From the NCBI RefSeq assembly GCF_900176205.1, contig NZ_LT859959.1:1550001-1614000 (forward strand): a stretch of 64,000 nt of DNA. Reading direction: 5' to 3'. This DNA is from Bradyrhizobium sp. ORS 285. Lineage in GTDB: Bacteria > Pseudomonadota > Alphaproteobacteria > Rhizobiales > Xanthobacteraceae. Under the pieces are notes generated by a model, which ran no database searches, was not told the DNA's origin, and was given only the letters and a program-made list of their open reading frames with translations. Shown here one piece after another: positions 1-64,000 of this stretch. How positions within the stretch are numbered: the first letter of the stretch is position 1; the number at the start of each line of letters is the position of its first letter. Both the position numbers and the translations under genes were made by a program.

Positions 1-46
1 ACGCCGCCAGGCAGCCCGTGACCTCCGGTCTGCCGGAGCTGCGCCG

Positions 47-991
47 ATGATGACGCTGCGCCAGGTCGAGGTCATCCGCGCAGTGATGGTCACCGGAACC
101 ATCAACGGCGCGGCGCGGCTGCTGAAAGTGTCGGCGCCCGGCGTCAGCCGGCTCGTGAAATACACCGAGCGCTCGCTCGGCATCCGCTTTTTCCAGCGCC
201 AGAACGGCCGCTACTTCCCGACCCCGGAAGCGCAGAACATCTTCGAGCAGATCAACAGCGTCTACGAGAAGGTCGACGATCTCAGCTACATCATCTCCAA
301 CATCGGCCGCGGCGCGCTATCCGAACTCCGCGTCGGCTCGGTGCCGAGCATTTCCCAGGTGATGGTGCCGCGTGCGATCGAGCGCGTCCGCCGCCGCTAT
401 CCCGATCTCGGCATCGACATCAACATCCTCAAGATCGAGGAGGCGATCGACTATCTGATGCTCGGCAAGGGCGAGTGCGTGGCGATGAGCTACCGGCTCG
501 ACCATTCCGGCCTGGAATTCATGCCGCTGGCCTCGGGCGAGTTGTTCTGCATTGTGCCTGAGGGCCATGAGCTCGCCGGCCGCAAGCAGGTGTCGGCGGC
601 GGAGATGACGCGCTATCCGCTGATCGGCATCGATCCCAACGATCCTTACGGCCGCATCATGGCCGAGATCTTCGCGCGCAACAAACTCAGCTACAACATC
701 TCGATCAAGGCGCGCTTCGGCACCACCGTGTGCGCGTTGGTGAAGGCGGGCCTCGGCATCGCCGTGATCGATCAGTTCACCGTCGCCCATGGCGGCTATC
801 CCGGCGTCGAGCTGATCAAGATCGCCGAGCCAACGCGCTTCGACACCTACATCGCCGTCAAGGGCGGCACGCCGCTGTCGCTTTATGCCGAGCACTTCAT
901 CGATTGCCTGCGCTCGGAGATGCGCGCGCTCGAGCCGGGCCGCCGTCAGGCTGCGAAGGCTGCAAAAAAAGCAGCCCCCGGAAAAAGATAA
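47..991 (+). CDS. LysR-family transcriptional regulator, probable regulator of the downstream shikimate-utilisation operon
   Basis: This 314-aa protein has the LysR layout: an N-terminal winged helix-turn-helix (about residues 3-62, with the typical TINGAARLLKVSAPGVSR helix pair) followed by a periplasmic-binding-protein-like effector domain (about 90-295). The C-terminus ends in an Ala/Lys-rich tail. It lies just upstream of, and in the same direction as, shikimate dehydrogenase and a solute importer, so it is likely to sense a pathway compound such as shikimate or dehydroshikimate; that is inference from position. A 13-bp palindrome of the T-N11-A type overlaps its stop codon and could be its operator. 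Two adjacent ATG codons (47 and 50) make the exact start uncertain. The family is clear, the ligand is not. Confidence 0.9.
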   Translation: MMTLRQVEVIRAVMVTGTINGAARLLKVSAPGVSRLVKYTERSLGIRFFQRQNGRYFPTPEAQNIFEQINSVYEKVDDLSYIISNIGRGALSELRVGSVPSISQVMVPRAIERVRRRYPDLGIDINILKIEEAIDYLMLGKGECVAMSYRLDHSGLEFMPLASGELFCIVPEGHELAGRKQVSAAEMTRYPLIGIDPNDPYGRIMAEIFARNKLSYNISIKARFGTTVCALVKAGLGIAVIDQFTVAHGGYPGVELIKIAEPTRFDTYIAVKGGTPLSLYAEHFIDCLRSEMRALEPGRRQAAKAAKKAAPGKR

Positions 992-1001
992 CATAATGTT
1001 A
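989..1001. promoter_or_regulatory. Perfect 13-bp palindrome, candidate LysR operator
   Basis: The sequence TAACATAATGTTA reads the same on both strands around a central base and has the T-N11-A form preferred by LysR regulators. It overlaps the stop codon of the LysR gene and lies about 115 bases before the shikimate dehydrogenase start. The operator role is inferred from position and form. Confidence 0.45.
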
Positions 1002-1113
1002 GGTTTGGCGGATATTTGGGTAATTGTGTTAGCCGGCGGACGCGCTATCGTCTGCGGCGACCTTCATCGCTCCCGCGGCGATCGCGCGAGCTGTAGACGA
1101 GACTGAAGCGAAC

Positions 1114-1995
1114 GTGCCTGATCTTTCCGCGCTCAAAGCCCGCAAATTCCTGACCGGCTTGATCGGTGCGCCGATCGCGCATTCGGCCTCTCCCGCCATG
1201 CACGAGCATGCTGCGGCCGCGCTCGGCGTGCGCTGCCACTATCAGCTGATCGAGGTGGCCGGCGCCGACCGCGCGGGTCTGAAGATGCTGCTGGAGGGCG
1301 TTCGCCAGCTCGGATTTGCCGGCGTCAACGTGACCTATCCCTACAAGGAAGCCGTGGTCGAGCTGCTCGACGAGCTCGCGCCGAAGGCGGCTGCGATGGG
1401 GGCGGTCAATACCGTCGTCGTGCGTGATGGACGGCTGATCGGCCACAACACCGATACCACTGGCTTCGAACGCGCCGTGGCGCCGCTGGTCGCTCAGTCC
1501 GGCCGCGGCGTGGTGGCGCTGATCGGCGCGGGCGGCGTCGGCAAGGCGATCGCCTTCGCGCTTGCGAACCTCGGTGTTGCCGGCCTGCGCATCTACGACA
1601 CCGAGCGCACGCGCGTCGAAAAGCTCACGAGCTCATTGCCGGCAGGCATGGAAGCGGTGATCGCCGAGAGCGTCGAAGAGGCCCTGCAGGGCGTGGCCGG
1701 CGTCGTCAATGGCACGCCGATCGGGATGCTGCCGAACCGCGGTACGCCGGTGCCTGATCATCTGCTGCGCGCCGATCTCTGGGTCGCGGACGCCGTCTAT
1801 TCGCCGCTGTGGACGCCGCTGCTGAAGGCCGCAAAGGCCAGGGGGGCGCAGGTGCTGCTCGGGCGCGAGCTCGCCATCTACCAGGCCGCTGATGCCTTCG
1901 AGCTCTTCACCGGGCTTGCGCCGTCGACCGAGGCGATGGGAGCGGCCTTCGACAATCACATGGCGGAGAGATATCAGGCGGTTGACGCCGCCTGA
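1114..1995 (+). CDS. Shikimate dehydrogenase (AroE/QuiB-like)
   Basis: The 293-aa product interconverts shikimate and 3-dehydroshikimate with NAD(P). The diagnostic parts are visible: the substrate-binding start GLIGAPIAHSASPAMH (about 15-30), NVTYPYK (72-78) with the catalytic lysine K78, HNTDTTGF (111-118) with the catalytic aspartate D114, and the nucleotide-binding GAGGVGKA (138-145). The start is GTG at 1114. It is followed after 79 bases by a solute-binding protein gene and, further on, by a dehydroshikimate dehydratase. That context argues for a catabolic rather than biosynthetic role, oxidising imported shikimate or quinate-type substrate. A second, housekeeping aroE would then be expected elsewhere in the genome; this cannot be checked here. 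Confidence 0.9.
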   Translation: MPDLSALKARKFLTGLIGAPIAHSASPAMHEHAAAALGVRCHYQLIEVAGADRAGLKMLLEGVRQLGFAGVNVTYPYKEAVVELLDELAPKAAAMGAVNTVVVRDGRLIGHNTDTTGFERAVAPLVAQSGRGVVALIGAGGVGKAIAFALANLGVAGLRIYDTERTRVEKLTSSLPAGMEAVIAESVEEALQGVAGVVNGTPIGMLPNRGTPVPDHLLRADLWVADAVYSPLWTPLLKAAKARGAQVLLGRELAIYQAADAFELFTGLAPSTEAMGAAFDNHMAERYQAVDAA

Positions 1996-2074
1996 GCCGA
2001 CCGCCAATACGCGGCGGAACAAGTCGTTCAAGCAAGAAACGCAAACAAGCGTTTAGAGCAGAGGAGGAAACAAC

Positions 2075-3214
2075 GTGAGATCGATCATCCTGGCTGGCCT
2101 GTGCTCGGCCGTGCTGCTGTCCGGAGCCGCCTATGCGCAATCCGGCGCTCCCATCAAGATCGCCAACGTCGCCGAGCTCTCGGGCGGTGGCGCTACCGTC
2201 GGCACCAATTGGAAGAACGGCATCGACCTCGCCGTCGAGGAGATCAATGCCAAGGGCGGCATCCTCGGCCGCAAGATCGAGGTCAGCCACGCCGACTCGC
2301 AGTCGAACCCGGGCGTGGCACGCGCGCAGGTGCAGAAGGCGCTCGATGGCGAGCCCTACGTGTTGCTCGGGCCAGGCTATTCCGGCTCGGTGAAGGTGAC
2401 TGCGCCGCTCGCCGCCGAGGCCGGCATCGCCCAGATCATGGGCGGCGAGGCGGCCGAGCTCACGCAGGCCGGCAACAAGTTCCTGTTCCGCACCTCGTTC
2501 GGCCAGCAATCCTCGATGCCGAAGGTCGCGAAGTACATCAACGACGAGCTCAAGGCGAAGTCGGTCGCGGTGGTCTGGGTCAACAACGATTTCGGCCGCG
2601 GCGGACGCGACGTCATCACCAAGGAGTTCAACCGCCTCGGCATCAAGGTCGCCGCTGATCTGTCGACCGAAGCGGGCCAGGCGGACTTCGCCGCCGATGT
2701 CAGCAAGATCAAGGCGGCGGCGCCGGACGCGGTCTTCATCTATGTCAACGAGGAAGAGAGCGCGCGCATCCTCAAGGAGATCAAGCGCCAGGGCGTGACC
2801 GCGCCGCTGATCGGCGAGACCACGCTGGTCGGCCAGAAGGTCATCGAGCTCGCCGGCGATGCCGCCAACGGCGCCCGCGGCCATGTCGGCCTGACCACCG
2901 ACGCGCCGGTCGAGGCCATCAAGGCGTTCCGCGACCGCTTTGTGAAGAAGTACAACTACGTGCCCGACCATAACGGCCTGAAGGGCTATCTCGCGATCTA
3001 CATGGTCAAGGCCACGACCGAGAAGATGGGCAAGGTCGACTCCAAGGCGTTTGCGGACACGCTGCACGGCCTCACCATCAAGACCTCGGCTGAACCGAAC
3101 ATCCTGATGGACGTCACCTTCGATCAGAACGGCGACATCGATCGTCAGGGCTTCCTGGTCGAGGTGGTCGAGGGCAAGCAGGTCGTCAAGCAGGTGCTGC
3201 CGAAGCTCAACTGA
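2075..3214 (+). CDS. ABC transporter periplasmic substrate-binding protein, branched-chain-amino-acid type
   Basis: This 379-aa protein starts at GTG 2075 after a strong ribosome-binding site (GAGGAGG). Residues 1-21 form a Sec signal peptide with an AYA/QS cleavage site. The mature part is a two-lobed type I periplasmic binding protein of the LivJ family (PIKIANVAELSGGGATVG at the start, then NWKNGIDLAVEEINAKGG). It would capture a small solute for the four transporter genes that follow. LivJ-family proteins also bind aromatic and hydroaromatic acids. Because the operon contains shikimate dehydrogenase and dehydroshikimate dehydratase, shikimate, quinate or a relative is the likely ligand. 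The ligand cannot be read from the sequence. Confidence 0.92.
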   Translation: MRSIILAGLCSAVLLSGAAYAQSGAPIKIANVAELSGGGATVGTNWKNGIDLAVEEINAKGGILGRKIEVSHADSQSNPGVARAQVQKALDGEPYVLLGPGYSGSVKVTAPLAAEAGIAQIMGGEAAELTQAGNKFLFRTSFGQQSSMPKVAKYINDELKAKSVAVVWVNNDFGRGGRDVITKEFNRLGIKVAADLSTEAGQADFAADVSKIKAAAPDAVFIYVNEEESARILKEIKRQGVTAPLIGETTLVGQKVIELAGDAANGARGHVGLTTDAPVEAIKAFRDRFVKKYNYVPDHNGLKGYLAIYMVKATTEKMGKVDSKAFADTLHGLTIKTSAEPNILMDVTFDQNGDIDRQGFLVEVVEGKQVVKQVLPKLN

Positions 3215-3289
3215 CGTGACCGGTCGATCGGCGGTGCTGGAACGGGTGATGTCCGGTGCCGCCGTCACCCAAGGCCTCACGGGGAAACC

Positions 3290-4165
3290 ATGTCCAATCT
3301 GCTCGACCTGATCGTGGCGGGATTAGCCACCGGCGCCATCTACGCCCTCGTTGCCGTCGGCTTCACGCTGCTGTGGCAGACCTCGCAGACCATCAACTTC
3401 GCGCAAGGCGAGTTCGTGATGCTGCCGGCCTTCCTGATGCTCGCGGTGATGCATCTCGGCGCGCCGTTCTGGCTTGCGGTGCTCGTCGGCGTGCTGCTGT
3501 CCGGGCTGCTGCTCGGGCTCGCCTTCAAGATGCTGCTGGTCGACCCGATGCTGCGGCACGGCGTGCTGCCGCTGGCGATCGCCACCATGGCGCTTGCGAT
3601 CGGGATCAAGGAAGCGGTCAAGCAGTTCTTCAGCGCCGAGGCCTCACCCTTTCCCTCGATCGTCCCGGTCGGCGACGTCTCCATCCTTGGCCGCGCCATT
3701 TCGCTGCAGAGTATCGGCGTGCTCGCAGTGGCGATTCTGGCGGTTGTCGGCCTGACCACGCTCTTGAACCGCACCTCGCTCGGCCACCAGATGCAGGCGG
3801 CGGCGCAGAACCCGACGGTGGCCCGCATCATCGGCGTGCCGGTCGAGCGCATGATCATGCTGACCTTCCTGATCAACGCCGTGCTGGTGGCGCTCGCCTC
3901 GCTGCTGATCACCCCCATTTATCTGGCGAAGTTTTCCAGTGGCGAGGTTCTCGGTCAGGCGGCTTTCATCGCCGCGATCGTCGGCGGCTTCAACCAGGTG
4001 CGCGGCGCCATCGCCGGAGGCCTGCTGATCGGCGTCGTCGACAACCTCGCAGCAGCCTACGTCTCCACCCAGTATCGCGCAGCCGTTCCGATGGTGCTGC
4101 TGATCCTGGTCATCCTGTTCCGGCCGCAGGGTCTGCTCGGTCGCGCCGAGGAGCGCACGGTATGA
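3290..4165 (+). CDS. Branched-chain-type ABC transporter permease, LivH family
   Basis: A 291-aa inner-membrane permease with about eight hydrophobic segments and the LivH-type opening (LLDLIVAGLATGAIYALVAV). It pairs with the LivM-type permease whose ATG overlaps this gene's stop codon in an ATGA junction at 4162-4165, a sign of translational coupling. With the binding protein upstream and the two ATPases downstream it makes a five-part importer. Its substrate is inferred from the operon (shikimate-type compounds). Confidence 0.92.
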   Translation: MSNLLDLIVAGLATGAIYALVAVGFTLLWQTSQTINFAQGEFVMLPAFLMLAVMHLGAPFWLAVLVGVLLSGLLLGLAFKMLLVDPMLRHGVLPLAIATMALAIGIKEAVKQFFSAEASPFPSIVPVGDVSILGRAISLQSIGVLAVAILAVVGLTTLLNRTSLGHQMQAAAQNPTVARIIGVPVERMIMLTFLINAVLVALASLLITPIYLAKFSSGEVLGQAAFIAAIVGGFNQVRGAIAGGLLIGVVDNLAAAYVSTQYRAAVPMVLLILVILFRPQGLLGRAEERTV

Positions 4166-5160
4166 CCAAGCACAGCAGACTGCTCCTCGCCGCGCTGGCT
4201 GTCGTCGTCATCGCCGGCCTGATCATCATCCCGATGAACTTCAACCGCTACGGCCTGTACATCCTGAGCCAATGGGCTGTCATGACCATCGCGGCCATGG
4301 GGCTCAACCTCACGCTCGGCTATGCAGGGCAGGTGTCGTTGGCGCAGGGCGCCTTCGTCGGCATTGGCGCCTATGGCGCGGCGATACTGACCACCCATGG
4401 CTGGCCGCTGATCGCGGCACTCGGGCTCGTCATCGTGATCTGCTTCATCGTCGGCTGGCTGCTCGGCTATCCGGCGCTGCGTGTGCAGCATCATTATCTC
4501 GCCTTCGTGACGCTGGCCTTCTCGACACTCATGTTCCTGGTGTTCCGGAACGAGAGCTGGCTCACCAACGGCATCTACGGCATCAGCAACATTCCCCGCC
4601 CCGAGGTGTTCGGCTTTCCCACCCGCAAGCCGCTGCCGTTCTATTATCTCTGCCTCGGATCACTCGGCCTCGTCACGCTCGCGATGTGGTGGCTGATCCG
4701 CTCGCCCTGGGGCCGCGCCTTCATGGCGCTGCGTGAGAATCCGATTCGCGCGCAGTCGCTCGGCATCGACACCCGGCGTTACACGTTGATGGCGTTCGCG
4801 ATCGGTTCGGTGCTCGGCGGCATCGCCGGCGTGCTCTATGCGCCGCTGACGCAATATGTCGATCCCGTGCCGTTCAACCTGCAGCTCTCGCTCGATCTCC
4901 TGATGATGGTCATCGTCGGCGGGGCCGGCTTCATGCTGGGGCCGTTCCTCGGCGCGATGATCGCGGTGCTGCTGCCGGAATGGCTGCGCGTCGCGGAGGG
5001 CTACTATCTGATGCTCTATGCGCTCGCTGTCATCGCGCTGTTGATCTACTCGCCGACCGGCATTCTCGGCATTCTCGATCGCTATCTCAGCTCACGGCGG
5101 ACCCAGGCGGCCTCGGCGCTGCGCGCCGCTGCGCAATCCAAGCTGGAGGCCGCGCAATGA
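4162..5160 (+). CDS. Branched-chain-type ABC transporter permease, LivM family
   Basis: This 332-aa membrane protein starts at the ATG overlapping the LivH stop; the longer open frame that begins at 3256 is antisense-like noise inside livH. It has the LivM signature (MGLNLTLGYAGQVSLAQGAF, about residues 46-65) and about nine to ten transmembrane segments. It forms the second half of the membrane channel. Its stop overlaps the start of the LivG-type ATPase by 4 bases. The gene order SBP-H-M-G-F is the canonical one for this importer class. Confidence 0.92.
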   Translation: MTKHSRLLLAALAVVVIAGLIIIPMNFNRYGLYILSQWAVMTIAAMGLNLTLGYAGQVSLAQGAFVGIGAYGAAILTTHGWPLIAALGLVIVICFIVGWLLGYPALRVQHHYLAFVTLAFSTLMFLVFRNESWLTNGIYGISNIPRPEVFGFPTRKPLPFYYLCLGSLGLVTLAMWWLIRSPWGRAFMALRENPIRAQSLGIDTRRYTLMAFAIGSVLGGIAGVLYAPLTQYVDPVPFNLQLSLDLLMMVIVGGAGFMLGPFLGAMIAVLLPEWLRVAEGYYLMLYALAVIALLIYSPTGILGILDRYLSSRRTQAASALRAAAQSKLEAAQ

Positions 5161-5900
5161 CCGCAGTCCTCGACGTTCGCGACGTCAAGAAGAGCTTCGG
5201 CGGCATCACCGCCGTCGATGGCGTCAGCTTCGACGTTCAGGAGGGCGAGATCCTCGGCCTGATCGGCCCCAATGGCTGTGGCAAGTCGACCTTGTTCAAC
5301 TGCATCCTCGGCCAGCTCGTGCCGAGCGCGGGCGAGGTGCGAGTCGACGGCAAGCTCGTCACCGGGCAGCGGCCGGCGGAGCTCAACCGGCTCGGCGTCA
5401 GCCGCACCTTCCAGCTGCTGCAAGTGTTCCCAAAACTCTCGGTGCGCGACAATCTGATCCTTGCGGGACAGGAGCATCGCGGCAGCATGCTGTCGCGCCT
5501 GTTCGGACCGTCGGACGCCGGCCTCACACCAACAGCTGACCAGATGATCGGCTTCTTCAAGCTGGAGCACCTCGCCAATGAGCCGGCCGGTGGCCTGTCC
5601 TATGGCCAGCAGAAGCTGCTCGATGCCGCCATGGCCTTCATGGGCGGTCCGCGCCTCGTGCTGCTCGACGAGCCCGCGGGCGGCGTCAATCCGACGATGC
5701 TCGGCGATCTCAAGGAGCGGCTGATTGCGATCAACCGCGAGCGCCGCGCCACCTTCGTCGTGATCGAGCACAATATGGAGTTCGTGATGTCGCTGTGCTC
5801 GCGCGTCATGGTGATGGCGGAAGGCAAGGTGCTGGCGATCGGCAAGCCCGACGAGATCAGGGCCAATCCGGCCGTGATCGAAGCCTATCTCGGACACTGA
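5157..5900 (+). CDS. ABC transporter ATP-binding protein, LivG family
   Basis: The 247-aa ATPase shows Walker A GPNGCGKST (37-45), the ABC signature LSYGQ (147-151) and Walker B LVLLDEP (167-173), with the His-loop in VIEHNMEF. The signature is LSYGQ rather than LSGGQ, which is normal for LivG proteins. The start at 5157 overlaps the livM stop by 4 bases. It powers import together with the LivF-type partner that begins 11 bases downstream. Confidence 0.92.
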   Translation: MTAVLDVRDVKKSFGGITAVDGVSFDVQEGEILGLIGPNGCGKSTLFNCILGQLVPSAGEVRVDGKLVTGQRPAELNRLGVSRTFQLLQVFPKLSVRDNLILAGQEHRGSMLSRLFGPSDAGLTPTADQMIGFFKLEHLANEPAGGLSYGQQKLLDAAMAFMGGPRLVLLDEPAGGVNPTMLGDLKERLIAINRERRATFVVIEHNMEFVMSLCSRVMVMAEGKVLAIGKPDEIRANPAVIEAYLGH

Positions 5901-5911
5901 CGGAGACGGCC

Positions 5912-6649
5912 GTGAGCGAACCCATTCTCGACGTCCAGAACCTCGTCGGCGGCTACGGCAAGATGACCATCCTCAACGGCACGACCTTCTCGGTGCCGAA
6001 GGGATCGATCACCACAGTGATCGGACCGAACGGCGCCGGCAAATCGACCGTGTTCAAGGCGATCTTCGGTCTCCTGAAGCTCCGTGACGGCAAGGTGGTC
6101 TTCAAGGGCCGCGACGTGACCGGCCTCAGCCAGCGCGCGCTGCTTGGCGCCGGCATCTGCTACATCCCGCAGGGTCGCAACATTTTTGGCGAGCTGTCGG
6201 TGCGTCATAACATCGAGCTCGGCGGCGTGGCGGCGCCCGCCACCATCGATCTTCCGGCCCGCGTCGAAGCGGCGCTCGACGTCTTTCCTGTGTTGCGCAA
6301 GAAGGCGGATCGGCAGGCCTCGACATTGTCGGGCGGCGAACAGAAGCAGCTCGAGATCGCGCGCGGGCTGCTGCTCGAGCCTCAGCTGGCGCTGATCGAC
6401 GAACCTTCGATCGGCCTGTCACCGCTGATGGCGCAGCAGACGTTCGACATGCTGAAGCAGCTGCGCGACAAAGGCGTCTCCGTGCTCCTGATCGAGCAAA
6501 ATGCGCGCTCGGCGTTGGAGATTTCCGACTACGGCATCGTGCTCGAGCTCGGCCGTACCCGGATCATCGACAAGGCGGACCGCGTGCTTGCCGATCCGCG
6601 CATCGGCCAGCTGTTCCTGGGCGGCGCGATGGAGGAGACCGCGGCATGA
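5912..6649 (+). CDS. ABC transporter ATP-binding protein, LivF family
   Basis: A 245-aa ATPase starting at GTG 5912. It carries Walker A GPNGAGKST (38-46), the LivF-type stretch GICYIPQGRNIFGELSV (81-97), signature LSGGEQ (139-144) and Walker B LALIDEPS (159-166). It is the second nucleotide-binding subunit of the importer. Its last codons overlap the ATG of the dehydroshikimate dehydratase gene (ATGA at 6646-6649), tying transport directly to catabolism. Confidence 0.92.
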   Translation: MSEPILDVQNLVGGYGKMTILNGTTFSVPKGSITTVIGPNGAGKSTVFKAIFGLLKLRDGKVVFKGRDVTGLSQRALLGAGICYIPQGRNIFGELSVRHNIELGGVAAPATIDLPARVEAALDVFPVLRKKADRQASTLSGGEQKQLEIARGLLLEPQLALIDEPSIGLSPLMAQQTFDMLKQLRDKGVSVLLIEQNARSALEISDYGIVLELGRTRIIDKADRVLADPRIGQLFLGGAMEETAA

Positions 6650-8517
6650 ACCAGCGCTCGATTGCAACGGTCTCCATCTCAGGCGCGCTCGACGAGAAGC
6701 TCAAGGCGATCGCCGCCGCCGGCTTCGAGATGGTCGAGATCTTCGAGAATGATCTCGTCGCCTTCGGCATGCGCCCGCGCGAGATCGGGCAGATGTGCCG
6801 CGACCTTGGGCTTGCGATCTGCGCCTATCAGCCGTTCCGTGATTTCGAGGGCATGCCGGAGCCGCAGCGTGCGCGCAATTTCATCCGCGCCGAGCGCAAG
6901 TTCGACCTGATGCAGGAGCTCGGCACCGATCTGCTGCTGATCTGCAGCAGCGTCTCGCCACTCTCGCTCGGCGGCATCGACCGCGCGGCCGCCGATTTCC
7001 ACGAGCTCGGTGAGCGCGCGGCCAGGCGCGGCCTGCGCGTCGGCTACGAGGCCTTGGCCTGGGGTCGTCACGTCCATGACTATCGCGATGCCTGGGAGAT
7101 CGTGCGCCGCGCCGATCACAAGGCGATCGGCGTCATCCTGGACAGTTTTCACGCGCTAGCGCCATCGCTGCCGACCAATGCGATCCGCGCAATTCCCGCC
7201 GACAAGATCTTTCTGGTGCAGCTCGCGGATGCGCCGAAGCTCGAGCTCGACGTGCTGTCCTGGAGCCGGCATTTCCGCAGCTTCCCGGGCCAGGGCGATC
7301 TGCCGGTCGGAGAATTCATGGAGGCGATCGCCGCGACCGGCTATTCCGGACCGCTGTCGCTGGAGATTTTCAACGACCAGTTCCGTGCCGGCTCGGCGCC
7401 GCGCACGGCGCTCGACGGCATGCGCTCGCTGCTTCTGCTGCAGGATGATCTCGCTGGCAAACTGCCGGCCGCATCCGAGCCTCGGTTCGAACCGCGCGTG
7501 ACGAGCCACGGCATCGGCTTCGTCGAGTTCGCCGTGAGCGCTGATAAGGCGGAGTCGCTGGCGACATTGTTTGGCCAGCTCGGCTTCCGCAAGACGGGGC
7601 AGCATCGCAGCAAGGCGGTGCAGCGCTGGTCACAGGGCGCAATCGAGCTCGTGATCAATTGCGAGCCGGCTAGCTTTGCGCATTCGCATTATGTCACGCA
7701 TGGTGCCGGCGTCTGCGCGCTCGCGCTCGACGTCGACAGCGCCGATCGCGCCATGGCGCGGGCGCAGTCGCTGAAGACACGCACCTTCACGCAGCCGGTC
7801 GGCCCGGGGGAGCTGGAAATCCCGGCGATCCACGGCGTCGGCGGCAGCCTGCTGTATTTCCTCGACACTCGCGGCCGTCACTGGGACGTCGACTTCGAAG
7901 CCGTCGCTAGCGACAAGTCGACCGACCGTCTTCTGGCAGTGGATCACATCGCGCAGTCAATGCCACACGAGGAAATGTTGTCCTGGCTTTTGTTCTACGC
8001 GGGGATCATCGACTTCTCGCGTCTGCCGCAGATGGAGATCGCCGACCCCCGGGGCCTGGTGCAGAGCCAGGCGATCGTCAACGGCGATCGCAGCCTGCGC
8101 TTCATCCTCAACGGCTCCACGGCGACGCGCACGCTGTCGTCGCGCTTCATCTCGGAGTTCTTCGGTTCCGGCGTGCAGCACATCGCGTTTGCCTGCGACG
8201 ACATCTTTGCAGCCGTCGCCGAGATGCGCGCCCGCGGCGCCGGCTTCCTGGACATTCCCGACAACTACTACGACGATCTCGAAGCCAAATACGATCTCGC
8301 GCCCGAGACGATCGCCGCGCTACGCGCCAACGAGATCCTGTACGACCGCGACGGCGACGCCGAGTTCTTCCAGGTCTACACCCACATCTTCGAGGAGCGC
8401 TTCTTCTTCGAGATCGTGCAGCGTCGCAACTACCAAGGCTTCGGCGCTCCGAACGCGTCGATCCGGCTGGCCGCGCAGGCGCGCGAGGTGCGACCGGACA
8501 CGATGCCGCGGCTTTAG
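6646..8517 (+). CDS. Two-domain 3-dehydroshikimate dehydratase (sugar-phosphate-isomerase-like TIM barrel plus HPPD-like domain)
   Basis: The 623-aa protein joins an N-terminal xylose-isomerase-like TIM barrel (about 1-285, with IGVILDSFH and PLSLEIFNDQFR) to a C-terminal VOC/4-hydroxyphenylpyruvate-dioxygenase-like half (about 295-610, with VDHIAQSMP, HIAFACDDIFAAVAEMRARG and FFEIVQRRNYQGFG). This fusion is known from QuiC1-type bacterial dehydroshikimate dehydratases, where the barrel makes protocatechuate from 3-dehydroshikimate using a divalent metal. It is the last gene of the operon, and its ATG overlaps the livF stop. With the shikimate dehydrogenase upstream the route shikimate to dehydroshikimate to protocatechuate is complete. 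An alternative reading as a plain HPPD is less likely because of the N-terminal barrel. Confidence 0.88.
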   Translation: MNQRSIATVSISGALDEKLKAIAAAGFEMVEIFENDLVAFGMRPREIGQMCRDLGLAICAYQPFRDFEGMPEPQRARNFIRAERKFDLMQELGTDLLLICSSVSPLSLGGIDRAAADFHELGERAARRGLRVGYEALAWGRHVHDYRDAWEIVRRADHKAIGVILDSFHALAPSLPTNAIRAIPADKIFLVQLADAPKLELDVLSWSRHFRSFPGQGDLPVGEFMEAIAATGYSGPLSLEIFNDQFRAGSAPRTALDGMRSLLLLQDDLAGKLPAASEPRFEPRVTSHGIGFVEFAVSADKAESLATLFGQLGFRKTGQHRSKAVQRWSQGAIELVINCEPASFAHSHYVTHGAGVCALALDVDSADRAMARAQSLKTRTFTQPVGPGELEIPAIHGVGGSLLYFLDTRGRHWDVDFEAVASDKSTDRLLAVDHIAQSMPHEEMLSWLLFYAGIIDFSRLPQMEIADPRGLVQSQAIVNGDRSLRFILNGSTATRTLSSRFISEFFGSGVQHIAFACDDIFAAVAEMRARGAGFLDIPDNYYDDLEAKYDLAPETIAALRANEILYDRDGDAEFFQVYTHIFEERFFFEIVQRRNYQGFGAPNASIRLAAQAREVRPDTMPRL

Positions 8518-8518
8518 C

Positions 8519-9442
8519 TCACGGCTCCGGCCGGATGCCCGGCAGCCGGGCGATCTGCTCGGCGAGATAGTCGATCAGCAGGCGCACGCGTGCGATGCCG
8601 GCGCGCTCCGGCACGATCAGCATGTTGAGAGGCGTCGATGACAGACGGTGGTCGGGCAGGATGACCGTCAGCCTGCCCGTCGCAATGAGATCGTCGACCA
8701 GCCAGGCATGGCTCGCCCCGATGCCGCGGCCAGCCAGCACGGCCTCTCGAACCCCTAATCCGTGATTGGTGCGGAAGCAGCTTCTGAACGGCACCTCGTG
8801 ACGCACGCCGTCCGGCCCCATCAGGACGAGTAACTCGCTGCCCGCGACATTGGTCATGCGGATGCCGTCGTGCCCGATCAGCTCCTGCGGCGTGCGTGGC
8901 GTGCCGCGCCTCGCCAGATAATCGGGGGAGGCGACCAGCAGGCGGTGCGAGTGGCCGAGCGACCGCAGCTTCAGCGAGCTGTCGGTGAGCGGCGCCAGAC
9001 GCAGCGCGATGTCGACACCCTCGCGCACGAGGTCGATGCGCTCGTCGGTCAGATTGAGATCGATCGCGATGTCCGGATAGCGGTCCTGAAAGGCGAAGAC
9101 GAGCCGCGTGATGTGGAGGATGCCGAACGCCGCCGTGCAGGAGATCCGGATCGTGCCAGCCGCGGCCCCACGCGCGCCACGCGCCTCGTCGCCGGCCTGC
9201 TCGATCAGGCGCAGGATCTGCACGCAGTTGGCGTAATAGCGGCTGCCTTCGTCGGTCAGGGTGACGCGCCGGGTGGTGCGGCTGAGCAGCGGGACGCCGA
9301 TCGTGTCCTCCAGCTCCTGAAGGTGTCGCGAGACGGTGGACTGGCCGATCCCGAGCTCGCGCGCGACTGCTGACAGACTGCCGCGCTCCGCCACCCGGAC
9401 GAAGCTGCGCATATTGACGAGACTGATGTCTGATTTATCCAT
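8519..9442 (-). CDS. LysR-family transcriptional regulator divergent from a quinone reductase
   Basis: A 307-aa LysR regulator with an N-terminal helix-turn-helix (SLSAVARELGIGQSTVSRHL) and an effector-binding domain, closest in style to the AaeR/DsdC-like group with a short linker. I chose the ATG at 9442, which reads MDKSDISLVNM, over an upstream TTG that adds seven residues. It converges on the dehydratase gene with only one base between the stops, and its start faces the flavodoxin-fold reductase gene. That divergent arrangement suggests it controls the reductase, possibly in response to quinones or aromatic stress. A palindrome covers its own start codon. Confidence 0.88.
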   Translation of the reverse strand: MDKSDISLVNMRSFVRVAERGSLSAVARELGIGQSTVSRHLQELEDTIGVPLLSRTTRRVTLTDEGSRYYANCVQILRLIEQAGDEARGARGAAAGTIRISCTAAFGILHITRLVFAFQDRYPDIAIDLNLTDERIDLVREGVDIALRLAPLTDSSLKLRSLGHSHRLLVASPDYLARRGTPRTPQELIGHDGIRMTNVAGSELLVLMGPDGVRHEVPFRSCFRTNHGLGVREAVLAGRGIGASHAWLVDDLIATGRLTVILPDHRLSSTPLNMLIVPERAGIARVRLLIDYLAEQIARLPGIRPEP

Positions 9443-9466
9443 AAATCGGCATGATATTATCAATAT
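9433..9466. promoter_or_regulatory. Two short palindromes in the LysR / quinone-reductase intergenic region
   Basis: ATTTATCCATAAAT (9433-9446) is a perfect palindrome spanning the LysR start codon, and ATATT-N3-AATAT (9454-9466) is a second inverted repeat 8 bases further. The stretch is very AT-rich in a GC-rich neighbourhood. Both are plausible operators for the divergent LysR protein; this is inferred from form and position. Confidence 0.4.
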
Positions 9467-9530
9467 ACCACATATAGCGGATGAGTGAGCAGACGTCTAT
9501 GTCTTGGCGAGTTCCAAGGAGGATCCAGCC

Positions 9531-10319
9531 ATGAACGTCCTGCTCGTTTTTGCCCACCCCGAACCCCGCTCTCTCAACGGCGCCCTGCGCGACGTCGCCG
9601 TCGCCGAACTCAAGGCCCAAGGCCATCAGGTGAAGGTCTCTGACCTCTACGCGATGGGCTGGAAGGCGGCCGCCGACCGCGCCGACTTCCCGCAGTTGCC
9701 GACAGATGCGCGTCTGAACGTCGCCGCCGCATCGGGCGAAGCCTTCAAGACGCACACGCTTACCGACGACGTTCGGGCCGAGCAGGACAAGCTGCTATGG
9801 GCCGACGCTGTGATCCTGCAGTTTCCGCTGTGGTGGTTCACGATGCCGGCCATCCTGAAGGGATGGGTCGACCGGGTCTACTCCTACGGCTTCACCTATG
9901 GCGTTGGCGAGCACAGCGACAAGCGCTGGGGCAATCGCTACGGCGAGGGCGTCTTTGCCGGCAAGCGTGCGATGCTGATCGTGACCACCGGCGGCTGGGA
10001 GGAGCACTATTCGGAGCGCGGCATCAACGGGCCGATCGACGACCTCCTGTTTCCGATCAACCACGGCATCCTGTTTTATCCCGGCTTCGACGTGCTGCCG
10101 GCCTTCGTCGCGCACAAGGCCAGCCGGATCGATGAGGCGGGTTTTGCTGACATCGCCGAGCGGCTGCGCGGGCGGATGCGGACGCTGTTCACGGATCAGC
10201 CGATCCCATACCGGCGGCAGAACCACGGCGACTATCTGATTCCGTCGATGCAGCTGCGGCCCGAGCTCGGTGATGCGGATGCGCGTGGCTTCGCGTTGCA
10301 TGTGGATGCGACGCGATGA
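9531..10319 (+). CDS. NAD(P)H dehydrogenase (quinone), flavodoxin-fold, NQO/MdaB-like
   Basis: The 262-aa protein has the flavodoxin-like fold of the NQO1/KefF/MdaB family: MNVLLVFAHPEPRSLNGALRD at the FMN/FAD-binding start, a VILQFPLWWFTMPAILKGW(V) loop typical of the family around residues 92-111, and the IVTTGG turn. It would reduce quinones by two electrons using NAD(P)H. The ATG at 9531 has a good AAGGAGG site 8 bases upstream. The divergent LysR gene is the likely regulator. It converges with feoB, with 21 bases between the stops. Confidence 0.88.
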   Translation: MNVLLVFAHPEPRSLNGALRDVAVAELKAQGHQVKVSDLYAMGWKAAADRADFPQLPTDARLNVAAASGEAFKTHTLTDDVRAEQDKLLWADAVILQFPLWWFTMPAILKGWVDRVYSYGFTYGVGEHSDKRWGNRYGEGVFAGKRAMLIVTTGGWEEHYSERGINGPIDDLLFPINHGILFYPGFDVLPAFVAHKASRIDEAGFADIAERLRGRMRTLFTDQPIPYRRQNHGDYLIPSMQLRPELGDADARGFALHVDATR

Positions 10320-10340
10320 TGCTAGCGGGCGCGGGAGACT

Positions 10341-12218
10341 TCAGCCCGCGCCCATCGCCACCGCGATATGGTAGGTCGCGAACGCTGCCGCGTAGGCGAG
10401 CGCGAACATGTAGACGAACGTCACGGCCATCCAGCGCCAGCTGCCGGTTTCGCGGCGGATGACGGCGAGCGTCGAGGCACATTGCGGGGCGAAGATGTAC
10501 CAGGCGAGCAGCGCCAGCGCGGTGGCAAGGCTCCATTTGCTGGCCAGCACCTGACCGATCTGCTCGGCGGCTTCCTTGCCGCCTTCGATCGCATAGACCG
10601 TGCCGAGCGCCGCCACGGCGACCTCGCGGGCCGCCATGCCGGGCACCAGCGCCACCGCGATCTGCCAGTTGAAGCCGACAGGAGTCAGCAGCGGCGCGAG
10701 CGCTTGGCCGATCATCGCGGCCAGGCTGTAATTGATTGCCGGCTCCGTCGCGCCTTCCGGGGGCTGTGGAAACGAGGCCAGGAACCAGATCAGCACCATC
10801 ATCGCGAAGATCGTGGTGCCGGCGCGCTGCAGGAACATCTTGGCGCGGGTGTAGATGCCGATCGCGATCCCGCGCAGCCTGGGCAGCTTGTAGTCCGGCA
10901 GCTCCAGCATGAAGGGCGCCGGCTGGTAGTCGCGCATCATGAAGAACTTGACCAGGAATGACACCAGCAGCGCGCTGACGATGCCCGCGGCGTAGAGCCC
11001 GAACATCACGAGGCCCTGCAGGTTGACTAGGCCCCACACCTTGGTCGGAGGAATGAAGGCCGAGATGATCAGCGTATAGACCGGGATCCGCGCCGAGCAG
11101 GTCATCAGCGGCGCGATCAGGATGGTCGTGAGGCGGTCGCGGCGATTGTCGATCACGCGCGTCGCCATGATGCCGGGAATGGCGCAGGCAAAGCTCGAGA
11201 GCAGCGGGATGAAGGCGCGGCCATGCAGCCCGGCGCCGCCCATGATGCGGTCCATCAGGAACGCCGCGCGCGCCATGTAGCCGAAATCTTCCAGCAGCAG
11301 AATGAACAGGAAGATGATGATGATCTGCGGCAGGAAGACGATGACGCTGCCGACGCCGGAAATCACGCCGTTCTGCAGGAAGCTCTGCAGCAGGCCCTCG
11401 GGCAGCTGATCATGCACGAGCCCGCCTAGCGCGTCGAACGCCGCCGACAGCAGCTGCATCAAAGGTTGGGCCCAGGCAAACACCGCCTGGAACATCACGA
11501 ACAGGATCGCGAGCAGGATGAACAGGCCGCCGACCGGATGCAGCGCGACCGCGTCGATGCGGGCGGTCCAGGTGTCCGGGCGCTCGGGCAGGCTGACGGT
11601 CGCCGCGATGATGCGGTCGGCCTCGCGCTGGGTGGCGCGCAGCTCCGGCACGGTGAGGGGACGCCAGGTGTTGGCGCGATCGCCCGCGGCTGCATCGGCT
11701 TGTGACAACAGCTGGTCGGTCAGCTGCAGCAAATCATCGGTGCCGCCCTTGCGGACCGCGATCGAGGTCACGACCGGCACGCCCAGCGCTTGCGACAGGG
11801 CGGCGACGTCCACCGTGACGCCACGCCGCTTGGCGATGTCGAACATGTTGAGCACCAGCGCCAGCGGCCGCCCGGTGCTCTTTAGCTCGAGAAGAAGACG
11901 GATCGTCAACCTGAGATTGGTTGAGTCGGCAACGCACAGCACCAGGTCGGGCAAAACCTCGCCGGTCGCGCGTCCCAGGACGAAATCGCGGGTGATCTCC
12001 TCGTCCGGACTGCGACCGCGCAGCGAGTAGGTGCCGGGAAGGTCGACCAGCGAGACCTGGCGCCCTTGCGGCGTCACGAACGCGCCCTCTTTGCGCTCGA
12101 CAGTGACGCCAGGATAGTTCGCGACCTTCTGACGGCTTCCCGTCAGCGCGTTGAATAGGGAGGTCTTGCCACTGTTGGGTGTCCCCACCAGGGCCAGATG
12201 CAGCAGAGGGCTTTCCAT
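10341..12218 (-). CDS. feoB: Ferrous iron transporter FeoB
   Basis: This 625-aa inner-membrane protein imports Fe(II). The N-terminal G domain shows G1 GTPNSGKTSL (12-21), G3 DLPGTYSLR, and G4 NMFD. It is followed by a long multi-spanning membrane region containing the Gate-motif style segments (LLSSFACAIPGIMATRVI). At 625 aa it is shorter than the 773-aa Escherichia coli protein, mainly because the helical linker after the G domain is short and no C-terminal soluble extension is present. It lies 18 bases downstream of feoA in the same operon; no feoC is visible. Confidence 0.95.
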   Translation of the reverse strand: MESPLLHLALVGTPNSGKTSLFNALTGSRQKVANYPGVTVERKEGAFVTPQGRQVSLVDLPGTYSLRGRSPDEEITRDFVLGRATGEVLPDLVLCVADSTNLRLTIRLLLELKSTGRPLALVLNMFDIAKRRGVTVDVAALSQALGVPVVTSIAVRKGGTDDLLQLTDQLLSQADAAAGDRANTWRPLTVPELRATQREADRIIAATVSLPERPDTWTARIDAVALHPVGGLFILLAILFVMFQAVFAWAQPLMQLLSAAFDALGGLVHDQLPEGLLQSFLQNGVISGVGSVIVFLPQIIIIFLFILLLEDFGYMARAAFLMDRIMGGAGLHGRAFIPLLSSFACAIPGIMATRVIDNRRDRLTTILIAPLMTCSARIPVYTLIISAFIPPTKVWGLVNLQGLVMFGLYAAGIVSALLVSFLVKFFMMRDYQPAPFMLELPDYKLPRLRGIAIGIYTRAKMFLQRAGTTIFAMMVLIWFLASFPQPPEGATEPAINYSLAAMIGQALAPLLTPVGFNWQIAVALVPGMAAREVAVAALGTVYAIEGGKEAAEQIGQVLASKWSLATALALLAWYIFAPQCASTLAVIRRETGSWRWMAVTFVYMFALAYAAAFATYHIAVAMGAG

Positions 12219-12236
12219 GACGACGCTTTCCGCGGC

Positions 12237-12512
12237 CTATGCCACGATGACGGCCATGGCCTCGCGCCGGCGGACCGCGACGGTGATGTTGTCGACACGG
12301 ACGGCAATCGGGTCACGCCCGACGATGCCCTCATGCAGAATCTCGACCCGGGCGCCCTCGACGAAGCCCAGTTCGATCAGCCGGCTCTCCAGCTCGACAT
12401 CCGGCAGGGACGATGTCGTGCCCCCAGCCGCAAGATGCTGAATGGTTCCGGTATAGCCTCGCCGGGCCAGACCAAGCGGCAGAGGCGGCCGTGTCTCGCA
12501 GATTTCGCTCAT
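12237..12512 (-). CDS. feoA: Ferrous iron transport protein FeoA
   Basis: A 91-aa SH3-like FeoA domain protein (PLGLARRGYTGTIQHL, SRLIELGFVEGARVEIL, DPIAVRVDNITVAVRRREA). It is thought to bind FeoB and support its GTPase/transport function in the cytoplasm. I placed the start at the ATG reading MSEICETRPP; an upstream TTG would add five residues. A possible sigma70 promoter (TTGACC, then about 17 bases, then AAATAC) lies on the minus strand just upstream. I did not find a clear Fur or Irr box. Confidence 0.92.
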   Translation of the reverse strand: MSEICETRPPLPLGLARRGYTGTIQHLAAGGTTSSLPDVELESRLIELGFVEGARVEILHEGIVGRDPIAVRVDNITVAVRRREAMAVIVA

Positions 12513-12619
12513 AGCCTGTATTTTCAATCGCGTGCCAAGAGGTCAAGCGCGGCATGTGCAATGCCGCGGCATCTTAGAGCGATTTTAAACAGACCGGGCC
12601 GGCCGCCCTCTGATCTGCC

Positions 12620-12916
12620 TCAAGGAGCCGCAGCGGAGGCCGCGTGCCGGCTGTCCACCGCCGCCTTGGGCTCGATCCCCGAAGAGGCCGAGGACGCCGC
12701 GGCACGGCTCTTGAAGTGATCGAGCACGAACAGACGGATCGCCGACGACAGATTGCCCTGCTGGCGATTGTTGTCGATTTCGCCGACCAGTTCGGACAGC
12801 GTCATGTTCCGGAGACCCGAAATCTCCTTCATGCCATTCCAGAAGGCTTCTTCGAGGCTGACGCTGGTCTTGTGACCTGCGACCACGATTGAACGTTTTA
12901 CGACGGGCGACTTCAT
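12620..12916 (-). CDS. Ribbon-helix-helix domain protein (arylsulfate-sulfotransferase-associated / COG4321 type)
   Basis: The 98-aa product begins MKSPVVKRSIVVAGHKTSVS and contains a ribbon-helix-helix-like core (SLEEAFWNGMKEISGLRNM, then SELVGEIDN) with a C-terminal Ala/Ser-rich tail. Small proteins of this kind are widespread in Rhizobiales and are annotated as RHH DNA-binding domain proteins of unknown target. The ATG at 12916 overlaps by one base the TGA of the DUF4169 gene, so the two are co-translated. The function is not known beyond likely DNA binding. Confidence 0.8.
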   Translation of the reverse strand: MKSPVVKRSIVVAGHKTSVSLEEAFWNGMKEISGLRNMTLSELVGEIDNNRQQGNLSSAIRLFVLDHFKSRAAASSASSGIEPKAAVDSRHAASAAAP

Positions 12917-13101
12917 CACGCGTCCTCGCCATTGATACGATGTTGATCGAGTAATTCGTTCGCGCGCTTGTCGCGTTGTGCGTCAGTTGCGCGTTCGGAC
13001 TTCGTCCTGCCAAAGCGAGCGCGGTTGCTTTCGGCGACCTTTGCTGCCTGATCGCGCTCTACGCGCTTTCTGAAACGCTTCAAATTGATGACGTCCCCCA
13101 T
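12916..13101 (-). CDS. DUF4169 family small protein
   Basis: A 61-aa, strongly basic protein (MGDVINLKRFRKRVERD at the start, then FGRTKSERATDAQRDKRANE) matching the DUF4169 pattern seen in Rhizobiales. I chose the internal ATG at 13101 because GGAG lies 5 bases upstream of it; the upstream ATG at 13116 has no good site. Function is unknown. It is the first gene of a two-gene operon with the RHH protein. Confidence 0.75.
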   Translation of the reverse strand: MGDVINLKRFRKRVERDQAAKVAESNRARFGRTKSERATDAQRDKRANELLDQHRINGEDA

Positions 13102-13316
13102 GCTTGCTCCAATCATCTAAGGCATCGAACATCGTAGTGAGAGAACGTGCGCGTCGCGCAGATAGGCCTAGGCGTTCTCCAGACAATCACGTCGTCGCTC
13201 CCTGATAGTTCGATAGCCGTTCGCGTCGTTGCGAGCTGGTGTCGTACTCACCAAACGCAGCAGAACTTGTAGTCGAGACTAACCTTTAGGGGTTAACAGC
13301 GAGAATTGCATCACCC

Positions 13317-13332
13317 CCCGTAGTACTACGGG
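13317..13332. other. Perfect 16-bp palindrome downstream of fumC
   Basis: CCCGTAGTACTACGGG is fully self-complementary and lies 7 bases beyond the fumC stop. It could act as part of a terminator or as a protein-binding site; there is no T-run to support an intrinsic terminator. Confidence 0.3.
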
Positions 13333-13339
13333 ACTACCG

Positions 13340-14764
13340 TCACGCTCGTCCGGGGCGCGTCATCTTCTCGGGCTTCACGAGCATGTCGAACTCGTCGTCA
13401 GAGACGAAGCCGAGCCGCACCGCTTCCTCTTTCAACGTGGTGCCGCGCTGATGCGCTGTCTTCGCCACTTTTGCTGCGTTGTCGTAGCCGATCTTCGGCG
13501 CAAGCGCCGTAACCAGCATCAGAGAACGCTCCATCAGTTCACGAATCCGCGTCTCGTCGGCCTCAATGCCGACCACGCAATGTTCGCTGAATGAACGAGC
13601 GGCATCGCCTAGTAATTGTATGGACTGCATCATGCAATGTGTGAGTAATGGTTTATAGACGTTCAATTCGAAATGGCCCTGGCTGCCGGCCAGAGTAATT
13701 GCGGTGTGATTCCCAAACACTTGGCAGCATACCATAGTCAGTGCTTCGCACTGAGTCGGATTTACCTTGCCGGGCATGATCGAGGAGCCCGGCTCGTTTT
13801 CGGGCAGGATGAGTTCGCCGAGCCCCGAGCGTGGGCCCGATCCCAGCAGGCGGATGTCGTTGGCGATCTTGAACAGGCCGGTCGCGGCCGCATTGATCGC
13901 GCCGTGCGCATAGACATAGGCGTCATTCGACGCCAGCGCTTCGAACTTGTTCGCAGCGCTGGTGAAGGCAAGGCCCGTGATGTCGGCCACATGCCTGGCG
14001 AACAGGGCTGCGAATTTCGGGTCCGCATTGAGGCCGGTGCCGACAGCGGTGCCGCCTTGGGCCAGCGGCAACAGGTCGCGCGCGGCCGTCTCGATCCTCG
14101 TGATGGCGCTCTCGACCTGCGCGGCATAGCCGGAGAACTCCTGGCCGAGCGTGAGCGGGGTGGCATCCTGGGTGTGGGTGCGTCCGATCTTGACGATGTC
14201 CTTGAACGCCTCCTGCTTGGCGCGCAGCGCCGCGAGCAACTCCGACAAAGCCGGCACGAGATGGCCGGAAATTCCCCGCGCTGCGGCGATATGCATCGCC
14301 GTCGGGAACGAGTCGTTCGATGACTGGCTCATGTTGACGTGATCGTTCGGGTGCACGGGCTTCTTGGTCCCGCGCGCACCGCCCATCAGCTCGCTGGCGC
14401 GATTGGCGATCACCTCGTTGAGGTTCATGTTGGTCTGGGTGCCGGAGCCGGTCTGCCAGACGACGAGCGGAAAGTGGTCGTCGAGCTTGCCCTCGATGAT
14501 CTCCTGGGCCGCCTGGATGATGGCGTCCGCCATCGCAGGCTCGAGCAGCCCGAGCTCGCGATTGGTGCGTGCAGCGGCGAGCTTCACCAGCGCGAGCGCG
14601 TGCACGAGCCCCAGGGGCATGCGGTCGTGGCCGATACGGAAGTTCTGCCGGCTGCGCTCGGTCTGCGCGCCCCAATAGCGGTCGGCGGCGACCTCGATCG
14701 GACCGAAGCTGTCGGTCTCGGTGCGCGTCGGCGCTGATGATGATGAACTGGCTGATTTTGTCAT
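13340..14764 (-). CDS. fumC: Fumarate hydratase, class II
   Basis: This 474-aa enzyme hydrates fumarate to L-malate in the citric acid cycle and needs no iron-sulfur cluster. The superfamily signature [11 protein letters not shown] is present, as are [18 protein letters not shown] and the [14 protein letters not shown] stretch typical of FumC. The length fits the usual 460-480 residues from the ATG at 14764, which reads [10 protein letters not shown]; an upstream in-frame start would add 15 residues without a clear purpose. It is transcribed alone, leftward, with sspB upstream on the same strand. Confidence 0.95.
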
Positions 14765-14860
14765 GAAGCATGCCCATAATTGGTGGTGAACCGGGTTTGA
14801 CCGGTTCAAGCATGCTTCAATCTATGTGCTCGCGAGCCGTTCCGGACGCGGCGAATGCGC

Positions 14861-15394
14861 CTATTTCTTGCGGAAGCGGTCGAGACGGACGACTTCGGCG
14901 CCTTCGCTCGGGCTGGCCGGAGGCTCGGGCTTGTCGTCGCTCGACTCGGCTGCAGGCGCCGCCGGCAGCGGCGCAACGACCCCCACCGGGGCGGGGGCGG
15001 CGGGAAGCTTCGGGCTCGCCGGCGTTTCCGCGATCGCTTCCGACGGTTCGAACTGCAGCCCGAACTGGACCGACGGGTCGAAGAAGCTCTTGATGGCGTG
15101 GAAGGGGACCACGAGCCGCTCCGGGACGCCGCCGAACGACAGGCCGACCTCGAACCGATCCTCGGTCACCACCAGATCCCAGAACTGGTGTTGCAGGATG
15201 ATCGTCATTTCCTCGGGATACTGCGCCAGCAGCCGTGGCGACAGCTTCACGCCGTCGGCCTTGGAGAGGAAGGTGATGAAGAAATGATGCTCACCGGGGA
15301 GGCCGTGGGCGGCGGCGTCGGTCAGCACCCGGCGCAAAACCCCGCGCAGCGCGTCGCGCGCCAGCACATCGTATCGAATATGATCGGTCGCCAT
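14861..15394 (-). CDS. sspB: SspB family ClpXP adaptor (SspB-alpha)
   Basis: The 177-aa protein has the SspB fold (about residues 1-125: EHHFFITFLSKADGVKLSPR, EMTIILQHQFWDLVV, FEVGLSFGGVPERLVVPFHA), a Pro/Ala-rich flexible linker and a short basic C-terminus (VVRLDRFRKK) that would dock on ClpX. SspB delivers proteins carrying the tmRNA-encoded tag to ClpXP. The ATG at 15394 gives the conserved MATDHIRYDVLARDALR start. The tmRNA gene itself lies only about 260 bases upstream on the same strand, a functionally apt neighbour. Confidence 0.92.
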   Translation of the reverse strand: MATDHIRYDVLARDALRGVLRRVLTDAAAHGLPGEHHFFITFLSKADGVKLSPRLLAQYPEEMTIILQHQFWDLVVTEDRFEVGLSFGGVPERLVVPFHAIKSFFDPSVQFGLQFEPSEAIAETPASPKLPAAPAPVGVVAPLPAAPAAESSDDKPEPPASPSEGAEVVRLDRFRKK

Positions 15395-15654
15395 GATCGG
15401 TCCTGGTTCGTGTGGGCCGCGCTCCGCCCGCGTCGGATCGCCGCGCCGTGACGGCAGCAGCATTCCCGACTCGTATCCGGCGCATCGTACCCCGCCTTGT
15501 CGCGGAGGTCAGCAGCGAAGCCGGCCCGCGGCAACATATGGGAACGGGTAGAAGCCGTCGGAAGCCGGGTCAATGGAGGAATGAACGGGAAGAGGGGATA
15601 TCACAAAGTCGGGGAGAAACGGCAGATCTGAGCCGTTCGCGCTCACAAGCAGAA

Positions 15655-16002
15655 AAAGAGGGCAAAGGTAAAGTGGAGGCTTCTGTTGCCAGGTGCCTCC
15701 GAACCCCGCCTAACGGAGCTTAACCCGTTAGGACTTTAAGGTGGTCTTTCAAACTGCGTTACGCAGCCTGAGCAACCGGAGCAAAGTTGTCGTTGGCAAC
15801 TATTGCAGTAGCCCGATAACGGCGGAACAATACCGGGAAAAAGCTCGCCCTTTACGCCCTCGTCGATCCTATTTCGCCCCCGCCAAAACCCGTCTCAGTC
15901 ACTTGCTTATCGGGTCGGGCTTTGGTGGAGGCGCCGGGTACCGCCCCCGGGTCCGAATGGTTTATTTCGACGGCGATTTATTTCCATAGCCGGCAAGCCG
16001 GC
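15655..16002 (-). ncRNA. ssrA: Transfer-messenger RNA, two-piece circularly permuted form
   Basis: Read on the minus strand, a tRNA-like acceptor piece ends in GGCGCCTCCACCA (3' end at 15923), followed by a ~41-base spacer and then the coding piece, which opens GGGGGCGAAATAGGATCGACG-like from 15881. The proteolysis tag is at 15797-15759: GCC AAC GAC AAC TTT and on to TAA, giving ANDNFAPVAQAA. This acceptor-before-coding order is the permuted alphaproteobacterial arrangement, processed into two RNAs. Downstream, CCTAACGG/CCGTTAGG and GGAGGC/GCCTCC form the pseudoknot-type stems. A TATATT -10 box at 16014-16009 supports a 5' end near 16002. The 3' limit near 15655 (a short T-run) is approximate. 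Confidence 0.92.
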
Positions 16003-16135
16003 ACGCTCAATATAGGCTGGCGGCAGCCCGCTGCACAGGGTCGAAAAGGCGCAGTCCTCGACAAAAATGTGGGTCGTTGCGGGGAACCTTTCGATCGCGC
16101 TTGGCAGCCCGAATTTTGTGCTCCTAGATGGCTGG

Positions 16136-16729
16136 ATGCCCTCCGATCCCGCGGTCTCAGCCTCCCCTGCCGACATCCTCAAAGAGCCGCCCAGCCTCCG
16201 TACCCTGTTCTTCGCATTCGCAAAAATGTCGCTCTCGGGATTCGGGGGCGTGCTGGTGTTCGCGCGGCGGGCGATCGTCGACGAGCACCGCTGGATGACG
16301 GCGGAGGAGTTCAACGAGACCTTCGCGCTCTGCCATTTCCTGCCCGGGCCAAACATCGTCAATCTCGCCATGGTGTTCGGCGCGCGCTTGCGCGGGATCG
16401 CGGGTGGCCTTGCGGCCTTCGCCGGCCTGCTCGTACCGCCGATGCTGTTGATCACGACGCTCGGAGCCATCTACGGGCACTTCGGACAGGCCGAGGCGCT
16501 GCGCCAAGGGCTTGCGGGCGTGTCCTGCGTGGCCGTCGGTCTGCTGGCGTCGGTGGTGTTCCGGATGCTCACGCCGCTGCTGAAGAAGAGCGACATCGTG
16601 GGCCTCTTCGTCATGGGCGCCGTCTTCATCGCCATCGGGCTGGCGCGGCTGCCGCTGCAGGAGGTGCTGCTGGTGGCCGTGCCGCTCAGCCTCGCCATCA
16701 CCTATGCCCGGACGAGGTGGGCGCGATGA
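16136..16729 (+). CDS. Chromate transporter family protein, first half of a split ChrA pair
   Basis: A 197-aa membrane protein of the ChrA family (FAKMSLSGFGGVLVFARRAIV, HRWMTAEEFNETFALCHFLPGPN, about six hydrophobic segments). Full-length ChrA has two such halves fused; here the halves are separate genes overlapping by an ATGA at 16726. Known short ChrA pairs export chromate in exchange for sulfate, and both genes are needed. I chose the ATG at 16136 (MPSDPAVSA) since the upstream extension reads into the ssrA promoter region. Substrate is assumed from the family. Confidence 0.85.
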   Translation: MPSDPAVSASPADILKEPPSLRTLFFAFAKMSLSGFGGVLVFARRAIVDEHRWMTAEEFNETFALCHFLPGPNIVNLAMVFGARLRGIAGGLAAFAGLLVPPMLLITTLGAIYGHFGQAEALRQGLAGVSCVAVGLLASVVFRMLTPLLKKSDIVGLFVMGAVFIAIGLARLPLQEVLLVAVPLSLAITYARTRWAR

Positions 16730-17259
16730 GCGGGGACGATAATCCGCTCGCCCAGTTGTTCTGGACATTTGCGCTGATCTCGCTGTTCGCGGTCGGCGGC
16801 GCCGTGGCGGCGATCCCCGAATTGCACCGCGTCGCGGTCGATGTCCGGCACTGGATGACCGACAAGCAGTTCGCCGATGTCTTCGCGCTCTCCCAATTGT
16901 CGCCGGGCCCGAATGTCCTGATCGTGACCTTGATCGGCTATTCTGTCGCAGGCGTCGCGGGCGCGGCGGTTGCGACCATCGCGATGTGCGGTCCAACGGC
17001 CGTTCTCTCTTATGTCGTCAGCCGCTGGCTGTTGAATGCGCGCGGCGCGCGCTGGCCTGCTCTGGTGCAATCGGCCTTGGTGCCGCTGTCGATCGGCTTG
17101 ATGGCCGCCAGCGCCTGGATCCTCGGTCTCGCCTCCGATCAGACATGGCGCGCATTCGCGCTGACCGTCATCGCCGCTGTCGTCGCATCGACGACGCGCC
17201 TTAATCCGCTTTGGCTGTTGGCCGCAGGCGGCTGCCTTGGTTTCGCTGGCCTTCTCTAG
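16726..17259 (+). CDS. Chromate transporter family protein, second half of a split ChrA pair
   Basis: The 177-aa partner has the same fold (LFAVGGAVAAIPELHRVAV, HWMTDKQFADVFALSQLSPGPN) with about six membrane segments. The SPGPN motif matches the PGPN in its neighbour, as expected for the two homologous halves. The start ATG overlaps the upstream stop by 4 bases, indicating coupled translation. Together they would form one exporter in the inner membrane. Confidence 0.87.
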   Translation: MSGDDNPLAQLFWTFALISLFAVGGAVAAIPELHRVAVDVRHWMTDKQFADVFALSQLSPGPNVLIVTLIGYSVAGVAGAAVATIAMCGPTAVLSYVVSRWLLNARGARWPALVQSALVPLSIGLMAASAWILGLASDQTWRAFALTVIAAVVASTTRLNPLWLLAAGGCLGFAGLL

Positions 17260-17356
17260 GGAAAGCCGCTAGCAAAACAGTTGCGGGTCCGGTTGCGTCG
17301 GATCGCCGAACGAAAACAGTGCCGGCCATCAAGGCCGATCGGGGGAGGGCGAGGAC

Positions 17357-18136
17357 ATGGCCGAGACCACGGGCCAGTTGTCAGGCGGAGTGGCAGACGA
17401 GCCGGGTGCGCGCAGCATCACCGGCGCGTCCATCATTCTGGCGCTGGCCTTCGCGCCGCAACTCATCGAACTGCTGATCGCATTGGTAGGACTTATCGCG
17501 CCGCTCTCCGGACGCGGTCCGCTCCAGGTCATCGGCGCACACGCGTCGGCCCTGTCAGTCGCGCTTCCGAGCCTGGCGCAGCAATATGCCGCAGGCAGCA
17601 AGGCCTCGCTCTCGTCCGACGTCTTGCTGGCGCTCATCTACACCTATCCGCTGATCGCAGTCGCAGTGTTCACGTTCATGGTGCGCCCGCGCGGCCCGCA
17701 GGATTATTTCGGCGGCATCGTGCTGATGGCGATCGCGCTGTTCGCGTTGTGGGCCTCCAGCGATCTGCAGGGCATGCGCGGCTTCTCGTTCGGGGCCGGA
17801 ACTGCGCCGCGGATGTTCGGCCTGCTCCTGCTCGGGCTCGGAGCTGCCATCGCCGTCATCGGCGTCGTCAATTCAGGGGCTCAGCTTGCGACCTATCACT
17901 GGCGCGGACCTCTGTTCGTGTCGCTTGCGATCTTGACCTTCGCCGTCTCCATCCGTCCGCTCGGGCTTCTGATCACCGGGCTTGCGAGCTTCCTGATCGC
18001 GGCGATCGGCAGTCCGGAAACGCGCTGGCGCGAGGCTGTGATCGTGGGCGTCTGCCTGACCGCCGGCTGCGCGCTGCTGTTCCCGTATGTGCTCGGGCTC
18101 GCCATGCCGCTGTGGCCGCGTTTCCTTTTGCAGTGA
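17357..18136 (+). CDS. Tripartite tricarboxylate transporter small membrane subunit, TctB family
   Basis: This 259-aa membrane protein shows the TctB pattern in its C-terminal part (PRGPQDYFGGIVLMAIALFALWASSD, GAGTAPRMFGLLLLGLGAAIAVIG, FVSLAILTFAVSIRPLGLLI). It is longer than typical TctB proteins (about 150-180 aa) because of an extra N-terminal membrane segment and loop (about 1-95). It is followed 7 bases later by tctA and then tctC, so it is the small membrane subunit of a TTT importer. Carboxylates are the usual substrates; none can be named here. Confidence 0.82.
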   Translation: MAETTGQLSGGVADEPGARSITGASIILALAFAPQLIELLIALVGLIAPLSGRGPLQVIGAHASALSVALPSLAQQYAAGSKASLSSDVLLALIYTYPLIAVAVFTFMVRPRGPQDYFGGIVLMAIALFALWASSDLQGMRGFSFGAGTAPRMFGLLLLGLGAAIAVIGVVNSGAQLATYHWRGPLFVSLAILTFAVSIRPLGLLITGLASFLIAAIGSPETRWREAVIVGVCLTAGCALLFPYVLGLAMPLWPRFLLQ

Positions 18137-18143
18137 GGGCGTG

Positions 18144-19658
18144 ATGGATCTGTTTGCAAATCTCGCTCACGGCTTTGGCGTCGCGCTGTCGCCGATCAAT
18201 CTCCTGATGTGCCTGATCGGCGCGCTGGTCGGCACCCTTGTCGGCGTCCTGCCGGGCATCGGCACCATCGCCACCGTGGCGATGCTGCTGCCGATCACCT
18301 TCGGCCTGCAGCCGGTCGGCGCGCTGATCATGCTGGCCGGCATCTACTACGGCGCCCAGTATGGTGGCTCGACCACGTCGATCCTGGTCAACATCCCCGG
18401 CGAGGCGACATCCGTCGTCACCGCGCTCGACGGCTTCCAGATGGCCAAGCAGGGCCGTGCCGGCCCGGCGCTGGCGATCGCCGCCATCGGCTCGTTCTTC
18501 GCCGGCTGCGTCGCCACCGTGCTGATCGCGATCCTCGGCGCGCCGCTGACCAAGCTGGCGCTGGCGTTCGGCCCGGCCGAATATTTCTCGTTGATGGTGC
18601 TCGGCCTGATCTTCGCGGTCGTGCTGGCGAAGGGCTCGGTGCTGAAGGCGATCGCGATGATCGTGCTCGGCCTGCTGCTGTCGATGGTCGGCTCTGATAT
18701 CGAGACTGGCGTGTCGCGGATGGCGTTCAACATTCCCGAACTCGCCGACGGACTCGGCTTCGCCACCGTCGCGATGGGTGTGTTCGGCTTCGCCGAGATC
18801 ATCCGCAATCTCGATGCCGGCGCGGAGATGGACCGCGACCTCGTGCAGAAGAAGATCACCGGCCTGATGCCGACGCGGAAGGATCTCAGCGATTCCACGC
18901 CGGCGATCCTGCGCGGCACCGTGCTCGGCTCGATCCTCGGTATCCTGCCGGGCGGCGGCGCCGTCATCGCGTCGTTCGCGGCCTATACGCTGGAGAAGAA
19001 GCTCGCGCGCGATCCGTCCCGGTTCGGCCGGGGCGCGATCGAGGGCGTGGCGGCGCCGGAGAGCGCCAACAACGCGGCCGCCCAGACCTCCTTCATTCCG
19101 CTGCTCACGCTCGGCATCCCGCCGAATGCGGTCATGGCGCTGATGGTCGGCGCCATGACCATCCACGGCATCGTACCGGGCCCGCAGGTGATGCAGAAGC
19201 AGCCCGATCTGGTCTGGGGCATGATCGCCTCGATGTGGATCGGCAATCTCATGCTGATCATCATCAACCTGCCGCTGGTCGGCATCTGGGTGCGGCTGCT
19301 CCGCGTGCCCTACCGGCTGATGTTCCCGTCGATCGTGATCTTCTGTGCGATCGGCATCTACTCGGTCAACAATGCGCCTGTCGACGTCATCCTGGCCGGC
19401 GCGTTCGGTCTCGTCGGCTATTGGCTGATCAAGCACGATTTCGAGCCGGCGCCGCTGCTGCTCGGCATGGTGCTGGGGCCGCTGATGGAAGAGAACCTGC
19501 GCCGGGCGCTGCTGATCTCGCGTGGGGACTGGTCGGTGTTCCTGACGCGGCCGCTGTCGGCCGTGCTGCTCGCGATCGCCGCGGGGCTGCTCGTGCTGGC
19601 GGTCCTACCGACGCTGCGCCGCAAGCGCGACGAGGTGTTCGTCGAGAGCGAGGGGTGA
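18144..19658 (+). CDS. tctA: Tripartite tricarboxylate transporter large permease, TctA family
   Basis: A 504-aa permease with about 11-12 membrane segments and the two TctA signature loops, LVGVLPGIGTIATVAMLLPIT near the N-terminus and the matching ILGILPGGGAVIASFAAYTLE in the second half, showing the internal duplication. The APESANNAAAQTSFIPLLTLGIPPNAVMALM stretch (quoted in part) is highly typical. The start at 18144 (GTGATGGATC) follows tctB by 7 bases. It carries solute uptake driven by an ion gradient, supplied by the periplasmic TctC protein. Confidence 0.93.
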   Translation: MDLFANLAHGFGVALSPINLLMCLIGALVGTLVGVLPGIGTIATVAMLLPITFGLQPVGALIMLAGIYYGAQYGGSTTSILVNIPGEATSVVTALDGFQMAKQGRAGPALAIAAIGSFFAGCVATVLIAILGAPLTKLALAFGPAEYFSLMVLGLIFAVVLAKGSVLKAIAMIVLGLLLSMVGSDIETGVSRMAFNIPELADGLGFATVAMGVFGFAEIIRNLDAGAEMDRDLVQKKITGLMPTRKDLSDSTPAILRGTVLGSILGILPGGGAVIASFAAYTLEKKLARDPSRFGRGAIEGVAAPESANNAAAQTSFIPLLTLGIPPNAVMALMVGAMTIHGIVPGPQVMQKQPDLVWGMIASMWIGNLMLIIINLPLVGIWVRLLRVPYRLMFPSIVIFCAIGIYSVNNAPVDVILAGAFGLVGYWLIKHDFEPAPLLLGMVLGPLMEENLRRALLISRGDWSVFLTRPLSAVLLAIAAGLLVLAVLPTLRRKRDEVFVESEG

Positions 19659-19764
19659 CCTGCGTCGGCGCGCCGCAGGCGGAAGTCGAATCGACCTCGG
19701 ACAAGGCGCTGTGATGTAGCTATCACAGCGAAAAGGCCTGCATCGGAGCGGGCCCCGAGGGAGG

Positions 19765-20766
19765 ATGGATTCGATGAGCTGGTGCAGTCGTGCACGTTCG
19801 TTTCGTTGGCTGGCGGCCGTCGCCGGCATCGTTGGGCTCGGTGTGTCGACGACACAAGCCACGGCACAGAACTATCCGACGCGCAGCATCACGATGATCG
19901 TCCCGTTCGCCGCCGGCGGTCCGACCGACGTCATCGCGCGCATCGTCACCGCGCACATGGCACAGACCCTAGGGCAAAGTATCGTCATCGAGAACGTCGT
20001 CGGCGCCGGCGGCACCACCGCCACGACGCGCGCGGCCCGCGCCGCCAATGACGGCTACACGCTGATCATCGGCCACATGGGCACCCATGCCGCCGCGGTG
20101 CCGCTCTATCCCAAGCTCGCCTATCATCCGGAGCGGGATTTCGAGCCGGTCGCGCTGCTCGCGGGCACGCCGATCCTGATCCTGGCGCGCAAGGATCTTG
20201 CGCCGAAGGATACCAAGGAGTTCGTCGACTACATCAAGGCCAACAGCGAGAAGGTCAACGCCGCCCATGCCGGCGTCGGCTCTGTCTCGCATGTCTCGTG
20301 CGAACTCCTGAACTCGATCCTCGACGTCAAGCCGGTCGGCGTGCCGTTCAACGGCACTGGCCCCGCGATGAACGCGCTGGTCGCCGGCCAGGTCGACTAC
20401 ATGTGCGACCAGATCGTCAACGCGGTGCCGCAGATCAATGCCGGCACCATCAAGGCCTATGCGATCGCGACGCCCGAGCGCAATCCGGCGCTGCCGAACG
20501 TCCCGACCACCACGGAGGCGGGCTTGCCGAAGTTCCAGGCCCAGGCCTGGAACGCGATCTTTGCGCCGAAGGGCACGCCGCCTGAGATCGTCGCCAAGCT
20601 CAACGCCGCCGCCGGCAAGGCTCTCGAGGACGAAGGCGTCCGCAAGCGCCTTCTCGAGCTCGGCAGCGTCATCCCAGCGCCGGCAGACCGGACGCCGGAG
20701 GCTCTCGGGGCGCTGGTGAAGGGTGAAGTCGCCAAATGGAGCGCTGTGCTGAAGCCGGCGAGCTAG
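19765..20766 (+). CDS. Tripartite tricarboxylate transporter substrate-binding protein, Bug/TctC family
   Basis: The 333-aa protein has a signal peptide (about 1-33, ending TQATA) and the Bug-family start of the mature chain (YPTRSITMIVPFAAGGPTDV) in which the conserved AAGGPTD loop holds the ligand's carboxylate. Later blocks HAGVGSVSHVS and VPTTTEAGLPKFQAQAWN are also diagnostic. It follows tctA by 106 bases. The ligand is probably a carboxylic acid, not identifiable from sequence. Confidence 0.92.
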   Translation: MDSMSWCSRARSFRWLAAVAGIVGLGVSTTQATAQNYPTRSITMIVPFAAGGPTDVIARIVTAHMAQTLGQSIVIENVVGAGGTTATTRAARAANDGYTLIIGHMGTHAAAVPLYPKLAYHPERDFEPVALLAGTPILILARKDLAPKDTKEFVDYIKANSEKVNAAHAGVGSVSHVSCELLNSILDVKPVGVPFNGTGPAMNALVAGQVDYMCDQIVNAVPQINAGTIKAYAIATPERNPALPNVPTTTEAGLPKFQAQAWNAIFAPKGTPPEIVAKLNAAAGKALEDEGVRKRLLELGSVIPAPADRTPEALGALVKGEVAKWSAVLKPAS

Positions 20767-20853
20767 CGTCAAGGCAGATGACCAGGGCAGGGGGGGGACC
20801 GCAGGGTTCCGCCCCCTTGTCAACTGTGGCCCGGCGACCGACATTTTTCAGGG

Positions 20854-20859
20854 TATAAT
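20854..20859 (+). promoter_or_regulatory. Candidate -10 box upstream of thyA
   Basis: A perfect TATAAT lies 87 bases before the thyA ATG. No good -35 hexamer is spaced correctly upstream, so this is a weak promoter candidate. Confidence 0.3.
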
Positions 20860-20945
20860 CGGCGACCAGGCCGAGTCGAGGCTAGGGCTCGGCGACCCCT
20901 GTCGTTAAATTCGCCGCCTTCTGCGAAAGGCCGCCAGCGCGCACC

Positions 20946-21740
20946 ATGCACCAGTATCACGACCTGCTCGAACGCATCCTGTCCGACGGCGCGGAGAAGC
21001 ACGACCGTACCGGCACCGGCACCTATTCCGTGTTCGGCCACCAGATGCGCTTCAACCTCGCCGCCGGCTTCCCCATGGTCACCACCAAGCGGCTGCCGCT
21101 GAAGGCGATCGTGCATGAGCTGTTGTGGTTCCTGAAGGGCGACACCAACATCAAATATCTGCACGACCACGGCGTCACCATCTGGGACGAGTGGGCCGAC
21201 GCCAATGGCGATCTCGGACCGGTCTATGGCTATCAGTGGCGCTCCTGGCCGACGCCGGACGGCGGCCACATCGACCAGATCAGCGACGTCGTCGAGATGA
21301 TCAAGCGCAATCCGGACTCGCGCCGGCTGATCGTCACGGCATGGAATCCGGCCGACGTCGAGAAGATGGCGCTGCCGCCGTGCCATTGCCTGTTCCAGTT
21401 CTACGTGGCGAACGGCAAGCTGTCGTGCCAGCTCTATCAGCGCTCGGCGGACGTCTTCCTCGGCGTGCCCTTCAACATCGCCTCCTATGCGCTGTTGACG
21501 ATGATGGTCGCGCAGGTCACTGGCCTGAAGCTCGGCGACTTCGTGCACTCGTTCGGCGACGTGCATCTCTATTCGAATCACGTCGAGCAGGCCCGTCTGC
21601 AGCTGACCCGCGAGCCCCGGCCGCTGCCGACCATGACGCTCAATCCCGACGTGAAGGACATCTTCGCCTTCCGCTACGAGGATTTCGCACTCGCCGGCTA
21701 CGATCCGCATCCGCACATCAAGGCCGAGGTCGCGGTCTGA
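20946..21740 (+). CDS. thyA: Thymidylate synthase
   Basis: The 264-aa ThyA converts dUMP to dTMP using 5,10-methylenetetrahydrofolate and releases dihydrofolate. The length equals the Escherichia coli protein, and the active-site PPCHCLFQ (144-151) with catalytic C146 is intact, as are the phosphate-binding arginines (DRTGTGT, RR at 126-127). folA lies two genes downstream, which regenerates the tetrahydrofolate consumed here. A GNAT gene is between the two. Confidence 0.97.
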
Positions 21741-21743
21741 CGC

Positions 21744-22229
21744 ATGCCTCTGTCGATCCGTCCTGCCAGGCCTGATGACATCGGCACCGTTCTGGCGCTG
21801 ATCCGCGAGCTCGCCGACTACGAGAAGCTCGCGCATGAGGTCGTGGCCACCGAGGCCGACATCGCCGGGGCGCTGTTCTGCGAGCATCCGAAGCTATTCT
21901 GCGATCTCGCGGAATGGAACGGTGCCGTCGCGGGCTTTGCGGTTTGGTTCGTCAACTTCTCGACCTTCGCCGGCAAACCCGGCGTCTATCTCGAGGACCT
22001 GTTCGTGCGGCCGGTGTTCCGCCGCAACGGCATCGGCCAGGCGCTGCTCGGCCATCTCGCGCGGACCTGCGTGGAGCGCGACTACGCGCGGCTGCAATGG
22101 TCGGTGCTCGACTGGAATGCGCCGTCGATCACGTTCTACAAATCGCTCGGCGCCGAACTGATGGACGGCTGGACGCTGTGCAAGGTCACGGGCCCCGCGC
22201 TGGCGCAGCTTGCGGAGAAGGCGCCGTGA
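21744..22229 (+). CDS. GNAT family N-acetyltransferase
   Basis: A 161-aa GNAT enzyme, with the acetyl-CoA-binding motif LFVRPVFRRNGIGQALLGHL (about 85-104) and a GNAT C-terminal strand (QWSVLDWNAPSITFYKSLGAE). The type resembles the spermidine/diamine N-acetyltransferase-like proteins of bacteria, but the substrate is not predictable. It starts 3 bases after the thyA stop, and its TGA overlaps the GTG of folA, so it is embedded in a thyA-GNAT-folA operon. Confidence 0.87.
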   Translation: MPLSIRPARPDDIGTVLALIRELADYEKLAHEVVATEADIAGALFCEHPKLFCDLAEWNGAVAGFAVWFVNFSTFAGKPGVYLEDLFVRPVFRRNGIGQALLGHLARTCVERDYARLQWSVLDWNAPSITFYKSLGAELMDGWTLCKVTGPALAQLAEKAP

Positions 22230-22738
22230 TCGAGATCGTGTTCGTCGTCGCCATGGCCGAGAACCGCGTCATCGGCGCTGATGGCGCGATCCCGTGGCGG
22301 CAGAAGAGCGACATGCGGCGCTTCAAGGCGATGACGATGGCGCGGCCGATCGTGATGGGCCGCAAGACCTTCATGTCGTTTCCGCGCCAGCCGTTGCCGG
22401 GCCGGACCAACATCGTGATCACCCGCGATACCGCGTTCCGCGCTGAGGGAGCGATCGTGACCCACGGGGTGGACGAGGCTCTCAGCATCGCGCGCGGTGA
22501 TGCACTGCGGCGTTCAGCCGCGGAGATTGCGATCGTCGGCGGCGCCGAGATCTACGCGGCCACCATGCCGGTTGCCGACCGGCTCGAGATCACCGAGGTC
22601 CACGCGCGTCCCGCGGGGGACACGCTGTTTCCGGCGATCGATCTCGCCCAATGGGCCGAGGTGGCGCGTGAGCGTCACGCTTCGGGGCCGGACGACCAGG
22701 CCGAATTCTCCTATGTGACCTATCGCCGGAGACGCTGA
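22226..22738 (+). CDS. folA: Dihydrofolate reductase
   Basis: The 170-aa enzyme reduces dihydrofolate to tetrahydrofolate with NADPH. Seen motifs: VVAMAENRVIGADGAIPW at the substrate/Met20 loop, the cofactor segment PIVMGRKTFMSF and IVGGAEIYAATMP. The start is GTG at 22226, overlapping the stop of the GNAT gene by 4 bases (GTGA). Length agrees with the family. Its location downstream of thyA pairs producer and recycler of dihydrofolate. Confidence 0.95.
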   Translation: MIEIVFVVAMAENRVIGADGAIPWRQKSDMRRFKAMTMARPIVMGRKTFMSFPRQPLPGRTNIVITRDTAFRAEGAIVTHGVDEALSIARGDALRRSAAEIAIVGGAEIYAATMPVADRLEITEVHARPAGDTLFPAIDLAQWAEVARERHASGPDDQAEFSYVTYRRRR

Positions 22739-22988
22739 TCGTGCGAGGCTGCGAATGGCGCGGCTGCCGTTTCAAGACCATCCGTTAATGATGACATCGC
22801 GTTGTCTGGCCGCGTGGCGGTTTCGGGGCCGCGGCAAACGGGCGCTTCCGGCCCTGTTTACATTGACAAAACCTGGTTCGGGCTTAGCTGGAGCGCTACG
22901 TTGTAAGGGGCGGGGCCGTCCCTTATAACCCGGCCGCCGTCGGGGGCCGGCGTTGGTGCAGTATCAGCCTCGCGGAGGAGATCGATCG

Positions 22989-24116
22989 ATGGCGTGGAAG
23001 AATCAGGGCGGAGGCCCGTGGGGCCCGGGTCCGAAGGGGCCCTGGGGCTCGGGACCGCAACCGGTCGGTCCAAGGCCGCCCGACCTTGAAGATCTTCTGC
23101 GGCGCGGTCAGGACCGGCTGCAGCAATTCGTGCCGGGCGGCGGCTTCGGCACCGCCGGCGTCCTCCTGGTCGTACTCGGCGCCATCATCATCTGGCTCGC
23201 CTCCGGCATCTACCGCGTGCAGTCCGAGGAGCTCGGCGTCGTCCTGCGCTTCGGCAAGTATGTCCGCGATGAGCAGCCGGGCCTGCGCTATCATTTGCCT
23301 TACCCGATCGAGACCGTGCTGCTGCCGAAGGCGCTGCGCGTCAACTCGATCTCCATCGGCATCACCGCCAATGACGATCCCGGCCGGCGTAGCCGCGGCG
23401 GTCGCGACGTACCCGAGGAGAGCCTGATGCTGACCGGCGACGAGAACATCGTCGACGTCGACGTCACCGTGCTCTGGCGCATCAAGCCGAAGGGCGCCGC
23501 CGACTTCCTGTTCAACATCCAGAACCCCGAAGGCACCGTGAAGGCGGTGGCCGAGAGCGCAATGCGCGAGGTGATCGGCCGTTCGAACATCCAGCCGATC
23601 CTGACCGGCGCCCGCACCGTGATCGAGCAGAACGTGCAGGAGCTGATGCAGAAGACGCTCGATAATTACGGCTCGGGCATCCAGATCACGCAGGTGCAGA
23701 TGCAGAAGGTCGATCCGCCGTCGCAGGTGATCGAGGCCTTCCGCGACGTCCAGGCGGCCCGCGCCGACCTCGAGCGTCTGCAGAACGAAGCCCAGACCTA
23801 CGCCAACAAGGTCGTGCCTGACGCGCGCGGCCGCGCCGCGCAGATCCTGCAGGTCGCCGAAGGCTACAAGGAGCAGGCGATCGCCGAGGCCAAGGGCCAG
23901 AGCGCGCGCTTCCTGAAGGTCTATGACGAGTACAAGAAGGCGCCCGACGTGACCCGCGAACGCATCTATCTCGAGACCATGGAGCGCGTGCTCGGTGGCT
24001 CCGAGAAGCTCGTGCTCGACAGCGGCGCCTCCGGCGGCCCCGTTCCGCTGCTGCCGCTCGGCGATCTTGCGCCGCGCCGCCAGGCGCCGGCCGCTGCACA
24101 GGGAGGCGTCCGATGA
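22989..24116 (+). CDS. hflK: HflK, SPFH-domain subunit of the FtsH regulator complex
   Basis: This 375-aa membrane-anchored protein has a Gly/Pro-rich cytoplasmic N-terminus (MAWKNQGGGPWGPGPKG), one transmembrane segment (about 58-78) and an SPFH/band-7 domain facing the periplasm (YRVQSEELGVVLRFGKYV onwards), then a long coiled-coil region rich in Glu and Ala. With HflC it forms a cage around the FtsH protease and tunes its activity. I used the ATG at 22989, which follows GGAGGAG; an upstream frame extension is not convincing. The hflC ATG overlaps its stop. Confidence 0.94.
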   Translation: MAWKNQGGGPWGPGPKGPWGSGPQPVGPRPPDLEDLLRRGQDRLQQFVPGGGFGTAGVLLVVLGAIIIWLASGIYRVQSEELGVVLRFGKYVRDEQPGLRYHLPYPIETVLLPKALRVNSISIGITANDDPGRRSRGGRDVPEESLMLTGDENIVDVDVTVLWRIKPKGAADFLFNIQNPEGTVKAVAESAMREVIGRSNIQPILTGARTVIEQNVQELMQKTLDNYGSGIQITQVQMQKVDPPSQVIEAFRDVQAARADLERLQNEAQTYANKVVPDARGRAAQILQVAEGYKEQAIAEAKGQSARFLKVYDEYKKAPDVTRERIYLETMERVLGGSEKLVLDSGASGGPVPLLPLGDLAPRRQAPAAAQGGVR

Positions 24117-25066
24117 GGTCCCCCGTCGCAGGTATCGTCGCCCTCGTCGCCGTGCTCGTCATCGTCGTTGTCGGCTACAGCTCGCTGTTCACCGTGAGCC
24201 AGACCGAGCAGGCGCTGGTGGTGCGTTTCGGCAAGCCGGTCGACGTCGTCACCCAGCCCGGCCTGAACTTCAAGGCACCGTTCATCGACAACGTGATCTC
24301 GATCGACAAGCGCATCCTCGACCTCGAGAACCCCTCGCAGGAGGTGATCGCGTTCGACCAGAAGCGGCTCGTGGTCGACGCCTTCGCGCGCTACAAGATC
24401 AAGAACGCGCTGCAGTTCTACCAGAGCGTCGGCTCGATCCAGACCGCCAACGTCCAACTCGGCACCTTGCTGAACGCCGCGCTGCGCCGCGTGCTCGGCG
24501 AGGTCACCTTCACGCAAGTCGTTCGCGACGAGCGCGAGGCCTTGATGCGCAAGATCCGCGATCAGCTCGACAAGGAGGCCGACGCCTACGGCATCCAGGT
24601 GGTCGACGTCCGCATCCGTCGCGCCGACCTGCCGGAGGCCAACAGCCAGGCCGTGTACAAGCGCATGATGACCGAGCGGCAACGCGAGGCCGAGGAGTTC
24701 CGGGCGCTCGGCGGCCAGAAGGCACAGGAGATCCGGTCCAAGGCCGATCGCGAAGCCACCGTGATCGTCGCCGAGGCCAACTCGCAGGCCGAGCAGACCC
24801 GCGGCGCCGGTGACGCCGAGCGCAACCGGCTGTTCGCCGAGGCCTATGGCAAGGATCGCGACTTCTTCGCCTTCTATCGCTCAATGACGGCGTATGAGAA
24901 CGGCCTGAAGTCCGGCGACACCCGCTTCCTGCTGCGGCCGGATTCGGAGTTCTTCCGCTACTTCGCCAACCCCTCGGGGAAGGCGGGTACGGAGACGCCG
25001 TCGTCGACAGCCAGCACCGCGGCAGCCAACGCCACGGCGGCTGCGGCGCAGGCTCCCAAGCCGTGA
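24113..25066 (+). CDS. hflC: HflC, SPFH-domain subunit of the FtsH regulator complex
   Basis: The 317-aa partner of HflK starts with a transmembrane anchor (about 5-25), followed by the SPFH domain (FTVSQTEQALVVRFGKPVD) and a coiled-coil stretch containing the conserved EFRALGGQKAQEIRSKADRE. The Ala/Thr-rich tail (after residue 285) is longer than in the Escherichia coli protein. Overlap of ATGA with hflK shows coupled translation in the complex's one-to-one stoichiometry. Confidence 0.94.
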   Translation: MRSPVAGIVALVAVLVIVVVGYSSLFTVSQTEQALVVRFGKPVDVVTQPGLNFKAPFIDNVISIDKRILDLENPSQEVIAFDQKRLVVDAFARYKIKNALQFYQSVGSIQTANVQLGTLLNAALRRVLGEVTFTQVVRDEREALMRKIRDQLDKEADAYGIQVVDVRIRRADLPEANSQAVYKRMMTERQREAEEFRALGGQKAQEIRSKADREATVIVAEANSQAEQTRGAGDAERNRLFAEAYGKDRDFFAFYRSMTAYENGLKSGDTRFLLRPDSEFFRYFANPSGKAGTETPSSTASTAAANATAAAAQAPKP

Positions 25067-25108
25067 TGCCGCTGACCCGGTTGATCCCGGCGAATAAGAG
25101 TTGACATG

Positions 25109-25138
25109 GACGGGGCGAAGCCGTTGCTTCGCCCCGTC
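25109..25138 (+). terminator. Strong hairpin after hflC
   Basis: A 12-bp perfect stem (25109-25120 with 25127-25138) around a 6-base loop lies 42 bases past the hflC stop. No T-run follows, so it may stabilise the hflKC mRNA end or act as an imperfect terminator before the DUF2065 gene. Confidence 0.5.
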
Positions 25139-25174
25139 TGATATCAAGAAGGTCGAACGGGAGGTCCGGGTCCG

Positions 25175-25381
25175 ATGAGGTCCATTGCGTTTTCCGATTT
25201 CCTCATCGGATTAGGTATCCTGTTCGTGCTCGAAGGCCTGATGTTTGCGGCCAGCCCGGACTGGATGCGCCGGGCGATGAAGACCGCCATGGCCACGCCC
25301 GACAATGTGCTGCGCGCCGTCGGCATCGGCTCGGCGGTGGCCGGCCTCGTCCTCATCTGGGTCATCCGGCGACCGATCTGA
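25175..25381 (+). CDS. DUF2065 (YjeT-like) small membrane protein
   Basis: A 68-aa protein with two hydrophobic segments (FLIGLGILFVLEGLMFAASP and VGIGSAVAGLVLIWVI) that matches DUF2065. In enterobacteria the YjeT relative also sits directly after hflC, so the hflK-hflC-DUF2065 order is conserved. Function is unknown; association with the FtsH/HflKC system is an inference from gene order. Confidence 0.82.
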   Translation: MRSIAFSDFLIGLGILFVLEGLMFAASPDWMRRAMKTAMATPDNVLRAVGIGSAVAGLVLIWVIRRPI

Positions 25382-25614
25382 ACGGGGCGGACGGCCCGAC
25401 GCGCCGCCCCGCCGATCCCAGGAACGAAGGCCGCGTCCGGTCATTGCCTTCGCCGCCCGGCCAACGCCATTGTGAGGCGATGGCTGCGCCATTTTGCCGT
25501 ATTAGGTCGCCTTCAATGATGAATCTGGCGGTCCGGTCCGGCGTGCTTGCGTCGCCGCCCGGTTCCGGCGCACTGTAACGATTGATTTTGCCGACTTTTC
25601 TGGAGATCCGCCCG

Positions 25615-27120
25615 ATGACCGCAACGCTTGCTTTCCGCCGTCGCCTGCGCCCCGTCCTGGCTGCGGCTGTCCTCGCCGCCGGCTGGGCGCTGGCGCCGTT
25701 GCCGGCCTTGGCGCGCGGCCCGGAGGGCATCGCCGACGTCGCCGAGAAGGTCATCGACGCCGTGGTCAACATCTCGACCTCGCAGACCGTCGAGGCCAAG
25801 GGCGGCGGCTCCTCCGAGGGCCGCAATGCCAATCCGCAGGTGCCCCCGGGCTCGCCGTTCGAGGAATTCTTCGACGACTTCTTCAAGAACCGCCGCGGCG
25901 TTCCGGGCGGCCGTGGCGGCGCCGACAACTCGCCCCGCCGCACCAACTCGCTCGGCTCCGGCTTCATCGTCGACGAGTCCGGCATCGTGGTCACAAACAA
26001 CCATGTCATCGCCGATGCCGACGAGATCAACGTCATCATGAACGACGGCACCAAGATCAAGGCCGAGCTGGTCGGCGTCGACAAGAAGACCGACCTCGCG
26101 GTGCTCAAGTTCAAGCCGCCGCGGCAGCTCACCGTGGTCAAGTTCGGCGATTCCGACAAGCTCAGGCTCGGCGACTGGGTGGTCGCGATCGGCAACCCGT
26201 TCAGCCTCGGCGGCACCGTCACCGCCGGCATCGTCTCGGCCAAGAACCGCGACATCTCGTCCGGGCCCTATGACAGCTACATCCAGACCGACGCCGCCAT
26301 CAACCGCGGCAATTCGGGCGGCCCGCTGTTCAACCTCGATGGCGAGGTCATCGGAGTCAACACCTTGATCATCTCGCCGTCCGGCGGCTCGATCGGCATC
26401 GGCTTCGCCGTGCCGTCGAAGACGGTGGCCGGCGTCGTCGATCAGCTGCGTCAGTTCGGCGAGCTGCGCCGCGGCTGGCTCGGCGTGCGCATCCAGGGCG
26501 TCACCGACGAGATCGCCGAGAGCCTCAACATCAAGCCGGCCCGCGGCGCGCTGGTCGCCGGCGTCGACGACAAGGGTCCTGCGAAGCCGGCCGGCATCGA
26601 GCCGGGCGACGTCGTCGTCAAGTTCGACGGCCGCGACATCAAGGAGCCGAAGGACCTGTCGCGCATCGTCGCCGACACGGCGGTCGGCAAGGAGGTCGAC
26701 GTCATCGTGATCCGCAAGGGCCAGGAGCAGACGCTCAAGGTCAAGCTCGGCCGGCTCGAAGACAATGAGAAGGTCCAGCAGGCGGCGATCAAGAAGGACG
26801 AGCCGGCCGAGAAGCCGGTGACCCAGAAGGCGCTCGGGCTCGATCTCGCCGCGCTCTCGAAGGACCTGCGCACGCGCTACAAGATCAAGGACAGCGTCAA
26901 GGGCGTCGTCGTCACCGGCGTCGACCAGTCCTCCGACGCCGCCGAGAAGCGCCTGTCCGCCGGCGACGTCATCGTCGAGGTCGCGCAGGAGGCGGTCACC
27001 TCCGGCAACGACATCAAGAAGCGCGTCGACCAGTTGAAGAAGGACGGCAAGAAGTCGGTCCTGCTGCTGGTGTCCAACGCCGACGGCGAGCTGCGGTTCG
27101 TGGCGCTGAGCTTGCAGTAA
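25615..27120 (+). CDS. Do-family periplasmic serine protease, DegP/MucD-like
   Basis: The 501-aa protease has a signal peptide (about 1-34), a trypsin-like domain with the catalytic triad H130 (TNNHV), D160 (TDLAV) and S234 (RGNSGGPLFN), and two PDZ domains (about 275-370 and 395-495). It would degrade or refold damaged periplasmic proteins. I chose the ATG at 25615 reading MTATLAFRRR, since the upstream TTG adds 11 residues before the signal peptide. The position after hflKC and DUF2065 is common in Rhizobiales and groups envelope quality-control genes. Confidence 0.94.
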   Translation: MTATLAFRRRLRPVLAAAVLAAGWALAPLPALARGPEGIADVAEKVIDAVVNISTSQTVEAKGGGSSEGRNANPQVPPGSPFEEFFDDFFKNRRGVPGGRGGADNSPRRTNSLGSGFIVDESGIVVTNNHVIADADEINVIMNDGTKIKAELVGVDKKTDLAVLKFKPPRQLTVVKFGDSDKLRLGDWVVAIGNPFSLGGTVTAGIVSAKNRDISSGPYDSYIQTDAAINRGNSGGPLFNLDGEVIGVNTLIISPSGGSIGIGFAVPSKTVAGVVDQLRQFGELRRGWLGVRIQGVTDEIAESLNIKPARGALVAGVDDKGPAKPAGIEPGDVVVKFDGRDIKEPKDLSRIVADTAVGKEVDVIVIRKGQEQTLKVKLGRLEDNEKVQQAAIKKDEPAEKPVTQKALGLDLAALSKDLRTRYKIKDSVKGVVVTGVDQSSDAAEKRLSAGDVIVEVAQEAVTSGNDIKKRVDQLKKDGKKSVLLLVSNADGELRFVALSLQ

Positions 27121-27151
27121 GGGCGCAGGCGTTCGTTCCGGGCACAGCTGT

Positions 27152-27290
27152 GTAGGGTGGGCAAAGGCGCGCCCGCGTCTACGCGTGTTGTCTCGATCTC
27201 TCACGCGCCGTGCCCACCATTGCCTTCCGCATTTGCGGATCGACGGTGGGCACGCGACCGCCCTGCGGGCGTCCGCTTTGCCCACCCTAC
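27152..27290. repeat. Inverted repeat with GTAGGGTGGGCAAA arms
   Basis: The left arm GTAGGGTGGGCAAAG (27152-27166) and right arm CTTTGCCCACCCTAC (27276-27290) are exact complements, and an inner pair (GTGCCCACC / GGTGGGCAC) continues the symmetry. This is a mobile-looking palindromic intergenic element of a type common in Bradyrhizobium genomes. Confidence 0.7.
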
Positions 27291-27309
27291 GGCAGCTCCG
27301 CACTGCGCC

Positions 27310-27463
27310 GTCGTCCCGGCCTTGAGCCGGGTCCCATACCCCCAGGGAGCGGTTTGGGGCAGGCTGGTCATTGGCATTTGGCCCGTCACATCCGCCGCGG
27401 CGTATGGGTCCCGGATCGGCGCCGTGCCGCGCTCCGCGCGTCGCGGCTTGTCCGGGACGACGA
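27310..27463. repeat. Inverted repeat, GTCCCGG family, copy 1
   Basis: Arms CGTCGTCCCGG and CCGGGACGACG bound a 154-bp unit. Its centre has CCCCAGGGAGCGGTTTGGGG, nearly the same as the centre of the unit at 52407-52540, so the two belong to one dispersed family. Confidence 0.65.
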
Positions 27464-28042
27464 TTGAGGAAACATCCGATTCACATCTCAAACAGCGCAG
27501 GTGAAGTTATCAGTTGGACGACACGAGATCGCATTCTCGCGGCGGATATCGCCCGAGGTCTGCGATCACTCGTCCCTCGCAAAATGCAGAGGGCGCAGGG
27601 AATGCCGGGTGAAGGCCTCACCCATGGCCCGCCTGCAGCAAGAAAAGCAGGCGGCAGTCACCACAGGTGCAGCCGGTCACCGGCATTCCCTGCGCGATGG
27701 TTTCACGCTTATACGCAGTCTCCCTGGTGCGCCGGCTTGTTGGCCACCATGCCGCGACAATGCTCGCGCATTGCGCGGGTGATACCAGCATCGGGGTATC
27801 AGGACGCTGCGACTTCACGTCCGCAGCCAAACCGTTCGTCGGCGCATCCGTCAGGACACGCTGCGGCTCGATCGCGGCCATCGCATCCCCGCCTCGCGTG
27901 TCGTGACGATCGCGCGCAACGCCCCTCTGCTCGAGGCGGGATGACGGTAAACAATCATGTATTCCGAAAAATAGCAAGTCGTTTTTATTTATCGGAACGT
28001 CGACAATCGCAAAAATTCCCGCGATCCGTCACCGAGAACGGT

Positions 28043-28576
28043 TCACGCCAGCTGTGCGAGATCAGGCCAGTGCACGCGCAGAATGGTCTTGCCGCCAGCC
28101 GCGGGAATCTCGGACCGGCTGGTTTCGACGACCCGGCCGCCGAGCCTTATGTAGAAGCGAAGACCGGCGGTGTTTGCCTCGAACACCCAGAGATGCAGGC
28201 CGGATGCCGCGCCGCTCGCCGCCAACTGGGCCGCCGCATCGCGGAGCAGCCGCGCGCCGAGGCCTGAGCCGCGCCCGTCCGGGGACACATGGAGATTGTC
28301 GACCAGGCTTCCCCACACCGGATCGGCATCGCGATAGCAGCAGACGAAACCGCGCAACGGCCCTTCCGGATCGCAGGCGACGGTGACGAGCTGATCAGCG
28401 GCGGGTGCACTTAGCCGCTGCGTCCACACGTTCAGCCGGTCGGCCTCGATGGCGCCGCCGAGAAACTCCGGCGCGAGAATGTTGGCATAGGCATCGCGCC
28501 AACTCGCCGCGTGGAGTGCAGCGATGGCGGGAGCGTCTTCGTTGATGGCGGCACGGATGATGATGTCGTCCGGCAT
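28043..28576 (-). CDS. GNAT family N-acetyltransferase
   Basis: The 177-aa protein starts at the ATG at 28576 (MPDDIIIRAAINEDAP); the longer frame upstream is a low-complexity extension. It has the GNAT core: an acetyl-CoA loop LHVSPDGRGSGLGARLLRDA (about 90-109) and a C-terminal LWVFEANTAGLRFYIRLGG strand-helix. Similar proteins acetylate small amines or protein N-termini, and the substrate here is unknown. It appears to be a single-gene transcript next to a repeat-rich stretch. Confidence 0.85.
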   Translation of the reverse strand: MPDDIIIRAAINEDAPAIAALHAASWRDAYANILAPEFLGGAIEADRLNVWTQRLSAPAADQLVTVACDPEGPLRGFVCCYRDADPVWGSLVDNLHVSPDGRGSGLGARLLRDAAAQLAASGAASGLHLWVFEANTAGLRFYIRLGGRVVETSRSEIPAAGGKTILRVHWPDLAQLA

Positions 28577-28661
28577 TTTCGTCGTGCTCGGCCTCACCCT
28601 TTGCCGGGGAGGAAGCGCGGCCTCGCTCTGCGAGGCGCGCGCTGCCAATCTGACGCCTGGA

Positions 28662-28934
28662 TTAGTTGCGAACGCTGCCGACCGTGATCGGAGCAACGAG
28701 CGCGGCGCTGCGGCGGTGGTGGGCGAGAACGGCGAGCTGGTGCGGCGAAGCCGAGCTGTCGGCGTTGATCGCAACGGTCTGCTCGGCAGCCGACGACGCG
28801 CCGACGACGGTGAGCTGATGCGGGGTCGCCGGCAGCGCGCCGACGGCGTAGCTCGGCAGCTCGCCGGCCGTGGCCGCGCCGGTCAGCAGCGCCAGGGCAA
28901 CGAGGGAGCCGGGAATGATGTGCTTGATGGTCAT
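28662..28934 (-). CDS. Small secreted protein of unknown function
   Basis: A 90-aa protein with a clear Sec signal peptide (MTIKHIIPGSLVALALLTG followed by AATAG, cleavage near residue 23) and a mature chain of about 65 residues rich in Ala, Ser and Val with several His (HQLTV, HQLAVLAHHRR). I do not recognise a family. A GGAGG site 5 bases upstream of the ATG supports expression. It stands alone between the GNAT gene and a repeat-rich region. Confidence 0.65.
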   Translation of the reverse strand: MTIKHIIPGSLVALALLTGAATAGELPSYAVGALPATPHQLTVVGASSAAEQTVAINADSSASPHQLAVLAHHRRSAALVAPITVGSVRN

Positions 28935-29382
28935 GGGAGGAGTCCTTCTGTGACGATGATCGATCGCATCACGTGCAACCGTTTTCGTTTCCTTGGACGC
29001 TCCCTAGCGTTGTGAGTGTTATATGCGCTGCAACATGATTTGACAATTCATCGATTGGTGATGCGGTTAAAAAGCAGCGATTTACCTGCTGTGATGCGGG
29101 ATGCGAATGATCCGATTTGTGATCCGGAATGAGATTGGAATGGAGTTGCGCGGGGGCGGGTGCGATTGAAACAAATGCTTAGGCGGCGTGGCCTGACGCG
29201 CAGGAGGGAGTGGCAATACTTGTCGAATCTCGCTCGCACTTGCGATTGAGGCACGAGGTGCGATTGCGATCGTCCGGCATTCGTAAAGTTTTAGCTAAAC
29301 GTCACAGAGCGGCCCAGGGCGATTCATCGTTCGAAGTCGTGTGACGTAACTCGGTGCGCCGACTTGAGATGGTGTGCACTCC

Positions 29383-29463
29383 GTCGTCATTGCGAGGAGC
29401 GAAGCGACGAAGCAATCCAGAGTCTCGCGCGTTGCCTTGGATTGCTTCGCTCGCAATGACGAG
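29383..29463. repeat. Inverted repeat, GTCATTGCGAG family, copy 1
   Basis: The arms carry CGTCATTGCGAGGAGCGAAG and the complementary CTTCGCTCGCAATGACG around GCAATCCA/TGGATTGC. The same design recurs at 47828-47918. It is a dispersed intergenic palindrome. Confidence 0.7.
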
Positions 29464-29480
29464 GGGGCTGCTCCTGACTG

Positions 29481-29637
29481 CGCCCTCTCCCCTTGCGGGA
29501 GAGGGCATGTAGGACCGGTCAGCAAACTCGGTCGGGTGAGGGGTATCTCTCCGCGAGTCGCGCTCGCGGAGAGATACCCCTCACCCGAGCGAACGTGTGG
29601 ACGGGTCGGCGATGCCCTCTCCCGCAAGGGGAGGGCG
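29481..29637. repeat. Nested inverted repeat with CCCTCTCCC arms
   Basis: Outer arms (29481-29508 and 29612-29637) are near-perfect complements built on CCCTCTCCC/GGGAGAGGG. An inner perfect palindrome (29532-29587) pairs GGGTGAGGGGTATCTCTCCG with its complement. Such units could fold into a cruciform or a strong RNA hairpin, and they lie just beyond the serB stop. Confidence 0.65.
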
Positions 29638-29696
29638 CTGTATCTCGCAGCGGAAAGAAAAGAAGTCCGAGTATCGCAGCGACGGCTACGGCCCCG

Positions 29697-30587
<891 letters not shown>

Positions 30588-30590
30588 CAG

Positions 30591-31505
30591 GTGACTTCGC
30601 TAAGCGACAACAAAGCGGTGCTTATCGCAGGGCCGACCGCCAGCGGCAAGTCGGCGCTGGCCATGGAACTTGCGCAAAAAGCGGGCGGGATGGTCATTAA
30701 TACCGATTCCATGCAGGTCTATCGCGATCTCCGGGTGCTGACGGCGCGGCCGACGGCCGAGGAAGAAGCTGCCGTGCCGCACCGGCTTTATGGGCATGTC
30801 GATGCCGCCGTGAACTACTCGGCCGGCCATTTTGTCCGTGATGCCACCGAGGTGCTTGAAGAGGTCAGGCGCGACGGGCGGCTGCCGATCTTCATCGGCG
30901 GCACCGGGCTGTACTTCAAGGCGCTGACGCGGGGGCTCTCGGCGGTGCCACCGGTGCCGGACGAGGTGCGAGACGCCGTGCGCGACAGGCTCGAGCGCGA
31001 TGGTGTCGAGGCGCTGCATGCCGAGCTGGCGCAGCGCGATCCGGCGGCGGGTGCGCGGCTGAACGTTCGCGACCGTACCCGGGTGGCCCGGGCGCTGGAG
31101 GTGATCGAGGCCACCGGTCGGCCATTGGCTGACTGGCACGCGGAGACGACGGCACCGCTGCTGTCGGAGGGGAGCTACCAGGGTGTGTTCATCGCTCCGG
31201 AGCGCGAGGCGCTGTATGCGCGGATCGATGCGCGGTTCGAGGTGATGCTGGCGGCCGGTGCGCTGGCGGAGGTCGAACGGCTCGCCGCCCGCGGCCTCGA
31301 TCCGCTGCTGCCCGCGATGAAGGCGCACGGCGTGCCGGCGATGATCCGCTATTTCAGGGGCGAGATCACGCGCGAAGAGGCGGCCACCATCGGCAAGGCC
31401 GACACGAGGCATTACGCCAAGCGGCAGTTCACCTGGTTTCGGCACCAGCTCCCGGAGTTCGAATGGATGAGCCCGGAGGCGGCGAGGGCTTGGGTGGCAG
31501 GCTGA
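30591..31505 (+). CDS. miaA: tRNA dimethylallyltransferase
   Basis: This 304-aa enzyme adds the isopentenyl group to A37 of tRNAs reading codons that start with U. It shows the P-loop GPTASGKS (14-21), the substrate loop [11 protein letters not shown] (37-47), [13 protein letters not shown] and the C-terminal [16 protein letters not shown] block. I chose GTG at 30591, which preserves the usual short N-terminus; an in-frame GTG at 30618 would cut into the first strand. It diverges from serB with almost no gap. Confidence 0.92.
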
Positions 31506-31532
31506 CAACCAGACGACAAAGCGGAGGACGAG

Positions 31533-31783
31533 ATGGGAGATATTCTGATCCGCGACTTGGACGAGGGCATCGAGGAATTGCTGCGGCGCAGGCTCGACGG
31601 CTTGGCCGCAGCCTCGACCAGTACCTGTTGGACCTCGTCGAAGAGCTTGCGCGCGAGGAACAGGCCGCGCTCGACGACATCGTGCCGTTTGGGACATGGC
31701 TGTACACGATCACCAGACCCGGTGTGGACATCGAAGCAGCCCTGGAGTGGATCCGGGGCGGGCCCCCAACCTCCGATCAGTGA
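31533..31783 (+). pseudogene. Frameshifted FitA/VapB-type antitoxin
   Basis: The reading begins MGDILIRDLDEGIEELLRRR in one frame (31533-31592) and continues in the frame one base back as ARRLGRSLDQYLLDLVEELA through EALEWIRGG to a stop at 31783. Joined, this is the FitA-like pattern, an N-terminal ribbon-helix-helix (ILIRDLDE...L...A...GRSLDQYL) plus a C-terminal toxin-neutralising arm. A single missing base near 31589-31590 (CGC AGG instead of CGC CAG G) explains the break. A GGAGG site precedes the ATG. No PIN-domain toxin follows; the downstream 380 bases hold only a palindromic repeat. A sequencing error is the main alternative. Confidence 0.6.
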
Positions 31784-31822
31784 TCCAGACGTTGACGACG
31801 GCAGGCGCCGCGAGCTCAGTCT

Positions 31823-31977
31823 CACCCTCCCCTGGAGGGGGAGGGTCGATCGCGCGCGAAGCGGGCGAGCGGGGTGGGGGTGGGCCGCGGACACCGGTGC
31901 AGATGGAGAGATCACCCCACCCCGGCTCATACGCGCTTCGCGCCTATGAGCCGACCCTCCCCCTCCAGGGGAGGGTG
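31823..31977. repeat. 155-bp palindromic element, CACCCTCCCCTGG family, copy 1
   Basis: The 26-bp arms (31823-31848 and 31952-31977) are exact complements, built on CACCCTCCCCTGGAGG. The centre carries GGGTGGGGGTGGGCC and ATCACCCCACCCCGG. A second copy of the same element, with identical arms, lies at 36893-37050. It sits between the antitoxin remnant and the ilv leader region. Confidence 0.8.
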
Positions 31978-32107
31978 GCGGCGGGGCCGACATCCAACCT
32001 GGAGGCGAACCCGTCGTTGGGAATGCCACGGCTGCGTAATTACCGCTCGCCGAACCGCAAATTCCGCGCTACCTTGACAAAATCGCGCTGACGAGCCTCG
32101 CTTTGCC

Positions 32108-32135
32108 TTGACATCAAGGTCACCATGGTTATGTT
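32108..32135 (+). promoter_or_regulatory. Candidate sigma70 promoter of the ilv leader
   Basis: A perfect TTGACA (32108-32113) is followed after 16 bases by TATGTT (32130-32135), placing the transcript start near 32142, 25 bases before the leader peptide ATG. A second TTGACA at 32074 has no good -10 box. Confidence 0.5.
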
Positions 32136-32166
32136 CGCGCAACCTTTGGGAAGCCAACTCGCCGTC

Positions 32167-32232
32167 ATGCGCAATTTTATTGCCATTCTCCTTATCGTAG
32201 TCGTACCCAGGCGCATCGCCGGGGATGGCTAG
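32167..32232 (+). CDS. ilv leader peptide
   Basis: This 21-codon frame carries FIAILLIVVVP: of eleven consecutive residues three are Ile, two Leu and three Val, the three end products of the pathway encoded downstream. Leader peptides of this kind control branched-chain amino acid operons by attenuation: ribosome stalling on scarce charged tRNAs prevents a terminator. A terminator follows 28 bases after its stop. An in-frame ATG at 32125 lies upstream of the predicted transcript start, so 32167 is preferred. Confidence 0.72.
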   Translation: MRNFIAILLIVVVPRRIAGDG

Positions 32233-32259
32233 CGGCCATCCAAAATCCGAGCGGTGCGC

Positions 32260-32282
32260 AGGGCCTTCCAGGGCCCTTTTTT
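32260..32282 (+). terminator. Attenuator terminator before ilvI
   Basis: AGGGCC (32260-32265), loop TTCCAG, GGCCCT (32272-32277) and a run of six T (32277-32282) form a textbook intrinsic terminator, 105 bases before the ilvI start and directly after the Ile/Leu/Val-rich leader. The pairing suggests transcription attenuation of ilvI. Confidence 0.75.
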
Positions 32283-32386
32283 ATTGCCCGGAAGCCACCA
32301 CCGATCCTGAACCAAGCGACTTAAAGCCAGACCGAACCGACCGACCAAACGACCACCCGCTTTCGAGAAGCGATCCGGAGCCTGCC

Positions 32387-34156
32387 ATGACCGACAAGAG
32401 CCACGATCCGAACCAGATGACCGGCGCCGCGATGATCGTGCGCGCGCTCATCGACCACGGCGTGCAGCACATCTTCGGCTATCCCGGCGGCGCGGTGCTT
32501 CCGATCTATGACGAGATCTTCCAGCAGAGCGAGGTCGAGCACATCCTGGTCCGTCACGAGCAGGGCGCCGGCCACGCCGCCGAGGGCTATGCGCGCTCGA
32601 CCGGCAAGCCGGGCGTCGTGCTGGTGACCTCGGGCCCCGGCGCCACCAACATGGTGACGCCACTGGCGGACGCGATGATGGATTCGATCCCGCTGGTCTG
32701 CATCACCGGCCAGGTGCCGACGCATCTGATCGGCAACGACGCGTTCCAGGAGTGCGACACCGTCGGCATCACCCGGCCCTGCACCAAGCACAATTGGCTG
32801 GTCCGCAACGTCAACGATCTGGCCAAGGTGCTGCACGAGGCGTTCTATGTCGCCACGTCGGGCCGGCCGGGTCCGGTCGTCGTCGACGTGCCGAAGGACG
32901 TGCAGTTCGCGACCGGCACCTATCATCCGCCGCGCAAGTCCGACGTCCACATCTCCTACGCGCCGCGCGTCAAGGGCGACGCGATGCAGATCCGCAAAGC
33001 CGTCGCCCTCTTGGCCTCCGCCAAGCGGCCGGTGATCTATTCCGGTGGTGGCGTCATCAATTCGGGCACCGAGGCCTCGCGGCTGCTGCGCGAACTGGTC
33101 GAGGTCACCGGCTTTCCGATCACCTCGACCCTGATGGGGCTGGGCGCCTATCCGGCGTCGGGTCCCAACTGGCTGGGCATGCTCGGCATGCACGGCACCT
33201 ACGAGGCCAACATGACGATGCATGATTGCGACGTCATGCTGTGCGTCGGCGCGCGCTTCGACGACCGCATCACCGGCCGCACCGACGCGTTCTCGCCGAA
33301 CTCGAAGAAGATCCACATCGACATCGATCCGTCCTCGATCAACAAGAACATCCGTGTCGACGTGCCGATCATCGGCGATTGCGGCGACGTGCTCGCCGAC
33401 ATCCTGCAGGTGTTCAAGGCCGAGGCGAAAAAGCCGGACATCAAGTCGTGGTGGCAGGAGATCGCCGTCTGGCGCGCGCGCAACTCGCTCGCCTACAAGC
33501 CGAACCGCGACGTGATCATGCCGCAATATGCGATCCAGCGGCTGTTCGAGCTGACGCGCGGCCGCGACACCTACATCACCACCGAGGTCGGCCAGCACCA
33601 GATGTGGGCGGCGCAGTTCTACGGCTTCGAGGAGCCGCACCGCTGGATGACCTCGGGCGGCCTCGGCACCATGGGCTACGGCCTGCCGGCGGCGATCGGC
33701 GTGCAGGTGGCGCATCCCGACAGCCTGGTCATCGACATCGGCGGCGACGCCTCGGTGCAGATGACGATGCAGGAGATGTCGACGGCCGTGCAGTACGAGC
33801 TGCCGGTCAAGATCTTCATCCTCAACAACCAGTACATGGGCATGGTGCGGCAATGGCAGCAGCTGCTGCACGGCAACCGCCTGTCGCATTCCTACTCGGA
33901 GGCGCTGCCGGACTTCGTCAAGCTGGCGGAGGCCTATGGCGGCGTGGGCCTGCAGGTGAGCAAGCCGGGCGATCTCGACGGCGCGATCAAGGAGATGATC
34001 TCGGTCAAGAAGCCGGTGCTGTTCGACTGCCGCGTCGCGGCGCTCGAAAACTGCTTCCCGATGATCCCGTCGGGCAAGGCGCATAACGAGATGATCCTGC
34101 CGGCCGAGGCGAGCGATCCGGCCGCCGCGTTCGCGGGCGGCAAGGCGCTGGTGTGA
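32387..34156 (+). CDS. ilvI: Acetolactate synthase, large catalytic subunit
   Basis: The 589-aa thiamine-diphosphate enzyme condenses pyruvate with pyruvate or 2-oxobutyrate, the first common step to Val/Leu and Ile. The catalytic glutamate (E58 in VRHEQGAGHAAEGYA) and the ThDP-binding IGGDASVQMTMQE with NNQYMGMVRQWQ are present, along with the GYPGGAVLPIYDE opening. The ATG at 32387 follows a long 5' leader with an attenuator. Its small subunit is downstream, but a threonine dehydratase-like gene and a palindrome come between. Confidence 0.96.
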   Translation: MTDKSHDPNQMTGAAMIVRALIDHGVQHIFGYPGGAVLPIYDEIFQQSEVEHILVRHEQGAGHAAEGYARSTGKPGVVLVTSGPGATNMVTPLADAMMDSIPLVCITGQVPTHLIGNDAFQECDTVGITRPCTKHNWLVRNVNDLAKVLHEAFYVATSGRPGPVVVDVPKDVQFATGTYHPPRKSDVHISYAPRVKGDAMQIRKAVALLASAKRPVIYSGGGVINSGTEASRLLRELVEVTGFPITSTLMGLGAYPASGPNWLGMLGMHGTYEANMTMHDCDVMLCVGARFDDRITGRTDAFSPNSKKIHIDIDPSSINKNIRVDVPIIGDCGDVLADILQVFKAEAKKPDIKSWWQEIAVWRARNSLAYKPNRDVIMPQYAIQRLFELTRGRDTYITTEVGQHQMWAAQFYGFEEPHRWMTSGGLGTMGYGLPAAIGVQVAHPDSLVIDIGGDASVQMTMQEMSTAVQYELPVKIFILNNQYMGMVRQWQQLLHGNRLSHSYSEALPDFVKLAEAYGGVGLQVSKPGDLDGAIKEMISVKKPVLFDCRVAALENCFPMIPSGKAHNEMILPAEASDPAAAFAGGKALV

Positions 34157-34210
34157 GTTGACAGGGTGATGGTGCGGTGATGGCACGCGCGTCCGGCAGT
34201 CTCGCTCTTC

Positions 34211-34367
34211 ACCTCTCCCCGCGTGCGGGGGCGCGACGAGCTTCGCTCGCGCTGAGAGGTCGGATTGCATCGAAAGATGCAATCCGGGTGAGGGGGGCTT
34301 TCCGTACGGTCGGTGGGTGTGGCTGCCCCTCACCCCAACCCTCTCCCCGTAAGAACGGGGAGAGGGA
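34211..34367. repeat. Palindromic intergenic element between ilvI and the dehydratase gene
   Basis: CCTCTCCCCG...CGGGG and the later CCCTCTCCCCGTAAGAACGGGG form outer hairpins, with an inner pair GGATTGCATC/GATGCAATCC. The unit fills almost the whole 246-base gap between the two genes and resembles the CCCTCTCCC elements elsewhere in the window. Confidence 0.6.
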
Positions 34368-34402
34368 GCCCAGCTGCGTTCGTGGCTATCGGCGAACCAC
34401 AC

Positions 34403-35398
34403 ATGAGCAGTCCCATGTTCACCCTCGCTGAGCTCGAAGCCGCTCACGCCATCGTCGGCACGGCGGTGCCGGCGACGGCGGCGCATGCGTGGCCGTTGCT
34501 GGCGCAGCGGTTGGGGACGCATGTCGTTGTCAAGCACGAGAACCATACGCCGGCTGGTGCCTTCAAGGTGCGCGGCGGTCTGGTCTATGTCGACAACCTC
34601 AAACGTACGCAGCCGGATGTGCGTGGGCTCATCACGGCGACGCGCGGCAATCATGGCCAGAGCGTCGCGTTCGCCGGCCGCCGCAACGGGCTGCCGGTGA
34701 CGATCTATGTGCCATCAGGCAATTCGGTCGAGAAGAACCGGGCGATGGCGGCGTTCGGGGCCGAGCTGATCGAGCATGGCAGCGACTTCCAGGAATCGCG
34801 CGAGGAGGCGATCCGTCACGCCGCGCGCGACGGCCTGCACATGGTGCCGTCGTTCCATCCCGATCTCGTCCGCGGCGTTGCGACCTACGCGCTGGAGCTG
34901 CTGCGCTCAGCGCCTGATCTCGACGTGCTCTATGTCTCAGTCGGGCAGGGCTCCGGAATCTGCGGCTGCATCATGGCGCGCGATCTGCTGGGCTTGAAGA
35001 CCGAGATCGTCGGCGTGCAGTCGACCGGCGCGCCGTCCTACGCGCTGTCGTTCGCGGCGCGCACGGTCGTCACGACGAACAGCGCCGACACCCATGCCGA
35101 CGGGCTCGCGACGCGTAGCCCGGATGCGGATGCGCTCGCAATCATCCTGAAAGGCGCCTCGCGCATCGTTCAGGTCAGCGACGCCGAAATTGCCGACGCC
35201 GTCCGCTTCTTCTGGACCGATACCCACAATCTCGCCGAAGGCGCCGGCGCGGCGTCGCTCGCGGCCGCGCTGCAGGAGAAGCAAAAGCTCGCCGGCAAGC
35301 GCGTCGGCTTGGTGCTGACCGGCGGCAACATCGATCTCGACCTGTTCAGGCGCTGGGTGATGCCGGCCGCCGCTGACGAAATGGCAGGGGTGTCTTGA
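34403..35398 (+). CDS. Threonine dehydratase-like pyridoxal-phosphate enzyme, catalytic domain only
   Basis: The 331-aa fold-type II PLP enzyme shows the cofactor lysine in HTPAGAFKVRGG (about 50-61), the substrate loop ATRGNHGQSVAFA and the glycine-rich phosphate-binding SVGQGSGICG. There is no C-terminal ACT domain, so it would not be feedback-inhibited by isoleucine in the usual IlvA manner; it looks like the short TdcB-type or a serine/threonine dehydratase. Its location between ilvI and ilvH suggests a supply of 2-oxobutyrate for isoleucine synthesis, which is an inference. Other members of this fold act on hydroxyamino acids such as threo-3-hydroxyaspartate. Confidence 0.82.
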   Translation: MSSPMFTLAELEAAHAIVGTAVPATAAHAWPLLAQRLGTHVVVKHENHTPAGAFKVRGGLVYVDNLKRTQPDVRGLITATRGNHGQSVAFAGRRNGLPVTIYVPSGNSVEKNRAMAAFGAELIEHGSDFQESREEAIRHAARDGLHMVPSFHPDLVRGVATYALELLRSAPDLDVLYVSVGQGSGICGCIMARDLLGLKTEIVGVQSTGAPSYALSFAARTVVTTNSADTHADGLATRSPDADALAIILKGASRIVQVSDAEIADAVRFFWTDTHNLAEGAGAASLAAALQEKQKLAGKRVGLVLTGGNIDLDLFRRWVMPAAADEMAGVS

Positions 35399-35425
35399 TG
35401 GGCACGCCGCACACCACACACACCG

Positions 35426-35587
35426 CCGTCATGCCCGGGCTTGACCGCCTGCGCGGCCGAAGCCGCTTCGGCGCGGCGAAGGCCCGGGCATCCACGAGCC
35501 GCGCGCGCCGATCGACGTGGATGGCCGGGAGCGCAGACAAGTTTACGCAGTCTGCGCAAGGCAGACTGCTATGCCCGGCCATGACGG
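35426..35587. repeat. Inverted repeat, TCATGCCCGG family, copy 1
   Basis: Arms CCGTCATGCCCGGGC and GCCCGGCCATGACGG bound this unit, with inner arms CCCGGGCATCCACG / CGTGGATGGCCGGG. The same family recurs at 55309-55403. Confidence 0.65.
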
Positions 35588-35609
35588 ATGAAATCCGATG
35601 GGGATACCA

Positions 35610-36152
35610 ATGAACCAGCCAGCCTCCGCCTATTTCATCGAAGAGCGCCACGATCCAAACGAGACCCACACGCTCTCCGTCCTCGTGCAGAACGAGCCCG
35701 GCGTCCTCGCGCGCGTGATCGGCCTGTTCTCTGGGCGCGGCTACAACATCGAGAGTCTCACCGTCTCCGAGACCGAGAGCCAGAAACATCTCTCGCGCAT
35801 CACCATTGTGACCACGGGCACGCCGATGGTGATCCAGCAGATCAAGCATCAGCTCGACCGCATGGTGCCGGTTTATCGCGTCGTCGACATGACGCTGACG
35901 AAGCGCGCGATCGAGCGCGAGCTGGCAATGATCAAGGTGCGCGGCACAGGCGAGCCCAGGGTCGAGGCGCTGCGGCTGGCGGATGCGTTCCGCGCCCGGG
36001 TGATCGACGCCACCACCGAGAGCTTTGTGTTCGAGATCACAGGCAACACCGACAAGATCAGTCAGTTTATCGATCTGATGCGCCCGCTCGGCCTGGTCGA
36101 AGTCGCCAGGACCGGCATTGCGGCGATCGGGCGGGGACCGGAGGGGATGTGA
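35610..36152 (+). CDS. ilvH: Acetolactate synthase, small regulatory subunit
   Basis: This 180-aa protein contains an N-terminal ACT domain (about 22-95: HTLSVLVQNEPGVLARVIGL, SGRGYNIESLTV) that binds valine for feedback inhibition, and a C-terminal ACT-like half (about 100-178). It activates and regulates the IlvI catalytic subunit encoded upstream. I chose the ATG at 35610 (MNQPASAYFIEERHDPNETH). It is followed 3 bases later by a methyltransferase gene. Confidence 0.95.
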   Translation: MNQPASAYFIEERHDPNETHTLSVLVQNEPGVLARVIGLFSGRGYNIESLTVSETESQKHLSRITIVTTGTPMVIQQIKHQLDRMVPVYRVVDMTLTKRAIERELAMIKVRGTGEPRVEALRLADAFRARVIDATTESFVFEITGNTDKISQFIDLMRPLGLVEVARTGIAAIGRGPEGM

Positions 36153-36155
36153 GCC

Positions 36156-36845
36156 ATGCTGGCGCGCGACTGGTACTACAACGAACGCAACCGGATCGGG
36201 CTCGATCATGCCGTGGCCTCGATCTACGGCGCAGGTGATGATGCCGACGAGCGCGCGCGCGCCGCGTTGAAGATGCTCGGCGTCAAGCCGGGCTGGCGGG
36301 TGGCCGACATCGGCTGCGGCAACGGCGTGCTGGCGACGGAAGCCGCATTGATGGGCGCCGTGGTCGACGCCATCGACATCTCGCCGGCGATGCTGGCGCT
36401 GACCAGGATCTACACGAGGGATCGCCGTACGGCGGTGCGGATGCATTCGGCGGGCCTGCTGTCGTTCGCCTATGAGCCCAACTCCTATGATCTCATCGCC
36501 AGCGAGTTCACGCTGCATCATCTGCCGGACTTCTGGAAGGCGGTGGCGCTGGCGCGGATCTTCGCGGCGCTGAAGCCGGGCGCGCAATTCTTCCTGCGCG
36601 ACATCGTCTATGTCTCCATGCCCGACGGCGCCGAGCGTTCGGTCGAGCAATGGGCCGATTTCAACATCAAGAACCACGACCTCGCCCGCGACAGCGTCAT
36701 CACCCACATGCGCGACGAGAACTCGACCTTCGCCTGGGTGATGGAGCGCATGCTCGCCGAGGTCGGCTTCGTGACAGTGTCCGCCGACTACCACGCCCCG
36801 ATGCACGCCACCTACGTGCTGCAGAAGCCGGCGGGGCAGGGCTGA
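36156..36845 (+). CDS. Class I SAM-dependent methyltransferase
   Basis: A 229-aa methyltransferase with motif I WRVADIGCGNGVLATEAAL (about 49-67), an acidic motif II (VVDAIDISPAML) and a post-I block SYDLIASEFTLHHLPDFWKA. The substrate is not evident; the N-terminus (ARDWYYNERNRIGLDHA) suggests a small-molecule methylase. It begins 3 bases after ilvH and may be co-transcribed, but no connection with branched-chain synthesis is known. Confidence 0.85.
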   Translation: MLARDWYYNERNRIGLDHAVASIYGAGDDADERARAALKMLGVKPGWRVADIGCGNGVLATEAALMGAVVDAIDISPAMLALTRIYTRDRRTAVRMHSAGLLSFAYEPNSYDLIASEFTLHHLPDFWKAVALARIFAALKPGAQFFLRDIVYVSMPDGAERSVEQWADFNIKNHDLARDSVITHMRDENSTFAWVMERMLAEVGFVTVSADYHAPMHATYVLQKPAGQG

Positions 36846-36892
36846 AACGAGCGTGTTGATGCTGGTGCGAAACGGTGAGGTGGCCCCGCTGC

Positions 36893-37050
36893 CACCCTCC
36901 CCTGGAGGGGGAGGGTCGATCGCGCATGCAATGCGCGATCGGGGTGGGGTGGGCCACACACACAGGTCTCGCATGGAGACATCACCCCACCCCGCTTCAC
37001 ATCGCGGCTTCGCGCGATGTGAAGCGACCCTCCCCCTCCAGGGGAGGGTG
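36893..37050. repeat. 158-bp palindromic element, CACCCTCCCCTGG family, copy 2
   Basis: The arms (26 bp at each end) are identical to those of the element at 31823-31977, and the interior shares ATCGCGC, GGGGTGGG and ATCACCCCACCCCG segments. It lies between the methyltransferase and LysE genes. Confidence 0.8.
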
Positions 37051-37080
37051 AAGAGTGCCCGTAACGCGGGAGCATCGTAG

Positions 37081-37683
37081 ATGTCCCAGCAGCTCCTCAT
37101 CGCCTTCGTCACCTTCGCCTTCGTGATGTCGTTCACCCCCGGGCCGAACAACATCATGCTGCTGTCGTCCGGCGTCACCTACGGCTTCCGCCGCACGGTG
37201 CCGCACATGATGGGCGTGAGCTTTGGCTTCGCCTTCATGGTGGGCGCCGTCGGTGTCGGCCTCGCCACCGTGTTCATCACCTATCCGGTGCTGCAGGAGG
37301 TGCTGAAATATCTCGGCGCCGCCTATCTGATCTATCTTGCGATCGCGATCGCGTTCTCCGGATCGACCAAGCCGGAGGAGGCCACGCTGCGCGGCCCGAT
37401 GACGTTCTGGGGTGCCGCGCTGTTTCAGTGGGTCAACGCCAAGGGGTGGGTGATGGTGATCAGCACCATCACCGCCTATGCCGCGATCGCGCGCTTTCCC
37501 GCCAATGTTGCGCTGCAGGTCGCGATCAGCTTCGTGATGGCGATCGGCTCGACCGTGACCTGGACCCTGTTCGGCACCGCGCTGCGGCCGCTGCTCAGCT
37601 CGGAGCGCGCCGTGCGCGGCTTCAACATCGTGATGGCGGTGCTGCTGCTGGCCTCGCTCTATCCCGTGTTCATGGACGCATGA
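37081..37683 (+). CDS. LysE family amino-acid exporter
   Basis: The 200-aa inner-membrane protein has the LysE/RhtB pattern: FTPGPNNIMLLSSGVTYGF near residues 19-37, about six membrane segments, and QWVNAKGWVMVISTITAY. It would export an amino acid or related metabolite. Being placed between ilvH and ilvC, branched-chain amino acids are an attractive but unproven substrate. Confidence 0.88.
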   Translation: MSQQLLIAFVTFAFVMSFTPGPNNIMLLSSGVTYGFRRTVPHMMGVSFGFAFMVGAVGVGLATVFITYPVLQEVLKYLGAAYLIYLAIAIAFSGSTKPEEATLRGPMTFWGAALFQWVNAKGWVMVISTITAYAAIARFPANVALQVAISFVMAIGSTVTWTLFGTALRPLLSSERAVRGFNIVMAVLLLASLYPVFMDA

Positions 37684-38853
<1,170 letters not shown>

Positions 38854-38913
38854 TTGGCTTGATCGATGGCTGGGACCGCGGCATCGCGGTCTTGGCCATC
38901 AGCGCAATCGAGA

Positions 38914-38944
38914 GCCTCCGTCTTCGTCGGGCGGAGGCTTTTTT
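38914..38944 (+). terminator. Intrinsic terminator after ilvC
   Basis: GCCTCCG (38914-38920), a loop of TCTTCGTCGGG and CGGAGGC (38932-38938) are followed by six T (38939-38944), 61 bases past the ilvC stop. Confidence 0.88.
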
Positions 38945-38987
38945 GTGATCGCACTGAGTTGGCCAAGCTGCCTGCGACAACAAAGAC

Positions 38988-39112
38988 CGTCATCCCGGCC
39001 AACGCCGGGATCCATAACCACCGGCCTTGGTGGTTGAAAAGACTGGCTACTCAGAGGTCTCTCCGCCAACCCGCAGCGCGCGGTATGGCCCCGGCGTTCG
39101 CCGGGACGACGG
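38988..39112. repeat. Inverted repeat, TCCCGG(C/G)AACGCCGGGA type
   Basis: Arms CCGTCATCCCGGCCAACGCC and the partially complementary GGCGTTCGCCGGGACGACGG bound a ~125-bp palindromic unit in the gap between ilvC and the DUF2336 gene. The remainder of the gap to 39245 shows nothing else. Confidence 0.6.
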
Positions 39113-39245
39113 CGGAGGCTGAGGCGTGAGCGGGGGCTGGGCCGCTGGGAAGGCTGAGACGCATGCCGAGCCCGAGAGGCTCAAACAGGCTGAGGTGCGG
39201 CGGAGGATAACGCCCTTATTCACGCACGGACCGCGCCCGACCCTC

Positions 39246-40358
39246 TCACTTCTCGACCTTGTTGTGCACCATCCAGAACCGCAGGGTGCGCTGGGCGGTG
39301 TCCAGGGACAGGCGGCCATAGTCGCGTTCGGCGAGCTTGAGGGTGTCGCTGTCGATGGCATGCTTGATCGGGCGGTGGGTCAGGATCTTCGCCACCACCG
39401 ACCAGGTCATCCCCGCCGCGCGGCAGGGGATCAGGACGATGTCGGTGCGCGGGCCCTCCAGCACCTTGGCCATCATCTCGGTCGGCACGTTGTTGAGCAG
39501 GCCGAGAGCGGCGGCGACCTCGCCGAAACGGCGGGTCTCGGCGAAGAAGCCGATGGCGGAATCGTTCAGCTCGTTCAGCCCCTTCATCCGCTTGACGGCC
39601 TCCTCAGCCAGCGAGAAGTCGCGGCCGATCAGGCCGCCATCGCTGCGCGCGACGTCGGCAATCGCCTTGATGACCTTCTTGATCTCCTGCTGCAGCGCCG
39701 GCGGCGCCGAGGCCAACAGCTTGGTGCGCACGGAATCGGTGGCGCGGCGCAGGAGGTCGCGCAGATGCTTGTTGGGTAGGTCGACGCGCAGGCCGATGAT
39801 CTCGGTCAGCTCGTCGTCGTCCTCGGCATGCGCCATCATCCCGGAATAGCCGGTCTCGGAGAACCGCGCGGTCTGGTTGTTGGCGAGCTTGCGGATCACG
39901 CGGATCTCACCGCGGTCGACGATGATGTCGGTGACGGCCTCGGTCAGATGCGGGCGGCTCGAGATCGCCATCAGGTGGTCCTGGCCCTTGGTCGCGGCGA
40001 CCTCGACCAGCGTGTGCTCGGTCAGCCGGGTCGAGTGCATCAGGACGTCCTTGGCGACCGAGATCTCGTCGTCGCGGGCGAGCTGCTGGATCACGTCGAC
40101 GGGGGCGTAGTCGACCGGCGCGAGATGCTTGCTGAGCTCGGCGCGCGCCCGGGTCTCGACGCGGGAGACCAGCATGCAGAGCACGTTGTCGAACACCTTA
40201 ATCTGCTCCTCGCTGAGGCGTTCGCCGTCATGCAGGAACAGGTTGGTGACCTGGCGCAGGGTGTGGACGCGCTTCTCGGACGAGCCGCTGCGGACCGCGT
40301 CCTCGAGCTCGGTGATGATCGAGTTTTCTGAAGCTGGAAGCTGTTCTGGCTGATGCAC
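39246..40358 (-). CDS. DUF2336 domain protein
   Basis: This 370-aa protein is made of helical repeats (HEAT-like) with the DUF2336 pattern (SIITELEDAVRSGSSEKRVH, LRQVTNLFLHDGERLSEEQI, RAELSKHLAPVDYAPVDVIQ). Such proteins are abundant in alphaproteobacteria, often several copies per genome; their function is not established. It is transcribed alone, leftward, from a large intergenic gap. No signal peptide or membrane segment is seen, so it is cytoplasmic. Confidence 0.85.
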   Translation of the reverse strand: MHQPEQLPASENSIITELEDAVRSGSSEKRVHTLRQVTNLFLHDGERLSEEQIKVFDNVLCMLVSRVETRARAELSKHLAPVDYAPVDVIQQLARDDEISVAKDVLMHSTRLTEHTLVEVAATKGQDHLMAISSRPHLTEAVTDIIVDRGEIRVIRKLANNQTARFSETGYSGMMAHAEDDDELTEIIGLRVDLPNKHLRDLLRRATDSVRTKLLASAPPALQQEIKKVIKAIADVARSDGGLIGRDFSLAEEAVKRMKGLNELNDSAIGFFAETRRFGEVAAALGLLNNVPTEMMAKVLEGPRTDIVLIPCRAAGMTWSVVAKILTHRPIKHAIDSDTLKLAERDYGRLSLDTAQRTLRFWMVHNKVEK

Positions 40359-40887
40359 GTTGGCGCTCGTCTGGTCCGGGTGTCCGGGAGCGCGGCGATA
40401 CGGTCTGGTCCGCAGGAGCTCTCGGCGGCACCATTTTTCGAGACGGGCGATAACAATGTGTTAGGGAGGCGGGACGTAGTACACCGGGGAAACACGGATA
40501 CGGAAAATTAACGCGAAGCTTGTACCGCTCAGGGCGGAGTGCCTCCGGCCTGTGCCGGTGGTGCTGAGCTGCTCGACCGATCGCGCGGAGTGACGCGGTT
40601 CGGGAGGGCTGGTGAGGGTACGAAAGGTTAATGATCTCATAAGGTCATCCGCCTTCCTTCATCCAGTTTGCTCGCCTCCGGCGATCTCACGTCAGCTGTG
40701 ATCTCCTCAAGCATCGAATTTTAAATCACATTCTTAGCGCGGCTCGTTTGAGCGTGATCGCGCCCGACGGCATGCGCTCCGGGTTCCCCAAGGACGACGA
40801 GGGCGGGCCTGCCACGGCCGGTGAAAACAGCGCCAGCATGATGCCGCATCCCGTGCGATAATCGCCGCGCAAATCTTTGAGGTCGCC
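40359..40887. other. Intergenic gap between divergent DUF2336 and SDR genes
   Basis: The 529 bases should contain both promoters. There is an AT-rich segment near 40710-40735 (AATTTTAAATCACATTC), but I see no gene, RNA or strong hairpin. Confidence 0.5.
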
Positions 40888-41745
40888 ATGAAATCCGTCG
40901 TCATCACCGGAGCCTCCACCGGCATCGGCTATGCCTGCTCCAAGCTCCTGCTCACACGCGGCTTCCGCGTGTTCGGCAGCGTTCGCAAGCCTGACGATGC
41001 CGAGCGGCTGCGCCGCGAGCTCGGCACGAGCTTCACGCCGCTGCTGTTCGATGTGACCGATGAGGCGGCGGTGAAGGCGGCGGCTCAGGAGGTGAGGGCG
41101 GCGCTCGATGGCGAGGCGCTCGCGGGCCTCGTCAACAATGCCGGCATCGCCGTCGCCGGTCCGGTGACGGAGCTGCCCATCGCGCAGTTTCGTCACCAGA
41201 TGGAGGTCAACGTCATCGGCCCGGTCATCGCCACCCAGGCCTTCGCGCCGCTGCTCGGGGCCGACCCGGCGATGCGCGGAGAGCGCGGGCGGATCGTGAT
41301 GATCAGCTCGGTGGCGGGCCGCAACGGCAATCCGCTGCTGGCGCCATATTCCACCTCCAAGCATGCGGTCGAGGGGCTGTCGGAAAGCCTGCGCCGCGAG
41401 CTGATGCTGTTCGGCATCGACGTCATCATCGTCGCGCCCGGCGCGGTGAAGACGCCGATCTGGGCCAAGGCGGAGGAGGTCGACCTGACGCCCTATCAGA
41501 CGTCGCCATTCTTCCCGGCGCTGCAGAAGATCCGCGGCTTCATGCTGCATCTGGCCAAGACCGGGCTGCCGGCCGAGACCATCGCCGAGCGGGTCGTGGC
41601 GGCGCTGACGGCGCCGGCGCCGAAGGTGCGTGACGAGATCGCGCCGGATCCGTTGCGGCAGTGGATCGGGCGCGCGCTTCCCAAGCGGATGGTCGATCGC
41701 ATCATCGCCAAGCGGCTCGGCCTTTTGCCGGTGATCAAGCCCTGA
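40888..41745 (+). CDS. Short-chain dehydrogenase/reductase (SDR)
   Basis: A 285-aa classical SDR: the cofactor motif TGASTGIGYACSK (about 6-18), NNAGIAVAG (about 87-95), the catalytic S-Y-K set in MISSVAGRNGNPLLAPYSTSKHA, here with Tyr and Lys of YxxxK written as YSTSK. It would oxidise or reduce an alcohol/ketone; the substrate is unknown. Its stop codon overlaps by one base the ATG of the next small gene (TGATG). Confidence 0.9.
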   Translation: MKSVVITGASTGIGYACSKLLLTRGFRVFGSVRKPDDAERLRRELGTSFTPLLFDVTDEAAVKAAAQEVRAALDGEALAGLVNNAGIAVAGPVTELPIAQFRHQMEVNVIGPVIATQAFAPLLGADPAMRGERGRIVMISSVAGRNGNPLLAPYSTSKHAVEGLSESLRRELMLFGIDVIIVAPGAVKTPIWAKAEEVDLTPYQTSPFFPALQKIRGFMLHLAKTGLPAETIAERVVAALTAPAPKVRDEIAPDPLRQWIGRALPKRMVDRIIAKRLGLLPVIKP

Positions 41746-42053
41746 TGCCGGTTGTGACCACGACGGGCAAGACCCAGGCCGAGCTCACGCGTCTGGTCGA
41801 GGACGCGATCCGTCAGCAGCCGGGATGCGAGACCGCGCGCGTGCCCGCCGTCCACGCGCTCGAGGTACGCAGCGGCCGCAACTGGGAGATCCCGCACGTC
41901 ATCCTCGGCGACAGCCTGATCAGCGACGTCGACCGCGCGGTGATGAGCGTGCAACGCCGTCTGGGGCGGGAATTTCATCTGACGGACGGTGACGCGGCGG
42001 ATGCGGTATCGAACTCGGCCGACGCACCATACCCGGCAACGGATCAGTCCTGA
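41745..42053 (+). CDS. Conserved-looking small protein of unknown function
   Basis: The 102-aa product (MPVVTTTGKTQAELTRLVED, then RSGRNWEIPHVILGDSLISD) has no signal peptide or membrane segment and a mixed alpha/beta appearance with an acidic C-terminus. I do not recognise a family. Its ATG shares one base with the SDR stop, so it is co-translated with the SDR and likely a true gene. Confidence 0.6.
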   Translation: MPVVTTTGKTQAELTRLVEDAIRQQPGCETARVPAVHALEVRSGRNWEIPHVILGDSLISDVDRAVMSVQRRLGREFHLTDGDAADAVSNSADAPYPATDQS

Positions 42054-42260
42054 CGGCTTGCATCGCGATCGCGCGAATCGAGCGCCGCCACCCGCATCGT
42101 CGGGTGTGGGAAACCGGCGACACTGCCGGCAAGTCACGATCGTCGCGCAGCCTCGATAGCGGCGCCGGAAGACGTGTAAGCCGCGGAATTGACTCGCCTA
42201 TCGGATCGGCTGCAGGCGCGATCGCCCGGTTGTGCCGGATTTGCGTGTCGTATTTTACCC

Positions 42261-42884
42261 ATGATTGGTTTTTTCGATGCAGCTTTCCGCGGGGGCATTG
42301 GAATGTTCGATCATCATTTCCTGGGCGGGCTAGCTCACGACCAGATTGCGCTGCTGTTCATGGCCGCCGCGGCGAAGGCGCCGCGTCGGTCCGCCGTGCG
42401 CATGTCAACACGGGTTGCCGGCATCAGCGCCGCCATTCTCGCCATCGCGACCATCGTGATGGCCTGCTACATCGCCCATATGGAATTGACCGGGCTGCGG
42501 GCCACCGGCCAGGTGATCGCGATCAGGGTCGACGCCGCTGGCCCCGATCGGGAGCCGACCTATTATCCGGTGATCGAGTTCGCCGCCGCGTCCGGTGCGC
42601 TGCTGCGCTTCGAGGATTTCGGCGGCGGCTCGCCGCGCTATCGGGTCGGCGATCCCGTCCCGGTGCTGTATCGCGGTGACGAGGCATCGTTGTTTGCGAT
42701 CGTCGATCGGGATCGCAGCTCGAATCTGCTGCTTCCTTTGCTGCCGCTCTGCGGAGCGCTGTGGTTCGGCTGGCCCTTCGTGCGGCGCATCCGGCTCCGT
42801 CTGCCGGCCATGGCTTCTGGCGGCACGGCCTCTCTGGCCGTGCCGAGTGCGATGCGGTCGCGGCGGCGAATGATGAACGTTTGA
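42261..42884 (+). CDS. DUF3592-like membrane protein
   Basis: This 207-aa protein has two hydrophobic segments (about 55-78 and 155-175) flanking a small soluble domain (ATGQVIAIRVDAAGPDREPT, YYPVIEFAAASGALLRF, YRVGDPVPVLYRGD) that fits DUF3592. DUF3592 proteins are membrane proteins of unknown role. The start could be ATG 42261 or the later ATG 42303. No operon partner is obvious; the sulfatase-type gene begins 103 bases later. Confidence 0.7.
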   Translation: MIGFFDAAFRGGIGMFDHHFLGGLAHDQIALLFMAAAAKAPRRSAVRMSTRVAGISAAILAIATIVMACYIAHMELTGLRATGQVIAIRVDAAGPDREPTYYPVIEFAAASGALLRFEDFGGGSPRYRVGDPVPVLYRGDEASLFAIVDRDRSSNLLLPLLPLCGALWFGWPFVRRIRLRLPAMASGGTASLAVPSAMRSRRRMMNV

Positions 42885-42987
42885 CAACGGCGCGCCGCCG
42901 CAGGCGTCGCTCGCAACGCGAGACAAGCCTTCGGCACTCCGGGCAAATCCGGGCTGTTGTTATTTGTGACGATTTCATTACGGTCGC

Positions 42988-44766
42988 ATGACAGGATCTG
43001 ATGTCCTTGATCTGCCGGCATGCGCCGGCGAGGGGCGCCTCCTGATCGACCGCCTGATGTCACTGACGCCGAACCACGAACCGATCACGACGCTCACCGC
43101 GGGCAGCGCCACTCGCTCAGCCGCGGTGCGGTTCTCCGCCGTCGCGGCGCCGCATGTGGCCGCGCTCGCCCTGATGCTGCACACCGAGACCGATTTCGGC
43201 TCTCGGCTCGGCTTCCTGCTGGCCTGGGGCATCCTGAACGGCTTCTGGCTGGTGCTGCTGCGGCGGCCGGCGGTGTCGGGCGCGCTGGCGCTGACCATGG
43301 TCGTGGTGCTGGTGCTGCTGTCCCAGCTCAAGCATGCCGTGGTCCAGATGACCGCGAACTTCGTCGACGTGATGCTGATCGACCATGACAGCGCGGCGTT
43401 CCTGTTCACGATCTTCCCGAACCTGAAGCTGTCGGTGCTGGTGGCGGCGGCGGTCGTATTGCCCTTGATGGGTCTGTTATGGTGGGCCGATCCGTTTCGC
43501 GTGGCGCGGCTGCCCGCGCTCGCGGGCAAGCTCGCCTGCCTCGCGGCGCTGACGCTGTATTCGCTCAACTGGCGCGACGAGGCGTGGCGCGGCTATTACG
43601 ACGACGGCTATCTCTCGAAATTCGCGCGCTCCGGCGTCACCGCCGTGTCGGACTTCCTCGCCAACGGCTTCATGGAGTCCGATGCGACGGCCGACCGCAA
43701 GCTGGCGGCCTTCGTCCCGGATTCCTGCCATCCCGCCGGACGGCGGCCGAACATCGTGCTGATCCATGACGAGTCGAGCTTCGACATCCGCTCGGCTGAT
43801 GGCATCAAGGTGCCGGACGGCTATGGCAGCCACTTCAAGTCGTTCGACGGCAAGGCGCGGCAGTTCATGGCCGAGAGCAATGGCGGGCCGAGCTGGTTCA
43901 CCGAGTACAACGTGCTCGCCGGTCTGTCGTCGCGCTCGTTCGGCCGCTTCGCCTATTTCGTGACGCGGATCGCGTCGGGGCGCGTCGAGCGCGGCCTGCC
44001 GCTGGCGCTGCGCAATTGCGGCTACGACACCGTGTCGCTGTATCCCGCGCATGGCGCCTTCATGAGCGCGCGCAGCTTCCAGACCACGGTCGGCGTCGAC
44101 CGCTTCCTGGACGCGCGCGATCTCGGCGCCAAGGGTGTCGAGCCCGACGGCTTCTTCTACGACGCCGCGCTCGATTTGATGCAGCAGCGGCAGCGCAACA
44201 AGCCGCTGTTCATGTTCGTCTATCTCGCCGCCAATCATTTCCCCTGGGAGACGACGTTCCGGCCCGACCTGACGCCGTCCTGGCGTGCGCCGGGCAATGG
44301 GCCTGCGATCGACGAATATCTGCGCCGCCAAGCGATGAGCGCGTCGGACTATCAGCGCTTCCTCGCCAATCTGAAGAAGCGCTTCGGCGACCAGCCGTTC
44401 CTGATCGTGCGCTACGGCGATCACCAGCCGGAGTTCTCGCCGCACATCCTGGATCCCAAGCTCGACGAGGCGGGCATCGGCGAGAAGCTCGAGAGCTACG
44501 ATCCGCGCTATTATGCAACCTATTATGCCGTTGACGCCGTCAATTTCGAACCGCGCCAGAGCAGCGTCGTGATGGATAGGATCGACGCCGCCTACCTGCC
44601 GCTGGTCACGTTGGAAGCCGCCGGCATTCCGCTCGACCCGTCCTTCGCCGAGCAGAAGGACATCATGCTCCGCTGCAAGGGCGTATTCTACGCCTGCGGC
44701 GACGGCGCCGAGGCGCGCCGCTTCAACCGTATGCTGATCGACGCCGAGCTGATCCGCGGGCTTTAG
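42988..44766 (+). CDS. Membrane sulfatase-superfamily enzyme, phosphoethanolamine/phosphoglycerol-transferase-like
   Basis: The 592-aa protein has four to five membrane segments (about 50-195) and then an alkaline-phosphatase-superfamily domain starting at NIVLIHDESSFD (255-266), where D261/E262 fall in the metal-binding turn. Later blocks VYLAANHFPWE and IVRYGDHQPEFS are the usual metal ligands of sulfatase/LTA-synthase-type transferases. Such enzymes modify lipid A or periplasmic glycans with a phosphoryl head group. The last ~52 codons occur again at 47044-47199, beyond an inserted cassette (see findings). The copy attached here ends normally with a TAG at 44764. Confidence 0.82.
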   Translation: MTGSDVLDLPACAGEGRLLIDRLMSLTPNHEPITTLTAGSATRSAAVRFSAVAAPHVAALALMLHTETDFGSRLGFLLAWGILNGFWLVLLRRPAVSGALALTMVVVLVLLSQLKHAVVQMTANFVDVMLIDHDSAAFLFTIFPNLKLSVLVAAAVVLPLMGLLWWADPFRVARLPALAGKLACLAALTLYSLNWRDEAWRGYYDDGYLSKFARSGVTAVSDFLANGFMESDATADRKLAAFVPDSCHPAGRRPNIVLIHDESSFDIRSADGIKVPDGYGSHFKSFDGKARQFMAESNGGPSWFTEYNVLAGLSSRSFGRFAYFVTRIASGRVERGLPLALRNCGYDTVSLYPAHGAFMSARSFQTTVGVDRFLDARDLGAKGVEPDGFFYDAALDLMQQRQRNKPLFMFVYLAANHFPWETTFRPDLTPSWRAPGNGPAIDEYLRRQAMSASDYQRFLANLKKRFGDQPFLIVRYGDHQPEFSPHILDPKLDEAGIGEKLESYDPRYYATYYAVDAVNFEPRQSSVVMDRIDAAYLPLVTLEAAGIPLDPSFAEQKDIMLRCKGVFYACGDGAEARRFNRMLIDAELIRGL

Positions 44767-44798
44767 GGGTCTGCAGAGAAAATCTCAGGTCTGCTCAA
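44611..44798 (+). repeat. Direct repeat, left copy: 3' end of the sulfatase-type gene plus ~30 bases
   Basis: This segment aligns base for base with 47044-47232 through the stop codon and GGGGTCTGCAG, and more loosely to AGGTCTGCT. Over the last ~156 coding bases the copies differ at seven places, all synonymous. The offset is exactly 2433 bases. The repeats bound the three-gene cassette. Confidence 0.93.
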
Positions 44799-45241
44799 GA
44801 CGACTTTTTCCCCGTTTCTTTGTAGACGTCAACGACGTCACTCTTAAGCCGAGATGGAGTCGTTTTTGATTTTTTGGCGGTCGATGCTTTAGCCTTTGTG
44901 GGTGCAGGCGACGGCAATGCGGAGCCATCGGCTAAGGCGTTGAGGTGGTCTCGACGCCAGCCTGCGCTGCTCTTTTTCAACTCCGGGTGATGTTTGTCGA
45001 GCCGGGTGACAACGCTCTTGACTTCAGCGTCCTTCAGTCCCTCAAGGATCAAACCGAATTGGGATGTACCCAGTGCTTCTCGGACGTCGCGCAGCACGTC
45101 AAGTCCGATCGATTTGTGCTTAAGGCACTTGACGAGAAGCGCTCTAGCTTGCTTGTCGACATCAGCTCGGATCGGGGCAAAAAGATTCGCGTGTTTGCCG
45201 ACCTGCTCGAATACTTCAAAGCCGTTAAGCGCGATTGGCAT
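44795..45241 (-). CDS. Cassette gene C: small protein with a basic lysine-rich tail
   Basis: The 148-aa product has a predicted helical N-terminal ~105 residues (GFEVFEQVGKHANLFAPIRA, DVLRDVREALGTSQFGLILE, VKSVVTRLDKHHPELKKS) and a tail of about 40 residues rich in Lys, Ala, Thr and Ser (PTKAKASTAKKSKTTPSR). Such tails often bind nucleic acid. I recognise no family. The ATG at 45241 is preferred because AGGAG lies 9 bases upstream; the ATG at 45250 lies directly against it. It overlaps the ParA gene end by 17 bases, so the two are coupled. Confidence 0.72.
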   Translation of the reverse strand: MPIALNGFEVFEQVGKHANLFAPIRADVDKQARALLVKCLKHKSIGLDVLRDVREALGTSQFGLILEGLKDAEVKSVVTRLDKHHPELKKSSAGWRRDHLNALADGSALPSPAPTKAKASTAKKSKTTPSRLKSDVVDVYKETGKKSS

Positions 45242-46118
45242 CGAGAGCATCTCCTATCTCTCGGACCAAGTCCGACAATAGCGGAGCAAGGGCCGATCCC
45301 CATTTTTGGGTGAAGCTTGGAAATCTATCAATTTGGCTGAGCGCATTTGCGATCGAAACCGCTTCGGGTATCTCCGTCTCGAAGACATGGAAAGCAGGCT
45401 TCGTTGCCGTTGCTTCGTTACGAAGCAACTCTGCTGTTTGCGCGTGAATTTTGACCTGTCTACGGCGGGTGATGAGGACGTGAGGTTTTCGAGGAGTCCT
45501 TCTTGCACCCTCTAGACCCCGATCGGAGAGGGCCGCGCAGAACGTCTGCAGGCCGAAGGTCGATAGAAAGTCCGCAATGGTCGGGACAATCACGAGATCG
45601 GCAAGTCTAATGCTGACCTCCGTAAGAACCGAGATGCCCGGAGCGCAGTCGATTAGGATGAAATCAAAGGCTTTCTTTTGCTTTAGCAGCTGGGCGTTCA
45701 CGACACCTGAGAGGCCTCTGACGATCTCTGACCAACTCATTCTACGCTGCGTCAGGTCGTGAATGATCCGTTGTTCAAAATGCCTGAGATTCGGACTAGA
45801 TGGCAGCAGCGAGATTGGGAGCTGCTGATTGAGGTGCGTGACGTTACTCACGTTGTTGCGAATACATTCGTTGAATGCCAGTTTTTTGTCGCCAAGTAGG
45901 TTGTTTTCGAGGAACCCTTCGATGGTTGCCTTTCGCGCGATCAAGGTGGCCAGCAAGGAATCACCAGCGAGGCATATCGATGCGTTCGCCTGGGGATCGA
46001 GGTCGATGACGAGAGTCCGATTTCCGGAGGCAGCCAGGGCTTCAGCTAGGGATACGACTGTTGTCGTTTTTCCAACGCCACCTTTCATATTGGCTACGGC
46101 GATGACTCTCGCGTTCAT
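45225..46118 (-). CDS. Cassette gene B: orphan ParA/Soj-type ATPase
   Basis: This 297-aa deviant-Walker ATPase shows KGGVGKTT (12-19) with signature lysine K12, Walker A' DLDPQAN (39-45) and Walker B FILIDCAPG (153-161). ParA proteins form ATP-dependent dimers and bind DNA, usually to move plasmids or large complexes. No ParB partner or centromere-like repeat is visible. Instead it lies between a PD-(D/E)XK-like gene (2 bases upstream) and a gene for a small basic protein, all leftward. Codon use is less GC-rich than in the flanks, in keeping with transfer. Confidence 0.9.
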   Translation of the reverse strand: MNARVIAVANMKGGVGKTTTVVSLAEALAASGNRTLVIDLDPQANASICLAGDSLLATLIARKATIEGFLENNLLGDKKLAFNECIRNNVSNVTHLNQQLPISLLPSSPNLRHFEQRIIHDLTQRRMSWSEIVRGLSGVVNAQLLKQKKAFDFILIDCAPGISVLTEVSIRLADLVIVPTIADFLSTFGLQTFCAALSDRGLEGARRTPRKPHVLITRRRQVKIHAQTAELLRNEATATKPAFHVFETEIPEAVSIANALSQIDRFPSFTQKWGSALAPLLSDLVREIGDALDANRA

Positions 46119-46120
46119 GC

Positions 46121-46918
46121 TTAGGGAGCCTCAAGTGCAGTCCGCAGTAGTTTCACCTCGCGAAGATCCAATCGCTGCTCAAGGAAGCCGTCGACCGCGG
46201 CCTGAGGCGTCGACTTTCGTACCGGATCGAGAATGGTTTCGAATTTCTCGTCGTCTTTAGGGTCGTGAATTCGGATCAGCCCGACGCCATGCTGGCTGCA
46301 CTGCGCGGTGATCTCCTGCAACCGGGCTTGAGCCGCGGAGTCTCTGGGCAAGTGCCAAACAAGATAGCCAAAATGGGTGAACCGTGTCTGAGCTAGGGCT
46401 TCGTAGACGGCAAGATCGGTTGCTCCAAACTCTGCCTTGAGTTCAAACGAATAAACGTCGAGCTGGGCGCCCGGCATGATACGAAACCTCATAGCCGTTG
46501 CGAGAATGAAGTCAGGCCGTGCCCAGCGGCCTAGTGGCGGGCCGATCCGCGAGGTGTCTTTCACGAGACACACGCCATGCTTGGGGATATCCAACTCGTT
46601 CTGAAACGGTCCCGTCAGGTATCGTTCCAGATGCGGCATGAGTTGAATCTCAGATAGTGCATCGCTGGGTTCCGCCCGTGGAGCGCGCCCGCTCTCGTCT
46701 TTCGCGAGGAATACTTGGCCACCTTGACCACGGAGTCTACCAATCTGTCCTGCCTCGGACAGGAGATCCCGAGCTTTCTCATAGAGATCGTCTGGTATTG
46801 TCTGAGCAAAGTCACGCGACAACATAACGCGCAAAACCCGATTGAGCACAGGTGTGCCATCAGGAGGCAATAGTGCTTTTAGGCGGTCTGCAACCGCCCG
46901 AGCGGAAAGCGCAGGCAT
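46121..46918 (-). CDS. Cassette gene A: PD-(D/E)XK nuclease-like protein
   Basis: A 265-aa protein of no family I can name. The middle has a likely PD-(D/E)XK core: SEIQLMPHLERYL (helix with E90), RPDFILATA (D136), then YSFELKAE with E159 and K161, and helix VYEALAQTRFTHFGYLVWH. The D-to-ExK distance of 23 residues and the following helix with Q177 fit the fold. The N-terminal ~65 residues (ADRLKALLPPDGTPVLNRVLR, DDLYEKARDLLSEAG) look like a helical DNA- or protein-binding part. The C-terminus is helical. It is first in the cassette operon, with the ParA gene 2 bases downstream. Nuclease activity is inferred only. Confidence 0.72.
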   Translation of the reverse strand: MPALSARAVADRLKALLPPDGTPVLNRVLRVMLSRDFAQTIPDDLYEKARDLLSEAGQIGRLRGQGGQVFLAKDESGRAPRAEPSDALSEIQLMPHLERYLTGPFQNELDIPKHGVCLVKDTSRIGPPLGRWARPDFILATAMRFRIMPGAQLDVYSFELKAEFGATDLAVYEALAQTRFTHFGYLVWHLPRDSAAQARLQEITAQCSQHGVGLIRIHDPKDDEKFETILDPVRKSTPQAAVDGFLEQRLDLREVKLLRTALEAP

Positions 46919-47043
46919 TCACCATGTCCCAACCAGCCGCAACCTTAAAGAGAACTCTCAATACCTGCAAGATTTACTGTGGCTGGACGGGGCTCAGGTG
47001 ACTTCTGCATACTGGGCCCGCTGGCAATAGCAGCGACTTTACC

Positions 47044-47232
47044 TGGAGGCCGCCGGCATTCCGCTCGATCCGTCCTTTGCCGAGCAGAAGGACATCATGC
47101 TCCGCTGCAAGGGCGTGTTCTACGCCTGCGGCGACGGCGCAGAGGCGCGCCGCTTCAACCGCATGCTGATCGACGCCGAGCTGATCCGCGGGCTTTAGGG
47201 GTCTGCAGCGAGACAGATTGAGGTCTGCTCCA
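47044..47232 (+). repeat. Direct repeat, right copy: detached 3' end of the sulfatase-type gene
   Basis: The segment keeps the last ~52 codons (LEAAGIPLDPSFAEQKD through the same TAG at 47197-47199) but has no start or upstream part, so it is a remnant not expected to be translated. Compare 44611-44798. Confidence 0.93.
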
Positions 47233-47325
47233 GAAGGCGCCTTTCCGGTTCCGTCCTCCGTCCGGAGGATGACAGTCGCGACGCCAATGCCTAGCTCATC
47301 TGCATCCGCAACATGGGAGGTTGAT

Positions 47326-47721
47326 ATGACGTCGTCCGTCAAGGAGATGCTGGCCGCGGCCAATGCCGCGGTGCCGAAGATCACGCCGGCCGAGGCGAAG
47401 GCGATGATCGCCAAGGGCAACACGCTGGTGCTCGACGTGCGCGATGCGCCGGAGATCGAGAAGAGCGGCAAAATCGAAGGCGCCCACCACGTCTCGCGCG
47501 GCATGCTCGAATTCCGCGCCGATCCGGACTCGCCGTATCACGACAAGGCCTTTGCCAAGGACAAGACCATCATCCTGTATTGCGCCTCCGGCGGCCGCTC
47601 GGCGCTGTCGGGCAAGACGCTCAAGGATCTCGGCTACGACAAGGTGTTCAATGTCGGCGCGTTCAAGGACTGGGCCGAAAGCGGCGGCCCGGTCGACAAA
47701 CCGATCGAGGCGGGGATGTAG
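47326..47721 (+). CDS. Single-domain rhodanese-like protein
   Basis: This 131-aa protein is one rhodanese domain, with the substrate-loop cysteine in YCASGGRSA (85-93, C86) and the upstream LVLDVRDAPEIEKSGKIEGA block. It would transfer sulfur from persulfide or thiosulfate to a thiol acceptor; the partner is unknown. The ATG at 47326 has a GGGAGG site 6 bases upstream; the longer frame to 47218 enters the sulfatase remnant. It follows the cassette directly. Confidence 0.9.
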   Translation: MTSSVKEMLAAANAAVPKITPAEAKAMIAKGNTLVLDVRDAPEIEKSGKIEGAHHVSRGMLEFRADPDSPYHDKAFAKDKTIILYCASGGRSALSGKTLKDLGYDKVFNVGAFKDWAESGGPVDKPIEAGM

Positions 47722-47827
47722 CTTGCGTGCATGGGGCAGGCGAAAGCCTGCTCCATGCCCCGCCGTCATTCGGGCTCGCGGAAGGCGAGACCCGTGGACG
47801 GGCATGACAGCGGAGCTTGGACCATAG

Positions 47828-47918
47828 CCGTCATCGCGAGCGTAGCGAAGCGATCCAGGGGCGACACAGATGATGTGCATTTTAGCCCCTGGATTGCTTC
47901 GCTACGCTCGCAATGACG
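47828..47918. repeat. Inverted repeat, GTCATTGCGAG family, copy 2
   Basis: Arms CCGTCATCGCGAGCGTAGCG and CGCTACGCTCGCAATGACGG with inner GATCCAGGGG/CCCCTGGATT. It is the same family as 29383-29463. Confidence 0.75.
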
Positions 47919-47944
47919 GTGGTGAACAGTGTCGCCCCACCACG

Positions 47945-48050
47945 GTGTCATCGCCCGGCTTGACCGGGCGATCCAGTACGCCGAAACCTTGGTGAGTCCT
48001 CCGAGAGCTCGCGGCGTACTGGATGCCCGCCTGCGCGGGCATGACGCCGG
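47945..48050. repeat. Inverted repeat with GCCCGGCTTGACCGGGC arms
   Basis: Left GTGTCATCGCCCGGCTTGA and right GCGGGCATGACGCC ends, with inner GATCCAGTACGCCG / CGGCGTACTGGAT, mark a 106-bp palindromic unit directly after the previous one. Confidence 0.6.
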
Positions 48051-48128
48051 AGTTTGAATTATGACAGTCAGCGCGAGCTTCGGCGGACACGTCGCTGCGT
48101 TCCCCATGACGCGCTCAGGCAGCGGGCC

Positions 48129-49685
48129 TCACTTCGAAATCTTGCTCCACAGCCAGCGCGCGACCGCCTGTGGCGACGACTCCGCGTCGCTTCCGGAAGC
48201 GCGCAGATTTGCTTGCTGCATCGTCGCGATGTCGATGCGGCCGAGCAGGGGGCGCAAGGCATCCTGCAATGCGCGGTCATCAGTGCGCTTCGGCGACAGC
48301 AGCAGGATCGCGTCGTAAGGCGGGATCGCATGCTTGGGATCGTCGAGCACGACGAGATCGTATTTCGCGATCAGCCCGTCGCTGGTGTAGCCGGCGATGA
48401 TGTCCACCTCGCCCGAGGCGACGGCGGCGTACATGAAGTCCGGCTGCATCTGGCGCTGGGCGCGGAAGGCGAGGCCATAGGCGTCGCGCAAGGCGGCCCA
48501 TTCCGGCCGGGAGAAGAACTCGTAGTCGCCGGCGATCGACATGCCGGATGTATGCCGCGCGAGATCCTCGATCGCGCGGATGCCGAGCGCCTCGGCCTTC
48601 TTGCGCGGCATCACCAGCGCATAGGCGTTCTCGAAGCCGAGCTCGCCGAGCAGGGTGACCTTGTCCTTGGCGAGATCCTGCTTCAAGGCGGCGAGCAGCG
48701 CCTCGCGCGGCAACTGCTCCTTGTGATGAAACTGGTTGGCCCACAGCGTGCCGGAGTAATCGACATAGGCATCGATGTCGCCGTTCCTCAGCGCCTCATA
48801 GATCACGCTGGAGCCGAGCCCCGCGCGCGACGTGGCCGTGAGACCCGCGGCCTGCAGCCGCTCGCTGATCAGCGCCGACAGCACATATTGCTCGGTGAAG
48901 GTCTTTGCGCCGATCACGTAGCGCGCGGAGGTGCCGGCGAGCGAGGGCAGAAGGCTTGCCGCGACCATCAGCGCGATCGTCGCCGTGCCGAGTCCCACGC
49001 GCGCGCGGCTGCGCGTGCGCAGCCCGTTCTCGATCAGCGCCAGCAACTGATCGACCACGAGCGCCAGCACCGCGGCCGCGACGCAACCGAATACGACCAG
49101 CACCCAGTTCTGCGTCTGCAATCCGGCAAAGATGTAGTTGCCGAGCGAGGTCTGGCCGATCGGCGTCGACAGGGTGGCGGTGCCGATCACCCAGACCGCG
49201 GCAGTGCGGATGCCGGCCATGATGACCGGCAGCGCCAGCGGCAGCTCGACCATGGTCAGCGCTTGGCGTTCGGTCATGCCGACGCCCTTGGCGGCCTCGA
49301 TCAGGCCGGCGTCGACGCCATCAAGTCCGGTGATGGTGTTGCGCAGCACCGGCAGCATCGAATACAGCGCCAGGGCCAGCACCGCCGGCAGGAAGCCGAA
49401 CGCCGAGAACGACAGGCCGAACCAGCGCAGGCTCAGTGCGGCGAGCGCCAGCAGCAGCGGATAGAACAATGCGAGCAGCGCCAGGCCGGGCACGGTCTGC
49501 ACCACGCTGGCGAGGCCGAGCAGCAGATTGCGCAGCGACGGTTTGTTGCGCGCGAGCAGCGCCAAAGGAAAGCTGATCACGAGGCCGAGCGCCAGCGCGG
49601 CGATGCTGACGCGCAGATGACTGCCGAGATAGTCGGCGAGATGCGACAGCGCCTCGGCCAAGCGCGGATCGGACAGCAGGCTCAT
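48129..49685 (-). CDS. Osmoprotectant-type ABC transporter permease fused to its substrate-binding domain
   Basis: The 518-aa protein joins an OpuBB-like permease (about 1-215; SVVQTVPGLALLALFYPLLL, GVGMTERQALTMVELPLALP, about six membrane segments) to an OpuAC/ProX-like binding domain (about 240-518; YVIGAKTFTEQYVLSALISE, YVDYSGTLWANQF). Fusions of this type import glycine betaine, choline or related quaternary amines. The ATG overlaps the ATPase stop by 4 bases. With the fused partner, two genes suffice for a full importer. Confidence 0.9.
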   Translation of the reverse strand: MSLLSDPRLAEALSHLADYLGSHLRVSIAALALGLVISFPLALLARNKPSLRNLLLGLASVVQTVPGLALLALFYPLLLALAALSLRWFGLSFSAFGFLPAVLALALYSMLPVLRNTITGLDGVDAGLIEAAKGVGMTERQALTMVELPLALPVIMAGIRTAAVWVIGTATLSTPIGQTSLGNYIFAGLQTQNWVLVVFGCVAAAVLALVVDQLLALIENGLRTRSRARVGLGTATIALMVAASLLPSLAGTSARYVIGAKTFTEQYVLSALISERLQAAGLTATSRAGLGSSVIYEALRNGDIDAYVDYSGTLWANQFHHKEQLPREALLAALKQDLAKDKVTLLGELGFENAYALVMPRKKAEALGIRAIEDLARHTSGMSIAGDYEFFSRPEWAALRDAYGLAFRAQRQMQPDFMYAAVASGEVDIIAGYTSDGLIAKYDLVVLDDPKHAIPPYDAILLLSPKRTDDRALQDALRPLLGRIDIATMQQANLRASGSDAESSPQAVARWLWSKISK

Positions 49686-50467
49686 GCGGCGCCGCCTTCG
49701 GGCAGCAGCGCTGCGAGCCGTGCGGCTTGGCGCCGCGGCGTCGACATCAGCTCCGTCACATAGGGCTCGCGGCTGGCTGCGAGCTCCGCGGCCGTGCCGA
49801 CCTCGATTAGGCGGCCCGTCCGCATCACCGCAATGCGATCAGCCAAGAGCAGGGCTTCGGTGATGTCGTGGGTGATCATCAGCGTGGTCAGTCCGAGCTT
49901 CTCGTGCAGCGCGCAATAATCGTGACCGAGCGCATCGCGCGTCAGCGGATCGAGCGCGCCGAACGGCTCGTCCATCAGCACGATGCGGGGCTTGGCGGCG
50001 AGCGCGCGGGCGACGCCGACGCGCTGGCGCTGGCCGCCTGAGAGCTCGTCGGGCATGCGGTCGCGGTAGGCCTTGCGATCGAGCTGCACGAGGTCGAGCA
50101 GCTCGTCGACGCGGGCGGCGATGTCGTTGGCCGGCGTGCCCAGCAGCTTCGGGGTGATGCCGATGTTGGACGCAACCGTCATGTGTGGAAACAGCGCGCC
50201 GTTCTGGAACACATTGCCGATCCGCCGTCGCAGGGCGACCGGCTCGAGGCCGCCGATGTCCTCGCCGCCGATGCGGATCGCACCGCCGTCCAGCGCGATC
50301 AGGCGGTTGGTCAGCCGCAGCAGCGTGGTCTTGCCCGAGCCGGAGCCGCCGACGATCGCCAGGAACTCGCCCTCGGCGATGTCGAGCGAGACGTCGTCCA
50401 CCGCGACCACCGGACCGGGGAAAGTCTTGCGGACACGATCATAGGTGATGAGGGGCGTGCGCGGCAT
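49682..50467 (-). CDS. Osmoprotectant-type ABC transporter ATP-binding protein
   Basis: A 261-aa ATPase with Walker A GGSGSGKTT (40-48), signature LSGGQRQRVGVARAL and Walker B PRIVLMDEPFGALDP, in the OpuBA/ProV style but without the C-terminal CBS domains that the longer proteins carry. It forms the importer with the permease/binding fusion downstream. The start faces the divergent NitT/TauT-type ATPase gene about 117 bases away. Confidence 0.9.
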   Translation of the reverse strand: MPRTPLITYDRVRKTFPGPVVAVDDVSLDIAEGEFLAIVGGSGSGKTTLLRLTNRLIALDGGAIRIGGEDIGGLEPVALRRRIGNVFQNGALFPHMTVASNIGITPKLLGTPANDIAARVDELLDLVQLDRKAYRDRMPDELSGGQRQRVGVARALAAKPRIVLMDEPFGALDPLTRDALGHDYCALHEKLGLTTLMITHDITEALLLADRIAVMRTGRLIEVGTAAELAASREPYVTELMSTPRRQAARLAALLPEGGAA

Positions 50468-50584
50468 GCGGCCTTTCGGGGGCGAGGGGCCTCGGCCCCA
50501 GACCTAGCACGTCCGAGGGCTGCGTTGAACTTCACGGCGCAAGCGGCTAAGCCGTCCGGGCCATTTTCGGGGAGGAACTTGGAC

Positions 50585-51397
50585 GTGACGCAGTCAACGG
50601 CCGCCGCGGTCTCGCTTGAGGGGACGACGGTCGCATTCCGTCTTGCTGGCGGGCGCACCTATACCGCCGTCGAGACGGCGCAGCTGAGCGTTGAAGACGG
50701 CGAGTTCGTCGCCATCGTCGGGCCGACCGGCTGCGGCAAGTCCACTTTGTTGAACGTCGCCGCGGGACTGCTGAAGCCCGCGGCCGGCCACGTGCGCATC
50801 TTCGGCAAGCCGCTGGCGGGCCTCAATCGCGAGGCCGGCTACCTGTTCCAGGCGGATGCGCTGTTTCCCTGGAAGACGGCGCTGGAGAACGTCGCGATCG
50901 GCCTCGAGGTTGCGGGCACGTCCTCGACCGAAGCTTCCGCCAAGGCGCAGCAATGGCTGACGTCGGTCGGCCTCGGCGCGTTCGGCAACCGCTATCCGCA
51001 CATGCTGTCGGGCGGCCAGCGCAAGCGCGTCGGCCTCGCCCAGGTGCTGATCCGCAATCCCCGCATCATCCTGATGGACGAGCCGTTCGGCCCGCTCGAC
51101 GCGCAGACGCGGCAGATCATGGGCAATCTGCTGCTCGACCTCTGGAACGCCGACCGCAAGGCCGTGCTGTTCGTCACCCATGACCTGGAAGAGGCGATCG
51201 CGCTCGCCGACCGCGTCGTCATCATGTCGGCCGGTCCGGCCTCGCGCATCATCGGCGACTGGCGCGTGACCCTGCCGCGCCCGCGCGACATCTTCGAGGT
51301 GCGCATGAAGCACGAGTTCCACGAGCTGCATCGCGAGATCTGGCAGACGCTGAAGGCCGAGGTCGAGAAGACCTACAAGCAGGCGGAGGCGGTGTGA
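50585..51397 (+). CDS. NitT/TauT-type ABC transporter ATP-binding protein
   Basis: This 270-aa ATPase starts at GTG 50585. Walker A is GPTGCGKST (46-54), the signature LSGGQRKRVGLAQ and Walker B PRIILMDEPFGPLDA. It resembles SsuB/TauB proteins that energise import of sulfonates, nitrate or similar anions, or pyrimidine precursors. A palindromic element with an 11-bp direct repeat separates it from the permease gene, whereas such genes usually overlap. The binding protein is third in the cluster. Confidence 0.9.
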   Translation: MTQSTAAAVSLEGTTVAFRLAGGRTYTAVETAQLSVEDGEFVAIVGPTGCGKSTLLNVAAGLLKPAAGHVRIFGKPLAGLNREAGYLFQADALFPWKTALENVAIGLEVAGTSSTEASAKAQQWLTSVGLGAFGNRYPHMLSGGQRKRVGLAQVLIRNPRIILMDEPFGPLDAQTRQIMGNLLLDLWNADRKAVLFVTHDLEEAIALADRVVIMSAGPASRIIGDWRVTLPRPRDIFEVRMKHEFHELHREIWQTLKAEVEKTYKQAEAV

Positions 51398-51608
51398 TGT
51401 CGCGTTCGAGACTGGCTATCTGCCAAGGGCTCAGCTCAGACTCCCCTCCCCCTTGCGGGGAGGGGTGGGGGGTGGAGGTCCCAGGAAAGATTCTCGCTCG
51501 TGGCACCCCCACCCCCGACCCCTCCCCGCAAGGGGGAGGGGGGCCCAGCAGTGCGCGACGCTGCGATCTCGCGTCCCTCATGCAGATGGAAGCAGTATGA
51601 TGTCGCGT
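51395..51608. mobile_element. Small palindromic element bounded by an 11-bp direct repeat
   Basis: TGATGTCGCGT occurs at 51395-51405, across the ATPase stop, and at 51598-51608, across the permease start. The intervening ~192 bases contain an inverted repeat built on CTCCCCTCCCCCTTGCGGGG and its complement (51449-51545). The arrangement looks like insertion of a MITE-like unit with target-site duplication into an originally overlapping gene junction. Confidence 0.6.
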
Positions 51609-52385
51609 GTCACCCTGCTCGCGCTGCAATTGCTCGTCGCGATCGTCGCGATCGCGTTGTGGCAGTTCTTCGCCACCGTGCCGGTGTTCGGCCGCATCCT
51701 GCTGCCGCCGTTCTTCTTCTCCAACCCGGTCGACGTGTTCAGTCAGGTCGTCAAATGGTTCGCGACCGGCGCGATCTGGAAGCATCTCGCGATCACCCTG
51801 TGGGAATCGATCCTCGCTTTCGCGATCGGCTCCCTCGGCGGCGTGCTGGTCGGCTTCTGGTTCGCGCGCAAGCCGCTGGTCGCTGCGGTGTTCGATCCCT
51901 ACGTCAAGATGGCCAACGCGCTGCCGCGCGTGGTGCTGGCGCCGATCTTCACGCTGTGGCTGGGCCTCGGGATCTGGTCCAAGGTCGCGCTCGGCGTCAC
52001 GCTGGTGTTCTTCATCGTGTTCTTCAACGTCTATCAGGGCGTGAAGGAGGTCTCGACGGTGGTGCGCGACAACGCGCGCATGCTGGGCATGAGCGAGCGG
52101 CAGCTGATGCGCCATGTGTATTGGCCATCGGCGCTGTCGTGGATGTTCTCCTCGCTGCATACCTCGGTCGGCTTCGCCGTGGTCGGCGCCGTGGTCGGCG
52201 AATATCTCGGCTCGGCCGCGGGCCTCGGCTATTTGATCCAGCAAGCCGAGGGCGTGTTCGACGTCGCCGGCGTGTTCGCCGGCATGTTCGTGCTGTCGGC
52301 CTTCGTCATCCTGATCGACATCTGCGTGACGCTGGTGGAACGCCGGCTGCTGGTGTGGCGGCCCGATGCGGCGGATGGGCGATGA
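51597..52385 (+). CDS. NitT/TauT-type ABC transporter permease
   Basis: The 262-aa permease has about six membrane segments and the family's cytoplasmic EAA-like loop (DNARMLGMSERQLMRHVYWP). It pairs with the ATPase upstream. Two adjacent ATG codons are possible starts (51597, 51600); the second falls within the direct repeat described for the palindromic element. Substrate is unknown. Confidence 0.9.
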   Translation: MMSRVTLLALQLLVAIVAIALWQFFATVPVFGRILLPPFFFSNPVDVFSQVVKWFATGAIWKHLAITLWESILAFAIGSLGGVLVGFWFARKPLVAAVFDPYVKMANALPRVVLAPIFTLWLGLGIWSKVALGVTLVFFIVFFNVYQGVKEVSTVVRDNARMLGMSERQLMRHVYWPSALSWMFSSLHTSVGFAVVGAVVGEYLGSAAGLGYLIQQAEGVFDVAGVFAGMFVLSAFVILIDICVTLVERRLLVWRPDAADGR

Positions 52386-52406
52386 GGGCAGTGCTCTCAC
52401 GCCACC

Positions 52407-52540
52407 CTCCGCTGTCGTCCCCGCGAACGCGGGGACCCATAACCCCAGGGAGTGGTTTGGGGCAGGCGGGAGGACCAGTCTTTTCTCACCGCGAGATCAC
52501 GCGGTATGGGTCCCTGCGTTCGCAGGGACGACAGCGGAGG
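52407..52540. repeat. Inverted repeat, GTCCCGG family, copy 2
   Basis: Arms CCTCCGCTGTCGTCCCCGCG and the complementary GCAGGGACGACAGCGGAGG bound the unit. Its centre CCCCAGGGAGTGGTTTGGGG is one base different from that at 27310-27463. Confidence 0.7.
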
Positions 52541-52608
52541 ATCTGGCCGCCTTCTCAACTCCACCGCACAGGCCTAGTCTGATCGACAACACGAACGGAG
52601 GAAACAAC

Positions 52609-53622
52609 ATGAACAAGATCATCGGCCGGGTCACCGGCGCGCTGCTGGCGCTGACGCTCAGCACGGGGATCGCCTCGGCAGCGAGCAAGGTCACGATTGC
52701 AGTCGGCGGCGGCGCCTGCCTGTGCTATCTCCCGACGGTCCTCGCCAAGCAGCTCGGCGAATATGAGAAGGCCGGGCTCGACGTCGAGCTGGTCGATCTC
52801 AAGGGCGGCTCGGATGCGTTGAAGGCCGTGCTCGGCGGCAGCGCCGATGTCGTCTCCGGCTATTTCGATCATTGTGTCAATCTCGCCGCCAAGAAGCAGG
52901 AGATGCAGTCGTTCGTCGTCTACGACCGCTATCCCGGCCTCGTGCTGGTGGTCGCGCCGTCGCACAACAAGGAGATCAACTCCATCAAGGATCTCGCCGG
53001 CAAGAAGGTCGGCGTCAGCGCGCCGGGCTCCTCGACCGACTTCTTCCTGAAGTACATGCTGAAGAAGAACGGCCTCGATCCCGCAGGCACTGCCGTGATC
53101 GGTGTCGGCCTCGGCGCCACCGCGGTGGCGGCCATGCAGCAGGGCCAGATCGACGCGGCCGTGATGCTCGATCCCTCGGTGACCGTGCTGCAGGGCGCCT
53201 ATCCGGACCTCAAGATCCTCTCTGATACCCGCACCCAGCACGACACGCTCGAGGTGTTTGGCGGCGAATATCCGGGCGGCGCGCTGTATTCGACGGTGGC
53301 CTGGATCGCCGGCCACGAGAAGGAGACGCAGGCGCTCACCAATGCGATCGTCGCGACGCTCGGCTGGATCCATGCGCATACGCCGGAGGAGATCATGGCC
53401 AAGATGCCGGAGGAGCTCGTCGGCAAGGACAAGGCGCTGTATCTCGCCGCGCTGAAGAACACGATCCCGATGTATTCGCAGACCGGCAAGATGGACCCGA
53501 AGGGCGCGGACGCCGTGCTCGCCGTGTTCTCGACCGGCTCGCCTGAGGTCGCCAAGGCCAATATCGACGTCAGCAAGACCTTCACCAACAAGTTCGTCGA
53601 GCAGGCGAAGGCTGCGAAATAA
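52609..53622 (+). CDS. NitT/TauT-type ABC transporter substrate-binding protein
   Basis: A 337-aa periplasmic protein with a signal peptide (about 1-24, TGIASA/ASK) and a type II binding fold (TIAVGGGACLCYLPTVLAK, LGEYEKAGLDVELVDLKGGS, ADVVSGYFDHCVNLAAKKQE). The ligand of this family is often sulfonate, nitrate, taurine or a thiamine/pyrimidine precursor; none is evident. A strong GGAGGAAAC site precedes the ATG at 52609. It follows a palindromic repeat after the permease gene. Confidence 0.9.
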   Translation: MNKIIGRVTGALLALTLSTGIASAASKVTIAVGGGACLCYLPTVLAKQLGEYEKAGLDVELVDLKGGSDALKAVLGGSADVVSGYFDHCVNLAAKKQEMQSFVVYDRYPGLVLVVAPSHNKEINSIKDLAGKKVGVSAPGSSTDFFLKYMLKKNGLDPAGTAVIGVGLGATAVAAMQQGQIDAAVMLDPSVTVLQGAYPDLKILSDTRTQHDTLEVFGGEYPGGALYSTVAWIAGHEKETQALTNAIVATLGWIHAHTPEEIMAKMPEELVGKDKALYLAALKNTIPMYSQTGKMDPKGADAVLAVFSTGSPEVAKANIDVSKTFTNKFVEQAKAAK

Positions 53623-53626
53623 CGGG

Positions 53627-54343
53627 ATGACCGACGTCGTCATCCATCGCGTCACCACGCTCGACCTCAAGGTCGAGCCGTTCGAGTGGCCGTTCGCACG
53701 AGAGCGCCGCGACGACATCGCGGCGCATTTCGCCGAGCGCCAGCGCGAGAAGCCCGGCCTGTGGAACGGCCGCATCCTGCTCGGGCGTGAGGCCCGCTTC
53801 GATCACGGGCAGTTCTCGGCCAGCTATTTCGAGACGGATTTCGCCAGCCTGCTGGCGTGGCGCGACTGGGGCTTTCCGGACCGCACCGCCTTCAACGGCT
53901 TCGGCATGGGCGCGATACGCTCCAGCGACGGCGCGTTCGTACTCGGCGAGATGGGCGCGCACACCGCCAATGCCGGCCGGCTGTATTTCCCGGCGGGCAC
54001 CCCGGATCTCGACGACGTCGACGGCAGCACGCTCGATCTGGCGTCCAACGTCGCGCGTGAGGTCGAGGAGGAGACCGGGCTGACCCCGGCGGACTATCAG
54101 GCATCCGCGCATTGGGACTGCGTCGTGACCGGCGCGTCGGTCGCCTTGATGCGCGTGCTCGACGTGGCCGAGACCGGCGAGGTCCTGCAGCGTCGCATCG
54201 AAGCCAATCTCGCCGCGCAGGATGAGCCGGAACTCGCAGGCGTCCGGCTGGTTCGGAGCAGGGACGATCTGACGGCAGCGATGCCGCGCTTCGTCACCGC
54301 CTTTCTCGAAACCCAGTTCAGCGCCGGAGCGCCTTCCGCATGA
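53627..54343 (+). CDS. NUDIX hydrolase
   Basis: The 238-aa protein carries a NUDIX box with NVAREVEEETGLTP (about 141-154), where the REVEEETGL core fits RExxEExGU. The N-terminal ~90 residues (REKPGLWNGRILLGREARFD) form the extension seen in larger NUDIX proteins. It would hydrolyse a nucleoside-diphosphate-linked compound. It begins 4 bases after the binding protein stop and its end overlaps the PPK2 start (ATGA at 54340), so it is likely co-expressed with nucleotide-polyphosphate metabolism. Confidence 0.85.
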   Translation: MTDVVIHRVTTLDLKVEPFEWPFARERRDDIAAHFAERQREKPGLWNGRILLGREARFDHGQFSASYFETDFASLLAWRDWGFPDRTAFNGFGMGAIRSSDGAFVLGEMGAHTANAGRLYFPAGTPDLDDVDGSTLDLASNVAREVEEETGLTPADYQASAHWDCVVTGASVALMRVLDVAETGEVLQRRIEANLAAQDEPELAGVRLVRSRDDLTAAMPRFVTAFLETQFSAGAPSA

Positions 54344-55260
54344 GCAAGAAAGCCCGCTCGCTTGCCACCGAGCTCGATCCCTACATCTCGCCGTTCCGGA
54401 TCGACGGCGGGCACAAGTTTCATCTCAAGTCGCACAAGACCAAGGTGAAGGGCGGGCTCGACAAGGAGCAGGGCGAGGCGATCATCGAGGAGAACCGCAA
54501 GCGGCTCGCCGACTTCCAGGAGAAGCTCTACGCGCAGGACCGCTGGTCGGTGCTGGTGCTGCTACAGGGCATGGACGCCTCGGGCAAGGACAGCGCGATC
54601 AAGAGCATCTTCGAGGGCGTCAATCCGCAGGGCTGCGAGGTGACCTCGTTCAAGCAGCCGACCTCGAAGGAGCTCGACCACGACTTCATGTGGCGGACCT
54701 GCATCGCGCTGCCCGAGCGCGGCCGCATCGGTATCTTCAACCGTTCTTACTACGAGGAATGCCTCGTCACGCGCGTGCATCCGGAGGTGCTGAAAGCCGA
54801 GAAGCTGCCGCCAAGGCTCGTCACCAAGAACATCTGGCGCGAGCGCTTCGAGGACATTTCCGCCTTCGAGCGCTATCTCTCGCGCAACGGCACGGTGATC
54901 CTGAAGTTCTTCCTCAACATCTCCAAGGAGGAGCAGCGCGAGCGCTTTCTCGACCGGCTCGAGGAGCCGGCGAAGAACTGGAAGTTCTCGATGGGCGACG
55001 TCACCGAGCGCGCCAAGTGGCAGCGCTACCAGGCGGTCTATCAGGACATCGTGCGCCACACCTCGACGCCTTACGCGCCGTGGCACGTGGTGCCGGCCGA
55101 CCACAAATGGTTCGCCCGCGTCGTCATCGGCTCGACCATCGTCGCCGCGCTCGAAAGCCTCGACCTGCACTTTCCGCGCGTCGATCCTGCCTCGCTCGCC
55201 GAGTTCAAGGCGGTGCGCAAGGCGCTGGAGAGCGAGGGCAAGGGCGGGAAGAAGGGCTGA
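54340..55260 (+). CDS. Polyphosphate kinase 2 family protein
   Basis: The 306-aa enzyme transfers phosphate between polyphosphate and nucleoside mono/diphosphates. Walker A GMDASGKDS (77-85) and the Walker B region GIFNRSYYEECLVTRVHP (131-148) are typical of PPK2, and the RHTSTPYAPWHVVPADHKWF block (quoted whole) marks the C-terminal lid and base-binding part. A single PPK2 domain of this size could be class I to III; the sequence does not decide which. The start overlaps the NUDIX stop. Confidence 0.92.
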   Translation: MSKKARSLATELDPYISPFRIDGGHKFHLKSHKTKVKGGLDKEQGEAIIEENRKRLADFQEKLYAQDRWSVLVLLQGMDASGKDSAIKSIFEGVNPQGCEVTSFKQPTSKELDHDFMWRTCIALPERGRIGIFNRSYYEECLVTRVHPEVLKAEKLPPRLVTKNIWRERFEDISAFERYLSRNGTVILKFFLNISKEEQRERFLDRLEEPAKNWKFSMGDVTERAKWQRYQAVYQDIVRHTSTPYAPWHVVPADHKWFARVVIGSTIVAALESLDLHFPRVDPASLAEFKAVRKALESEGKGGKKG

Positions 55261-55308
55261 GGACGCTCAGCGCCAGCCGCATCGTTCATTATTCGGCGGC
55301 GCCGCCCA

Positions 55309-55403
55309 GCTCGTCATGCCCGGGCTCGACCCGAGCATCCATCTGCTCAATGAAAGCCGTCCAAGAAGCTGGATGGCCGGGTCAAGCCCGGCCATGACGA
55401 AGC
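55309..55403. repeat. Inverted repeat, TCATGCCCGG family, copy 2
   Basis: Arms CTCGTCATGCCCGGGCT and AGCCCGGCCATGACGA, with GCATCCATCT/AGCTGGATG inner pairing. It lies between convergent PPK2 and cyclase genes. Confidence 0.65.
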
Positions 55404-55490
55404 AGTGAGCTGGGTGCTCGCTTGCCCTCATCATTGAACGAGAGGGAGGATTGACGGCCAGTCCGCACGCGCCGATCCGGCTATCTCGCC

Positions 55491-58256
55491 TCACGCTGCG
55501 CCCGCCCGTCGCGTGTCGTTCACCTGCAGGAAGCGCTGCTCGAATTCCGCGGCCGGCATCGGCTTGCCGAAATGATAGCCCTGGCCCTGCTCGCAGCCGA
55601 GCCGGAGCAGGAAGTCGGCGGTGGCCTGGTTCTCGATGCCCTCGGCGATGACGGACAGCCCGAGCTGCTTGCTGAGGCTGACCGTCGAGCCGACGATCGC
55701 GGCGTCGTCGGTCTGGGTCAGCACGTCGCGGACGAAGGAGCGATCAATCTTGAGGCCGTCGAGCGGGAACTTCTTGAGATAGCTGAGGCTCGCATAGCCG
55801 GTACCGAAATCGTCGAACACCAGGCTGACGCCGAGGGCCTGCAGGCGGTTGAAGGTCTGCAGCACGCCGGGCTCGTCATGCAGCAGGATGTCCTCGGTGA
55901 CTTCGAGCTCGAGCAGGCCGGGCGACAGCCCGGTCACGGTGAGCAGCTTGCTGACGAAGGCGGCGAGGTCGCCCGACTGAAACTGTGACGGCGACAGGTT
56001 GACGCCGACGCGGATCTCCTGGCCGGCGAGCTGCCACTCCCGTGCCTGCCGGCACGCCGTCGCCATCACCCAGGTCGCAACGGCTTCCGACAGCGGCGAA
56101 GTATTGACGACCGGGATGAAGTCGCCTGGAGGTACGAGGCCGCGGGTCGGATGCCGCCAGCGGATCAATGCCTCGGCGCCGATCACGCGCCCGCTCAGCA
56201 GATCCACCTGGGGCTGGTAGAACAGCTCGAACTCGCGCCGCTCGACCGCGAGCGCAAGCTCGGCCTCGAGCGTCAGCCGCTGCTCGAGCTGCTGGCGGAT
56301 CGCGCTCTCGAAGATCACGTGACTGCCGCGCACGTCGGTCTTGGCGCGGCACAGCGCAAGATGGGCGTTGCTGAGCAGCTCGTCCGCCGTCTGGCCGCCC
56401 TCGGGGTGAACCGCAACGCCAAGGCTGACCTTGACGCGCTGCTGGCGGCCCGCGGCGTCCAGCGGCGCATCGAACAGGCGCGCGAGATGCTCTGCGAGCT
56501 CGGCCACGGTGCCGCCGATGGCGGAGCAGGGAATCGCGACGGCAAATTCGTCGCCGCTGAGACGGGCGACGCGGCCCATCCTGCCGATCTCGGCGCGGAG
56601 CCGCTCGGCCGCCGCACGCAACACGCTGTCGCCGAAACTGTGGCCCAGCATGTCGTTGATGTGCTGGAAGGCATCGAGGCCGATCACCAGCAGCACCACC
56701 TGATCAGCGGCGCCATCCGCCGTCTCGATCATGGCCGCGAGTTCGGTCTGCAGCGTGTTGCGGTTGATCAGCGCGGTCAGCGTGTCGTGCTCTGCGAGAT
56801 AACGAATACGTTCCGCCTCGCGCTTGCGCAGCGAGATGTCGCGCAGGATCACGCCATATTGCAGGCCGTCGGCGCCCTGCCAGGCCGAGACGCTCGCTTC
56901 GACCGGAAACACCTCGCCGTCCTTGCGGCGGCCGTCGAATTCGACGCTGGCTCCGCCGGGCAGCAGCGTGGCCGGCAGCGCCGCCTCTTCCTGCGGGAAG
57001 AGATCACGGGCCGCGCCGTCGCCCTCGGCGCGCAGTCGCGCGAAAGGCTGGCCGATGATCTCGTCGGCGCCGTAGCCGAAGATCGCGACCGCGCCGGGAT
57101 TCCACACCGTGATCCGCTGGTGCTGGTCGGTGCAGACCAGGCCGTCGCCGATCGACATCGCAATCCGCTCGAAGCGGCTTTCGGCGACATGCCGCAGCAG
57201 GCCGCGGAAGTCGATCTCGTCGAGCGCGGTGGCGGTGAGATAGGCGACCAGCGCGATCTGCAGCAACGACGTGTCGAGCACCAGCGCGTAGCGGTCGTGC
57301 AGCACCAGCGCGATCGCCTCGATGCCGACGCCGATCAGCACGATCAGCAGGCCGCGCCTTGCCGCGGACAGCCGCCGCCAGCTTGCCAGCATGACCGCCA
57401 CGATCAGCAGCAGGGCGGCGACGGTCGCGACCGTCGTGGTCTTGAGCAGAGTGCGATGCTGAAGGATCGATTCCGCCGCCAGGGCCTGCAGCACGACGCC
57501 GGGAAGGACGCGTCCGTTCGGCACGCTGTAGTAATCGCCGAGCTCGATCGCGGTCGCGCCGACGATCACGCGCTTGCCCTTGATCGCGGCCAGCGCATCT
57601 GCGTTGCCGCGCAGGACATCGACATACGAGACTTTCGGCAGTGAAGACGGATCGATGCCGTAGTCGATCAGGAATGAGCTGTCCTTGACCGCGTTGCTCC
57701 CGGCCAGGAATGCTCCGAAGGATTGCACGAATGTCCTGTCGTGACCGTATTCGCAGTATTCGCCGAACGCGTAGCTCCTGACCCGGCCGTCGCGGGCCAC
57801 CTCCACGTTCACGAGTGCGGACCACGCCAGCTGCTCGAACTGCGGCAATGGCCGGTTGATGTGAATGGCCGTGCCCTGCTGCGTCGCATTGAGCTGCCTG
57901 AAGGCGGGCAGCACGACCGCGCCCTTTGCATGCTGCAGGGCGTCCTGGAAGGCCCGGTCGCCCGCCGCGTCCGAGGGCGAGCTGAAGTCGACATCGAAGG
58001 CGACATCGCGAACGCCGGCGCGCTGCAGCTGGTCGAGCAGACGTGCATGGGTGGAGCGTGGCCACGGCCAGACGCCGAGCGCCTCGATCGAGCCGGGGTC
58101 GATCGTCACGATCGCGATCTCGCCGCTCGCGGGATGCTTGTTCAGCCGAAAGCGCAGATCGACGAGCGCGTCGCCGAGCAGCTCGTAGCAGCCGGACAGG
58201 CCGACCGTGAGCAGCGCAACGACGACCAGAATATGCGGCATGAACCGCCTGAACAT
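55491..58256 (-). CDS. CHASE2-PAS-GGDEF-EAL signalling protein
   Basis: This 921-aa membrane protein combines a periplasmic CHASE2 sensor after an N-terminal membrane segment, further membrane segments (about 275-360), a PAS domain (about 385-495), a GGDEF diguanylate cyclase domain with RLSGDEFAVAI, and an EAL phosphodiesterase domain with GAEALIRWRHP, FDDFGTGYASLSYLKKF and the IAEGIEN glutamate. The EAL catalytic residues look intact and SGDEF is an accepted cyclase variant, so both cyclic-di-GMP activities are possible. I preferred the ATG at 58256, preceded by GGGAGGGGG, to an ATG 60 bases upstream. It is downstream of the FecR-domain gene in the same direction. Confidence 0.92.
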   Translation of the reverse strand: MFRRFMPHILVVVALLTVGLSGCYELLGDALVDLRFRLNKHPASGEIAIVTIDPGSIEALGVWPWPRSTHARLLDQLQRAGVRDVAFDVDFSSPSDAAGDRAFQDALQHAKGAVVLPAFRQLNATQQGTAIHINRPLPQFEQLAWSALVNVEVARDGRVRSYAFGEYCEYGHDRTFVQSFGAFLAGSNAVKDSSFLIDYGIDPSSLPKVSYVDVLRGNADALAAIKGKRVIVGATAIELGDYYSVPNGRVLPGVVLQALAAESILQHRTLLKTTTVATVAALLLIVAVMLASWRRLSAARRGLLIVLIGVGIEAIALVLHDRYALVLDTSLLQIALVAYLTATALDEIDFRGLLRHVAESRFERIAMSIGDGLVCTDQHQRITVWNPGAVAIFGYGADEIIGQPFARLRAEGDGAARDLFPQEEAALPATLLPGGASVEFDGRRKDGEVFPVEASVSAWQGADGLQYGVILRDISLRKREAERIRYLAEHDTLTALINRNTLQTELAAMIETADGAADQVVLLVIGLDAFQHINDMLGHSFGDSVLRAAAERLRAEIGRMGRVARLSGDEFAVAIPCSAIGGTVAELAEHLARLFDAPLDAAGRQQRVKVSLGVAVHPEGGQTADELLSNAHLALCRAKTDVRGSHVIFESAIRQQLEQRLTLEAELALAVERREFELFYQPQVDLLSGRVIGAEALIRWRHPTRGLVPPGDFIPVVNTSPLSEAVATWVMATACRQAREWQLAGQEIRVGVNLSPSQFQSGDLAAFVSKLLTVTGLSPGLLELEVTEDILLHDEPGVLQTFNRLQALGVSLVFDDFGTGYASLSYLKKFPLDGLKIDRSFVRDVLTQTDDAAIVGSTVSLSKQLGLSVIAEGIENQATADFLLRLGCEQGQGYHFGKPMPAAEFEQRFLQVNDTRRAGAA

Positions 58257-58406
58257 GCCCCCTCCCGCCTGTTCGCGGACGGGCTTTTCGTCCCGTGTCC
58301 GCGATCCCGGATTCATTCCCGTGTCCCCAACTCCGCGGCGATGATCCGCCGCACCAGCTTCGCTCGCATCGTGACGATCGCGTCCCGTGGCCTGGGACGC
58401 ATCGCC

Positions 58407-59651
58407 TCAGTTCCTGCCGTGGCCGGAGGCGTGGTCGCGGCCGCCATGGTCATCGCCATTGCCGCTGTTTCCCCGGCCGTTAGTGCCACCATTGCCGCTG
58501 TTGCCGGCATTGCCGTTCCCGTTGTTACCGGCATTCCCATTGTTACCGGCGTTGCCGCTGTTGCCGCTGTTGCCGCCATTGCCGTTGCCGCCGGCAAGGC
58601 TGGACGCAGCGATGCCGTTCGCATTGGCGCCGCTCGCTGATCCGCTCGGTGAGCCGATCGCGGCGGCGACGGCGGCGGCAATCGAGGAGTCGCCGGTGGC
58701 GCCGCTTCCGATCGCCGCATTGCCGGTGGAATTGCCGCTATTGCCTCTCGCATCGGTCCAGGAGGTGCTTCGTCCTGCGCCGTTGGCCGTTGTATTTGCG
58801 CCGTGCGCGAGGCCGCGCGTTGCCTTGTGGATGTTGAGATTGACCTCGCCGATCGAGCTCGAGATCCGCACCACATTCGGCCGCGCGGCAACCGACGTCG
58901 TTGCGGAACGCTGCGACGGCAGCGCCGATGCGCCGGAGCGGATCGGAGAGACATTGGTGTTGAGCGCGTGGATCACGCTGCCCTTCGCCTCGCGGGGCGC
59001 ATGCAGGCCGTCGCGCGGCACCGGAACCCGATCGAGCGTCGGCGTGCGCGGACGGCCCTGTTCGATCGGCATGAACGTGCCGCTGCCGGACAGGTTGAGG
59101 CCGGACCGGCCGCTGGCAAAGGTGGTGGCGGCCTGGCCGGGCAGCACCTGGGCGATCTGTCCGCTCTTGAAATCCGAGACCTGCACCTGGCCACGGCTGA
59201 CCTCGACCTTGGCGGTGCGGCCTGAGATCGTGACGCTGAACTGGGTGCCCTTCACGACGGCGGCGAGATAGGGCGTCTCGACCTCGAAATGCTGCACGTT
59301 GCGCTTCTCGACATCGAGCAGGATCGAGCCCGCGCGCTGCAGGATCGTGGTCGCCATGCCGTCCTTGGCGGCGGCGGGGAGGCCGACCTCGGAGTTCGGC
59401 GCGATCATCATGGTCTCGGCGCCGCGCGTCAGGCGCACGCGTCCGTTCGGACCGGTGCGGATGGTGTCGCCCGGCTTGAGGGCGTCGTCGCGGCCGAGCG
59501 AAACCTGCGCCGCCCCCTGCGTGGCGACCCAGACCTCTCCGGATGATTTGCTCACCAGCCACGGCTCGCCGTCGGCGGCGAAAGCAACCGGCGTCGCGCC
59601 GAAAAGGCACGCGGCGATCAGTCCCGATCTCAGGAGGCGCTTGGATGACAT
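58407..59651 (-). CDS. Secreted FecR-domain protein with a Gly/Asn repeat tail
   Basis: The 414-aa protein has a signal peptide (about 1-25, ending VAFA), a FecR domain (about 45-145; LKPGDTIRTGPNGRVRLTRG, FEVETPYLAAVVKGTQFSVT) and a long C-terminal segment. The last ~70 residues are nearly all Gly, Asn and Ser (GNNGNAGNNGNGNAGNSGNG). In many bacteria such FecR proteins accompany CHASE2 proteins and two-partner-secretion transporters, as here. Low-complexity tail codons form an imperfect DNA repeat near 58470-58600. Its precise role is unknown; a scaffold or sensor at the envelope is likely. Confidence 0.85.
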   Translation of the reverse strand: MSSKRLLRSGLIAACLFGATPVAFAADGEPWLVSKSSGEVWVATQGAAQVSLGRDDALKPGDTIRTGPNGRVRLTRGAETMMIAPNSEVGLPAAAKDGMATTILQRAGSILLDVEKRNVQHFEVETPYLAAVVKGTQFSVTISGRTAKVEVSRGQVQVSDFKSGQIAQVLPGQAATTFASGRSGLNLSGSGTFMPIEQGRPRTPTLDRVPVPRDGLHAPREAKGSVIHALNTNVSPIRSGASALPSQRSATTSVAARPNVVRISSSIGEVNLNIHKATRGLAHGANTTANGAGRSTSWTDARGNSGNSTGNAAIGSGATGDSSIAAAVAAAIGSPSGSASGANANGIAASSLAGGNGNGGNSGNSGNAGNNGNAGNNGNGNAGNSGNGGTNGRGNSGNGDDHGGRDHASGHGRN

Positions 59652-59778
59652 GGCACGAACTCGCGTCGTTGGCAGCCTTTGAAACTAATCCAAATGTTTC
59701 AAGAGACCCTTAGGAGTTGCACCGGTGTTTCCTTCACGCGTTTACGCTTCATTGACCTTAACAAATTAAGAACGAACC

Positions 59779-61572
59779 ATGGGTCGCCGTGGTGTCAGAA
59801 GCGTTGGGAGGTCTGCGGAGCGGCGCGCCGAGGCGATCGCGCCGTGCGGCTTGCGGCTGCCCGGAGGGGCCGCGGCGGCTGGGGTTTCGCTGCTCGCAGC
59901 CCTGTTCACGAGCGGCGTCCATGCGCAGCAGGTCGGCCAGCCGAGCTTCGATCCGCGTCAGACCGAGAAGTACTTCGACGAGCAGTCGCGTTCGCCGCAG
60001 CCGGCGCCGCCGCGCCCGCGCGCGCCTCAGTTCAGCACGCAGGGCGGGGGCGATCATAAGCCTCTGTTCACCATGCGCGGCGTCATCCTGACGGGAACCT
60101 CGGCCCTCTCAGCCGACCAACTCGCCGCGACCTATCAGCCTTACATCGGCAAGCCGGTCTCGCAGGCCGACCTCGCCGCGATCGCATCAGCAATCAGCGA
60201 TCAGTACCGCGCCGCCGGGTTCCATCTCAGCCGGGCGATCATTCCGCCGCAGGACATCAGCAACGGCCGGGTGCGGATCCAGGTCATCGAAGGCAGCATC
60301 ACCGAGGTGACGCTGAAGGGCGAGGGCGCGGAAGAATTCGGCATCCGGCCGATGCTCGGCCCGGTGCTCGCCGAGCAGCCGTCGCGCCTCGCGACGCTGG
60401 AGCGCCAGCTGCTGCTGATCAACAGCCGCGGCGGCGTGCGCCTGGTTGATTCCGCGCTGGAGGAGATCGGTGGCTCCACCGGCCGCTTCCGCCTCGTGCT
60501 CGAACTCAAGACCTGGCACGTCTACGGCTCTACGGGCTTAGACAATCTTGGCTCGTCGACCGTCGGTCCCTGGCAGAGCTACGCCACGGCGGCGTTCAAC
60601 TCCTATCTGTTGCCGGGCGACACGCTTACCGCCAACCTGTCGACCACCCCCGGCGATCCGCGCCAGCTCGTGTTCGGACGCTTGTCCTACGACGTGCCGG
60701 TCGGCACCGACGGCGTCCATGTCGGCGCGTCGGCGCTGTACAGCGAGGTGCGGCCGGGCGACATCAGGCGGCGCTTCAACGACAACACCGTCACCGAGAC
60801 GGTCGAGCTGCGCGGCGGCTTCGCGCCGATCCAGTCACAGTCCGCCTCGTTGAACCTGACGGTCGCCGCGGCCTTCAGCGATGTCACCGAGCGCGACGTG
60901 TTCGGCATCTGGTATCGCGACCGCATCCGGACGCTGACCTTCACCGGGGATTATCGCTGGAAGGATGAGCTCGGCGGCGACAGCTATCTGACCCTGGCGT
61001 ACCGGCAGGGGCTCAATGCCTTCGGGGCGACACCGGCCGGCGATGTCATGGCCTCGCGCCCCGACGCGTCGCCGAGCTTCGCGGTGGTCAACGGCTGGTT
61101 CACGCGCTACCAGACACTGTCCGATGCGTGGTCGCTGAAGATCGCCGCTGCCGGCCAGCTCGCATCGGGCCCGTTGTACAATTCGCAGCAATTCTATCTC
61201 GGCGGCCTGTCCTACGGCCGCGGCTATGGTAGCGCCGAGCTCAGCGGCGACAATGCCGTTGCCGGCACGTTCGAGGTCCGCTTCGAGCAGAAGCCGGACT
61301 GGACCTATCTGAAGAGCTATCAGCTCTACAGCTTCTTCGATGCTGGGCTGGCCTGGAATGACGGCTTCCGTCCCTCGGACGGCGTGGCGCTGACCTCGGC
61401 AGGCGGCGGCGTGCGCTTCACCTTCCCCAACGATTGGCGCGCCGATCTCGGCGTCGCCGTCCCGCTCGGCTACCGCGCCCCCGACAACACGCCGCGCAGC
61501 GCGCGCTTCCTGCTGTCGCTGTCGAGCGTGCTCAAGCTGTGCCCGCAGCGCGGGCAGGGGCCTTGCATCTGA
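59779..61572 (+). CDS. ShlB/FhaC/HecB-type two-partner secretion outer-membrane transporter (TpsB)
   Basis: A 597-aa outer-membrane protein with a long signal peptide (about 1-49, GVHA/QQ), a Pro-rich N-terminal helix region, a POTRA domain (about 92-170; HLSRAIIPPQDISNGRVRIQ, VIEGSITEVTLKGEGAEEF) and a beta-barrel to the C-terminal F-containing strand. TpsB proteins export one large haemagglutinin-like partner (TpsA). No such gene appears in the window on either strand, so the partner must be elsewhere or beyond the edge. The gene is divergent from the FecR-domain protein with 127 bases between starts. Confidence 0.9.
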   Translation: MGRRGVRSVGRSAERRAEAIAPCGLRLPGGAAAAGVSLLAALFTSGVHAQQVGQPSFDPRQTEKYFDEQSRSPQPAPPRPRAPQFSTQGGGDHKPLFTMRGVILTGTSALSADQLAATYQPYIGKPVSQADLAAIASAISDQYRAAGFHLSRAIIPPQDISNGRVRIQVIEGSITEVTLKGEGAEEFGIRPMLGPVLAEQPSRLATLERQLLLINSRGGVRLVDSALEEIGGSTGRFRLVLELKTWHVYGSTGLDNLGSSTVGPWQSYATAAFNSYLLPGDTLTANLSTTPGDPRQLVFGRLSYDVPVGTDGVHVGASALYSEVRPGDIRRRFNDNTVTETVELRGGFAPIQSQSASLNLTVAAAFSDVTERDVFGIWYRDRIRTLTFTGDYRWKDELGGDSYLTLAYRQGLNAFGATPAGDVMASRPDASPSFAVVNGWFTRYQTLSDAWSLKIAAAGQLASGPLYNSQQFYLGGLSYGRGYGSAELSGDNAVAGTFEVRFEQKPDWTYLKSYQLYSFFDAGLAWNDGFRPSDGVALTSAGGGVRFTFPNDWRADLGVAVPLGYRAPDNTPRSARFLLSLSSVLKLCPQRGQGPCI

Positions 61573-61678
61573 TAATTTGTGGGGGGCTGCGGCAGCAATG
61601 TCCGCTTCCTCCAACAGCTGGTGGCCATTCACCTGGATCAGGGCTCCGAAAGCGGCCGCTGAGCGGCCTCTCTCGAGG

Positions 61679-61858
61679 TCAGCCGTCCGACTTCTCTACG
61701 TCAGGTGCCTGGAGGCTGGTGTCGGGCGCCTGCTCCCTTTTGGCCGTCAAGTCGGCCGCCTTGTCGAGCAGGGCAAGGGCAACGTCCGGGTCGGTCGTCG
61801 CCTTCGCGAACTTGAAAAGGGTGGTGGCCTGGTCCGCCAAATACTTCTTCCCAACCAT
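61679..61858 (-). CDS. Small helical protein of unknown function (59 aa)
   Basis: A short frame reads MVGKKYLADQATTLFKFAK, continues ATTDPDVALALLDKAADLTA and ends in an acidic tail at a TGA. The pattern of paired helices with a short N-terminal basic start resembles small proteins common in Bradyrhizobium, whose function is unknown. A GGCAAC rather than a strong Shine-Dalgarno site precedes the ATG. It stands alone, leftward, in the AT-richer stretch after the TpsB gene. Confidence 0.6.
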   Translation of the reverse strand: MVGKKYLADQATTLFKFAKATTDPDVALALLDKAADLTAKREQAPDTSLQAPDVEKSDG

Positions 61859-62408
61859 GTTGCCTGGTCCCCAAATACCACTCGATATCCATACGCCGGA
61901 ACCAGGATTCCGTTCCGTTGGTCAACAGCGACCTTCCGGGCGGCCCGGCATTTTTACTTCGGGTTCCCGAGAGGCGGGTTAAATCAGAGGCTGCAAATGG
62001 TCTCGGATTGGGTTTCGGATTGTATTGTCGTTGTCTATTTTCCTACCGTCGCCCACACTTGTATGTCCTCGCCAATCAGCAAGCAGCAGTGCAACGAAGT
62101 GGCGCAGGGCGCCCTGGTCGGCTCATTGACATACAGCGATACGATCTCATTCCAGCTGCGGCCCGATGGGAGCCTCAGGATGAGGCGGGCTCCGTTGTAT
62201 CGGCCATCCAGACGCGAGCGGCAGCGCTGAAGAGATCGCCAGTGCGATCTGGTGGGATCGCACGGGTTTGCCAGATGGAAAGTGAATATTTCTGCCAGGG
62301 GCCAAAAGCGGGTTTGCCTCCCACAATTGCCGACAATCGGCTGCACCCCGAAAGCACACATCGCGAGTGCCGAGCGGAAGGTCCGAGATGTGCCGAATGA
62401 GAACCCGA
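61859..62408. other. Intergenic 550 bases with no supported gene
   Basis: Frames on both strands read through this stretch, but none shows a recognisable domain or a good start. It is AT-richer than the left part of the window. Remnants of a transferred gene cannot be excluded. Confidence 0.4.
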
Positions 62409-62627
62409 TTACAGGGAGGTCAACAACCTCCGCGCCATCGAGAACAGGCCTATCGACCAGCAGACCGGGCATCCTCGAAAGGCGATCAATGATACGAGCC
62501 CCAGAGCGACGGAGCCTAGGACTGCAGGCCAACCTGCGCCTGTCCCGACCCACACCGCCGTTGAGAGGGAGACAATTCCGACAAGACCTCGGATGAGGTG
62601 CTCGGTGAACGAACTGCTGGCGAACAT
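62409..62627 (-). CDS. DUF2892-like small membrane protein with a CPxC motif, second copy
   Basis: This 72-aa protein has two hydrophobic segments (GLVGIVSLSTAVWV and WPAVLGSVALGLVSLIAF) and then RGCPVCWSIG with a CPxC pair, matching the YgaP-type membrane anchor family DUF2892. It starts 9 bases after the ECF sigma factor stop in the same direction and so is the third gene of that operon. The cysteine pair facing one side of the membrane invites a redox role, which is inference. Confidence 0.75.
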   Translation of the reverse strand: MFASSSFTEHLIRGLVGIVSLSTAVWVGTGAGWPAVLGSVALGLVSLIAFRGCPVCWSIGLFSMARRLLTSL

Positions 62628-62636
62628 TTTTAATCC

Positions 62637-63161
62637 TCAGCGCATCATATATTCGCGCACGAGCGCTCGGCCGCGATGCAGTCGGGCCTTCACGGTTTCC
62701 CGGGTCAGCTCCAGCGATTGCGCGATTTCGCCAATCGTCATTTCGTCCACATCCCGCAAGATGAGCACCTGCCGGTAGTGGCTCGGCAGCGATTGGATCG
62801 CGGCAGCTATATCGATGCGAAGTTCCGATTCTGGTTTCTTCGCAAGTTGCAGGTCGTTTTCCAAGGAAGAGACGTCATCGGGAATGCCGATATGCTGCTT
62901 TGCCAATCTCAAGCAGGTTCGATGAACGATCTGAAAGAGCCAGATGGAAAAGGCTCCGGCTCGTTGGAGACGACCAATGCGCCGGTACACGATCCATAAC
63001 GTTTCCTGAACCGCGTCTTCCACATCGCTTGTCGTGCGGCAGGTTCTTCGCGCGTACCGGCGTATGTCGGGCTGCGATATTTTGAGCAGCGTCAGGATGG
63101 CGTCGGCGTCCCCGCCGATTGCCGCCTCCATCGTGCCCGGCGATAAGAGACGAGTGCTCAT
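62637..63161 (-). CDS. ECF-type RNA polymerase sigma factor
   Basis: The 174-aa protein has sigma region 2 (about 25-95; DVEDAVQETLWIVYRRIGRL, GAFSIWLFQIVHRTCLR) and region 4 (about 115-170; LPSHYRQVLILRDVDEMTIG, SLELTRETVKARLHRGRALV) and lacks regions 1 and 3, as in ECF sigmas. No standard anti-sigma gene follows. Instead its ATG overlaps the stop of a DUF2892 gene (ATGA at 63158) and another DUF2892 gene follows. One of these small membrane proteins could act as regulator; this is untested inference. Codon composition is AT-richer than the core chromosome. Confidence 0.92.
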   Translation of the reverse strand: MSTRLLSPGTMEAAIGGDADAILTLLKISQPDIRRYARRTCRTTSDVEDAVQETLWIVYRRIGRLQRAGAFSIWLFQIVHRTCLRLAKQHIGIPDDVSSLENDLQLAKKPESELRIDIAAAIQSLPSHYRQVLILRDVDEMTIGEIAQSLELTRETVKARLHRGRALVREYMMR

Positions 63162-63367
63162 GGTTCAGCGCGCAGCTTTCGGCCCGCGAGGGCGCAAGCC
63201 GGGCAGTATCCAAAAACGCCCGTCAGCGCGGTCATGACTCCGACACCGGCGATCAGGTATGCGACGGGCATACCTTTAAGTCCGAGCAGCCCACAAGCGA
63301 TCATTATTGCCCCGGCTAAGAGCCGGACCCAACTTTCCCATCCAGCCACGTTCTTCCTGTAAAGCAT
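63158..63367 (-). CDS. DUF2892 small membrane protein with a CPxC motif, first copy
   Basis: The 69-aa protein reads MLYRKNVAGWESWVRLLAG, then two hydrophobic segments and GYCPACALAGRKL with a CPxC pair; this is the DUF2892 membrane unit found in YgaP-type rhodaneses. I took the ATG at 63367, which has an AGGAGG site 5 bases upstream; the longer frame has no such support. It is the first gene of the operon and overlaps the sigma factor gene by 4 bases. Confidence 0.82.
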   Translation of the reverse strand: MLYRKNVAGWESWVRLLAGAIMIACGLLGLKGMPVAYLIAGVGVMTALTGVFGYCPACALAGRKLRAEP

Positions 63368-63699
63368 CGTCACCTCCTGCCTTAGTCGCGTCGTTTCTGA
63401 CGCTCCGGAGACATAGAGGCTTGAAAGCCGAGAAACGGTTCGCGGCTCCGGAAAAAAATCTGAGTCAGGCTGGTCCAGAAGCTGGCGGTCGGCGGGCGGC
63501 GTGAAAAGGTCTGCTCCGTGTCTATAGCTGCCTTCTGGTAGCCGATGGCTTGCTTCCGGTTGAGCCTCGGAAGCGGACCTTGCCGGGGGGCGATCAGAGG
63601 TCCGGTATGGGCCACAAGGAGACATTGCCAACTCGGCCGCACCTGTGGCTTTCTCAATTCGCTATAGCTCAAGTCGGCCCCTTTGCTAGAGGCAAGACA
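63368..63699. other. Divergent promoter region at the right end
   Basis: The 332 bases separate the leftward DUF2892-sigma operon from the rightward partial gene. I see no gene. Promoters for both should be here, but no consensus box stands out. Confidence 0.4.
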
Positions 63700-64000
63700 T
63701 GCCAGGACCATCTACAAGAGACGTGCATCATCTGCCTGACATCGTCTCATTGAAGCGGCTGCTTCAATCAGTCGCGATGCTTGATGCAATCATCTGCCCT
63801 GACTGGGAGTACCGTTACTACTCTTTCAACGCCAATTGGGCCGCGGGAGAAATGATGGGCTCAATGCGGAATGGCCAAGGCGACGAATTTTTCGTATTGT
63901 TCAATTCTCATGGTGCATTCATCAAAGGCTTTGATCACGGGTCGGTCGTAGCGTCCCTAAGATTACCAGGTCAGCAGTTCTATCGCGATCTGCCTGGCCA
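63700..64000 (+). CDS. Partial protein of unknown function, cut by the window edge
   Basis: The frame opens MPGPSTRDVHHLPDIVSLKR and continues to the last base without a stop (100 codons seen). Blocks ICPDWEYRYYSFNANWAAGE, MRNGQGDEFFVLFNSHGAFI and GFDHGSVVASLRLPGQQFY are rich in aromatic residues and compositionally convincing. Similar uncharacterised bacterial proteins exist to my recollection, but I cannot name a family. GAGGCAAG 4 bases upstream may be the ribosome-binding site. The base composition is AT-richer than the core of the window. Confidence 0.72.

What the first reader, a model, noticed from the sequence alone, without database searches (positions are those of the whole stretch)
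44611..47232. A compact ParA / PD-(D/E)XK / basic-tail cassette inserted at the 3' end of a gene
Seen: three leftward genes (46918-46121, 46118-45225, 45241-44795) with 2-base spacing and a 17-base overlap, inside a 2433-base insert bounded by direct repeats. Composition differs: hand count gives 32 G+C of 60 at 45361-45420 against 41 of 60 at 44041-44100 in the host gene. Known: orphan ParA ATPases and PD-(D/E)XK proteins occur in anti-phage and anti-plasmid loci, but I know no described system with exactly this trio. Inference: an autonomous defence or plasmid-interference unit, in which the ATPase would power or position a nuclease and the basic protein would bind DNA. No recombinase is present, so movement would rely on host or phage recombination.
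Basis: partly seen in the sequence, partly recalled or inferred. Interest (0 to 1): 0.85.

Follow-up and report, generated by a model that had tools for sequence, protein, structure and literature searches.

The report
Mobile ParA–nuclease gene cassette
A three-gene unit (a predicted DNA-cutting enzyme, a ParA-type motor and a small DNA-binding-like protein) has been inserted at the end of a bacterial gene; the same trio recurs at different places in related bacteria and in one pair has swapped parts, as immune systems do, but its function is untested.

Summary
Three leftward, abutting or overlapping genes lie in a 2.4-kb, low-GC insert at the 3' end of a sulfatase gene, flanked by 168-nt direct repeats (96%). 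In 6 of 9 nearest relatives the sulfatase runs straight into the rhodanese gene that follows the insert here: an empty site. Gene 1 is a winged-helix plus PD-(D/E)XK nuclease (model pLDDT 90), gene 2 a ParA ATPase, gene 3 a helical protein with a disordered basic tail. Genes 1 and 3 match no Pfam, NCBIfam or PADLOC family. The trio stays together in 15 of 15 other loci with strong nuclease matches, at about ten chromosomal sites (six identified by named genes). The nuclease was not found in the phage or IMG/VR collections. A second locus repeats the architecture at lon. Two sister genomes share the site and a 96% identical nuclease, but an abrupt breakpoint just after the ParA Walker A region swaps the rest of ParA plus gene 3. 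Best reading: a mobile DNA-interference (defence-type) cassette with a constant nuclease and an exchangeable ParA/basic-protein module, inserted with long target duplication as described for restriction-modification genes. Defence function is inferred, not shown.

The parts
46121..46918 (-). Gene 1: 265-aa nuclease; N-terminal winged helix (about residues 1-72) plus PD-(D/E)XK domain (about 89-250; E90, D136, E159, K161)
45225..46118 (-). Gene 2: 297-aa ParA-type ATPase, deviant Walker A KGGVGKT (K12, K17)
44795..45241 (-). Gene 3: 148-aa helical protein with disordered basic C-terminal tail, pI 9.8
44612..44779 (+). Left direct repeat: in-frame 3' end of the intact sulfatase gene plus 13 nt; imperfect match continues to about 44799
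47044..47211 (+). Right direct repeat: 5'-truncated copy of the sulfatase 3' end; imperfect match continues to about 47233
42988..44766 (+). Host gene: 592-aa sulfatase-family protein (PF00884), kept intact by the left copy
47326..47721 (+). Rhodanese-domain gene that directly follows the sulfatase in the empty sites of relatives
46919..47043 (-). Leader of the operon, presumed promoter region (inference; not mapped)
   Evidence: sequence only

Best explanation
The insert is a discrete, horizontally moving three-gene conflict cassette. Most likely it is an anti-mobile-DNA (phage or plasmid) interference unit. Shown by sequence: one operon-like array of a winged-helix PD-(D/E)XK nuclease, a ParA ATPase and a helical basic-tailed protein, kept together and found at several chromosomal sites. 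Shown: in this genome it lies between sulfatase and rhodanese, neighbours in relatives, with a ~170-190 bp duplication of the sulfatase 3' end. Shown in one sister pair: the nuclease stays constant while most of ParA and the third protein are replaced as a block. Inferred: ParA and the basic protein form the DNA-sensing or positioning module (ParA dimers on DNA, the basic protein as DNA-bound partner), which licenses or delivers the constant nuclease to foreign or wrongly behaving DNA. Inferred: movement uses host recombination, as proposed for restriction-modification genes that insert with long target duplication, not an element-encoded recombinase.
Against: No function has been tested. PADLOC has no model for the nuclease or gene 3. 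The named neighbours are mostly housekeeping genes and few of 99 neighbour ORFs match PADLOC. Only 2 of 16 trio loci show the duplicated gene end. The module swap rests on one sister pair of draft genomes, one of them 79% complete. Nuclease relatives without ParA exist, so the nuclease may act without the other two.
Confidence: 0.55

Rival explanations
1. The trio is the mobility machinery of a selfish element. The nuclease cuts near a gene 3' end, ParA and the basic protein hold or search DNA, and repair with a copied gene end as homology completes insertion (homing-like, or a distant echo of TnsA/TnsC).
For: Two independent insertions (sulfatase here, lon in L067) carry a copy of the same host gene's 3' end on the nuclease side, in the same orientation. 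The insert holds almost nothing but the trio. Recurrent use of HPr-ahcY and recJ sites.
Against: The other 14 of 16 trio loci show no such copy (L022 has only 100 bases on one side and could not be judged). No common end sequence was seen by eye. The two repeats differ in length (168 nt; 129 nt plus a separate 55-nt block). Sites are diverse. Long target duplications are described for RM genes (cited in PMC3031569).
Confidence: 0.15
2. Accessory DNA-repair or chromosome-maintenance operon: the nuclease resembles an MmcB-like fold (MmcB recalled) and ParA/basic protein organise DNA.
Against: Very patchy, several sites, module swapping, atypical GC: unlike a housekeeping repair operon.
Confidence: 0.13
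3. Modified-DNA or orphan restriction system, i.e. a Type II/IV-like nuclease with ParA as regulatory ATPase.
For: Nuclease domain closest to the Type IIS enzyme PaqCI; winged helix shared with a DNA methyltransferase; restriction-like insertion and module exchange.
Against: No methyltransferase in the trio or among the nearest neighbours scanned; substrate unknown. Overlaps with the main explanation.
Confidence: 0.12
4. Remnant of a plasmid or phage partition region carried along by chance.
For: ParA matches plasmid/phage ParA models.
Against: The same trio recurs at unrelated sites; no nuclease match in 50,697 phage records, no relative among IMG/VR candidates, 2 weak partial ones in 72,556 plasmids.
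Confidence: 0.03

Closest known systems
Restriction-modification gene complexes inserted 'with long target duplication' (Nobusato et al. 2000; Furuta et al. 2010; neither read, seen only as cited in passages of PMC3031569 and the reference list of PMC3874152)
   Same: Compact DNA-targeting gene group with a long direct repeat of the target; exchangeable target-recognition parts are known for Type I S subunits (PMC3077401, passages)
   Different: No methyltransferase; a ParA ATPase and a basic helical protein instead
PaqCI Type IIS restriction endonuclease, residues 3-176 (8em1)
   Different: 7% identity; here a winged helix precedes the nuclease
SPO1766 (3dnx); recalled to be MmcB-like
   Different: 146-residue chain without the winged helix; its gene context was not examined
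ParA/Soj partition ATPases (1wcv, 6iub)
   Same: Deviant Walker A ATPase; E 5.5e-16 to 1wcv and 1.9e-15 to 6iub
   Different: No recognised ParB partner; coupled to a nuclease gene
PADLOC candidates PDC-M30/M41 (DUF5131 pair)
   Same: Immediate neighbour of the trio in G172
   Different: Another kind of gene pair; no relation to the trio was seen

Membership tests
PD-(D/E)XK nuclease superfamily | Core fold with D ... (E/D)xK on adjacent strands | tested here: met
PD-(D/E)XK nuclease superfamily | Nuclease activity | not testable with these tools
   needs purified protein
ParA/MinD ATPases | Deviant Walker A KGGxGKT/S with signature lysine | tested here: met
   present in all 17 ParAs compared; AAA_31 E 4.9e-35
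Plasmid/chromosome partition (parABS) system | ParB-type partner and parS | tested here: inconclusive
   gene 3 has no ParB match; non-homologous partners exist; parS not sought
Known defence systems in PADLOC-DB 2.0.0 | Matching models for all components | tested here: not met
   none for the nuclease; P-loop or partial hits for ParA (PDC-M28B E 2.1e-9, mad8 E 0.014); E 0.034 for gene 3
Restriction-modification | Cognate DNA methyltransferase | tested here: not met
   none in the trio or among nearest flanking ORFs scanned by Pfam at 14 loci (several of those were wrong-frame ORFs, some rescanned); farther genes were not scanned by Pfam
Insertion with long target duplication | Long direct repeat of target DNA around the insert, empty site in relatives, no recombinase | tested here: met
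   window. L067 (lon): repeats only, no empty site sought
Tn7-like transposons | DDE transposase (TnsB) and short target duplication | tested here: not met
   insert is filled by the three genes; duplication is 168 nt
Integrative element with attB in a gene 3' end | Tyrosine or serine recombinase in the element | tested here: not met
   insert is filled by the three genes

The most novel reading that the evidence does not exclude
A new class of immune system in which a ParA ATPase and its basic partner act as an exchangeable sensor that reads how DNA is positioned or segregated, and hands non-chromosomal DNA to a dedicated nuclease: ParA patterning turned into self/non-self discrimination without DNA modification. 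It spreads as a bare three-gene unit with a copied gene end as homology arm.
Probability: 0.2. Interest if true: 0.88.

Novelty: new variant of a known kind. Interest (0 to 1): 0.62.

Why it matters
If the defence reading holds, this adds a ParA-based way of recognising foreign DNA, with no methylase to protect the host. It would make testable how a positioning ATPase can license a nuclease. The duplicated gene ends at two loci and the clean module swap give natural experiments on how recombinase-free gene units move and how their specificity changes.

Tried and rejected

PADLOC on 99 neighbour ORFs (E up to 1e-5) gave 14 families: PDC-S40 in 2 members, the other 13 in 1 member each (PDC-M41B and M30B, best E 1e-105, which one search places in G172; IetA, mad2, mad3, mad8, BrxL, TRIP13 and 2OG models).

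(tblastn without composition correction) was too noisy and discarded. In one search the rows L173, L176, L177 and L180 repeated the preceding row because of a strand bug; one search corrects this. L022's nuclease frame was wrong: L022 was left out of the ParA/gene 3 matrices and trees. L078 was left out of the matrices but kept in the trees.

Full report
OBSERVATION. The three leftward genes, their spacing and overlap, the flanking repeats and the composition shift are all real. The insert (44780-47043) has 54.6% G+C, below each of 309 sampled windows of its size. The repeats are 168 nt at 96%: the left copy completes the 592-aa sulfatase-family gene (PF00884), the right copy is 5'-truncated. 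Both translate to the same 50 residues and stop.

EMPTY SITE. The genome is a single 7.8-Mb contig. The nearest sulfatase genes are 88-93% identical (nine genomes). In 6 of those 9 (L173, L175, L176, L177, L179, L180) the sulfatase stop is followed within about 150 bp by the same rhodanese gene that follows the right repeat here. In 3 of 9 (L172, L174, L178) another sequence follows. None of these nine is among the 5 of 265 genomes with a nuclease match. So the cassette, plus one copy of the gene end, lies between two otherwise adjacent genes. Which copy is the newcomer cannot be told: of the six differences, two are private to the right copy and two to the left.

A UNIT. Of 29 distinct loci examined for neighbours, 15 of 15 with nuclease E below 1e-70 have all three genes in the same order and strand, overlapping or abutting. 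One distant locus (L078) also has all three. Five have nuclease and ParA; in 4 of those 5 a 116-128 aa third ORF follows, though no homology to gene 3 was detected, and the fifth runs off its contig. One (L023) is a partial nuclease-ParA copy. Seven (L064, L065, L066, L069, L072, L073, L074) have no ParA match, two of them mere fragments (L066, L074). In wider samples the distant alignment matched 10 of 260 genomes (class) and 14 of 269 (phylum), own genome included. In the 16 nuclease-type loci of these (plus 7 winged-helix-only ones) no ParA motif lay within the up to 1.5 kb held on each side, nor in the four wider regions read. So ParA plus gene 3 looks like an add-on module to a broader nuclease family.

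MOBILITY. Close, full-length copies occur in 2 of 265 genus genomes, own included (5 of 265 with any match). With the alignment: 18 of 391 (family sample) and 10 of 397 (order sample), three in each being winged-helix-only hits; 4 of 43 in genus g34, one winged-helix-only. No relative was confirmed among 44 IMG/VR candidates, none in 50,697 phage records, 2 weak partial ones in 72,556 plasmids. Sites differ: sulfatase (window), lon (L067), between tpiA and secG (L020), recJ (L060, L061, L062), azlC (L054, L056), HPr-ahcY (L055, L057, L058, L063), and four less well defined ones (L053, L059, L071, L022). In 16 of 30 ahcY loci of genus g34, HPr and ahcY lie under 400 bp apart, leaving no room for the cassette; in 3 the gap is 0.4-1.3 kb; in 11 HPr was not in view, two of these being trio carriers.

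SECOND CASE OF THE GENE-END DUPLICATION. In L067 the trio lies tail-to-tail with lon (Lon_C). Beyond the nuclease lies a partial lon copy: 129 nt at 96%, joined to a 55-nt block at 84% that matches the end of lon. Orientation and side are as in the window, the host gene is different. L067 is a short draft contig with two N at the start of the left repeat, so the outer limit there is uncertain. Of 16 trio loci only these two show it; loose searches at 12 others found no DNA match, L071 was covered only, and L022 lacks one flank.

MODULE SWAP. G265 and G311 (L060, L061) carry the trio at the same recJ site, with flanks mostly 87-97% identical in DNA apart from 78-79% next to the cassette. The nuclease is 96% identical and ParA residues 1-50 are 96-100% identical. 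Then identity falls to 16-72% per 25-residue block for the rest of ParA and 36% for gene 3; the flank is back near 95% about 150 bp after the cassette. Trees conflict: nuclease plus ParA N-terminus joins L060 and L061 (bootstrap 100); ParA C-part plus gene 3 joins L061 and L062 (bootstrap 100). Both alleles are open trios, so a mere assembly error is unlikely, but both genomes are drafts (98% and 79% complete) and they are the only two of their genus held. Exchange of one module beside a constant effector is what Type I restriction specificity subunits do (PMC3077401, passages read).

MECHANISM. Shown: gene array, fold model, motifs, insertion, site variety, one swap. Inferred: the nuclease cuts foreign DNA; ParA and gene 3 sense or position; movement uses host recombination. 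The mode of insertion resembles 'insertion with long target duplication' described for restriction-modification genes (the 2000 and 2010 papers were not read; seen as cited in PMC3031569 and PMC3874152). Support for defence is circumstantial: nuclease chemistry, patchiness, movement as a bare operon, module swap, and one neighbour pair that matches PADLOC candidates. Against it: most neighbours are ordinary genes and few of 99 match PADLOC.

VERDICT. A real mobile trio that I did not find described (listings of searches). I file it as a defence-type cassette with restriction-like mobility, function untested.

Noticed in passing
47828-47919: A 35-nt palindromic repeat pair (GCGAGCGTAGCGAAGC core) just downstream of the rhodanese gene, of the intergenic REP type (type recalled); the core was found only here in the window.
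   Followed up: partly
L071:3639-7066 (G172): DUF5131 gene and partner, PADLOC candidates PDC-M41/M30, lie directly upstream of the closest relative of the trio; next to them an ORF with HTH_38 and a weak integrase-core match, transposase-like.
   Followed up: partly
L079:6486-9746; L080:7587-10859: Proteins of about 1090 aa whose N-terminus carries the same winged helix as the trio nuclease; a DNA methylase domain was checked in L079 only.
   Followed up: partly
L225:5763-6479; L226:6587-7360: Winged-helix nuclease relatives without ParA in genomes outside the window's class but in its phylum; low GC3 contrast hints at recent arrival.
   Followed up: partly
L074:10783-10947 (G020); L066:9786-9914 (G398): Isolated fragments of the nuclease gene (71% and 65% identity) with no ParA or gene 3 match: probable decayed former cassettes.
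   Followed up: partly
HPr-ahcY intergenic region, L055, L057, L058, L063, L155: A recurrent landing site: besides the trio, other genes (a molybdopterin oxidoreductase in L057 and, by its end, L155; a 161-aa ORF; an SBP_bac_5 gene) sit near or between HPr and ahcY.
   Followed up: partly
99 neighbour ORFs of 15 trio loci (one search list): PADLOC candidate PDC-S40 matches two of them at up to E 4.9e-82; which two is not told by the tool.
   Followed up: no
15668-16018: tmRNA gene reported by ARAGORN with a flagged (asterisk) form and tag ANDNFAPVAQAA; a low-GC stretch at 12.5-14 kb lies nearby.
   Followed up: no
61501-64000: Second low-GC stretch (about 58%) at the window's end; not examined beyond an ORF list.
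   Followed up: no
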